From contig LJUC01000040.1 in assembly GCA_001303695.1 (NCBI GenBank), forward strand, positions 1 through 37,386: a stretch of 37,386 nt of DNA, in the 5' to 3' direction. The notes beneath the pieces are model-generated. The model was not told the DNA's origin and searched no databases. It worked only from the letters and a program-made list of their open reading frames with translations. A program made the translations under genes and the position numbers. Origin of the DNA: Phycisphaerae bacterium SM23_30. Its GTDB lineage: Bacteria; Planctomycetota; Phycisphaerae; Sedimentisphaerales; SM23-30. How positions within the stretch are numbered: position 1 is the first letter of the stretch; each line of letters opens with the position of its first letter. Positions 1-37,386 of the stretch are shown piece by piece.

Positions 1-267
1 GCTGGTGAAAGGCACATAAGTCCTTGTCAGAACCATCGCTAAAAGCAGAAACAGGCCCACAATGACTATAGTCGCCCAGGTAAATACATCGCCCGTTTTA
101 CTGCCGAACGCACTGTGGCCTCCTGCCCCGCCAAAGGCCGCCGACAAACCCCCGCCCCGCCCTTTTTGCAGCAGCACGATAATTATAAGTACTATGCAGA
201 CAATGGTGAAAAACACCGCCAACGCCGATGCCCACCATCTTATTGCCCCGAGTATCGCTAAATCCAT
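1..267 (-). CDS. secG: Protein translocase subunit SecG (3' end outside the window)
   Basis: SecG is the small accessory subunit of the SecYEG inner-membrane channel that assists protein export. The reading frame starts at ATG 267-265 and stays open to base 1, giving 89 residues without a stop, so the C-terminus is cut off by the window edge. The pattern is typical: a first hydrophobic helix (about residues 14-34, ending in [10 protein letters not shown]), the conserved glycine-rich cytoplasmic loop with LSAAFGG, then a second helix (about residues 64-82). A GGGAG ribosome binding site lies 5-6 bases upstream of the ATG. It follows tpiA by about 55 bases on the same strand; tpiA-secG is a common bacterial pairing, so the two are probably one transcript. 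Anything read on the opposite strand here is a shadow. Confidence 0.93.
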
Positions 268-321
268 ATCACTCTCCCAGATTCACCACCTGATTATATC
301 ATAATTTCTAATGGTAATTTC

Positions 322-1092
322 TTAATTGGCTCCGCCTGCCTTGATAATACCTGTAAAATCATCTACTTTCAGGCTTGCCCCGCCTACCAATGCCCCATCA
401 ACGTCTGTTTGTTTGAGTAAATCAGCCGCGTTGTCAGGCTTGACGCTGCCGCCGTATTGTATCCGAACTGCCTGACTAACAGAGTCATCATATAAACTAG
501 CGAGTATCCCGCGGGTAAAAGCATGGGCCTGCTGGGCCTGTTCGGGGGATGCCACCTTACCGGTCCCTATGGCCCAAACCGGTTCATAGGCTATCGTTAC
601 TCGCGCCATCTCATGCTTTTCAACCAGGGCCAGACCGCTTCGAAGTTGTCTGTCGATCACCTCTTCGGTCTTGCCCTTTTCCCGTTCGGATAAAAGCTCA
701 CCTATGCAAAGGATCGCCTCCAAATCACCCGCCAATACCGCCCGCAGCTTTTGGTTAATTAAGTCGTCGCTCTCGCCGATGACGTGTCGTCGTTCCGAAT
801 GACCAACTATAACATATCGGCAGCCCACGTCCTTGAGCATTTCCGCGCTAATCTCGCCGGTAAACGCCCCCTGGGGCTCGAAATAAACGTTTTGTGCTCC
901 TATCCGTATATTACTGTCTCCCAGAACTTGGGCTATCGTCGTAAGATATACAAACGGCGGACAGACTGCTACGTCAAGCCTTTCTAAAACTCCACTTTGG
1001 CTAAGCTTGCCTTTCAATCCTGCCGCCAAAGCCCGGGCACCGGCCATATCCAGATTCATCTTCCAGTTGCCGGCAATAAATTTCTTACGCAT
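322..1092 (-). CDS. tpiA: Triosephosphate isomerase
   Basis: Interconverts dihydroxyacetone phosphate and glyceraldehyde 3-phosphate in glycolysis and gluconeogenesis in the cytoplasm. The 256-residue protein has normal family length and all key elements: the N-terminal GNWKMN with Asn9 and Lys11, the electrophilic histidine His98 in VGHSERR, the catalytic base Glu170 in AYEPVWAIGTGK with the mobile loop 6 directly after it, and the phosphate-binding YGGSVKP and GGASL segments. The ATG has a GAGGAG-type ribosome binding site a few bases upstream. It is the first gene of a minus-strand pair with secG and has a well-matched promoter (1135-1163). Nothing is missing or odd; the identification is secure. 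Confidence 0.98.
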   Translation of the reverse strand: MRKKFIAGNWKMNLDMAGARALAAGLKGKLSQSGVLERLDVAVCPPFVYLTTIAQVLGDSNIRIGAQNVYFEPQGAFTGEISAEMLKDVGCRYVIVGHSERRHVIGESDDLINQKLRAVLAGDLEAILCIGELLSEREKGKTEEVIDRQLRSGLALVEKHEMARVTIAYEPVWAIGTGKVASPEQAQQAHAFTRGILASLYDDSVSQAVRIQYGGSVKPDNAADLLKQTDVDGALVGGASLKVDDFTGIIKAGGAN

Positions 1093-1134
1093 CAGCCCTA
1101 CTCCTCTAGCTGATAACTACTTATCTTTTAAAGC

Positions 1135-1163
1135 CTTATACACACGCCCCATTATGGTGCCAA
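1135..1163 (-). promoter_or_regulatory. Sigma-70-like promoter for tpiA-secG
   Basis: On the minus strand TTGGCA (1163-1158) and TATAAG (1140-1135) are separated by exactly 17 bases; each differs from the consensus hexamer at one position. Transcription would start near 1128, giving a leader of roughly 35 bases before the tpiA ATG. Confidence 0.65.
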
Positions 1164-1274
1164 TTTAACATAAACACTGTATAATATCTTCTACTCCAGA
1201 TTATTGCAACATTCTATTTAAATTGTTAAAAACCTAAAAATCACCCATGATTATTATAACCTTAAACGAAACTC

Positions 1275-1303
1275 TTGCAAACGACAGGCATATTGAGCAT
1301 AAT
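1275..1303 (+). promoter_or_regulatory. Sigma-70-like promoter for ileS
   Basis: TTGCAA (1275-1280) and CATAAT (1298-1303) are separated by 17 bases. The predicted start near 1310 leaves a leader of about 150 bases before ileS. I looked for T-box features (the conserved AGGGTGGNACCGCG-type stretch and a terminator) in that leader and saw none. Confidence 0.5.
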
Positions 1304-1459
1304 ATGGGGTTATTGTTTCCGGAGCATGTAATCCTATCTGTTTGTAAGATAAGGATTAAGAACGATTTTGCCGCTTTGGGGGGCCGGGATATGTAATTCA
1401 GAGCGTGGAAAAAACGGACGTCTCAGTGAGGTAAGATACGTAAAAAGAAAGGTTTGGCA

Positions 1460-4400
1460 ATGTTTAAGCAGGTAAAATCGGCCTGTGATCATATCGAGTT
1501 GGAACACCGGATTCTCAAGTGGTGGGAGGATAATCAGGCGTTTGAGAAGCTGAGAAAGAAGAACGCCGGTAATGAGCACTGGTCGTTTCTGGATGGGCCG
1601 ATCACCGCCAACAATCCGATGGGGGTGCACCACGCCTGGGGTAGGACGCTGAAGGACTGTTATCAGCGTTATCACGCCATGCTGGGTCATGATCAGCGTT
1701 ATCAGAACGGTTTCGACTGCCAGGGTCTGTGGGTGGAGGTGGAGGTGGAAAAGGAGATGGGCTACGAGACCAAGGCCGACATCGAGCGGGCGGGACTGGA
1801 AAAGTTTATCGAACTGTGCAAGGCGCGGGTGGAAAAATATTCGAAGGTGCAGACCAACCAATCGATCCGGCTGGGCTACTGGATGGACTGGTCGGACAGC
1901 TACTTTACCATGAGCGATGAAAACAACTATACCATCTGGACCTTTCTGAAGAAATGCCATCAGCGGGGATTGATCTATAAGGGGATGGACGCGATGCCGT
2001 GGTGTCCGCGATGCGAGACGGGGATTTCCGAGCAGGAGCGGCGGGAAGGGTATAAAAACGTGGAGGATGTGGCGGTTTTTGTGCGATTTCCGTTGCAGGG
2101 ATGCGAGAAGGAATACCTGCTGATCTGGACGACGACGCCGTGGACGCTGGCGGCCAACGTGGCGGCGGCGGTCAGCGGCGATTTGACTTATGCCAGGGTC
2201 AGGCAAAACGGCGGGGTCTATTACCTGGCGGAAACGCTGCTGGAGGTGCTGAAGGAAAAGGGAGGCTACGAGGTTGAGGGCACAATATGCGGCAAAGAGA
2301 TGATCGGGTGGGAATATGAGGGTCCCTTCGACGAACTGGAGATTGTCAAACGGACCTTCGCCGAGGCGGGTTACACGCATCGGGTGATCGAATGGGAAGA
2401 GGTTTCAGACGCTGAAGGTACGGGTATTGTGCATATTGCGCCGGGCTGCGGTAAAGAAGACTTCGATCTGGGAAAAGAACTTAATCTGCCGGTGTTGATG
2501 CCCCTGAATGAGGCGGGCATTTATCTGGACGGTTATGGTTTTCTGACGGGCAAATACGCCGGGGCCGTCGCCGAGGAGGTTTTCGAGAGCCTCAAGGGAA
2601 AACGAGTATATTTTAAGCATGAATACTATCGGCACGATTACCCGCACTGCTGGCGGTGCGGTACGGCGCTTTTATTTCGGGCGGTGAGCGAATGGTACAT
2701 CGACATGTCCTGGCGGAGGGAGATAATGAACATTGTCGGTCAGATTCGCTGGATTCCGGAATGGGGTCACGATCAGGAATTGAACTGGCTGGAGAATATG
2801 CACGACTGGATGATCAGTAAAAAGCGTTTCTGGGGGCTGGCGCTGCCGATTTTTGAATGTGAATGCGGCTGGTTTGACGTAATCGGCGACCAGGAGGAAC
2901 TAAAAGAGCGGGCGGTGGAGGGGTGGGAGCGTTTTGAAGGGCAATCGCCGCATCGGCCGTGGGTGGACGCGGTTCGGATCAAGTGCGATAAATGCGGCAA
3001 ACTCACCTGCCGCATCACCGACGTGGGCAATCCCTGGCTGGACGCGGGGATTGTGCCTTATTCGACGGTTAAATATAACACCGACCGTGAATACTGGGGG
3101 AAATGGGTGCCGGCGGATCTGGTCCTGGAATGTTTTCCGGGTCAGTTTCGCAACTGGTTTTACGCCCTGTTGGCGATGAGCACGATGATGGAAGATATTC
3201 CGCCGTTTAGGACGCTGCTGGGCCATGCTCTGGTCCGCGATGAATTCGGCAAGGAGATGCACAAATCGGCGGGCAACGCGATCTGGTTCGATGAGGCGGT
3301 GGAGAAGATGGGGGCGGACGTAATGCGTTGGATTTTCTGCGGGCATAATCCGATCAACAACCTCAATTTTGGTTACAAATTAGGCGATCAGGTCCGCCGC
3401 CGCATCTTCAGCACCTGGTGGAACGTTTATAGCTTTTTTGTCAATTACGCCCGGCTGGACGGATTTGATCCCCAGCGACCGGCAGTACCTCATGACCAAT
3501 TGCAGGATATCGACCGTTGGATTCTCAGCAAGTTGCAGGCGTTGATTCGGCTCGGGCGGGAATCAATGGAAAATTATGATGTGGCGGCGGTGGTCAAGGC
3601 CGCCGAGGATTTTATCGAGCGGCTGAGCAACTGGTACGTCCGGCGTAATCGGCGGCGCTACTGGCGGCCCAAAAGCGAATCCGATCAGGATAAGCTGGCC
3701 GCCTATCAAACCCTTTACCAGGTGCTGGCGGATCTTTGCAAAATCATGGCTCCGGTGGCGCCGTTTATCACGGAAGAGATGTATCAGAATCTGGTCCGTT
3801 CTCACAAAACAGACGCCCCGGAAAGCGTGCACCACTGCGATTATCCTCAATTCGACGATGCGCTGTACACTGAAGGACTGGCCGAAGAGATGGACCTGGT
3901 GGCCGATGTGGTCTCACGTGTTTTAAGCATCCGCGAAATCAAACAAATCCGCGTGCGTCAACCTCTGCAGCGTTTGATTGCGGTGACGACGGACGAAAGA
4001 CAACGTAAAGTTCTAAAACGATTTGAGCCGCACCTGCTGGACGAGCTGAACATTAAGCAATTGGAATTTGTGGAGAGCACTGACCAATACGTCAGCTACA
4101 ATGTCAAGCCCAACAACAAGAATCTGGGTCCGAAATACGGCAAAGATCTGAATACTATTACCGAACTTTTAGGTCGGCAAAGCGCCGCCGAAATCGCCCA
4201 AAAGGTTGACGGTGGAATTAATATCACTCTTCAAGCTGAAAATAAGACCTGGGAACTAGAGGCTCAGGATCTTATCGTGGAAAGCGATCTGCCGGGGAAC
4301 CTGGTCCTTTCCGAAGGAGAAGAACCGGCCCTGATCCTAGATATCGCAATCACGGATCCGCTGCGGCGGGAGGGCTGGGCGCGGGATATTGTGCGGCATA

Positions 4401-4630
4401 TTCAACAGATACGCAAAGACATCGGCCTGGAGATTCAGAACCATATTAAAATTGATTACCAAACCGACGACAAAAATCTGCAGGCGGCCTGTGATGAATA
4501 TCAGGACTATATCCGCCGGGAAACCCTCTGCGATGCGATGGCGGAATACGATGGATTAACCAGCACCGATGTCAAGCAAGTCAAAATCGGCGGCGCTGCT
4601 CTAAAAGTGTTTGTGCAAAAAACAAGTTAA
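1460..4630 (+). CDS. ileS: Isoleucyl-tRNA synthetase (IleRS2-like, GVHH signature)
   Basis: Charges tRNA-Ile with isoleucine and removes misacylated valine. I place the start at ATG 1460 (1056 residues) because AAAGG at 1448-1452 is correctly spaced for it and too close for the in-frame TTG at 1454. Seen: catalytic-site entry LDGPITANNP, then GVHH (residues 55-58) where class I enzymes carry HIGH; a CP1 editing domain with WTTTPWTLAANVA; zinc-type cysteine pairs CPRC and CWRC, and later CEC and CDKC; EMHKS (599-603) in place of KMSKS; and an anticodon-binding/C-terminal region with QIRVRQPL. The swapped HIGH motif is known from a subset of IleRS2 enzymes. The next gene starts within about 20 bases. 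Identification as IleRS rather than ValRS or LeuRS rests on overall similarity and length. Confidence 0.93.
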   Translation: MFKQVKSACDHIELEHRILKWWEDNQAFEKLRKKNAGNEHWSFLDGPITANNPMGVHHAWGRTLKDCYQRYHAMLGHDQRYQNGFDCQGLWVEVEVEKEMGYETKADIERAGLEKFIELCKARVEKYSKVQTNQSIRLGYWMDWSDSYFTMSDENNYTIWTFLKKCHQRGLIYKGMDAMPWCPRCETGISEQERREGYKNVEDVAVFVRFPLQGCEKEYLLIWTTTPWTLAANVAAAVSGDLTYARVRQNGGVYYLAETLLEVLKEKGGYEVEGTICGKEMIGWEYEGPFDELEIVKRTFAEAGYTHRVIEWEEVSDAEGTGIVHIAPGCGKEDFDLGKELNLPVLMPLNEAGIYLDGYGFLTGKYAGAVAEEVFESLKGKRVYFKHEYYRHDYPHCWRCGTALLFRAVSEWYIDMSWRREIMNIVGQIRWIPEWGHDQELNWLENMHDWMISKKRFWGLALPIFECECGWFDVIGDQEELKERAVEGWERFEGQSPHRPWVDAVRIKCDKCGKLTCRITDVGNPWLDAGIVPYSTVKYNTDREYWGKWVPADLVLECFPGQFRNWFYALLAMSTMMEDIPPFRTLLGHALVRDEFGKEMHKSAGNAIWFDEAVEKMGADVMRWIFCGHNPINNLNFGYKLGDQVRRRIFSTWWNVYSFFVNYARLDGFDPQRPAVPHDQLQDIDRWILSKLQALIRLGRESMENYDVAAVVKAAEDFIERLSNWYVRRNRRRYWRPKSESDQDKLAAYQTLYQVLADLCKIMAPVAPFITEEMYQNLVRSHKTDAPESVHHCDYPQFDDALYTEGLAEEMDLVADVVSRVLSIREIKQIRVRQPLQRLIAVTTDERQRKVLKRFEPHLLDELNIKQLEFVESTDQYVSYNVKPNNKNLGPKYGKDLNTITELLGRQSAAEIAQKVDGGINITLQAENKTWELEAQDLIVESDLPGNLVLSEGEEPALILDIAITDPLRREGWARDIVRHIQQIRKDIGLEIQNHIKIDYQTDDKNLQAACDEYQDYIRRETLCDAMAEYDGLTSTDVKQVKIGGAALKVFVQKTS

Positions 4631-4648
4631 CTCGATAAAGTGACAGCT

Positions 4649-5104
4649 ATGGATGCAGATAAAAAACGAGGTCGTTATCAGCGCATACGGGAGCAGTTGA
4701 CGGAAGTTTTAAACGTTACAGAGGACCCGATCGCCAAGATGGCGACGATGGTGGGGCTGCTGCATCATAAGATGGATTACTTTTTCTGGACGGGTTTTTA
4801 CCGGCTGGTGGAGAGGCAATTGCTGTTGGGGCCCTACCAGGGCCTCCTGGCGTGTCAGAATCTGCCGAAGGACCAGGGCGTCTGCTGGGCGGCGGTAAAC
4901 CGCAAAGAAACGATGGTAGTGCCCAACGTGCACGAGTTTAAGGGCCATATCGCCTGCGACGCCCGTGTCAAATCGGAAATAGTAGTGCCCTGTAAAAATA
5001 AAAAGGGCGAAATATACGCGGTGCTGGACGTGGACAGCGACAAGCTCAATTCCTTCGACGAAATCGACGCGGAGGAGCTGGAAAAAATCGTGGCGCTATT
5101 ATAG
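4649..5104 (+). CDS. msrC: Free methionine-(R)-sulfoxide reductase (GAF domain)
   Basis: Reduces free L-methionine-(R)-sulfoxide in the cytoplasm, an oxidative-damage repair step. The 151-residue protein is one GAF domain of normal length. Cys69, Cys79 and Cys103 sit in GLLACQ, QGVCWA and GHIACD; their spacing of 10 and 24 residues is the same as the resolving and catalytic cysteines of the E. coli enzyme (Cys84, Cys94, Cys118). The pocket signature GPYQG and the SEIVVP segment are also present. An in-frame GTG lies 9 bases upstream of the chosen ATG; neither has a strong ribosome binding site. It follows ileS by about 18 bases and is probably co-transcribed with it. Confidence 0.93.
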   Translation: MDADKKRGRYQRIREQLTEVLNVTEDPIAKMATMVGLLHHKMDYFFWTGFYRLVERQLLLGPYQGLLACQNLPKDQGVCWAAVNRKETMVVPNVHEFKGHIACDARVKSEIVVPCKNKKGEIYAVLDVDSDKLNSFDEIDAEELEKIVALL

Positions 5105-5142
5105 ATACTAATGTCAACCATCTTACAATTAGAAGTACATTG

Positions 5143-5343
5143 ATGCACTCAGACGAACCGTCGGAAAAACAGATTGAGATTTTCAAGGCTATGTCACCCC
5201 AGAGGAAGCTTGATATCACCTTGAATATGTACCGCATGGCTCGAGAATTAAAAACGTTGCGGCTGCGAGAGTTACATCCTGACTGGAGCCGGGAAAAAGT
5301 AGAAGCGGCGGTTCGGGAGATATTTCTTAATGCACGAACCTAA
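5143..5343 (+). CDS. Small protein, candidate partner of the downstream nucleotidyltransferase-like protein
   Basis: A 66-residue soluble, charged, mostly helical protein of no assigned function. It contains an AMSPQRKLDITLNMYRMAR helix and a C-terminal HPDWSREKVEAAVREIFLNA segment. I recall similar short proteins with an HPDWS...VREIF ending encoded directly upstream of nucleotidyltransferase-like proteins in many bacterial genomes. Its last 14 bases overlap the start of the next gene (5330), so translation is coupled and a complex is plausible. The ATG at 5143 is preferred over TTG at 5140 because of AGAAG about 7 bases upstream. Antitoxin-like behaviour is inference from the arrangement only; no DNA-binding motif is evident. 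Confidence 0.75.
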   Translation: MHSDEPSEKQIEIFKAMSPQRKLDITLNMYRMARELKTLRLRELHPDWSREKVEAAVREIFLNART

Positions 5344-5887
5344 AGAAATGATGATTTTTCCGGTCAGGCTCGAGTCAGCGGGCATACCATATATGGCGAC
5401 TGGATCTATTGCCGGTGTTATTTACAGCGAACCGCGCTTTACTTATGACATTGGTTTAGTAGTTCGACTTCAAGAGAAAGATATAGCCCGATTATGTGAA
5501 GTTTTTGGGCCCGATGAATTCTATCTGCCGCCTCTGGAAGTTATCCGAAACGAAGCCCAACGTGATTCACAAGGGCATTTTAACATTATTGATTTCAAAG
5601 GCGGTGTGAAGGCGGATATTTATCCTTTGGGAGCTGACACCTTAAATCACTGGGCTTTTACTCAGCGACGCCAATATAACTACCACGGGATCATACTCTG
5701 GGTAGCGCCGGTAGAATATGTGATTATTCGCAAACTGCAATTTTATCAGGAAGGCAAGAGTGAAAAACATCTTCGAGACATCAAGAGGATGTTAAAAATT
5801 TCCGGGGAAGAGATAGATCATCACGTTCTGCAGGAAAAGCTGGCAGAATACCATTTGACGACACTTTGGCGGGAACTGCTTGGTTGA
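5330..5887 (+). CDS. Nucleotidyltransferase-fold protein, catalytic aspartate changed
   Basis: A 185-residue protein resembling the AbiEii-like/MNT nucleotidyltransferase group. Residues 25-45 read GSIAGVIYSEPRFTYDIGLVV; in the family this is GSxA...G.PR.T.DID.VV. Asp40 is kept, but the second metal-binding aspartate is glycine (Gly42, codon GGT at 5453-5455), which differs from an Asp codon by one base. A later carboxylate (DFKGGVKADIYPLG, about 90-103) and an EYVIIRKLQFYQEGKSEKHLRDI helix (about 126-148) fit the fold. It overlaps the upstream 66-residue gene by 14 bases. A toxin-antitoxin-like role is inference; the missing aspartate suggests it is inactive or has a non-enzymatic role. Confidence 0.78.
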   Translation: MHEPKEMMIFPVRLESAGIPYMATGSIAGVIYSEPRFTYDIGLVVRLQEKDIARLCEVFGPDEFYLPPLEVIRNEAQRDSQGHFNIIDFKGGVKADIYPLGADTLNHWAFTQRRQYNYHGIILWVAPVEYVIIRKLQFYQEGKSEKHLRDIKRMLKISGEEIDHHVLQEKLAEYHLTTLWRELLG

Positions 5888-5913
5888 TTTGGTCGCAACG
5901 GCCGGAGTAAAGG

Positions 5914-6546
5914 ATGAATAACCAACATAAGAAGATCAGGCTGGGGATATTGTTGTCGGGGGGCGGGCGGACGATGGTGAATTTAGCGGAGTGTATCAAG
6001 CGGGGGGAATTGGCGGCGGAGATTGCAGCGGTGATCAGCAGCCGGTCCCGGGTAAAGGGGGTGGATAGGGCCAGGAAATTAGGTCATAAACCAACGATCA
6101 TTCGCGTCAAGGATCATCCTGATATTGATGAATTCAGCCGGTGCATTGAAAAAGTGCTGGTTGAGGCCCGGATCGATCTGGTTTTACAATGCGGGTGGCT
6201 TTGTTTTTGGAAGATTGCAGCGCAATATGAGAATCGGGTGATGAATATTCACCCGGCGCTATTGCCGTCGTTCGGGGGGCAGGGGATGTGGGGGCATCAC
6301 GTCCACGAAGCGGTATTGGCGGCCGGCTGCAAGGTGAGCGGCTGTACCGTGCATTTCGTCACCAATGAATATGACGCCGGGCCGATTATCCTCCAGCGGA
6401 GCTGCGCGGTGCTGGAAGGGGATGATGCCGACAGCTTAGCGGCGCGGGTATTTGAGCAGGAGTGTCAGGCGTATCCGGAAGCCGTGCGGTTGTTCGCCGA
6501 AAACCGCCTGACTGTCCGCGACGGAAGGGTACAGGTTAAACAATAA
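5914..6546 (+). CDS. purN: Phosphoribosylglycinamide formyltransferase
   Basis: Transfers a formyl group from 10-formyl-tetrahydrofolate to GAR, the third step of de novo purine synthesis. The 210 residues are of family length. The phosphate-binding LLSGGGRT loop is at 13-20; the catalytic triad is visible as Asn111 and His113 in NIHPALLPSF and Asp154 in NEYDAGPIIL. The loop after NIHP is GGQGMWGHHVHEAVL, a variant found in one branch of the family rather than the E. coli KGLHTHQRAL form. GGAG lies about 7 bases upstream of the ATG. It stands 26 bases after the nucleotidyltransferase-like gene, with nothing functional linking the two. Confidence 0.95.
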   Translation: MNNQHKKIRLGILLSGGGRTMVNLAECIKRGELAAEIAAVISSRSRVKGVDRARKLGHKPTIIRVKDHPDIDEFSRCIEKVLVEARIDLVLQCGWLCFWKIAAQYENRVMNIHPALLPSFGGQGMWGHHVHEAVLAAGCKVSGCTVHFVTNEYDAGPIILQRSCAVLEGDDADSLAARVFEQECQAYPEAVRLFAENRLTVRDGRVQVKQ

Positions 6547-6661
6547 AAAGGAACATAATAGATTAAACATCGATCATATCAACTCATCCTTTCGCATATA
6601 ATATTTAATGATCGAGATACCCGCCTGCGGGGTAACGGCAAACAAAACGATTAAATAAACC

Positions 6662-6690
6662 TTGTCTCAACTACCCTACCTGCATATAAT
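6662..6690 (+). promoter_or_regulatory. Promoter placing nadA transcription at its start codon
   Basis: TTGTCT (6662-6667) and a perfect TATAAT (6685-6690) are separated by 17 bases. Only 10 bases lie between the -10 box and the ATG at 6701, so transcription would start at 6697-6701 and the mRNA would be leaderless or nearly so. No ribosome binding site precedes the ATG, which agrees. Confidence 0.6.
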
Positions 6691-6700
6691 CACAATAGTT

Positions 6701-7837
6701 ATGTTTCAGGTACCATTGCCGGAAAAATATCAGCAGCTGGGTAGGGATGAAGCTGTGGATCGGATCGCTCAGTGCCAGCAGCAGCTGGGTGATCGGATGG
6801 TGATTCTGGGTCATCATTATCAGCGGGACGAGATCATCCAGTTTGCTGATTTCACCGGCGACAGTCTCAAGCTCAGCCAGATCGCCGCCCAGCAGAAAAA
6901 CGCCGAGTTCATTGTCTTTTGCGGGGTGCATTTCATGGCGGAATCGGCGGATATTCTGGCAGAGCCGTATCAGAAGGTGCTGCTGCCCCATATGGATGCC
7001 GGCTGCGGCCTGGCGGAAATGGCGGACATCGGCCAAGTGGAACAATGCTGGCATTACTTGCAGCAGAACCTGCCCCATCCGGAAAAGCTCGTCCCGGTGA
7101 CCTATGTCAACAGTACGGCGGCGATCAAGGCTTTTTGCGGAAATCATGGAGGACTATGCTGTACCTCCAGTAACTGTCGGGTCATATTTGAGGCGCTCTG
7201 GAAAAATGATCCGGAGACGGTAATTCTTTTTTTACCCGACCAGCATCTGGGACGCAATATCGCCTATAAAATGGGCAAAAAACTCGACCGGATGGCCCTA
7301 TGGAAGCCACAGAAGCCTAACGGTTCTTTGAGCCCGGAACAGATAAAAAACGCCGACATTGTACTTTGGGATGGTTTTTGCTGCATCCACCAGGAGTTTT
7401 CCGTCGAGCAGATTAAAAGCGCCCGGGCGAAAAATCCCCAGGTCAAGGTAATTGTTCATCCGGAATGCTCCTTCGAGGTGGCCCAGGCCGCAGATTACCT
7501 GGGCAGCACCGAACAAATCATCAAAACAGTCGGCGCCGCCAAGCCGGGCAGCCGTTGGCTGGTGGGCACTGAACGGCGGTTGGTTGAACGCCTCGCTCGA
7601 AAAATGATGGTTGAGAATATCCATGTAGAACTGCTTACCGACACGCGTTGTATCTGCAAGACTATGAATCTGATTGATCTGGAGCATCTTGCCTGGCTAA
7701 TGGACAACCTGCGTCAACATTGCCAAGACCCTGAAGCGGTACCACTGGTCAATCAGGTAAGCGTAGATGAAGACCCTAAACGCTACGCCAAAGTCGCCCT
7801 TGACAAAATGCTCGATATCACCGCCTCCACTAAATAA
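6701..7837 (+). CDS. nadA: Quinolinate synthase A
   Basis: Condenses iminoaspartate with dihydroxyacetone phosphate to quinolinate in de novo NAD synthesis, using a [4Fe-4S] cluster. With the ATG at 6701 the protein has 378 residues. Seen: ILGHHYQRDEI near the N-terminus, HMDAGCGLAEM (Cys102), GGLCCTSSNC (Cys153/154), HPECSFEV, and TDTRCICKTM (Cys317/319), giving the cluster-ligand candidates. An in-frame TTG at 6662 would add 13 residues, but it coincides with the -35 hexamer of a promoter whose -10 ends 10 bases before the ATG, so I reject it. There is no nadB or nadC nearby. The gene converges with the minus-strand glycosyltransferase at 7919. Confidence 0.95.
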   Translation: MFQVPLPEKYQQLGRDEAVDRIAQCQQQLGDRMVILGHHYQRDEIIQFADFTGDSLKLSQIAAQQKNAEFIVFCGVHFMAESADILAEPYQKVLLPHMDAGCGLAEMADIGQVEQCWHYLQQNLPHPEKLVPVTYVNSTAAIKAFCGNHGGLCCTSSNCRVIFEALWKNDPETVILFLPDQHLGRNIAYKMGKKLDRMALWKPQKPNGSLSPEQIKNADIVLWDGFCCIHQEFSVEQIKSARAKNPQVKVIVHPECSFEVAQAADYLGSTEQIIKTVGAAKPGSRWLVGTERRLVERLARKMMVENIHVELLTDTRCICKTMNLIDLEHLAWLMDNLRQHCQDPEAVPLVNQVSVDEDPKRYAKVALDKMLDITASTK

Positions 7838-7845
7838 ATAATTTA

Positions 7846-7869
7846 GGAGATGTGCAATCTTACACCTCC
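7846..7869. terminator. Hairpin between convergent nadA and GT2 genes
   Basis: GGAGATGTG (7846-7854) and TACACCTCC (7861-7869) can pair over nine positions with one mismatch and a 6-base loop; T-rich sequence follows on the plus side. It lies between two convergent stop codons and may serve nadA. The T-tract is not continuous, so this is tentative. Confidence 0.35.
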
Positions 7870-7918
7870 CGTAATTTTAATTCTGAATTTTTGTAAAAGT
7901 CTTGTTAATTTATAAACT

Positions 7919-8665
7919 TCAGCGCGGAAACAACTTCGATTGGATTATGTTCATCCGGGCCAAGCGATACTTCAAGGCCGTGGTCAGGCAGCCCAAACCA
8001 TACTTTACGCTGCGCTGAAAGTTTATCGACGAAGCCTCCGCGAAATATTTAGTGGGACAGCTCACTTCGGCAATCTGACAACCGGACCAGAGAATTTGGA
8101 CCAGCATTTGATTATCAAAAACGAAATCATCGGAATTATTTTCCAAGGGAAGCTTTTGCAGCAGTGCCCGGGAAAAGGCCCGATAGCCGCTGTGATATTC
8201 GGAAAGTTTGGCGCCGGTCATAATATTCTCGGCGAAGGTTAAAAAACGATTGGCAATGTATTTCCAGGCAGGCATGCCGCCTTTGAGGGCGTAGCCGCCC
8301 AGGATGCGCGAAGCCAACACGCAATGATAGAGCCCGTGGCCAATCATGGAGGCCATGGCCGGGATCAGTTTGGGGGTGTATTGATAATCCGGGTGCACCA
8401 TGATGATAATATCGCCGCCCGCTTGGAGGGCCAGCTTGTAACAGGTCTTCTGATTGGCGCCGTAACCTTGATTGTGAGGGTGTACGTGGACGATGGTGTT
8501 CGGTAAGGTGCGGGCGATGGCCACGGTATCGTCGTGGCTGGCGTCGTCCACGACAATCACCTGATCGACTATGTCCTGGGCCATTACTTCGTCATAGGTC
8601 TTTTGCAGGGTCTCGGCGGCATTAAAGGCCGGCATCACCACGACTACTTTTTTATCAGCAAACAT
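7919..8665 (-). CDS. Family 2 glycosyltransferase, dolichol-phosphate-mannose-synthase-like
   Basis: Probably transfers a sugar from a nucleotide donor to a lipid or glycan acceptor at the cytoplasmic face of the membrane. The start is ATG 8665 (248 residues), which has GAAGGA six bases upstream; an in-frame ATG at 8704 has no such site. The GT-A fold is clear: VVVVMPAFNAAETL at the N-terminus, VIVVDDASHDDT around residues 35-46, HNQGYGANQKTC, and MVHPDYQYTPKL, the place of the metal-binding motif. C-terminal GYRAFSRALL and NNSDDFVFDNQML are typical of the DPM1/undecaprenyl-type subgroup. No transmembrane helix is evident. The acceptor is unknown, and the neighbours do not reveal it. Confidence 0.88.
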   Translation of the reverse strand: MFADKKVVVVMPAFNAAETLQKTYDEVMAQDIVDQVIVVDDASHDDTVAIARTLPNTIVHVHPHNQGYGANQKTCYKLALQAGGDIIIMVHPDYQYTPKLIPAMASMIGHGLYHCVLASRILGGYALKGGMPAWKYIANRFLTFAENIMTGAKLSEYHSGYRAFSRALLQKLPLENNSDDFVFDNQMLVQILWSGCQIAEVSCPTKYFAEASSINFQRSVKYGLGCLTTALKYRLARMNIIQSKLFPR

Positions 8666-8761
8666 GTAACATCCTTCATCAGCATCCGGCCAACGGATGG
8701 GCATAAATTTATCTTACCTTGGTCCAGGTAGCCACAAATAACAACAAATTCATATAAACTA

Positions 8762-8790
8762 ATTTTAGTTGATAAAGGCTGCAAAATCAA
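8762..8790 (-). promoter_or_regulatory. Promoter for the GT2 gene
   Basis: On the minus strand TTGATT (8790-8785) and TAAAAT (8767-8762) are separated by 17 bases. The predicted leader to the ATG at 8665 is about 90 bases. Confidence 0.45.
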
Positions 8791-8851
8791 AGGAATATTT
8801 TATACCCTAACCAACCGATACTGGAAAATCATAGAAACAAAGGAGATAAAT

Positions 8852-8884
8852 ATGTTGAGCAAAATCCATCACCAGCAGAAATAA
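8852..8884 (+). CDS. Possible 10-codon peptide with a strong ribosome binding site
   Basis: ATG 8852 is preceded by AAAGGAG (8840-8846) at near-ideal spacing and encodes MLSKIHHQQK before TAA. An initiation site this good with so short a frame suggests either a leader peptide or the leftover start of a decayed gene. About 55 bases further on, AAAGCTT is repeated as an inverted pair (about 8938-8961), which could be an attenuator hairpin. No intact plus-strand gene follows, so decay is the simpler reading. Confidence 0.3.
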   Translation: MLSKIHHQQK

Positions 8885-9109
8885 TAAAAAATCAGACTAA
8901 CTGTATAACTTTGGTATTTGCGAGAAGATGATGATTAAAGCTTCGGTTCGCAAAAGCTTTCTCAGCTAGCCGGCCCCGACCCGCATTTTAGAAACGTTGA
9001 CCTGCCGGAAGGTTCATATTCGGGCCGGGATTACCGCGGACATTATATCCCCATCATCCCCAAAAGGGATATGTTCGTCGTCCACCGGCCGAAGGTGCCC
9101 CGAAGCGTA
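8885..9109 (+). pseudogene. Possible remnant: open frame without a start
   Basis: From 8939, after an in-frame TAA, a frame runs in-phase through SQLAGPDPHFRNVDLPEG and GRDYRGHYIPIIPKRD with protein-like composition, before entering the antisense of the next gene. It has no start codon near its beginning and no family I recognise. It may be a fragment of a decayed gene or chance. The rest of 8705-9109 holds only the GT2 promoter and the 10-codon frame described separately. Confidence 0.25.
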
Positions 9110-9535
9110 TCACCGCCAGGGCCAGGTATCGGGGCAAAGTCGCAGCCAATAGGTCGCCAAGATGCTGTAATCAAACAAATCCACGCGGCCGTTACCGCTC
9201 AGGTCGCCGACGGGGCTGCCGGTGGTTTTGAGCCAGTCCTGGGTAAAATAATAAAGGTCGATCAGATCGACGAGGCAAAAGCGTGTGCCGGGCCAAAAAC
9301 CGCCGGCCAGAATATAACTGCCCCCGGCCATGGTTCCGGCGTCGGGCTGGCCGACAGTACCGCTCAACTTGTAAGGCCCTCCGCTGGAAGTTCCCCCGCC
9401 CCCGTCGATGGTGTTCCAGCTTAGATCAAAACCTGCGCCGCTCTGGGCTTCAGCCGTATTAACTATTAACATAAAGGTTACCGCCAGGATGGCGGCAAAT
9501 GTTACATTTAATTTAGGCGTCCTTATCATATTCAT
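9110..9535 (-). CDS. Secreted protein with dockerin-like C-terminal repeats
   Basis: A 141-residue exported protein. Residues 1-30 form a signal peptide (NVTFAAILAVTFMLIVNTAEAQ). A short segment reads SGGPYKLSGTVGQPDAGTM then GGSYILAGGFWPG, a motif common to many planctomycete secreted proteins. The tail carries two related units, VDLIDLYYFTQDWL and GNGRVDLFDYSILATYWL, resembling the planctomycete dockerin-like calcium-binding repeat (DLxGNGxVDLxDxxxLAxxWL). Such tails are thought to mediate surface or complex association; that is family knowledge and not proven here. AGGA precedes the ATG by about 8 bases. It starts 52 bases after the larger secreted gene on the same strand, so they are probably co-transcribed. 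Confidence 0.82.
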   Translation of the reverse strand: MNMIRTPKLNVTFAAILAVTFMLIVNTAEAQSGAGFDLSWNTIDGGGGTSSGGPYKLSGTVGQPDAGTMAGGSYILAGGFWPGTRFCLVDLIDLYYFTQDWLKTTGSPVGDLSGNGRVDLFDYSILATYWLRLCPDTWPWR

Positions 9536-9587
9536 AGTATAATTCCTGTTTTATAACTTTACAACAAATTCTATAATTCCGGCGGAT

Positions 9588-11462
9588 TCACTTTTTAAGA
9601 TTTGCTTCAATTGCTTCGATTCTTTTGGTCAAGGTCTTTACTTGATCTTCTAATTTCTTTAGGGACTCATTTTTTTCTTTTACCACTTCCAACAGGTACA
9701 GGGAAACCAGCTCATACCTGACGTTTTCCGGGCGACCTTCGCTATCATAAACTACCAGGTTATTTAAGCCCGCCTGGTCAAAATCTTCGGCGATATAACC
9801 TATTTCTTCCCAATCATTGCCTTTCATATGAAATTTTTTGGGTTCAATTTTAAAAATCTTTTCAAAATTGTCTTGTAACGGTCGGATGTTTTCCTTGTAT
9901 CGGGCTGAGGACGTGGGGGCGAAAAGTTTACCGGTACTGTCCACCTTCACATAGGCCGAGGTCGCTCCTCCGCTGGTATTATAGAGACTGGGAGTATATA
10001 TTGCCCCTCCTCCGCTGGCAATGTTAACATTTCCGCCCCAGTAATTTAAATATAAGGTAGTTTCGTCTGTTACGCTGCTCTTGGCTTGAATTTCGTTATA
10101 ATCGAATGTTAAGTGATTGCTCGCGGCAAACCCGAAAATAATCGATCCGTCTGAGTTGGAACCTACGGTGGCATTGGAGTTAACATGAAAATCAGCGGCC
10201 GGAATATTCGTGCCGATCCCGACGTTGCCGTTCCTTATGATCGTCATCAGAGATGTAGCATGGCTAAAACTGTCGTTAATAATACCAAATCCCAATTCGT
10301 CTCCATATCCTGAAATAAAAAAGTATTTCTCATCCACAGGATGCATCGAACCCCCCAAAATCAATTTACCCGAGCCCTCACCTTCAACGAATAATATTGC
10401 GGATCCCGATGGACGGGTAACATGCAATTTCGTCCTGGGATTTTCGGTCCCAATGCCTACAAATCCATCATCATTGTGGGCCAGGTAAACATTACCGTCC
10501 GCCGTCGCCGCCAGAGCCGTTGCCGGATTGGTAACATACGTCCGGAAGGCAAAATCATATTGGGAATCAAGATTGGCCCTGCCTCCTTTATAGACGTCTT
10601 CCACCCCGTACGCCCAGGTGCCAAACGAGGAAATCCCTGGTTCGACTTCAAGGGTATATTTTTCATCGGCAAAAATTTCAATCGGCGTGCTGAGATAAAG
10701 CCAGTTCCATGAAAACCCAGATTTCACCGACATACTATCTGAATGTAAAAGCGCTCCTCCGGTACCTTCGCCGGAATATATGTTCACTGTCAAGGTATCA
10801 GATATATTATCTTGATAATATATTTCTATCCGGGTTAACTTTCCGGTAATGCCCGCCGTAAATGACTGCCATCCATATACGCCGCTGCCTAAAGTATCCC
10901 AATATGTATTTTCCTGATCTAAAGCCTCAATCGCACCCCCGGCGACCTCGAATCTCTCCGAGGGATTGAGGGTGCCGACGCCGACGTTGCCGGAAAGAGC
11001 TGCATACATATCATCACCGGCGACCGTCCAGTCATTATCACCACCTGAGTTCCGGGCATAAATTGCATAAGGTGTGGGAGTTACTTTTTGCCGCGGCGTC
11101 AGGGTGGTGTAGATGTTGGGATCGGCTAAAGGGCCCGGCCGCACGCCGATCTCCAGCCAGCGGGGATCTCCATTAAAAGCATCGGTGCCGAAATCCAGGG
11201 TTACGGTAAAAGTCCCGTTGGTTATTTCTCGGTTTTCCTTGGTGACGGTAGGCCCCACTTGGTATAAGGGGCTGGTCAAATTGGGATCGGCGAAAAGCTT
11301 AAACTCGAAGTCATATTTCCCCTTGGCCGGTGAGCCGGCGTCGGATAACCTGCCCTGATAGGTAAACGCCGTACCCATATCCTGCCCCCAGACGCTTTCG
11401 ATCAACATCAGGCCAAAAACCACCATCAGAAATAATACCATTAACTTTTTTCGAGTAGACAT
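9588..11462 (-). CDS. Secreted tail-fibre-like protein with C-terminal S74 intramolecular chaperone domain
   Basis: A 624-residue exported protein. Residues 1-26 are a signal peptide ending in SVWGQ. An immunoglobulin-like region (about 30-135) starts GTAFTYQGRLSDAG. A middle module (about 180-310) with WQSFTAG and a lectin-like look is flanked by repeated GNVGVGTLNP, GFVGIGTENP and GNVGIGTNIP units, which are typical of trimeric fibre-like proteins. The C-terminus is a peptidase S74 domain beginning at SARYKENI (about residue 519), with the Ser and Lys expected for self-cleavage, and ending in a coiled coil of about 30 residues. In phage tail spikes this domain trimerises the stalk and then cuts itself off. 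GGAGG lies 10 bases before the ATG. A bacterial surface fibre is the likely role. Confidence 0.85.
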   Translation of the reverse strand: MSTRKKLMVLFLMVVFGLMLIESVWGQDMGTAFTYQGRLSDAGSPAKGKYDFEFKLFADPNLTSPLYQVGPTVTKENREITNGTFTVTLDFGTDAFNGDPRWLEIGVRPGPLADPNIYTTLTPRQKVTPTPYAIYARNSGGDNDWTVAGDDMYAALSGNVGVGTLNPSERFEVAGGAIEALDQENTYWDTLGSGVYGWQSFTAGITGKLTRIEIYYQDNISDTLTVNIYSGEGTGGALLHSDSMSVKSGFSWNWLYLSTPIEIFADEKYTLEVEPGISSFGTWAYGVEDVYKGGRANLDSQYDFAFRTYVTNPATALAATADGNVYLAHNDDGFVGIGTENPRTKLHVTRPSGSAILFVEGEGSGKLILGGSMHPVDEKYFFISGYGDELGFGIINDSFSHATSLMTIIRNGNVGIGTNIPAADFHVNSNATVGSNSDGSIIFGFAASNHLTFDYNEIQAKSSVTDETTLYLNYWGGNVNIASGGGAIYTPSLYNTSGGATSAYVKVDSTGKLFAPTSSARYKENIRPLQDNFEKIFKIEPKKFHMKGNDWEEIGYIAEDFDQAGLNNLVVYDSEGRPENVRYELVSLYLLEVVKEKNESLKKLEDQVKTLTKRIEAIEANLKK

Positions 11463-11541
11463 AATATGGTGCCTCCATTTAGGTTTAATTTTTTTCTCTG
11501 TTTCTCTTGCCTTTCGGTATCGAGAGTGCCACGATATTCAA

Positions 11542-11569
11542 CCATGTGAGGAACTTCAATGCCCCTCAC
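11542..11569 (-). ncRNA. Group II intron domain VI and 3' end
   Basis: Directly after domain V, GTGAGG and CCTCAC pair around GGCATTGAAGTT, followed by ATGG. The position fits domain VI, which carries the branch-point adenosine; the exact branch base and the 3' splice junction cannot be fixed from sequence alone. Confidence 0.65.
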
Positions 11570-11570
11570 A

Positions 11571-11603
11571 GAACCGGACTTGAAGATTTCCCTCATCCGG
11601 CTC
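11571..11603 (-). ncRNA. Group II intron domain V hairpin
   Basis: The minus-strand RNA starts GAGCCGGA and ends TCCGGTTC, forming an 8-bp lower stem that contains the AGC catalytic triad. A 5-bp upper stem (TGAGG/CTTCA) carries a GAAA-type loop, and a 2-base bulge (AG) sits on the 3' side. This is the standard domain V architecture at 33 bases against the usual 34. Confidence 0.82.
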
Positions 11604-12013
11604 TTCAGTAAAACTCACGTCACCGGCGACAGCGTATATAAGTTGTGCACAATCGTTCCAATATGAGGGCTAATCTTGTCGGCGTTATGTTTGCCATTTC
11701 AGCGTACGGCATAAACCTCCTCATCCCTCGGCGTTTTACAGCTAACCCCTTCGAGTGAGCCACACGCTCCACCGGGCATTACCCCGGCTACGCCTCTAAT
11801 ACGGGTTAGTCCGACTACCATATCGCCATACCTCCGCCTTGCCTCTTCAGCTTGTTGGAAGCTTCTTTGGGAACGATATGGTTCTCCCAAGTTCCGACGC
11901 AAACAGTTCGATTACCTGCCATGGCCTCAGACCCGGCACGCCGCTGACACACTCACCTTTAGCATCTCCTCTTCGATGCAGCTTGAATTTTAGGAAAAAC
12001 ACATCGCCTGCAC

Positions 12014-12264
12014 CCTGATAATAAAAAGGGCCGGTTCGGCATCACAATGGTATAATTAAACGGTCTGTGATATCAAAAGATGCTGGATAATATGATATAC
12101 TAAATAATCATCCAGTATATCAAATGGCAGGCCCATGTCAAAGTTAATATGCGTCGCCCCTGATCTAACCGACGGGAAATAAACTATAAATATTTATACA
12201 GCAAGCACTTATAGCATTACATGATCGCCTTAACGCTACTTTTATATCTAAATCCTCCCTTGCC
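12014..12264. other. Intergenic DNA between intron remnant and mtnP promoter
   Basis: AT-rich and gene-free. An imperfect palindrome occurs at about 12083-12117: CTGGAT and ATCCAG enclose ATGAT and ATCAT. It could be an operator or a decayed repeat; nothing else is visible. The stretch between 11463 and 11541 also holds nothing I can name. Confidence 0.4.
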
Positions 12265-12293
12265 TTGCTCTGTTTCGATAACTACATTATAAT
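12265..12293 (+). promoter_or_regulatory. Promoter for mtnP
   Basis: TTGCTC (12265-12270) and a perfect TATAAT (12288-12293) are separated by 17 bases. Transcription would start near 12300, just upstream of the AAGGAG ribosome binding site at 12308-12313. Confidence 0.55.
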
Positions 12294-12320
12294 CACATCG
12301 ACCAGAAAAGGAGAATGCTT

Positions 12321-13211
12321 GTGAAGAAAAAACCACCACGTTTAGGCATCATCGGCGGAACCGGTCTGGGCCAGGTGCTTACTCAGCAAACTACCGGCAC
12401 CGAAGAAGATTTGGATACTCCATTTGGCAGTCCCTCCGGCCCTATCATCACCACGGAATGGCACTCAGTTCCGATCGCTTTTATAGCCCGACACGGCCGC
12501 GGACACCTGCTTAATCCTTCTTCAGTCCCCTATCGAGCCAACATCCACGCTCTCAAACAGCTTGGCGTCACTCACATTATCGCCAGTGGGGCTTGTGGCT
12601 CATTGGTCGAGCATATCGAACCACGGCACCTGGTGATACCCGATCAAGTTATTGACAAAACCTTTAAGCGAGCCAGCAGTTTTTTCGACGGCGATCTGGC
12701 CATCCACGTCGATTTTGCTTATCCTTTTTGTGAGAAATTGCGTCAATTATTGCTTTCTGCCGCAGCCAATATTGATACTAAAGTGCACGACTCGGGCACC
12801 TACATTTGCATGGAAGGACCCCAATTTTCTACCCGTGCCGAGTCTTTACTGTACCGTTCATGGTCGGCCCACCTGGTGGGCATGACCTGTATGCCTGAAG
12901 CCAAACTCGCCCGTGAGGCCGAAATTTGCTATGCAATGGTTGCTCTGGCTACCGACTACGATTGTTGGAAGCCTCATCCCGGCGATACCGACAAGCATGC
13001 CTTAATGAATGAAATCATCGGCCACGTCAATGCGACTACGGAAAATGCCTTCAAGCTAATTTCTCAAGCAGTGATGAATGCCGGATCCCTTTTGGAAGCA
13101 AAATGCGAACATCATCAAGCCCTGGAGTTGGGTATATGGTCCGATAAAAGCGAGGTTACCGACCCTGTCCTGGAAAAATACAGACTACTTATCGAAAAAT
13201 ATATTATTTAA
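12321..13211 (+). CDS. mtnP: S-methyl-5'-thioadenosine phosphorylase
   Basis: Phosphorolytically splits 5'-methylthioadenosine to adenine and 5-methylthioribose 1-phosphate, starting methionine salvage. I choose the GTG at 12321 (296 residues): AAGGAG at 12308-12313 is spaced 7 bases from it but only 1 base from the ATG at 12315. Seen: the phosphate-binding IIGGTGLGQ at the N-terminus, ARHGRGH, YRANIHAL, SGACGSL, the substrate segment CMEGPQFSTRAES, and MTCMPEAKLAREAEICYAM followed by ATDYDCW. The last two segments are typical of methylthioadenosine phosphorylase rather than guanosine/inosine-type PNP. No other salvage genes (mtnA and so on) are in the window. Confidence 0.92.
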   Translation: MKKKPPRLGIIGGTGLGQVLTQQTTGTEEDLDTPFGSPSGPIITTEWHSVPIAFIARHGRGHLLNPSSVPYRANIHALKQLGVTHIIASGACGSLVEHIEPRHLVIPDQVIDKTFKRASSFFDGDLAIHVDFAYPFCEKLRQLLLSAAANIDTKVHDSGTYICMEGPQFSTRAESLLYRSWSAHLVGMTCMPEAKLAREAEICYAMVALATDYDCWKPHPGDTDKHALMNEIIGHVNATTENAFKLISQAVMNAGSLLEAKCEHHQALELGIWSDKSEVTDPVLEKYRLLIEKYII

Positions 13212-13476
13212 ATTTTGAAAAATATTGTAACTTATTTTCAATAATGCACTTATGAAAAACTTGCCCCATTATGGGCTGGCCTCACCTTAAACATTTGGCC
13301 AAAATCGGCGTAGATATGACTTCGAGAATATATATCAATTCTATATAACCGGAATAATCTTCACTATCACTATAGTCTCTATTATCCTTAAATTCCAAAT
13401 AATCCTTCGATTCCGACCTTCTGTAATTAAAGTAACTTTTTTTTTGCAAAATACTGACATTTATATAGTTAAAGCA

Positions 13477-13506
13477 TTGACCTGTTTTTTAAAAAACCGT
13501 TAAAAT
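13477..13506 (+). promoter_or_regulatory. Promoter of the candidate small RNA
   Basis: TTGACC (13477-13482) and TAAAAT (13501-13506), each one base off consensus, are separated by 18 bases. The predicted start is about 13513. Confidence 0.55.
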
Positions 13507-13512
13507 ACTATT

Positions 13513-13586
13513 AGAAGCGTTTGTTTTCCTTTCGCGGCGCTTCCGCCGAACGGTCGTTTCACCCCTTGCGACCGTCGGCTATTTTT
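13513..13586 (+). ncRNA. Candidate small RNA, about 74 nt
   Basis: A free-standing transcription unit with no coding frame. From the predicted start, hairpin 1 pairs GAAGCG (13514-13519) with CGCTTC (13538-13543) around an 18-base loop rich in U and C (UUUUCCUUUC). Hairpin 2 pairs GCCG-A-ACGGTCG (13545-13556) with CGACCGT-CGGC (13569-13579), 11 bp with one bulged A, and is followed by TATTTTT: a convincing intrinsic terminator. The U/C-rich loop is complementary to GAAAGGA-type ribosome binding sites, so a translation-repressing sRNA is a reasonable guess. It matches no RNA family I recognise. The neighbouring genes converge on it, so it is not a leader of either. Confidence 0.5.
13545..13586 (+). 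terminator. Intrinsic terminator of the candidate sRNA
   Basis: An 11-bp GC-rich stem (GCCG-A-ACGGTCG with CGACCGTCGGC, one bulge) has a 12-base loop and is followed by TATTTTT on the plus strand. No T-tract follows it on the minus strand, so it acts in the plus direction. It could also stop any read-through from mtnP. Confidence 0.65.
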
Positions 13587-13649
13587 CCCGTGCAAAATCC
13601 AGACAGGTCGGTGTATTTAGCATTTTTCGTTATTAATGATTGGCCTTTC

Positions 13650-14195
13650 TCACACAAAGCCTGCCTCATGCTTTAACAAGCGGCCTTTGAGCCCTACTCC
13701 GCCAGGTGCTGAATACCCACCCAATGATCCGTTCGCTTTTACTACTCGATGACATGGTATTACCAAGGGGGCTCGATTTCGGGCCATGACCATGCCCACT
13801 GCCCGGGCCGCACCCGGACTACCCACCTGCCGGGCTATCTCTCCATAACATATTGTTTGCCCAAGTTTTACGATGGAACACCGACGTAAAACCGCTCGTC
13901 CAAAATCACCGGCCCATGATATATCCACTTGGCAATTAAATTCCACCTTACTTCCCCGAAAATAATCTACTATGGATTTCTGGAGACCGGTTAGAAGTGC
14001 TGCATCATGCTTTGCCAAAGGAAATTCAAAAGCGATTCGATTGACCACGGCAGACTTTTTATCCATCGGCATTATCACGCGACATAACCTCGTCCCCTGA
14101 CAGACAACAGCCAAGTGTCCCCAACTCGTATTCACCAATGCGTAGTAATATTTGTCAGAAACAGGTGGTTTTGTTCTCACCAGTTTAATCGCCAT
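13650..14195 (-). CDS. ogt: Methylated-DNA-protein-cysteine methyltransferase
   Basis: Removes alkyl groups from O6-alkylguanine or O4-alkylthymine in DNA by irreversible transfer to its own cysteine. The 181-residue protein has an N-terminal ribonuclease-H-like domain and a C-terminal DNA-binding domain with the acceptor Cys148 in VIPCHRVV, preceded by GEIARQVGSPGAARAVGMVMARN (helix-turn-helix and the Arg finger region) and followed by GSLGGYSAPGG and GLKGRLLKHE. A GGGAG ribosome binding site lies 8 bases before the ATG. It is about 75 bases downstream of the FixJ-like regulator on the same strand, but no Ada-type activator domain is present, so control by adaptive response is not indicated. 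Confidence 0.95.
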   Translation of the reverse strand: MAIKLVRTKPPVSDKYYYALVNTSWGHLAVVCQGTRLCRVIMPMDKKSAVVNRIAFEFPLAKHDAALLTGLQKSIVDYFRGSKVEFNCQVDISWAGDFGRAVLRRCSIVKLGQTICYGEIARQVGSPGAARAVGMVMARNRAPLVIPCHRVVKANGSLGGYSAPGGVGLKGRLLKHEAGFV

Positions 14196-14269
14196 GAAAA
14201 GCTCCCGTAATTCTTTTTCAGCGCAACGGAATTCCTCTCATCTTTATTACATTTGACATGTAAAAAATA

Positions 14270-14884
14270 CTATTCGGTGATCCCGGCCTTGGTGGCCATC
14301 TTCACTAATTCAGCAACAGATTCCGCCTTCATCTTTTCCATCACCCGAGCTCGGTGGAATTCCACTGTTTTCTGTTTGATGCCAAGATCGTAGGCAATCA
14401 TTTTGTTAGCCTTGCCAGCGACGACCAGGTCCATAACCTGACGTTCTCTGGTCGTCAGGGTGGCCAAACGAGCGGCAATGGTTTTCCGTTCTCTTTGTTC
14501 TTGGCGGATTTGGGCATCCTTGTGGATAGCCTTTTGGATACGCTCCAGCAGAACCTGATCCCGGAAGGGTTTTTCGATAAAATCGATCGCTCCCATTTTC
14601 ACCGTCTGGACCGCCATAGGAACATCGCCGTGACCGCTGATCATGATGATCGGTATGTTGATTTTACTTTTATAAAGGAACTCCTGAAGCTCCAGGCCGC
14701 TCATGCCGGGCATACGAACGTCGAGCACCAAACAGCCCGGTTGGGCCGGATCAAAAGCATCGAGAAACTCCTGGGCCGAAGCAAAGGTTTCCACATTTAG
14801 CCCCACAGACCTTATTGATATGCGTAATCCATCGCGTACGGCTTGATCGTTATCAACGACATAGACCGTCGGTTCAGCTTCCAT
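14270..14884 (-). CDS. FixJ-family two-component response regulator
   Basis: A 204-residue transcription regulator. The receiver domain (about 5-120) has the acidic pocket DNDQ near residue 11, the phosphorylation site Asp55 in LVLDVRMPG, and Lys105 in FIEKPF. A linker follows, then a LuxR/FixJ-type helix-turn-helix (about 137-190: LTTRERQVMDLVVAGKAN, then IKQKTVEFHRARVMEKM). All phosphotransfer residues are intact. No histidine kinase lies in the window, so it is an orphan here. The ribosome binding site is weak (GGTGA). It may be co-transcribed with ogt. The FixJ/TodT subgroup assignment is good; the target genes are unknown. Confidence 0.93.
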   Translation of the reverse strand: MEAEPTVYVVDNDQAVRDGLRISIRSVGLNVETFASAQEFLDAFDPAQPGCLVLDVRMPGMSGLELQEFLYKSKINIPIIMISGHGDVPMAVQTVKMGAIDFIEKPFRDQVLLERIQKAIHKDAQIRQEQRERKTIAARLATLTTRERQVMDLVVAGKANKMIAYDLGIKQKTVEFHRARVMEKMKAESVAELVKMATKAGITE

Positions 14885-15347
14885 GATTTCACCCGACCTT
14901 CCTGCATTACTTTATTACGATTTCCTTGACCGTAAGTATAAGTTTTGTGCTGAAACTTAAGTTTTACAAAATTGAGGAAGCGAAAAATAATCCGCAAGAT
15001 CTGTATATTAATCTGCCAGTTTAGCTTTTTCATGAAAACCATTTTATGACTATAAATTAATTAATCCCACCCAAGAAGGCAAGAAAAAACCACAGGTCCG
15101 ATCTGTAAGTATTAAATACCTCCGGAAGGCTGCAATTAATATCATCAACACGACTAATTAAGATTACCAATTTGCCAATTTCCGATGTGCCTGGAACAGA
15201 ATTCTCAGCGCCTGCTAATGGTGGGCCCAATTTCTGTTTGATAAAATTTTTTCCATTTTGGCACTGCTATTATGGACAAGGTGAGTTTTTTCAGTAGTTT
15301 AGAATATAACTTCTGTTTTTCCAGGTACTTATCCTTTGGCCAAGCAG
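14885..15347. other. Intergenic DNA, nothing recognised
   Basis: 463 bases of AT-rich DNA upstream of the response regulator and downstream of the phosphatase gene. I see no promoter better than chance, no hairpin with a T-tract and no convincing small gene. A 30-codon frame beginning at about 15272 has no ribosome binding site. Confidence 0.5.
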
Positions 15348-16136
15348 TCAGTTTCTGTTATTAATTCGCTCTCGGACGGCATTTAGCAGGCGGATTAACT
15401 CATCGTGAATCCGGCTGTTGGTGGCTAAAAAATCTCCCGAAAAATCGTAGGCGTCACCGGAAAAATTACTGCATTTACCACCTGCTTCGCTGATGATTAG
15501 CATCCCGGCCGCCACATCCCAGGGTTTGACGTCCCCTTGCCAATAACCATCCATCTGGCCGTTGGCCACGTAACAACAATGCAAAGCCGCCGAGCCTAAA
15601 AATCGCACGCTTTTTATGCAAGTATTCAACCCACGGAAAAATTCCACATTGTCATCCTTCTCCGTGGTGCCGACACATCCAAAACTGGTCGCCAGTACGC
15701 TCTCGCTGAGTTTTTTACGTGCCGAAACCCGGATAGCTTTTCCGTTGCATTGAGAGCCGCCGTCTTTTTCCGCTTCAAACAGTTCGCCCATCACGGGAAA
15801 GTTCACCGCCCCTAGAACCATTTGGCCGGATTTTTCCACCCCTATCGACACTCCATAAAAAGGTTGTCCATGCACAAAGGAAGTAGTCCCATCGATGGGA
15901 TCAATCAACCAGCGATATTCATTACCAACACGCTGGCCTTGCTCCTCGCCCAGAATACCATGATCGGGATAGCGTTTACTAATCTGGGCCACCAAAAACT
16001 CTTCAACGGCTTTATCCGCCTCGGTAACCAATTCACGGACGGATTTATGCTCTATGACCAATTCTGACAATCCTTTGCGGTAGTTGAGTGTCATTTTTCC
16101 GGCTTCGGTTATGATGTTTTTCAAAAATTGCTTCAA
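15348..16136 (-). CDS. Inositol-monophosphatase-family phosphatase
   Basis: A magnesium-dependent phosphomonoesterase of the FIG superfamily, 262 residues. Metal-ligand motifs are intact: Glu64-Glu65 in ILGEEQG, Asp79 and Asp82 in LIDPIDGTTSFVHG, and Asp207 in KPWDVAAG. The family includes inositol monophosphatase (SuhB-like), histidinol-phosphate phosphatase and PAP phosphatase, and sequence reading alone does not decide between them; the GTTSFVHG wording fits the inositol/histidinol phosphatase side. Its ATG overlaps the last 4 bases of the upstream NUDIX gene, so the two are translationally coupled. Confidence 0.9.
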   Translation of the reverse strand: MKQFLKNIITEAGKMTLNYRKGLSELVIEHKSVRELVTEADKAVEEFLVAQISKRYPDHGILGEEQGQRVGNEYRWLIDPIDGTTSFVHGQPFYGVSIGVEKSGQMVLGAVNFPVMGELFEAEKDGGSQCNGKAIRVSARKKLSESVLATSFGCVGTTEKDDNVEFFRGLNTCIKSVRFLGSAALHCCYVANGQMDGYWQGDVKPWDVAAGMLIISEAGGKCSNFSGDAYDFSGDFLATNSRIHDELIRLLNAVRERINNRN

Positions 16137-16675
16137 GATAAAACTCGGTGCTGCAGGGCAAAATATAAACCTGTATAAACTTTCGGATCGACTAAAATAT
16201 TACCATCTTTAGCTGTCAGTTGCAACCAATTGTGAACCTGACTAAGGGAAATTTCATGCACTTTAATATTTTCGCGTCCGCGGCCGCCGCCGGGTGCAAC
16301 CTTTTTGATTCCTCGAGCCAAGAAAAAGGTGATGATCTCGCTGGTCAGGCCCGATGATGGCGGCCCTTCGGTTAAAAAAATCATTTCCCGCCCTTGATAG
16401 CCGGTCTCTTCTCGCAGTTCTCGTTGGGCCGCTTCGGCGAGCGTTTCTCTTTCCTGTCCGGCCTCATCACCGGCCAGACCGGCTGGCAATTCAATGACCT
16501 CTTTCCCCACCGGCCGTCGGAATTGTTGCGTCAGCACGATATTGCCATCTTCGGTAACCGCCACAATGCAAACGATCCCGGAAATATTTAACCTTTCTAC
16601 ATATTCCCAGCCCTCATCATTCAACAAGCATACGCGTCGTCCTGCACCAATAATCCCGGCACTTTTATTATTCAT
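16133..16675 (-). CDS. NUDIX hydrolase, ADP-ribose-pyrophosphatase-like
   Basis: Hydrolyses a nucleoside diphosphate linked to another group; ADP-ribose is the likely substrate by resemblance. The 180-residue protein has the N-terminal strand pattern, FRRPVGKEVIELPAG before the box, and the NUDIX core ETLAEAAQRELREETGY (about residues 75-91). The glycine that normally opens the box is two residues further upstream than the G-x5-E spacing, in GLAGDEAGQERE, a small loop insertion. SSGLTSEIITFFLA after the box fits the ADPRase subgroup. The stop codon overlaps the start of the phosphatase gene by 4 bases. The upstream 170 bases contain TATAAT-like sequence but no clear -35. Confidence 0.9.
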   Translation of the reverse strand: MNNKSAGIIGAGRRVCLLNDEGWEYVERLNISGIVCIVAVTEDGNIVLTQQFRRPVGKEVIELPAGLAGDEAGQERETLAEAAQRELREETGYQGREMIFLTEGPPSSGLTSEIITFFLARGIKKVAPGGGRGRENIKVHEISLSQVHNWLQLTAKDGNILVDPKVYTGLYFALQHRVLS

Positions 16676-16844
16676 AATTGCTCTACCTTATCAATTTACT
16701 AATTTCATCTACGACTCACTATTATAATTAATATATACTTAACAAGACTTTTGCAAAGTTTCAGTACTTATCCTCAGGGAAGATAAGGGCATAAATTCTA
16801 AATTATTGAAAAGTTAAAATCCGGCTTAAAATCTAATACCCTGA

Positions 16845-17444
16845 TTATTTCTCTGAAACCGGCCAGGGCCGGGGCAGAATGCCATCTTCGTTCGGTTTCA
16901 TGGCTTCTCGCATAACCTTCAGCCCCTCCGGACTATGAGCCGCCACCCATTCGGCATCCTCTAACCGCCGGACCAAACGACCTTCATTTATCCGACCGAG
17001 CAAAACCGCACGCTCGTTACCCTGGGCCGATGTCAGTTTTTCATGGGCCTGCCGGGCCTCTTTGGTGTAGTTTTCCAGGTAGCCGACAAATTCTTTCGTT
17101 TTGTCTTCTTGGTCATTATAATAAAAGGCATAGGCCCGCACCCCTTTAAGTTCGGTTTCTTTTTTACCCTGGGAGGGGGCTTTAATCGGCGGCAGTTGAT
17201 CGTCGGGTGCTGCAAAAAGGCTCTGGCGGTTCAAATCGTAAAACCACACCATTTGTACCGATGGGCGGTTGGTCGGCGGTTTCAATAATATAATTAGAAC
17301 TACTAAAAATAGAATTCCCGTTCCGGCCGCCACTCCATAGATCAATTTGGGACGTTCATTGATCCATTGACGCAGGAGTAAAATCCTCCTTTGAGCAACC
17401 GATTCTGTCGGCTGCTCATCCCATTGGGGATCTTGCCAAGTCAT
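16845..17444 (-). CDS. Single-pass membrane protein of the planctomycete pilin-associated type
   Basis: A 199-residue protein with no assigned function. A cytoplasmic N-terminus of about 34 residues precedes one strong transmembrane helix (LIYGVAAGTGILFLVVLIILL, about 34-54), leaving a C-terminal domain of about 145 residues outside the membrane. That domain has VWFYDLNRQSLFAAPDDQLPPI and GVRAYAFYYN; I recall proteins with the same wording next to prepilin-like genes in planctomycete genomes. AGGAGC is 6 bases before the ATG. It follows the prepilin-like gene by 49 bases on the same strand, so a shared transcript and a shared role in the pilin-like system are plausible but unproven. Confidence 0.78.
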   Translation of the reverse strand: MTWQDPQWDEQPTESVAQRRILLLRQWINERPKLIYGVAAGTGILFLVVLIILLKPPTNRPSVQMVWFYDLNRQSLFAAPDDQLPPIKAPSQGKKETELKGVRAYAFYYNDQEDKTKEFVGYLENYTKEARQAHEKLTSAQGNERAVLLGRINEGRLVRRLEDAEWVAAHSPEGLKVMREAMKPNEDGILPRPWPVSEK

Positions 17445-17493
17445 TTATTGCTCCTTAGTTGCATAAAAATGACATATCAATCGGTTTGAATAT

Positions 17494-18234
17494 TTATTGC
17501 CCGTTCCACCAGCCGTAAAAGGCCTGATAGCCCAGGCTCACCCATTTGCCGCTGGGGGCCATGCTCTCCCAGTTCCAGGCGTTGGCCTTTTCGTGCTCAG
17601 CAAAACTATGGACACTGCCGTCCAGAGTGGCGTAATTGGCATAGCCTCTATGCCAGCGACCCAGCTTATCTTCCATACAGTGGGCCCCATCAACATAGGT
17701 ATGGTTAATATGGAAACGCGGTTCTTCTTCGGAAATGATGGGGATAAACAGTCCCCTTTTGTAGCTGTTTTCATCCGTCAGGAAACGGGCGTATTTAGAG
17801 ATCAAATCCAGCCGCGCTCCACTGAATACATCAAAAAACACATAATCGAACAGCCCGTTGCTGCCCACGCCGCTGCCCAGTTGTCCCGGCCCCAGCGAGG
17901 GACAGAAAAATACTTCGCCGGAATAGCCCAGATACGGAGAAAGCGCCCCATGAACAGGTTGATCGAGAATATTCGTCGAATAGTTCCGCAGCCAATCCGG
18001 ATACTCCGGTTCCACATCCGCCGGCTCGGAATTTATCATCCGATCATTGTGCTCTATCGAAAACATTATCACTGCCTGCATGATCGAACGCTGATTGGTC
18101 ATGCACTTCATATTGCGGGCGGTTTCCTTGGCATTACTCAAAGGGGGCAGTATCATTGACATGAGCAGGGACATAATCGAAATCACCACCAGCAGTTCCA
18201 CCAGAGTAAATGCGGTATTGCGGAGACGAGCCAT
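17494..18234 (-). CDS. Prepilin-like protein with H-X9-DG-type C-terminus
   Basis: A 246-residue type II secretion/type IV pilin-like protein. The N-terminus reads NTAFTLVELLVVISIMSLL: a class III signal with the Glu at position +5 of the mature protein, cleaved by a prepilin peptidase, followed by the pilin hydrophobic helix. Near the C-terminus HRGYANYATLDGSVH matches the H-X9-DG style of the planctomycete pilin-like families. In these bacteria such proteins are numerous and their function is not settled; pseudopilin or surface roles are suggested. I choose ATG 18234; an in-frame GTG 6 bases upstream is possible. The small membrane protein gene follows. Confidence 0.88.
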   Translation of the reverse strand: MARLRNTAFTLVELLVVISIMSLLMSMILPPLSNAKETARNMKCMTNQRSIMQAVIMFSIEHNDRMINSEPADVEPEYPDWLRNYSTNILDQPVHGALSPYLGYSGEVFFCPSLGPGQLGSGVGSNGLFDYVFFDVFSGARLDLISKYARFLTDENSYKRGLFIPIISEEEPRFHINHTYVDGAHCMEDKLGRWHRGYANYATLDGSVHSFAEHEKANAWNWESMAPSGKWVSLGYQAFYGWWNGQ

Positions 18235-18290
18235 AATCACTTGTTTGCCGACCTCACTTTACTTGTATCACAATATGAAAAAAATGCATA

Positions 18291-19676
18291 CTATTCCAAT
18301 TCATGCACCAATTGTCGAAACTGCTCCCCGCGCTGACGGAAATTTTGAAACATATCATAACTGGCACATCCCGGCGAAAGTAAAACCGCCATTCCCGGCC
18401 GCGCCCGCCGCTGGGCCAGTATTACCGCCTCCGCCAAACTGTCCACTTTTACGTCCATAGGAAAAGATGAATTCGCTCTAGTTTTACACTGTTCGATCTC
18501 TTGGGCCAGTTTTTCACGCACCTGCCCAAGTAAAATCACAGCCTGCACTGCGGTGGTTTTAACGACCTTCTCTGCCAGGTGGACCAGGGAAATTTTCTTA
18601 TCGTAACCACCCAGAATCAGCACCAAGGGCTCATGGAAGGCATCCATCGCCACCATCACGCTTTCCGGAGTGGTTGCTAATGAATCGTTATAATAACGCA
18701 CCCCCTTTAGTTCTCGCACCAGTTCCAACCGGTGTTCCAGCCCTTTAAACTCAAACAGCGCCTCCTGCGCCGCGGACGGCTCGATCCCAAACAACTCCCC
18801 CACGGCGGCCGCCGCGGAGGCGTTTACCTGGTTATGTCTGCCCGGCACCTGAAGTTTGATTGGTTCTTCGTTCTTTTTGGGATACCAGCGCACTTCACCC
18901 GGCGTTAACTTTTCCCATCCGGCCAGTTCCTTATCCCGTTGATTTAAAAGGGCCGCATCTGTCTTTTTCTGATACCGCAGGATATTTTGCTTGGCCTGCA
19001 CATAAGCCTGCATGCTGCCGTGCCAATCCAGATGATTAGGCCCAATATTGGTCAATACCGCCACCGGCGGGCTGACCCGTATCTCTTGCAGATCGTAAAG
19101 CTGAAAACTGCTCAATTCCAGCACCACCACGTCGTCCGGTTCAATATGTTCGATTTGGACCAGCAGATTTTCCTGACCGATATTGCCTCCCACCCACACC
19201 TGTCGATACTTATGTTCCGCTCGTCCTTCGGCGCCGGCCTGCAAAACCGCTCCTATCATTGCCGTAGTGGTACTTTTGCCGTTACTGCCCGTCACCCCAA
19301 CTATCGTAGCCGGACATAGTTGAAAAAAAATATTCATCTCACTGGTCCGGGGCACGTTCTGCTCGCGGGCGATTTTCAGATAAGGAGAATTTTTCTTGAC
19401 CGCCGGATTCACCACGATCAAATCGTTTTGTTCGGCGGTAAAATCATTTTCCTGATGCCCGTTCAAACGAAAAGTGATATCCAATCCATCCAGTTGACTC
19501 ATTCCTTCCGCCAAGTCATTCGCCCCCCGCTGGTCGGTAACGGTAACTTTCGCCCCCTTTTCGACCAAAAACCTTGTCACCCCCGCGCCGCCGCCGAAAC
19601 TGCCCAATCCCATCACCAATACCCTTCGGCCGGCAAAGTCTGTACTTCTTAAACGCTTGGTTTTTTCCAAACACAT
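18291..19676 (-). CDS. murD: UDP-N-acetylmuramoyl-L-alanine-D-glutamate ligase
   Basis: Adds D-glutamate to UDP-MurNAc-L-alanine in peptidoglycan precursor synthesis in the cytoplasm. The 461-residue protein has the three Mur-ligase domains: an N-terminal Rossmann-like domain (VLVMGLGSFGGGAG), a central ATPase domain with the P-loop GVTGSNGKSTT at 127-137, ELSSFQL and NHLDWHG, and a C-terminal domain with YYNDSLATTPES, GGYDKK and LLSPGCASYDMF. It is outside any division/cell-wall cluster; no other mur or fts gene is in the window. No ribosome binding site precedes the ATG; instead a palindrome (19692-19704) and TAAAAAT lie immediately upstream. Its presence agrees with planctomycetes making peptidoglycan. 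Confidence 0.95.
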   Translation of the reverse strand: MCLEKTKRLRSTDFAGRRVLVMGLGSFGGGAGVTRFLVEKGAKVTVTDQRGANDLAEGMSQLDGLDITFRLNGHQENDFTAEQNDLIVVNPAVKKNSPYLKIAREQNVPRTSEMNIFFQLCPATIVGVTGSNGKSTTTAMIGAVLQAGAEGRAEHKYRQVWVGGNIGQENLLVQIEHIEPDDVVVLELSSFQLYDLQEIRVSPPVAVLTNIGPNHLDWHGSMQAYVQAKQNILRYQKKTDAALLNQRDKELAGWEKLTPGEVRWYPKKNEEPIKLQVPGRHNQVNASAAAAVGELFGIEPSAAQEALFEFKGLEHRLELVRELKGVRYYNDSLATTPESVMVAMDAFHEPLVLILGGYDKKISLVHLAEKVVKTTAVQAVILLGQVREKLAQEIEQCKTRANSSFPMDVKVDSLAEAVILAQRRARPGMAVLLSPGCASYDMFQNFRQRGEQFRQLVHELE

Positions 19677-19691
19677 CGTATTTTTAGCCCT

Positions 19692-19704
19692 GTGATTTAA
19701 TCAC
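19692..19704. promoter_or_regulatory. Palindrome upstream of murD
   Basis: GTGATTTAATCAC is a near-perfect 13-base palindrome flanked by CCC and GGG, ending 16 bases upstream of the murD ATG. It resembles a half-site pair for a dimeric regulator of the CRP/FNR general type but does not match the exact spacing of either. It could alternatively form a hairpin in the mRNA. Confidence 0.35.
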
Positions 19705-19747
19705 GGGGTTTGAGATGATTGATACTAAAACAACAACAACTTTGCGA

Positions 19748-20705
19748 TCACCGAATCAGAGGCTTCTGTCCTCGCATCACCGCCGCCAAGGCTGCTTTCA
19801 TATCCAGGCATGCCTGTTCGATACATTTCTCCCAGTCGGCGCCGAATTGTTCCTTATAGCGGGAATTGTCGTAGGCATTGATAATCGAGCGAGAGGCGCT
19901 TACCAACACGCCGCTGCCGTCACTTTTGGCGAACTGCAGACAGTCGGCGGCGTCGGCCCCTTGAGCCCCAAAGCCCGGCACCAAAAAGATGATATGCGGG
20001 TACTGCTCACGAAGAATCCTGGCCTGTTCTGCGGCAGTGCCTCCCACCACCATACCCACATTGCTCAAGCCGCATTGGCCTATTCGTTGAGGTTCGCAGG
20101 CCAGAGTGGCAACCTGCTCAGCCAACACCTCAAAAAACCTTTTACCGTGGGCATCGGCAAAATCCTGCAATACTCCCGCTGAGGGATTGCTGCCCCGCAC
20201 CCACACAAACACTCCTTTACCCTCTTCATTAGCTACATCGGCTAAAGGTTTGATCCCATCTAATCCCGCGAAACCGTTGGCCGTAATCGCATCGGGCGCC
20301 ACGATTCCTTCCATATCAATAAATTCGGGATTTCTAAGGTGGGCATCGGCGTAGGCGTGTGCGGTCGAGCCGATGGCGCTTGACGTCTCCGATCACTTCC
20401 AGCCCTAATTCATCCGCCTCCTGGATAAGCGAATAATAGGTTTCAATCCCATCCCAGTAATAACGCTCGAAAAAGGCGCTATTTATCTTAACCGCTGGCA
20501 CTAAAGGAGATACAATCCGTATCACCCGTCTGCAGAATTCAAAAATCGCATCGATCGCCGCTTCGATGTCCATCTCGTCGTTGAGGTCTTTGCGTTCTCT
20601 GATCTGCTCGGGCAACTTTGAATATACCGGATCGATACCTACTACCGCCGGGGTTCCCTTGGCCTGGGCGGCCTTGGTGAGCCGATCTGCAAAATGGTCC
20701 GCCAT
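19748..20705 (-). pseudogene. pyrF: Orotidine 5'-phosphate decarboxylase (type 2), frameshifted
   Basis: Would decarboxylate OMP to UMP, the last step of de novo pyrimidine synthesis. The 5' part (20705-20376) reads MADHFADRLTKAAQ to LEVIGDVKR, then leaves frame and stops at 20334. The 3' part continues in another frame as IGSTAHAYADAHLRNPEF, EGIVAPDAITANGF, GVFVWVRGSNPSAG and so on to 19748. The break is at 20375: minus-strand codons AAG CGC are followed by a lone C and then ATC GGC. In type 2 enzymes the run is DVKR-x-D-IGST, so about 5 bases, including most of the catalytic Asp codon of DxKxxD, seem lost. AAAGGA precedes the ATG by 8 bases, and TTGGAC-17-TATAAC upstream (20751-20723) is a weak promoter candidate. 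Either a real pseudogene or a sequence error. Confidence 0.88.
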
Positions 20706-20909
20706 TAAACCTGTCCTTTCCGGTTATACAATTATCTTATTTACAGTCCAAATCAAGCATAGTCCAATAAGCTGGCTAAAAATAAATATAACGCATAGCC
20801 GCTGGAAGGCAAGCAGAAACAAAAATAATATATAAAAGCACCCCTCGCCAGGTAAAAAAACCGATTCTTCTGCATCATACCGGGGATAAAATTCTATTTA
20901 GCCACCCAT

Positions 20910-21590
20910 TTACTCATCACTAATCCCAGCTAAAGAGTGGGGTACCGACGTACCAAACCCCGAGCTTAATGCCTCTTGAATTTTCTGCGCGAGTTGTTGC
21001 GCTTCAGCGGCGCTATCCGCCACCAAGTCGGCAAATAGTATAACCGATCGAGTATCACCGGTTATCCTGGTTTGATCACAATCTCGTAGATTCCAGTAAC
21101 GGCAGATGACTTTACCCTCGTCGGCATAGACGATTTCGCCATTTTTGGTCTTTTCCACTTGTTTCGGATTACCCAGCGGAGTAAATGGCTCGCCTTTTTG
21201 CGCATATCTCAGAAATATTCCTCCTACGATTTTATCGGCATCATATGCCGCCATCGGCGTCAGGTACCGCAGCGAAACTGCGTTATAAAAATCAACCACC
21301 GGCAAAATTTCATACAGCCGATTATCTGCCTTAAATCTGTTCCATAAAGCGACAATCGACGATTGATATTTACTTGATGCCCCCATACTGCTAAAGACCT
21401 CCTGCCAGTGTCGGACCTGTTGCGGCGTCGTTTCCGCAAATTCCTCTTTCATCCGCCGACATTCCTCCAACAGTTTCGCCGTCGCCTTTGTCATCTGCTC
21501 GACCGATTTAATGCTTGCTTCCCCGAAGCATCCAGTAAAATGGCGTCGATATTTTTGCTTCACCAGACGGGAATGTTCAAATGGTATCAT
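20910..21590 (-). CDS. B3/B4 tRNA-binding-domain protein
   Basis: A 226-residue stand-alone protein with the B3/B4 fold otherwise found in the phenylalanyl-tRNA synthetase beta subunit, where it takes part in editing. Residues about 100-195 carry the signature VDFYNAVSLRYLTPMAAYD, GEPFTPLGNPKQVE, GEIVYADEGKVICRYWN and RDCDQTRITGDTRSVILF. The N-terminal 90 residues are helical. Stand-alone members are thought to act on aminoacyl-tRNA or free amino acids; this is family inference. The ATG overlaps the end of the metallophosphoesterase gene by 14 bases and has GAGGAAA upstream, so it is coupled to that gene. Confidence 0.85.
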   Translation of the reverse strand: MIPFEHSRLVKQKYRRHFTGCFGEASIKSVEQMTKATAKLLEECRRMKEEFAETTPQQVRHWQEVFSSMGASSKYQSSIVALWNRFKADNRLYEILPVVDFYNAVSLRYLTPMAAYDADKIVGGIFLRYAQKGEPFTPLGNPKQVEKTKNGEIVYADEGKVICRYWNLRDCDQTRITGDTRSVILFADLVADSAAEAQQLAQKIQEALSSGFGTSVPHSLAGISDE

Positions 21591-22404
21591 TTTGGGATTT
21601 TCCTCGGTGCAAAGTTATCCGTGCCACTTCCGGAGGGCAAAACATTCGAATCGGAATAAATGTGGTTCCCACTCCGCGGACGGTATAGACGTAACTGTCA
21701 CCTAATTGTTCTAAGCCTTTCAAATACTTCCGACCTGTTTGGCTGTGCGTGATAATGGGCCGCCCTCCCGGCAGACACAATTGACCTCCATGGGTGTGTC
21801 CGGTCAATATTAGATCCACGCCCCCCGCCGCCAAGGCTTCGGCCATCTCCGGGTAATGGCACAATCCAATGGTAAATATATCCGGCTCCATATGAGACAA
21901 TGTTTCCGGAATATCGGCGGTCCTGCGCCCCAGACCCCGAATCCCGCACAGGTTCAAGCGCCCTCCATGGGGCAGCTTTACCTGTTGACATGCATTGGCT
22001 AACACGGTTACTCCCCTCTGGCTCATTTTATCTAAAAATTCACCCGAATCATGATTGCCCTGCACCATATATACTCCCAAGGGACAGGTAAAATCAGCCA
22101 ATAACTTCTGCCACACGCTTATTGCTTTTTCGGTCTCTGCTGCCAAAACCAGACCCCGCCAGGACAAATTCCATTTCTTCATGGCCTCGACCTGTTTGTT
22201 TTCCATGGGCGAAAAGCTTCGCTGGAAGCAGTTATCCCCGCTGCAGAGCACCAGATCGCATCCCTGCCGCATGATCTCGTGCAGTTGCTGCTCGTGAGGA
22301 CCATATCCGCGCGTATGCAGATCCCCCACGTGCAGGATGCGCAAACCTTCCAGATAACCCGGCAGTTGGCGAAAGAACAATTCCATTTCCGTAATTTCCA
22401 TCAT
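21577..22404 (-). CDS. Metallophosphoesterase, YkuE/membrane-phosphatase-like
   Basis: A dinuclear-metal calcineurin-type phosphoesterase, about 275 residues from the ATG at 22404. Motifs in order: RILHVGDLHTRG, VLCSGDNCFQ, VQGNHDSG, IGLCHYPEM and LTGHTHGGQLCLPGG, all metal ligands present. GHTHGGQ followed by a proline-rich turn and a C-terminal GVGTTFIPIRMFCPPEV is the pattern of the YkuE/YaeI group, which acts on membrane-associated phosphate substrates; the precise substrate is unknown. The start is uncertain: an in-frame GTG at 22482 would overlap the upstream gene by 35 bases, and no ribosome binding site is clear for any candidate. It sits between a glycosyltransferase and the B3/B4 gene with overlapping ends. 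Confidence 0.88.
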   Translation of the reverse strand: MMEITEMELFFRQLPGYLEGLRILHVGDLHTRGYGPHEQQLHEIMRQGCDLVLCSGDNCFQRSFSPMENKQVEAMKKWNLSWRGLVLAAETEKAISVWQKLLADFTCPLGVYMVQGNHDSGEFLDKMSQRGVTVLANACQQVKLPHGGRLNLCGIRGLGRRTADIPETLSHMEPDIFTIGLCHYPEMAEALAAGGVDLILTGHTHGGQLCLPGGRPIITHSQTGRKYLKGLEQLGDSYVYTVRGVGTTFIPIRMFCPPEVARITLHRGKSQNDTI

Positions 22405-22447
22405 CAGAACATACTCAGATAAATGTTCTTTTTGCGCGCTTAATTTC

Positions 22448-23467
22448 TCAGATAATTTCCGCCCAGCTATCCTGATACTCACCCTGGGTCGCCAGATCCA
22501 CTATATAGCGGGCCAATTTTTCACACCCAAAGGCCTTATGAACCCGTTCTCTTCCCGCCGCCGCTATCTTACGCCGCTGTCCCGCGTCCTGTTGAAAACG
22601 CTCGATCAATTCCGCACACTGATCTTTCGTATCAAAATAACACAGGTGCTTATGATCCTCAAACAGCAGATCGCTGTCCGGCACCCGCTTGGCCAGTACA
22701 AACGCCCCACATCCCAGATAATGCGTCAAACGGTCGGAATGATAAAAACGCACGTCGTTAAAAACATTGATGCTCAATGCCATCTCCGCCCCGCAGATCG
22801 CATTGAGATAATCTATCCCCTGCAGCGTTTTTTGTCCCATACATCCCCATACCGTCATGTCCTTATGATCCACCAGCCACTTGATCAATTCCCGCCGCAT
22901 CTCGTCCTGGCCGTCCTGGCCGTGACGAAGCTTGCCCGTAAATAATATCTTGCTGCGACATTTATCCGGCACTTCCCTCGGATGTTCAATATCCTTATCG
23001 CTCGGATTCGGCATAAACGCACATCGCCGCACCCCGGCCTGTTTGTACCTTTGCAGCAACTCTCCCCCGCTGGTTGCCAGGAAAAAATCGCACATTCGAC
23101 CGATGTCTAAAACCTGTTCGTTCAACCCCCGCGTCGCATCCTCATACCAGCATATCAACAGCGCCTGCGCCGCCGCCTTGATCTGCCGGATCGTCTTAAC
23201 GTCCAATAGCTTAAACGTCGTTAAAAAAACTAATTCCGGCTGATAATGACGCGCCAGCTCGGCTAGGATCTCATCAACCTTTTTCTTGGCTATCTTTACC
23301 GCCCAGTTCTTGCTCTTGATCGGGCTTAACTGCTGCAGTTGTGCGCGGTAACAAAACTCCATCACGTCATGCCCATTACGCACAAAACCCTTGCCAAACT
23401 TGCGCGCGTTGACCAGCAGGCGTCGGCCGCTTTCCTCTTTAAAATCACCCACTATCAATATCTTCAT
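22448..23467 (-). CDS. CgeB-like glycosyltransferase
   Basis: A 339-residue GT-B-fold protein similar to the CgeB/spore-coat-associated glycosyltransferase group. The N-terminal domain begins MKILIVGDFKEESGRR and contains LVFLTTFKLLD and CWYEDATRG; the C-terminal domain carries ILFTGKLRHG, LSINVFNDVRFYHSDRLTHYLGCGAFVLA and an RERVHKAFGCEKLARYIVD helix, the usual nucleotide-sugar side of the Glyco_trans_1_2 family. No membrane segment is seen. It probably adds sugars to a surface glycan. The following metallophosphoesterase starts about 45 bases after its stop if the ATG is used, or overlaps it if the GTG is used. Confidence 0.87.
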   Translation of the reverse strand: MKILIVGDFKEESGRRLLVNARKFGKGFVRNGHDVMEFCYRAQLQQLSPIKSKNWAVKIAKKKVDEILAELARHYQPELVFLTTFKLLDVKTIRQIKAAAQALLICWYEDATRGLNEQVLDIGRMCDFFLATSGGELLQRYKQAGVRRCAFMPNPSDKDIEHPREVPDKCRSKILFTGKLRHGQDGQDEMRRELIKWLVDHKDMTVWGCMGQKTLQGIDYLNAICGAEMALSINVFNDVRFYHSDRLTHYLGCGAFVLAKRVPDSDLLFEDHKHLCYFDTKDQCAELIERFQQDAGQRRKIAAAGRERVHKAFGCEKLARYIVDLATQGEYQDSWAEII

Positions 23468-23715
23468 CAGCTCAGTTTCTGCAACAAATTAAATTTAAAT
23501 AAAAATTTATTCCTTCAAGGCTAATCCATATCCTTCGTTTCGAGTAGAGAGCTACGCCGTTAAAAAAACAATGTAAATAGCCCGGCGCAGAACTAAATTA
23601 ATCCCCTCCTTGAGGGGAGGGAACAATAGTTATTTACCAGAACGTATCGCCAAAACCCTGAAAACTGCGTTTTCGGCGTTGTAAAATATCATTTTATGAA
23701 GTTTTGGGGCGGCTT
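23468..23715. other. Intergenic DNA with two inverted repeats
   Basis: CCCCTC (23603-23608) and GAGGGG (23612-23617) form a tight 6-bp stem with a 3-base loop. CGCCAAAAC (23648-23656) and GTTTTCGGCG (23669-23678) form a second stem with one bulge, 40-70 bases downstream of the phosphodiesterase stop on the minus strand. Neither has a T-tract, so I do not call them terminators, though the second may end that transcript. Confidence 0.35.
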
Positions 23716-25341
23716 TTACTCCAGGTAACCTAAATCCGCTAATCTTTTTCCGATTTGTTCTTCCTCTGTTTTTGTTAATTCATGCTCATCAAACACACCA
23801 ATCCGGCTCAAGGCGGGCGGCGCTTTTTGTTCGGCGGGAATTTGTTTAGGCGGTTCTTTAAAGCACTTCTCTAGAACGATCCCTTCCAGATGATCCGGTA
23901 TGGGGACTTTTATGGCGGCATAAATAGTAGGCAATATATCAACAATATCGGCATCCAGACAAATCCCGGCTTTAATGTCGCCGCCTTTAAGAATATACAT
24001 TCCCTCCCGGCGATGGTAGCCTCCCGGACGCTCTTGATCCTGTGGCTCGATAAATTTCGTTCCTCTCAGCGATCTTATCGGCCAATAGCCGTCCGCCGCC
24101 CCAAGTATCAAATCACCAAAACAAGCACTATTTTCATCGGCGACTCCGTATAATTGCTGGGGCGTCTGGGCCGAAGCAAATATCCGCTTTCCCGTTTGAG
24201 GATCACGCACCTGAAGGAAGCGCTCTGTCAATTCGGATATAAGACGTTGGTAAGGTTCGCCCTGCTCCACCAGGCCGCCTTTTTGACGTCCTTTAACGTT
24301 CAAATAGACAAACCCGTGATGAGCGACATGTGCCGCCACGGCCTGCGTGGCCGACCAATCCAGTTTTAAACGGTCGATCAGATCCATGGATCCTTGTCCG
24401 TGTCCCATTTTTCGTCCCAACATCTTTAGTATGTTACGTTTTAGCCGCAAACCTATATGACGGGAAGAATCCTGCCGCCGGAGAAATCCCCATTCCTCCA
24501 GCAGAAAATTGGGTTTAACCTTGGCATAGCAAGGCCCGTGCCCATGATCGCTGACCACTACCACCAGATCATTGGCACCCTCCGCAAACTGTGTTAATCG
24601 CCCGAGGGTGTTATCGAGACATTCAAACATATCAAACATTTGTTCCGCCCGATCAGGACGATCCGCCCAGCCCGCCGGGGTGGCATAATACCATACCCGA
24701 TGTAAAATGGCGTCCAATTGCTGAATCTGCACCAGCATTACGTCCCATCCATAACGCTTCGTCACCAATTCAGCCAGCTTATAACTGTTCTCAAAACTGC
24801 GTTTTGAAGACGCCATCACCCGCGCAAAAACACTGTCATCGCCCATGTCATCGTTTTCCCAGTCGCGTAATAAAACGTCGTACTCCGGTACCCGCTCCAG
24901 AATCTGTCGCTTCAGTTTCTTCGGATAAGTAAATTCTGCTTCTCTCCCCGGATGCCCGTACCCCGATACCATCACCCCATTGACAGGATAAGGCGGATAC
25001 GTCTGCGGTAGATTCAGCGAAGCCACCTTATAACCCAGCCGACTCAAATAACTCCACATGGTTTCCACGGCGATGCTTTGGGAGGTGGTATAACGCAACC
25101 GGTTGGTCGTCACGTCATACATTTCCCAATCGACAACCCCATGCGTACCCGGATAAACGCCCGTCATCAACGACGTCCAGGCCGGCGGCGTCATCGGGGG
25201 ATAGGTCGAACGCAGCACTCCCTGACAACCTTCATCCCGTAACTCCTTAAGAAATAACATCTTACCCCGTTCAATCACGGGATTGAAAACATCCCACGTC
25301 CCGCTGTCTATCCCAATTATAATTACTTTTTTATCAGCCAT
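23716..25341 (-). CDS. Alkaline-phosphatase-superfamily phosphodiesterase/nucleotide pyrophosphatase
   Basis: A 541-residue protein of the type I phosphodiesterase/nucleotide pyrophosphatase family. Two-metal-site residues visible: Asp in IIIGIDSGTWD (about 11), the nucleophile Thr/Ser region STYPPMTPPAWTSLMTG (about 45-61), IQQLDAILHRVW (about 208-219), VVVSDHGHGP (about 260-269) and PGGYHRREG (about 440-448), which all fit the usual order. No signal peptide or transmembrane helix is evident, so it is probably cytoplasmic. The C-terminal 60 residues are charged. It hydrolyses or transfers a phosphate or phosphonate ester; location beside glycan genes suggests a phospho-substituent role. It diverges from the 25536-28133 operon. 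Confidence 0.9.
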   Translation of the reverse strand: MADKKVIIIGIDSGTWDVFNPVIERGKMLFLKELRDEGCQGVLRSTYPPMTPPAWTSLMTGVYPGTHGVVDWEMYDVTTNRLRYTTSQSIAVETMWSYLSRLGYKVASLNLPQTYPPYPVNGVMVSGYGHPGREAEFTYPKKLKRQILERVPEYDVLLRDWENDDMGDDSVFARVMASSKRSFENSYKLAELVTKRYGWDVMLVQIQQLDAILHRVWYYATPAGWADRPDRAEQMFDMFECLDNTLGRLTQFAEGANDLVVVVSDHGHGPCYAKVKPNFLLEEWGFLRRQDSSRHIGLRLKRNILKMLGRKMGHGQGSMDLIDRLKLDWSATQAVAAHVAHHGFVYLNVKGRQKGGLVEQGEPYQRLISELTERFLQVRDPQTGKRIFASAQTPQQLYGVADENSACFGDLILGAADGYWPIRSLRGTKFIEPQDQERPGGYHRREGMYILKGGDIKAGICLDADIVDILPTIYAAIKVPIPDHLEGIVLEKCFKEPPKQIPAEQKAPPALSRIGVFDEHELTKTEEEQIGKRLADLGYLE

Positions 25342-25418
25342 ACCCTTTATTCTTCCATAAAATATATTAAAATACCTCTATAACAAACGCAATGAAAAAT
25401 AGTTTACTTCATTCGTCC

Positions 25419-25447
25419 TTGGCGAAAATAACTCTAGATAATATAAA
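25419..25447 (+). promoter_or_regulatory. Promoter of the glycan-phosphate-type operon
   Basis: TTGGCG (25419-25424) and TATAAA (25442-25447) are separated by 17 bases. The predicted leader before the ATG at 25536 is about 80 bases. It lies in the divergent region with the phosphodiesterase gene. Confidence 0.5.
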
Positions 25448-25535
25448 AAACTACCGTAAGATTATTCTTAAGGCGCCCTTGGATCGTTGATGTTTTAACA
25501 ACTAAACTTCATCATTGTACAAAAGGTTCTGCAAA

Positions 25536-26249
25536 ATGAATTCATCCAGTCCCACGATGGTGATATTGGCCGCGGGGGTCGGCTCCCGACTCGGTAAATC
25601 CGAACCCAAATGCTTCTCGGTGCTGCCGGACGGGCAAACCATCCTTGCCCGGCAAATAAATTTGGCTCGGCGTAACGGCGTTCGATCCTTGATCATCGTC
25701 TGCGGCTTTAAAAAATCGCTGCTCATGGAAAAACATCCCGACGTCTTATACTGCTATAATCCTTCTTTTCACGTAACCAATACATCAAAAAGTTTATGGC
25801 GGGCCTTGAATATGTGCTCCGGCGATGTCATTTGGACCAATGGTGATATTGTCTTCCATGAAGAAGTGCTCAAAAACCTTATCGCCGCCGGCGGTAACGT
25901 CGTCGTGGTTGACGAAAAAGATTGCGGAGATGAAGAGATAAAATATTGTACCTCACCCCAAGGCCACATCGCCGAAATATCCAAAAATGTCCGTGCCTCC
26001 CGGGGCGAAGCTTTGGGTCTCAATCGCATCTCCGCCGCTGACTTGCCCACCCTGGTCGATTGCCTCTCTAATTGTGCCGACGATGATTATTTCGAAAAGG
26101 CTATTGAACTTAGCATTGAAAAGGACGTTATCTGGAAACCGCTCGGCGTCGGTGAGTTGCCTGTTATTGAAGTGGATTTTGACGCCGACTGGGAAAAAGT
26201 TAAAAAAATATTCTCCCTTACTCCCAACCCCACAAAATCACCCGGTTAA
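25536..26249 (+). CDS. Sugar/alcohol-phosphate nucleotidyltransferase
   Basis: A 237-residue NTP-transferase of the GT-A-like nucleotidyltransferase fold. The N-terminus has MVILAAGVGSRLG, then a lysine-containing SEPKCFSVL, the pattern of LicC-like (choline-phosphate) and other sugar-phosphate nucleotidyltransferases; a metal site is plausible at TNGDIVF. The start is ATG 25536, with AAAAGG (25521-25526) 9 bases upstream; an in-frame TTG at 25515 overlaps that site and is rejected. It probably makes a CDP-activated alcohol or sugar for the downstream CDP-glycerol-transferase-like enzyme, which starts only 4 bases after its stop. That partnership is inference; the exact substrate is unknown. 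Confidence 0.85.
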   Translation: MNSSSPTMVILAAGVGSRLGKSEPKCFSVLPDGQTILARQINLARRNGVRSLIIVCGFKKSLLMEKHPDVLYCYNPSFHVTNTSKSLWRALNMCSGDVIWTNGDIVFHEEVLKNLIAAGGNVVVVDEKDCGDEEIKYCTSPQGHIAEISKNVRASRGEALGLNRISAADLPTLVDCLSNCADDDYFEKAIELSIEKDVIWKPLGVGELPVIEVDFDADWEKVKKIFSLTPNPTKSPG

Positions 26250-26253
26250 TTTT

Positions 26254-27480
26254 ATGAGTTCGTTCCCCAAAAAATTAGCTGCATTTTCCCGAACTCTCCT
26301 GCTGATTCCCGAATTTCCCTATCGTTGGCTCCGCCGTCGGCTTAGCCCCCGGCGAAATATCCTTTTCAACGTTGTCCTGGAAAACCACTTTGATCTATTC
26401 GCCCCTGTTTACCACCGCCTCCGTAAAGACCCCCGCCTTCAAATCTGTTTCACCAACTCTCAGAAGCCTCGTTCCGCCGAACCGGATTTTTGCAGGCAGC
26501 ATGGCCTTAATCCTTCATGTTTTCTACCCCAACGACGCATCCTCCTGCGCCGCTGGGATCTTTGTATCGAGGCCGACTATGCCTTTCCCCTGATCGCCCG
26601 CCCCGCCTGCTCGGTGCAGACCTTCCACGGCAATGCCGATAAAGTCACGCGCAGCGGCCGAAATTTCATCCTCCATCGCGACTTGAAACACTACGACGCC
26701 CTTTTCTGCATGTCACCCGACCACGTAGAAACCCTGCATCAGGCCGGTCTGCTTAAGCATAAAAAAGCCGCTTTCTGCATCGGTTACCCCAAACTAGATG
26801 CTCTCGTCGATGGCTCTATCCACCGCGATGAAGTCCTCAAGTCATACGGCGCCGATCCTTCCCGACGCTCTGTTTTATACGCACCCTCCTGGGATCCTCA
26901 ACTTAGTCTCGAACAAATCGGAACCGAATTGATTAATCTGCTCTCCGGCCGGCGCTGGGCCTTCCTGGTTAAACCACACCCGAAATCATTTCACTTCAAA
27001 CCAAACGATTCCGATCAGAAGGCTCCGTCCGGAAAAGACTGGAAAACTTTCCTCGACCAACTCCACCGGGACCGCCGTCTCATTCACCTGACCGACCAGA
27101 ACACCTCCCGCTATCTGACCGCTGCCGATGTCCTTATCACCGATCATGGATCCACCCTCTTTGAATACATGATTCTTGATCGGCCCATCCTCTATTATGA
27201 TACTCCCCAGGCCAACGCCCAAATATCCTTCAAAAACACCCTGAAAAAAATCCGTGCCGCCGCTTATTCCTTTCAAACCCCGGATCAGGCCCTGCAATTA
27301 CTGAAAAAAAACCATATACCTGACAAAACATACATGGCCCAGGCCCGAAAAGAGCTCTTCGCACAACGCTTTTACCAAGTCGGCACCGCCACCGACCGGG
27401 CCGTTGCCGCTATTTATAAGCTGCTAAAACTGCCCCTCCCCGATAAAGATCATAACTTGCCCGATGCTAATAAAATATAA
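26254..27480 (+). CDS. CDP-glycerol glycerophosphotransferase-like protein (TagB/TagF family)
   Basis: A 408-residue GT-B-type protein. The family hallmarks are in the C-terminal half: CIGYPKLDALVDG, RSVLYAPSWDPQLSLEQ, FLVKPHPKS and the donor-binding LTAADVLITDHGSTLFEYMILDRPILYYD. VQTFHGNADK in the first half matches the catalytic His region. The true start is the ATG at 26254; the frame stays open further upstream only because it overlaps the preceding gene. In firmicutes these enzymes polymerise or prime teichoic acids; in Gram-negative-type bacteria they add polyol phosphates to capsules or other glycans. It sits between the nucleotidyltransferase and a methyltransferase with 4- and 8-base gaps, a compact operon. 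Confidence 0.87.
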   Translation: MSSFPKKLAAFSRTLLLIPEFPYRWLRRRLSPRRNILFNVVLENHFDLFAPVYHRLRKDPRLQICFTNSQKPRSAEPDFCRQHGLNPSCFLPQRRILLRRWDLCIEADYAFPLIARPACSVQTFHGNADKVTRSGRNFILHRDLKHYDALFCMSPDHVETLHQAGLLKHKKAAFCIGYPKLDALVDGSIHRDEVLKSYGADPSRRSVLYAPSWDPQLSLEQIGTELINLLSGRRWAFLVKPHPKSFHFKPNDSDQKAPSGKDWKTFLDQLHRDRRLIHLTDQNTSRYLTAADVLITDHGSTLFEYMILDRPILYYDTPQANAQISFKNTLKKIRAAAYSFQTPDQALQLLKKNHIPDKTYMAQARKELFAQRFYQVGTATDRAVAAIYKLLKLPLPDKDHNLPDANKI

Positions 27481-27488
27481 AAGATTAC

Positions 27489-28133
27489 ATGCAAATCGAC
27501 TACGTACAATTTCATCAGAGACAGGACCGCACCCAATATCTCTTTGATAAATTCCGCCCCTATTTACAAGGCGCTGTCCTTGATGTGGGCTGCGACCGCG
27601 CCTATCTCAAAAGCCTCTTGCCCCACTGCCGCTATATCGGTATTGATCTTGCCGGAACCCCTGACGTTCAACTCAACCTGGAACAAACCGATCGGCTGCC
27701 TTTTGATGACGACCAATTTGATTGCGTCGTCTGTGCCGACGTCCTCGAACACCTCGATAATTTGCACTGTATCTTTGCCGAACTGTTGCGCGTATCCAGA
27801 CGCTACCTTATTATTTCACTGCCCAATAACTGGAACGCCGCCCGCGTCCCCCTTCAACGCGGCAGGGGTTCTTTCGCTCACTACGGCTTGCCCCCCGATA
27901 AACCCCAGGATCGACATAAATGGTTTTTCTCATTGACTGATGCCCGCGATTTTATCCTCGAACGTTTAAAAAGACACCCAAACATGCAAATAATCGAAGA
28001 ACGAATCTGTGAAAAACCGCGCCATCCCCTCCGCCGCCTACCCCGAAGACTCCGCTATCCCGCCCCCTGGCGCTACCTCAACCGTTACGCCCACACCCTC
28101 TGGACTGTCCTGCAAAAAAATTCTCTCTCTTAA
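27489..28133 (+). CDS. SAM-dependent class I methyltransferase
   Basis: A 214-residue methyltransferase. Motif I GAVLDVGCDRAYL (about 28-40), the acidic end of strand 2 in YIGIDLAG, motif II PFDDDQFDCVVCADVLEHL (about 71-89), and LLRVSRRYLIISLPNNW (about 99-115) are in the standard order of a Methyltransf_11-like Rossmann fold. The C-terminus is rich in Arg and Pro (RRLPRRLRYPAPWRYLNRY) and may bind an anionic or membrane partner. It closes the operon with the nucleotidyltransferase and TagB-like genes, so a terminal methylation of the same glycan is a plausible guess. Its TAA overlaps the stop of the convergent lipoprotein gene. Confidence 0.88.
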   Translation: MQIDYVQFHQRQDRTQYLFDKFRPYLQGAVLDVGCDRAYLKSLLPHCRYIGIDLAGTPDVQLNLEQTDRLPFDDDQFDCVVCADVLEHLDNLHCIFAELLRVSRRYLIISLPNNWNAARVPLQRGRGSFAHYGLPPDKPQDRHKWFFSLTDARDFILERLKRHPNMQIIEERICEKPRHPLRRLPRRLRYPAPWRYLNRYAHTLWTVLQKNSLS

Positions 28134-28735
28134 TGAATCCGAGTTTCCACCATCTTCTGAATTTCAAACACCTTTCCCGTTAGAGCCTCGGAAAATTTCA
28201 GCTTCACGGTAAGATGCTCATGTGCCGGCCTTTTCCCTGAAGGCCAATCCAACTCAAATTTGAAATGATCGGTCAAGGGACCGCCCAGCCAATATTTCCG
28301 CAGTTCTTCCATGCCAAAGTGCCATTGTCCCATTTGCCTTTCCCCTTCGGCCGCCTCCAAATCCCACAACTCTATTTCTACTTCACCTGCCACTTTAATA
28401 TTATCCCCGTATCGATCCAGCGGCGTCAAATATACCATGATACCATCTTCAAAACCATCTTTATCTTTATCGTGAGCCCGTGTAAACCGCCCGAACTCCA
28501 CCCGCTCTACCTGCACCAGTTGATCCAGGTTCTCACTGGGCATGCCCCGCAGCCGCGCTAGCTGTCGTTTTAGTCCCTCGATTTGTTTATCCTGTTCGAT
28601 AATCTGCCGTTTCAGACGGGTATTTTCCTGCTCCAAATCTACTCCCGGTTCTGCCGGAGGTTTCTTAACTCCGTTGCAGCCGATCATCAGCCCCCCCGCC
28701 CCCAGCCAAACTATGAACACCCCCAAGCGCCGCAT
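28130..28735 (-). CDS. Lipoprotein with N-terminal coiled coil
   Basis: A 201-residue exported protein of no assigned function. The signal ends in GGLMIGC, a lipobox with Cys20, so it is probably lipid-anchored. Residues about 33-66 form a coiled coil (LEQENTRLKRQIIEQDKQIEGLKRQLARL). The rest (about 70-201) is a beta-rich domain with RVEFGRFTRAHDKDKDGFEDGIMVYLTPLD and a closing HLTVKLKF. The DKDKDG stretch could bind calcium. I do not recognise the family. It converges with the methyltransferase gene; the two stop codons share two bases. It lies about 55 bases downstream of clpP1 on the same strand, so it may belong to that transcript. Confidence 0.8.
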   Translation of the reverse strand: MRRLGVFIVWLGAGGLMIGCNGVKKPPAEPGVDLEQENTRLKRQIIEQDKQIEGLKRQLARLRGMPSENLDQLVQVERVEFGRFTRAHDKDKDGFEDGIMVYLTPLDRYGDNIKVAGEVEIELWDLEAAEGERQMGQWHFGMEELRKYWLGGPLTDHFKFELDWPSGKRPAHEHLTVKLKFSEALTGKVFEIQKMVETRIH

Positions 28736-28790
28736 AACCGCTCCTTTATCTTACAAATAACCAACTCCACAAAATGGTAATTGTCCGTTT

Positions 28791-29402
28791 TTAATCGTCT
28801 GTTTCTTTCTCCGGGATCTTCTCCAGAATCTTATCCGCCAGCCCGTATTCAACCGCCTGCTGTGCGTCCATCCAGTAGTTGCGGTCGCAGTCTTTTTCGA
28901 TCGTCGCCAGATCTTTGCCGGTGTGGCGGGCGATAATGTTATACAATCGGCGCCGCACCCGAATCATCTCTTCCGCTTCAATCTGCAGATCCGTCGCCGG
29001 ACCGGTGATCCGACCCCGGATCAGGGGCTGATGCAGCAGGACGCTCGCATGGGGCAGCATATGACGTTTACCCGCCGTCCCCCCTAACAGCAGCACCGCC
29101 CCCATACTCGCCGCTAATCCCACGCAATAGGTGCTCACTTCGCAGCGTAGATAACGCATCGTATCATAAATCGCCAATCCCGCCGTCACCGAACCGCCCG
29201 GCGAATTAACGTAAAAATGAACATCCGCCTTGGCGTCTTCGTTGCTCAAAAATAGCATCTGGGCGATAATCAGATTGGCCGTCTCGTCGTCCATCGCTCC
29301 CCCCAGAAATATCACCCGGTCTTTCAGCAAACGCGAATAAATATCATACGCCCTCTCTCCTCTGCCCGTTGTCTCGATTACCATCGGTACCAGATTTGAC
29401 AT
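28791..29402 (-). CDS. clpP: ATP-dependent Clp protease proteolytic subunit (paralogue 1)
   Basis: The tetradecameric serine peptidase of Clp complexes, 203 residues. The catalytic triad is intact: Ser99 in [11 protein letters not shown], His124 in SVLLHQP, and Asp173 in [10 protein letters not shown]. The hydrophobic-pocket and handle segments [19 protein letters not shown] and [13 protein letters not shown] are canonical. Its N-terminus starts [26 protein letters not shown], near the usual ClpP start. It is the last peptidase gene of the tig-clpP2-lipoprotein-clpP1 block. No clpX or other unfoldase is in the window. Confidence 0.97.
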
Positions 29403-29418
29403 CTCTGACCTCGTTTCT

Positions 29419-30075
29419 TTACAGCTTTAAAGTCGCCTGTTCACTATCCACCGTCTCAATGGTGATCACGTTTGATTTTATCCTGCCAAACCACAAACGT
29501 CCCGAAAATCCTTTTACGTCTTCGCCGGTTTTAATATCAGGATTTTCTTCTATATCTTCTCTGGCTACGCCTTCGAATAGCGCTGTGATACTGTATTTCC
29601 CCGGCGTTTTCCAAATACCATTCTCTTCAAATATATAATCGTCCTTATTAATGATTTCTCTCAAAAACCAGCTCGAATGAGGTTTAATAGTCGTCATCCG
29701 CGCCCATCGCGCCAACGGGACTTCCGGCTGTCTTAGCGCATATGCCGTTTCCTTACCCTGCCGGTCGCGAATTTCAAAACGCAGGTGCTTAAGACCCGCG
29801 CCGACAATCTGGATGATCCCTACTTCCTCTTTGGTGATGTTCTCAAGCTGGTAGGCGATCTTTATGGGTTCGCCGACCTCATAAACCTCCTTATCGCTCG
29901 TGATAGCTGCCCGCAGCCCTTTAACTCTGCCTCCGGGCTCAAGACCATAATCATCGACATAAGCCGTCTTCTCACATCCGTTAACAGCCCACCACACCAT
30001 CATAAGGCTTGCCGCACACCATATTCTCCTGCCCCCCCTTAAAAAAACCGCTTCTCTCTTTCCCAAACAACCCAT
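29419..30075 (-). CDS. Lipoprotein or exported protein with beta-sandwich domain
   Basis: A 218-residue protein of no assigned function, encoded between the two clpP genes. A hydrophobic signal ends in WWAVNGC (Cys34), a likely lipobox. The mature part resembles an immunoglobulin-like/BsuPI-type domain: [28 protein letters not shown] (about 55-82) is a pattern of secreted inhibitors and surface proteins, and a second sheet ends at [16 protein letters not shown] lies about 12 bases before the ATG. Its position inside a Clp operon is unexpected for an exported protein, since Clp acts in the cytoplasm; 16 bases separate it from clpP1 and about 120 from clpP2. Confidence 0.78.
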
Positions 30076-30198
30076 CGCTATTCAGATTTCCTTAACTTGG
30101 CATCCCGAAAAATGATTCTTCCCTTCTAACTTAAACCTAAACTTATTATTACTCCTTCATCCAAAATTTCATTGTTAATTTGAATTTATATGTTTAAT

Positions 30199-30855
30199 TC
30201 ATTTTTTCTTGTCGTCCTTTTTCGTTTCTTCCCCTGACAGGACCTCATCTATCAATCCGTATTCTTTAGCCTCTTCGGCGCTCATGTACCGATCCCGTTC
30301 GGTTTCCGCTTGTATCTTTTCCAGGCTTTGACCCGTGTGCTTGGCAAATATCCCATTTATCATGTCTTTGGTCTTTAATATCTCTTCCGCCTGGATCTTG
30401 ACGTCCGCCGCCTGACCCCCGATCCCGCCCCAGGGTTGATGCAGCATGATCTGAGCGTGCGGCAGAGCAAAACGCTTGCTTTTTGTCCCCGCCGCCAGAA
30501 TCAACGCCGCCCCGCTCATCGCATGACCCACGCAATACGTGCAAATGTCTGATTTTAAAAATTGCATCGTATCGTATATTGCCATCGTATCATCCACGCT
30601 GCCCCCCGGACAATTGATATACAAATGAATATCGGTGCCTCGTTTGATATTGTCCAGATAAAGCATCGATTTGATCACCACCGAGCAGATGGTCCCTTGG
30701 TTCGTTAAAAACGAGGGGTCCAGCGGCAGATCCAGAAAGATAATCCGGTTCTCCAGCAGCATCTCGTTAAGACCCATCTCTCGCGTCCGCTGATAATGAC
30801 CCGCTCCCTGCAGTCTTGCCCGTTGTTCCACTAGCTCCGGCCGCCATAACTCCAT
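30199..30855 (-). CDS. clpP: ATP-dependent Clp protease proteolytic subunit (paralogue 2)
   Basis: A second ClpP, 218 residues from ATG 30855, chosen because GAGAGGA lies 8 bases upstream; an in-frame TTG at 30882 is poorer. The triad Ser114 in GHAMSGAALIL, His139 in QIMLHQPWG, and Asp188 in ETERDRYM is intact, so both paralogues look active. The N-terminus MELWRPELVEQRARLQ is unlike paralogue 1, and the C-terminus ends in a lysine/aspartate-rich tail (TKKDDKKK). Bacteria with two ClpP forms often build mixed rings; that is family knowledge. It follows tig directly on the same strand. Confidence 0.96.
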   Translation of the reverse strand: MELWRPELVEQRARLQGAGHYQRTREMGLNEMLLENRIIFLDLPLDPSFLTNQGTICSVVIKSMLYLDNIKRGTDIHLYINCPGGSVDDTMAIYDTMQFLKSDICTYCVGHAMSGAALILAAGTKSKRFALPHAQIMLHQPWGGIGGQAADVKIQAEEILKTKDMINGIFAKHTGQSLEKIQAETERDRYMSAEEAKEYGLIDEVLSGEETKKDDKKK

Positions 30856-30908
30856 CGCAAAATCCTCTCTCTTAAAATTCAATTACTCTATGGCAATATA
30901 TTAACCAT

Positions 30909-32474
30909 CTACTCATCCACTTTTTCCGAAGGAGGCTTCCGTTTTGCTTCCTTTCGGACCCCCTTTTTGGTCGTCTTTTTTTCAGCTTTTTTCTTTTCGG
31001 CCTTTTTTACCTTCGCAGTTGATTTCTTTTCTTTCGCCGCTTCGTCCTGAGGCGTTTTATCACTCTTGGTGCTCTTAAGCGTCCGGGGCTTCCGTTTTTT
31101 GGGCTTCTCCTCAGGCTCCGGCTCCTTCACCGGAGCGTCCACCACCTCCGCCATCTCCAGAATCTTATCCACCGCCCGCTCATCGCGAATCTGGTTTTTC
31201 AACGATTCCAGCCGCCCTTCACGATCCAGTTCCTCTTTCACACGCTCCGGACGACGACCATATCGCGCCGCTATCTGCGCCACCACCCCATTTACTTCCG
31301 CCTCGCTCACGCTGACCTCCAGCTTCTCGGCCACCTTATCCATAACAAAGCTCATCTTCAACTGTCGGTTCGCCTCTTCACTCGATGAGGCCCGCAGCCT
31401 CTCCAGATTCTCTTCGATCATCTCTCGGGCAATCCCCTGTTGCAGCAAGTCGTAATATCGCCGCGCTAAAAAGCGATCGGCATAGCGTGCCGCTACTCCT
31501 TCCGGCAGTTCAAATCCCACCTTCTCGTCCAGATATTTATATACCTGCTGGGCCATCATCCGACGTATCTCGTTTTCCGCCTGCTGCTCCAAACCTTCCT
31601 CGATCCTCCGTTTAAGTTCCCCTTCATCGCTAACTCCCATCCTCTCGAAAAATCCCTCATTCAGTTCTGCCGGGATCAATCGGCTGATGCCCTTGACTTC
31701 GATATTAAATTCCGCCTTTTTGCCTCGATATTCTTCTTTCTCGTGCGTATCGGATATCTCAGCACGGCAGCTTTTTACCTGCCCGATTGCTGCTCCCTTG
31801 AGCGCCTCGGCCATATCCTCGACATATACTCCCATCACCACCGTCGGTCCCACCCGCATCGAATAATTCTCCTCTCGTTCCTCTTCGTCTTCTCCCTCGA
31901 CCTTCATCACCACGTCGGCCCGCACTAAATCGTCTTCTTTCGCCGCCTCGTCGGTTATCTCCTCTGAGTGCCCGTGACGTTTCCGCAGCTCATCTAACGC
32001 CTCCGCCACACGCTGCTCGGTCACCTCAAACAACGGCTTCTCGATCTCCGGATCAAAATCCACCTCCCCCAACACCTCGAATTTCTGCTCCTCTTCGATC
32101 TGTTCAAACGCCTGGGCCATCAACCGCAGTTTAGACTGATCCGATATGTCCTTGCCGTAACGTTTCTCAATCAAACGTCGCGGCGCCCGACCCTTCCGAA
32201 ATCCCGGCACCTCCGCCTTCCAACGCAGCTCCCCGTACTGACGATCCAGCTCCTTATCTATCTCCTTCCGCGGTATCTCCACCGATATCTTCTTCTTCCA
32301 AGGCCCCGAATCCGCCACCTGAACCGTACACCGAAATTTCTTCTCTGCCTCAACCTGCTCGTCCTGTATAGTTCCCTCCGTCGCCATCGGCTCGTCCTCA
32401 GTCGCCGGTGCCGCTTGATCCTGTCCTTCCTCGACCATATCTTGATCCTGTACTTTATCGTCCGCTTCCACCAT
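30909..32474 (-). CDS. tig: Trigger factor with extended acidic N-terminus and lysine-rich C-terminal tail
   Basis: Ribosome-associated chaperone and peptidyl-prolyl isomerase that meets nascent chains. About 521 residues from ATG 32474 (a GTG 3 bases further up is possible; GGGAG lies upstream), roughly 85 longer than the usual 430-440. Layout: an acidic, low-complexity extension (about 1-45); the ribosome-binding domain with the signature GFRKGRAP (about 92-98); a PPIase-like region (about 175-275, FNIEVKGISRLIPAELN near its end); the C-terminal arm domain (about 285-440); then about 78 residues with some 25 lysines, interspersed with Ala, Pro and Thr, like a histone H1 tail. It leads the tig-clpP2-lipoprotein-clpP1 group. 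Confidence 0.93.
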   Translation of the reverse strand: MVEADDKVQDQDMVEEGQDQAAPATEDEPMATEGTIQDEQVEAEKKFRCTVQVADSGPWKKKISVEIPRKEIDKELDRQYGELRWKAEVPGFRKGRAPRRLIEKRYGKDISDQSKLRLMAQAFEQIEEEQKFEVLGEVDFDPEIEKPLFEVTEQRVAEALDELRKRHGHSEEITDEAAKEDDLVRADVVMKVEGEDEEEREENYSMRVGPTVVMGVYVEDMAEALKGAAIGQVKSCRAEISDTHEKEEYRGKKAEFNIEVKGISRLIPAELNEGFFERMGVSDEGELKRRIEEGLEQQAENEIRRMMAQQVYKYLDEKVGFELPEGVAARYADRFLARRYYDLLQQGIAREMIEENLERLRASSSEEANRQLKMSFVMDKVAEKLEVSVSEAEVNGVVAQIAARYGRRPERVKEELDREGRLESLKNQIRDERAVDKILEMAEVVDAPVKEPEPEEKPKKRKPRTLKSTKSDKTPQDEAAKEKKSTAKVKKAEKKKAEKKTTKKGVRKEAKRKPPSEKVDE

Positions 32475-32541
32475 CACTTATCTACTCCCATCTGAAAAAT
32501 ATCATTGATCCAAAGAGCCGCAACCGCCGCTTTTCGGGTGG

Positions 32542-32566
32542 CAGGCCCAAGCAAAACCTGGGCCTG
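32542..32566. repeat. Hairpin upstream of tig
   Basis: CAGGCCCA (32542-32549) and TGGGCCTG (32559-32566) are a perfect 8-bp inverted repeat with a 9-base loop, about 70 bases upstream of the tig start. It would lie in the tig leader if transcription starts further up. No T-tract follows directly on either strand. Confidence 0.5.
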
Positions 32567-32606
32567 GTCTTCGAAAACCTCTCCTTTTTACCTAAAACCA
32601 AAAGGT

Positions 32607-32769
32607 TCCTGCAAAATTTAAGTTAGGCATACTGGGAAAAGAAAAAATTGTTTTTCATTTTTTCTTTTCAATTGTAAGTTATTATACAGCAGGTTGTTAC
32701 GGAATTACTTAAGAAAATCAGGAGACTGCTTTTCTTAAATAATACATGCCTAACTTTAATTTTGCAGGA
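32607..32769. mobile_element. MITE-like palindromic element
   Basis: A 163-bp AT-rich element bounded by 24-bp terminal inverted repeats (32607-32630, starting TCCTGCAAAATT, and 32746-32769, ending AATTTTGCAGGA) that match at 23 of 24 positions. Inside are two further perfect hairpins: 13 bp (32636-32648 with 32657-32669) and 9 bp (TTAAGAAAA 32709-32717 with TTTTCTTAA 32730-32738). There is no coding frame. The structure is that of a miniature inverted-repeat element or a fold-back palindrome. Only a possible 2-bp GT duplication is seen at the ends. A perfect TATAAT (minus, 32686-32681) lies inside and could supply promoter activity to tig. Confidence 0.6.
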
Positions 32770-32783
32770 GTCATCCAAAAACC

Positions 32784-32857
32784 AAAGGCCAACAATAAAA
32801 GCTTCAAACGCCGCTTGCCAAAAACCGGCCGTTTGTAAACTCCTATCCTTGGCCTTT
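32784..32857. repeat. Long nested stem-loop between MITE and tRNA-Gly
   Basis: AAAGGCCAA (32784-32792) and TTGGCCTTT (32849-32857) are perfect 9-bp arms; inside, CAAACG (32805-32810) pairs with CGTTTG (32830-32835). On the minus strand GGCCTTTGGTTTTTGG follows the arm, so it may terminate the tRNA transcript. Confidence 0.4.
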
Positions 32858-32859
32858 AT

Positions 32860-32945
32860 TTGACACGGCTACGACCCACGCCTGACCTGATTCCACACAA
32901 CGCCTCCTTATATTGTGCCCAAGGTCGGTTCCTCGTGACCGTCAA
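32860..32945. other. Structured segment downstream of tRNA-Gly
   Basis: Three nested inverted repeats lie here: TTGACACGG (32860-32868) with CCGTCAA (32939-32945), CGACC (32872-32876) with GGTCG (32923-32927), and CACAA (32896-32900) with TTGTG (32913-32917). Together they would give a rod-like RNA of about 86 bases on either strand. It matches no RNA family I recognise. It would be transcribed with tRNA-Gly on the minus strand. Confidence 0.3.
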
Positions 32946-32956
32946 CATATATAAAA

Positions 32957-33027
32957 GCGGGTGATGAGACTTGAACTCACGACATTCACGTTGGCAACGT
33001 GACGCTCTACCACTGAGCTACACCCGC
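32957..33027 (-). tRNA. tRNA-Gly (anticodon GCC)
   Basis: The minus-strand RNA of 71 bases folds as a cloverleaf: acceptor GCGGGTG/CACCCGC (7 bp), D arm GCTC/GAGC, anticodon stem TCACG/CGTGA with loop TTGCCAA giving anticodon GCC, a 5-base variable loop, and T arm GTGAG/CTCAT with TTCAAGT. The 3' CCA is not encoded. Upstream TTGCAA-17-TATTTA on the minus strand is a possible promoter. Confidence 0.97.
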
Positions 33028-33178
33028 ATCATCTCTATTATTAAATAACCATCCCCACCCGCCCTTGCAAGCAAAATCTTCAAAAAAACAAAAGGAGGCG
33101 GGACTCTCCGCCCACCTTCACTCCCCCCAGGACAGGCTTCCGCCCATTTTGCTAATCGTATCCGCCGATGCCCAATAA

Positions 33179-34210
33179 TCATCCCTCAAAAAACCTTATA
33201 ACCGCCTCTGCCACCTCCTCCACCTTTGGCCAAACGCCTGACGCTTCCTCTTTCGACTGGCAGATATTTACCTTTTGCCCTAATGGCCGCCAATGCCGGA
33301 TGTCCGACTCACCGAATATGGCCACTGTCGGCAGGTCCAGCGCCCCAGCTAGATGGCTGATCCCGCTGTCGTTGCCCACAAAACCCGCACAGCAGCTCAA
33401 TAATCCCGCTACCTCTTCGAGGTTCAGCCCTTCCAAAACCAACCCGGCTTCCCCCAGCTCAGATCTCTCCTTTTCACCCCAGCGTTCCTGCTCCGCCGGC
33501 CCCAACAAAAACATCACTTCCATCCCTTCTTCGGTTAAATACCCGGCTAAATCACAGAAGTCCTTGATAAACCAGCACTTATGCTTACCCCCGCTGCCCG
33601 GATGCACCACCACTGCCTTATTTGCCTCTTTTATCCCTTCACGGATCAGGATCTCGCGGCCTCGATTAATATCCCGTTGCTGAACCTTGATCAAAGGAGG
33701 CGCCATAAACTCCTCTAATAAAGAAAGTTGCACTCTTTCCTGGGCCGTGGTCATCCTTCGAACTATCCCGGATTCGCGCAGCTTCAGTTCACAAAACTGC
33801 TGCATGAAAAAACCGGCAGCATGTCCCGGCCAATCCCCTTTCGGCCGAAGTTCCAGGGTCATCACCTCCGCCGAATGGGTGCACCAGGCCGTAAAGATCA
33901 AATTCTGCTCAAAATATCCTTGCTTATCCTTTAAAAATGTCGCTATTACGTCGTAGGGGCGAAATAGTTCGAACAGCTCATCTCCTTCCGGCAGCTCAAA
34001 CTTATTACTTTCCTCAAACATCTTGTGCAGGCCCGATCGTTCCAACGATATTATCTGTCCCACCTCACAGCGGCCCGCCAACAAGTCCATTCGCTCCTGC
34101 CGACCCATCACATCCACTTGATTCAAACCCATCCGTTTCCGCAACAGCCTGATCAACGGTATCGTCAAAATCACGTCCCCCACTGCCCCCGGCTGTATGA
34201 TCAACCCCAT
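33179..34210 (-). CDS. Family 9 glycosyltransferase (heptosyltransferase-like)
   Basis: A 343-residue GT-B glycosyltransferase that resembles the ADP-heptose:LPS heptosyltransferases. The N-terminus reads MGLIIQPGAVGDVILTIPLIRLL, and the C-terminal half carries VVVHPGSGGKHKCWF, MFLLGPAEQERW and GFVGNDSGISHLAGALDLPTVAIFG followed by HWRP, which are the family hallmarks. I use ATG 34210, where this core sequence begins, 10 bases after the mnmA stop; a start further upstream would overlap mnmA. A possible AAGGA is rather far upstream. Its role is probably in outer-membrane glycan synthesis. Coupling to mnmA is positional, not functional. Confidence 0.9.
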   Translation of the reverse strand: MGLIIQPGAVGDVILTIPLIRLLRKRMGLNQVDVMGRQERMDLLAGRCEVGQIISLERSGLHKMFEESNKFELPEGDELFELFRPYDVIATFLKDKQGYFEQNLIFTAWCTHSAEVMTLELRPKGDWPGHAAGFFMQQFCELKLRESGIVRRMTTAQERVQLSLLEEFMAPPLIKVQQRDINRGREILIREGIKEANKAVVVHPGSGGKHKCWFIKDFCDLAGYLTEEGMEVMFLLGPAEQERWGEKERSELGEAGLVLEGLNLEEVAGLLSCCAGFVGNDSGISHLAGALDLPTVAIFGESDIRHWRPLGQKVNICQSKEEASGVWPKVEEVAEAVIRFFEG

Positions 34211-34220
34211 TTGCTTTGTT

Positions 34221-35279
34221 TCAGTATCCTTTTTCAATCCAGCCGCCTCCCACCACCATATCATCTTCGTAAAATACTGCCGCCTGACCAGGGGTGATCG
34301 CACTGACCGGCGCGGCGAATTCCACCACCGCCCGACTGATTTTACCCTCCTCGTCCGCCCTTGGCGTCACTATCCCGGCAGCGCCCCCATGATTATAGCG
34401 TATCTGCACCATCGCTTCAAAGGATTCCTGCGGTTCCGGTTTTATCAGCCAGCGCCCCCCCGTCGCTTCCAGCCGCTTCTGTCTCAGCTCTTCTCGACTG
34501 CCCAAAACCACCGTATTACTGGTCGCGTCCAGACGTACCACATATGCCGGCTCCCCCAAAGCTATCCTTAATCCTCGCCGCTGTCCTATCGTATAGCGAA
34601 ACACTCCCTCGTGCTCGCCCAGCTCTTTACCCTGCGTATCGACAACTTTTCCCACCCGGCAAATCTCCGGCGCCCGCTCCGCCACCAGCTCCGCGTAATC
34701 ATCATCCTTTACAAAACATATCTCCTGTGACTCGTCCTTGTCCTGCACCCCCAACTTCATCCGGACCGCTAACTCCCGTATCTGCCCCTTGGTATAATCC
34801 CCCACCGGAAGCACCATCTTCTCCAGCATCTCCCTGCCGATCCCAAACAATGAATACGATTGATCCTTCAGCCCATCCACCCCCCGGCACAACCGTCTTT
34901 GTCCGTCTATTTCTTGCACCCGCGCGTGATGTCCCGTCGCTATAAAATCTATCCCGCTCGCCCGGGCGTATTCCCATAGTTTGCCGAACTTCATATTTGT
35001 GTTGCACATAATGCACGGATTTGGCGTCCGTGCCCGACGGTACTCACAAACAAAATATTCTATGATCTCTTCTAATTCTCTTTGAAAATTCAGAACGTAA
35101 TAGCGAATCCCCAACCGTGCCGCCACTTCTTTAGCATCTCGCGCATCTTCGGTACTACAGCAGCCCTTAGGGGCCCCTTTGCCTTTTCCCGCCCTCCCTA
35201 AACACATAAACACCCCCGTCACCTCGTACCCCGCTCGCATCAACAGCCCCGCCAACAATACTTTTTTATCACGACTCAT
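34221..35279 (-). CDS. mnmA: tRNA-specific 2-thiouridylase, PP-loop missing
   Basis: Would thiolate U34 of Lys, Glu and Gln tRNAs. The 352-residue frame has most hallmarks: GYEVTGVFM, NPCIMCN with the first catalytic cysteine, TGHHARV, DQSYSLFGI, SQEICFV with the second cysteine, GEHEGVFRYTIGQRRGL and the C-terminal beta-barrel ending AVFYEDDMVVGGGWI. However, the N-terminus reads MSRDKKVLLAGLLMRAGYEV. In the family VLLA is followed by MSGGVDSSVAA and then LL; that ATP-pyrophosphatase loop is absent between Ala10 and Gly11 (at 35249/35250) with the frame preserved, about 33 bases short. Without it adenylation should fail. Either a real in-frame deletion or an assembly collapse. Confidence 0.9.
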   Translation of the reverse strand: MSRDKKVLLAGLLMRAGYEVTGVFMCLGRAGKGKGAPKGCCSTEDARDAKEVAARLGIRYYVLNFQRELEEIIEYFVCEYRRARTPNPCIMCNTNMKFGKLWEYARASGIDFIATGHHARVQEIDGQRRLCRGVDGLKDQSYSLFGIGREMLEKMVLPVGDYTKGQIRELAVRMKLGVQDKDESQEICFVKDDDYAELVAERAPEICRVGKVVDTQGKELGEHEGVFRYTIGQRRGLRIALGEPAYVVRLDATSNTVVLGSREELRQKRLEATGGRWLIKPEPQESFEAMVQIRYNHGGAAGIVTPRADEEGKISRAVVEFAAPVSAITPGQAAVFYEDDMVVGGGWIEKGY

Positions 35280-35355
35280 AATCCGATATGATACGCTCTT
35301 ATCCCCTCCCTTTCCACCCCCAATCTAACCTATCGCGTTTCCTTATCACTACCCT

Positions 35356-35387
35356 AAAAAACATGGATGCCGCGGCCTTCCCGGCCG
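35356..35387 (-). terminator. Possible terminator after the zinc-ribbon gene
   Basis: On the minus strand CGGCC (35387-35383) pairs with GGCCG (35377-35373) around a 5-base loop; T6 follows, but only after 11 further bases (35361-35356). It lies downstream of the zinc-ribbon stop and upstream of mnmA. The spacing is poor, so this is tentative. The rest of 35280-35489 holds nothing recognisable. Confidence 0.3.
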
Positions 35388-35489
35388 TGTTTACGCCCTT
35401 TTTAGTAAATCCTTTAAATTTATGATCATTGATTCGTCATTACAAAGTTAATTATCAGTTGTCCGTTGCCTGTTTTTAATTGTCCGTCG

Positions 35490-35918
35490 CTACCTTCGTA
35501 CTTTCACCACCAATTCCACAAACTCCGTCATAAACTGCCGCATTGATCCGCTGAACGTATGATATGGATCGTCTTCCGCCAGTCGGCCTCTCTGCCGCAG
35601 TGCTTGTCGCGCTTGCTCAATCGCCTCAAATTCCCCCCCGTCCAGCCAGAGCCCTTGACATGTTTTGCACATATCAACCCAAACATCCGTCTGCGGATAT
35701 GTAAACTCATAGAGCTCCACCCTGCAGCGCGGGCACAAATAGTCCTGCTTGGCCGCCTTCCAGTGCAGCTTGAGCTTCTTCCGCGCGATCGGCATCATCT
35801 TCTCCAGCTCTTTCTTATCAAACCATATCCCCTCGCACTCCGGACAAACATCTATATCCAGCTTCTGCTCTGCAGCCTTTTTTGCCTCCAGCTCACACTT
35901 GCACTTCGGACACTCCAT
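35490..35918 (-). CDS. Double zinc-ribbon (zf-TFIIB) protein
   Basis: A 142-residue cytoplasmic protein with two zinc ribbons of the zf-TFIIB type. The first is MECPKCKCELEAKK with DVCPECEGIWFDKKELEKM (about residues 1-42); the second is YLCPRCRVELYEF with DMCKTCQGLWLDGGEFEAI (about 60-102). Both CxxC pairs are complete in each, so two Zn ions are expected. The start is ATG 35918, with AGGAGG 5 bases upstream; an in-frame ATG at 35960 is poorer. A C-terminal helical segment of about 40 residues follows. Its function is unknown; such proteins are often nucleic-acid or protein binding. It is monocistronic here. Confidence 0.87.
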   Translation of the reverse strand: MECPKCKCELEAKKAAEQKLDIDVCPECEGIWFDKKELEKMMPIARKKLKLHWKAAKQDYLCPRCRVELYEFTYPQTDVWVDMCKTCQGLWLDGGEFEAIEQARQALRQRGRLAEDDPYHTFSGSMRQFMTEFVELVVKVRR

Positions 35919-36068
35919 AAAAACCTCCTGTAAAATATGCCTTTTTATATAGCTGCTCATCTAATGGGTATTAAAAATATACCCCACCCCCTCGAATATT
36001 GCAAGTCTCTTAAGTATATCCGATGTGCCCCCCGGCGTGAAATTACTTTATCTGCCGGTCAGGTCCCA

Positions 36069-37386
36069 TCAGCTGCTTGCGGCCGCTACCTGTCCGGATT
36101 GCTCTAAAACAGGCTTTCTCCGGAATATACGTATGACGAAGTTGTTCAAATCGTCGCTGATAGTGTAGATCACCGGCACGATAAAAAGCCCCAGCCCGCC
36201 GCCGGCGATCATCCCCCCGATCTGCACCATCGCCATCGGGGCCCGTATCTCTCCCCCAAATCCATAGCCCAGGGCCAAGGGTGTCATCGCCACCACCGTC
36301 GTCATATTCGCCATCAATATCGGACGCAGACGCGTCTGGCCCGATTCCACTATCGCCTCCAGACGCCCCTTGCCCGCCCGCCGTAGAATGTTGATATAAT
36401 CAATCACGATTATACTATTGTTGATCACCAATCCCACCAGCATAATGATCGACATGATCGAAAGAACCGAAAACGTTCCCCCCATCAAAAACAGCGACAA
36501 AAACACTCCGATCAGACTCAAAGGCAGCGCCATCATAATAACCAAAGGCTGCGTGAAAGACTCCAACAGCGATGCCAGCAGCATATACGTCAGGCATACC
36601 GCCATCACCAGCGCCACTATCAACCGCCCGAAACTCTCCCTCATCAACTCGATCTCACCCGAGAAAAATATATTGCAGTCCGGATATTCCGCCAGCAACC
36701 CTCGCAGCTCCTGTTCAATATCGGCCACCACCTCCCCTGGACTTCGCTCGGAAACATCACCAGTGACGGTTATCATGTTCTGACGGTTCTTGCGAAACAA
36801 CTGCGCCGGACCCGTGGTGTATTCAAGGTCGGCCAATTCCGGCAAAGGAATCAGCGTCCCTGCCCGGTTGATCACCGTCAAATCTTCCACGTCGCTTAAT
36901 TCATTCCGCGATTCGCGATTGCTCTTGACCCGAATGTCGTAATTAAATACCCCCTCCCGGTACTCGCTGGTAATCAGACCTTCAAACGTCGCCGCAATCA
37001 CGCTCGACAGATAACGCGGATCCACATTGTTGGCCCGGCACTTCTCCCGATCCGGCACAATCCGAATCTCCGGCTGACCCAGCCGATAATTGCTGTCAAT
37101 ATCGATCGCCCCCGGCACCCGCGCCGGATCGGAAATAATCCCCAACGCCTTGTCCGTAAATTCCTTCACCCGCTCAATGTCATCCCCCGTGATCTCCATC
37201 TGGATCGCCGCCCCGCCGGGACCGCCCGCCGCCTTCTCCAGCAGCTTTATCCGCGCCCCGGGAATCGCCGTCCGCGCCAAAACCGGACGCAACCTATCCA
37301 TTATCTCACGCGTACTCTCATCCCGCTCGCTCTTATCCGTTATGGTTACATTTACCTCGGCAATATTGATCGCCTGACTGGACCCG
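36069..37386 (-). CDS. RND-family efflux transporter, C-terminal part (start outside window)
   Basis: The frame is open to the window edge: upstream of the ATG at 37301 it continues in frame (NIAEVNVTITDKSERD, then STREIMDRLRPVLA), so this is the 3' part of a larger gene and the N-terminus is beyond base 37386. About 439 residues are visible. The porter-domain stretch runs to about GEIELMRESFGR, followed by transmembrane helices (LIVALVMAVCLTYMLLASLL, PLVIMMALPLSLIGVFLSLFLM, SVLSIMSIIMLVGLVINNSIIVIDYI, then LMANMTTVVAMTPLALGYGF and a last one). ESGQTRLRPILMANMTT matches the conserved RLRPILMT segment. Proton-driven export of drugs, metals or lipids is expected; the substrate is unknown. Confidence 0.9.
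   Translation of the reverse strand, partial: GSSQAINIAEVNVTITDKSERDESTREIMDRLRPVLARTAIPGARIKLLEKAAGGPGGAAIQMEITGDDIERVKEFTDKALGIISDPARVPGAIDIDSNYRLGQPEIRIVPDREKCRANNVDPRYLSSVIAATFEGLITSEYREGVFNYDIRVKSNRESRNELSDVEDLTVINRAGTLIPLPELADLEYTTGPAQLFRKNRQNMITVTGDVSERSPGEVVADIEQELRGLLAEYPDCNIFFSGEIELMRESFGRLIVALVMAVCLTYMLLASLLESFTQPLVIMMALPLSLIGVFLSLFLMGGTFSVLSIMSIIMLVGLVINNSIIVIDYINILRRAGKGRLEAIVESGQTRLRPILMANMTTVVAMTPLALGYGFGGEIRAPMAMVQIGGMIAGGGLGLFIVPVIYTISDDLNNFVIRIFRRKPVLEQSGQVAAASS

Follow-up and report, generated by a model that had tools for sequence, protein, structure and literature searches.

The window, as we call the whole stretch of 37,386 nucleotides that was analysed, contains between two convergent genes, for a PNP/MTAP-type phosphorylase and an O6-methylguanine-DNA methyltransferase, a promoter followed by two hairpins and an intrinsic terminator (Table 1). 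The initial annotation had described this gap as a stand-alone candidate gene for a small RNA, and its reading of the parts agrees well with ours. The TTGACC-18-TAAAAT promoter is present, and the RNA start is predicted at about 13513; in the homologues described below, the RNA begins 5-7 bp after the -10 box. The 6-bp hairpin with its U/C-rich loop was found to have a stem lengthened by two U.G pairs, and the 11-bp terminator stem that precedes TATTTTT to carry one bulged A, at 13550; the bulged stem went undetected in a simple terminator scan. No ATG occurs within the RNA. Its predicted fold has an energy of -29.9 kcal/mol, compared with a mean of -18.1 kcal/mol for shuffled sequences (z -4.25), and none of 200 shuffles was as stable. 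A promoter scan returned four promoter-like sites in the region against 3.2 expected in shuffles, and the promoter taken alone is not significant. That the locus is real rather than a product of chance follows from its conservation across relatives.

Table 1. Features of the small RNA locus and its surroundings in the window, with the loci of a second RNA, in family f11 (numbered within each locus)
Feature	Position	Strand	Remarks
PNP/MTAP-type phosphorylase, upstream neighbour (context)	12315-13211	+	PF01048
Sigma-70-type promoter	13477-13506	+	TTGACC 13477-13482, 18-bp spacer, TAAAAT 13501-13506
sRNA, about 74 nt	13513-13587	+	5' end predicted; 3' end within U tract; covariance-model match spans 13513-13590
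Hairpin 1	13514-13543	+	Stem 13514-13521 with 13536-13543; six Watson-Crick pairs (GAAGCG 13514-13519 with CGCUUC 13538-13543) and two U.G pairs (13520-13521 with 13536-13537)
Seed loop UUCCUUUCG	13526-13534	+	Consensus YUCCUUUCG; copy of 16S anti-Shine-Dalgarno tail CUCCUUUC
Terminator hairpin	13545-13579	+	5+6 bp: 13545-13549 with 13575-13579; 13551-13556 with 13569-13574
C-rich terminator loop UUUCACCCCUUG	13557-13568	+	12 nt
U tract UAUUUUU, intrinsic terminator	13580-13586	+	T-rich tail after the stem in relatives too
O6-methylguanine-DNA methyltransferase, convergent downstream neighbour (context)	13650-14195	-	PF01035
f11 sRNA loci	around 1498-1580 (L087: 203-272)		L084-L087, L090, L092, L094-L096, L100-L105

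Two other elements of the neighborhood may be recorded here. Shortly 3' of the terminator, at 13599-13614, lies a palindrome of the type ATACMGACYGGTYGGTAT, which resembles operators of the TetR family. Palindromes of this type occupy the same place in L040, L042, L043, and L044, making five carriers with the window, and a search of the sampled 288 kb with the pattern returned no copy, the window's own degenerate copy also being missed. On the minus strand at 11450-11605 is a match to the 3' part of a group II intron (Rfam RF00029), with 48.4 bits against a threshold of 40. It lies immediately ahead of a 624-amino acid Peptidase_S74 open reading frame, overlaps the start of that frame, and is probably an intron remnant.

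The assembly to which the window belongs comprises 4.0 Mb in 295 contigs and is 78.5% complete, and its named relatives are metagenome-assembled genomes labelled Sedimentisphaerales, Phycisphaerae, or Planctomycetota. A DNA search of relatives yielded seven homologues at E values of 5e-5 or better, all of the same family. The covariance search in related genomes, which the initial annotation had put forward as a check, extended this set: a model trained on eight sequences recovered nine members strongly and a tenth, L048, weakly, and all ten were recovered at E values of 3e-11 or better by a refined model, the training set of which already included the new members. Of the 13 sampled genomes of the family, 10 thus carry the RNA, as one strong copy per genome, and one of the three non-carriers is only 62% complete. 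Among 161 genomes of the order, the first model gave no strong match outside the family, and a search guided by synteny with the methyltransferase gene turned up no convincing counterpart in the other families of the order. Several weaker candidates were set aside. Matches to the hairpin pattern in Anaerolineae and Nitrospirae genomes (L058 and L061) lie inside open reading frames, without promoter or terminator; for this pattern, a rough estimate of the chance expectation is of the order of one match per 257 billion bases. The weak model matches L049-L052 and L071-L083 have no fitting promoter and are mostly ordinary terminators. We are all but sure that the ten members constitute a genuine, conserved sRNA gene family.

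Conservation of the stems in relatives was one of the points on which the initial annotation had staked its reading, and both stems are kept with compensatory changes. In an alignment of the ten members, 94% of the cells pair, and 13 of the 20 base pairs show changes on both sides, as do 9 of the 12 pairs of the terminator helix; the alignment was fitted to the structure by a model, so that these counts lean towards the structure. On each of five measures, the observed value lay beyond those of all 500 shuffles, and pairing drops to 30-50% when the alignment is slid. The clearest example, which does not depend on statistics, is L048, where the first stem, AAGCGUU/GGCGCUU, has given way to AAGUUACC/GGUAACUU and is re-paired by compensatory changes, with the loop, UCUCCUUUCG, and the promoter both retained. 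The two U.G pairs of the first stem are kept in most members. The predicted folds of nine members are more stable than all 100 of their shuffles, and that of the tenth is more stable than 99. The terminator loops are C-rich but variable, reading CACCCC, UCCCC, UCUCC, CCUCC, or ACUCCC.

A -35 box beginning with TTG and a -10 box of the form TA...T precede the RNA in every member, and the spacer between them is exactly 18 bp in nine of the ten and 20 bp in the tenth. The genes upstream are less constant: four genomes have a PTS EIIA-2 (ptsN-like) gene there, the window an MTAP gene, G007 murD, and another genome a leuA-like gene, assigned from a reading of its translation. The methyltransferase gene adjoins the RNA in six of the ten carriers, and the L048 member sits at an unrelated genomic place. 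Since the RNA stays constant while the upstream genes vary, it is not tied to a neighbor, which bears out the description of the gene as stand-alone. The locus has its own promoter, an intrinsic terminator, a conserved structure with compensatory changes, and no coding capacity, which are among the general marks of a trans-acting sRNA.

The part of the molecule that has changed least is the loop of the first hairpin. Its core, YUCCUUUCG, is identical in all ten homologues, with a predicted mean unpaired probability of 0.91-0.99 across the ten. The 16S rRNAs of five relatives with a complete 3' end terminate in GGAUCACCUCCUUUCU; the comparison rests on relatives because the 16S gene of the window's own genome ends before its 3' end. 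In seven of the ten members, the loop reads CUCCUUUC, a letter-for-letter copy of the anti-Shine-Dalgarno (aSD) tail of these 16S rRNAs. The copy in the window reads UUCCUUUC instead, sharing UCCUUUC, with one pair fewer. An exact identity of 7-8 nt between loop and 16S tail is common to all ten carriers, and in all ten the G that follows UUUC departs from the tail, which has UUUCU. The earlier suggestion that the loop could pair with ribosome-binding sites of the GAAAGGA type is strengthened by a core that is invariant, predicted to be unpaired, and identical to the aSD tail.

Our preferred reading, to which we would assign a probability of roughly two in three, is that of an antisense regulator of the aSD type, a trans-acting sRNA by which mRNAs with GAAAGGA(G) ribosome-binding sites would be silenced. 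An RNA of about 74 nt would be made from a sigma-70-type promoter of its own and end at its own terminator; the hairpin at its 5' end would hold the YUCCUUUCG loop open; the loop, as a copy of the aSD tail, would pair with GAAAGGA(G) Shine-Dalgarno (SD) sites and, by keeping ribosomes off those mRNAs, repress them. The C-rich loop of the terminator may offer a second contact. Comparison of the sequences shows the gene with its promoter and both hairpins, as well as a loop that is invariant, predicted to be open, and identical with the 16S tail; transcription, pairing with mRNA, repression, and the identity of the mRNAs hit are what we infer. In a calculation on the bare duplex, pairing of the loop with CGAAAGGAG gave -11 to -17 kcal/mol.

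Gene statistics rest on samples of two genomes, 288 kb from that of the window and 314 kb from that of one relative. SD complementarity of at least 6 nt precedes 28 of 168 genes in the 288 kb, against 10 in shuffled leaders, with crude start calls, and SD use looks like a minority habit in this genome. Prediction of targets for the loop had also been proposed in the initial annotation. Across the genome, the complement of the loop, CGAAAGGA, precedes an ATG by 4-10 nt in 37 cases, as opposed to 8 for the reversed pattern. In the sample read, 82 site-bearing genes in five carriers, no target is common to most carriers and none is universal. The putative target families that are shared include a GFO/IDH/MocA-type oxidoreductase and a surface protein with a LEERIAP-type N terminus, each in three genomes, and three other families in two. 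A Sulf_transp-family gene with the leader GCGAAAGGAGAUUAACGCCAUG bears a site in both the window's genome and G010, the duplexes being predicted at -17.3 and -22.1 kcal/mol. These shared families and the Sulf_transp-family gene are leads, because any copy of the 16S tail would match SD sites. An apparent enrichment of secreted proteins among the putative targets (41%, compared with 22-31% of all open reading frames) was discarded, as the proportion among SD-led genes generally is 52%. With a crude predictor, signal peptide-like N termini looked commoner in SD-led genes of this family (25 of 48) than in all open reading frames (98 of 370); these counts come from G000, sampled in the window and 20 contigs, and G005, sampled in 16 stretches.

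Other accounts of the same features deserve consideration. The loop might imitate the 16S 3' tail not for the sake of mRNA but as a decoy that captures a protein with a natural affinity for that tail or for pyrimidine-rich RNA, such as bS1, bS21, or a cold-shock protein. Protein sites, too, commonly take the form of a short conserved loop on a stem whose letters change, and the exactness of the 16S copy in seven members would fit such a role, as would the lack of a conserved target in the sample of genes read. We know of no protein partner for a loop of this kind, however, and a decoy sits uneasily with the G that differs from the 16S tail in all ten members and with the RNA of family f11 described below, in which the CU-rich tract is linear rather than looped and better suited to pairing; on balance we think a decoy rather improbable. 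Alternatively, the RNA may be real but have its main contact elsewhere than at SD sites, in coding sequence or as a sponge, its resemblance to 16S rRNA being incidental. Short CU-rich loops can indeed pair with many purine-rich stretches, and of the 211 7-nt complements of the loop in the 288 kb only 11 lie just before starts. Yet an incidental resemblance would have to account for 7-8 nt of exact identity in every carrier, and SD sites are the place at which CU-rich sRNAs act in other phyla (PMC10746234, PMC4132741), so that we regard this account as distinctly unlikely.

The remaining two accounts dispense with a trans-acting RNA on the plus strand. Terminators are common between convergent genes, and a structure belonging to a neighboring gene, either its terminator or part of its 3' UTR, would be at home there; the methyltransferase gene is often adjacent. 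Termination has no need of the first hairpin with its invariant loop, however, and the promoter is kept at a fixed distance while the upstream neighbor differs between genomes. Taken together, the fixed promoter, the varying neighbors, the absence of an ATG, and the unrelated place of the L048 copy rule out most cis-acting readings, and we consider what is left of them very improbable. Still harder to credit is a functional RNA on the minus strand with GAAAGGA in its loop, as in a CsrA-type site. Hairpins form on both strands, and the only near-match in Rfam, MH_s10, is on the minus strand; the promoter and U tract, on the other hand, fit the plus strand only, and the two U.G pairs of the first stem would become A.C mismatches.

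The initial annotation could name no known family, and no family matches the sRNA at its gathering score among the 4227 of Rfam 15, in which all matches were at chance level by E value. MH_s10 (RF02879), on the minus strand, reached 22.6 bits against a threshold of 81 and is taken as chance. The closest parallels lie in other phyla. α-r14/NfeR1 of Sinorhizobium and other α-proteobacteria has three hairpins, each with CCUCCUCCC, and silences mRNA at the translation start (PMC10746234). The RNA of the window resembles it in having its own promoter and a constant unpaired aSD motif on stems of differing sequence (PMC10746234), but has two hairpins, of which the first carries YUCCUUUCG and the second a variable C-rich terminator loop. 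LhrC of Listeria monocytogenes exposes CU-rich loops, including that of the terminator, and can block the SD sequence (PMC4132741). Two hairpins, with CU-rich motifs in one loop and in that of the terminator, are common to both RNAs, whereas LhrC has UCCC-type motifs, a third CU-rich motif between its hairpins, and five copies. In the family of the window, 0 to a few nucleotides separate the hairpins, and no CU-rich stretch is found there. PmaR of Agrobacterium also engages its targets through a C-rich single-stranded loop (PMC6234868), but it is a single long spoon-like stem, the interacting sequence is described as not aSD, and it mostly activates. The best reading of these comparisons is that the RNA works like NfeR1/α-r14 or LhrC without being a member of either, given the differences in hairpin number, motif, and inter-hairpin motif and the lack of an Rfam match. 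For the PVC group as a whole, only eight distinct sRNA families are listed in a 2022 survey (PMC9029176), and in the open-licence literature on sRNAs in Planctomycetes and Phycisphaerae, we found nothing on such an RNA and no characterized trans-acting sRNA in Planctomycetota. The sRNA family is previously undescribed.

In f11, another family of the same class, the refined model picked up further matches, weak but recurrent. These are not chance terminators: in 15 loci the 22-nt tract UUCCUUCCUUCUCCCCCACGAA is invariant, and it has upstream of it a promoter-like CGTATA and a variable 5' hairpin, and downstream a terminator whose loop is of the UCCC type. This CU-tract RNA is a second undescribed sRNA in the class. 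A model of it, R3, detects 23 f11 genomes, with up to three copies (in G224), as well as weaker matches in five genomes of other families; it has no match to the carriers of the window's family, and none of the Rfam families tested matches the f11 RNA. The two RNAs have in common a CU-rich, aSD-like seed, a terminator with a UCCC-type loop, and an upstream murD gene, but the f11 seed is a linear tract with the letters UUCCUUCCUUCUCCCCC and that of the window's sRNA a loop. murD lies directly upstream on the same strand in six f11 loci, and likewise in G007; that this neighbor is shared by chance is unlikely (a few per cent, as a rough estimate with about 20 neighbors compared). Because coincidence is possible and much of the similarity between the models lies in the terminator, a common origin of the two RNAs is a suggestion only. 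Two loci of family f16 (L088, 1501-1573, and L097, 1501-1578) have aSD-like hairpin loops reading CUCCUCC, UUUCUCCUCCUUC, and GUCCUCCUUUCCCC, with no clear promoter seen. On the minus strand of L100, at 587-793 and about 0.7 kb from the f11 sRNA, a 6S RNA stands at the Rfam threshold (46.5 versus 46.4 bits).

It is tempting to go further and to see both RNAs as branches of an old, undescribed group of aSD-type sRNAs in the Phycisphaerae that display a copy of the ribosomal tail and thereby regulate globally those mRNAs, a minority in these bacteria, that use SD sites, although we hold this to be doubtful. The RNA family is new, and the principle of copying the aSD sequence is already known from other bacteria. 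What the locus provides is a sequence-defined RNA in Planctomycetota with an explicit seed that can be mutated. If our reading is correct, it would be an independent case in which the tail by which the ribosome recognizes mRNA has been copied into a regulatory RNA, and in this lineage, with SD sites at only a minority of genes, an sRNA of the aSD type could be selective.
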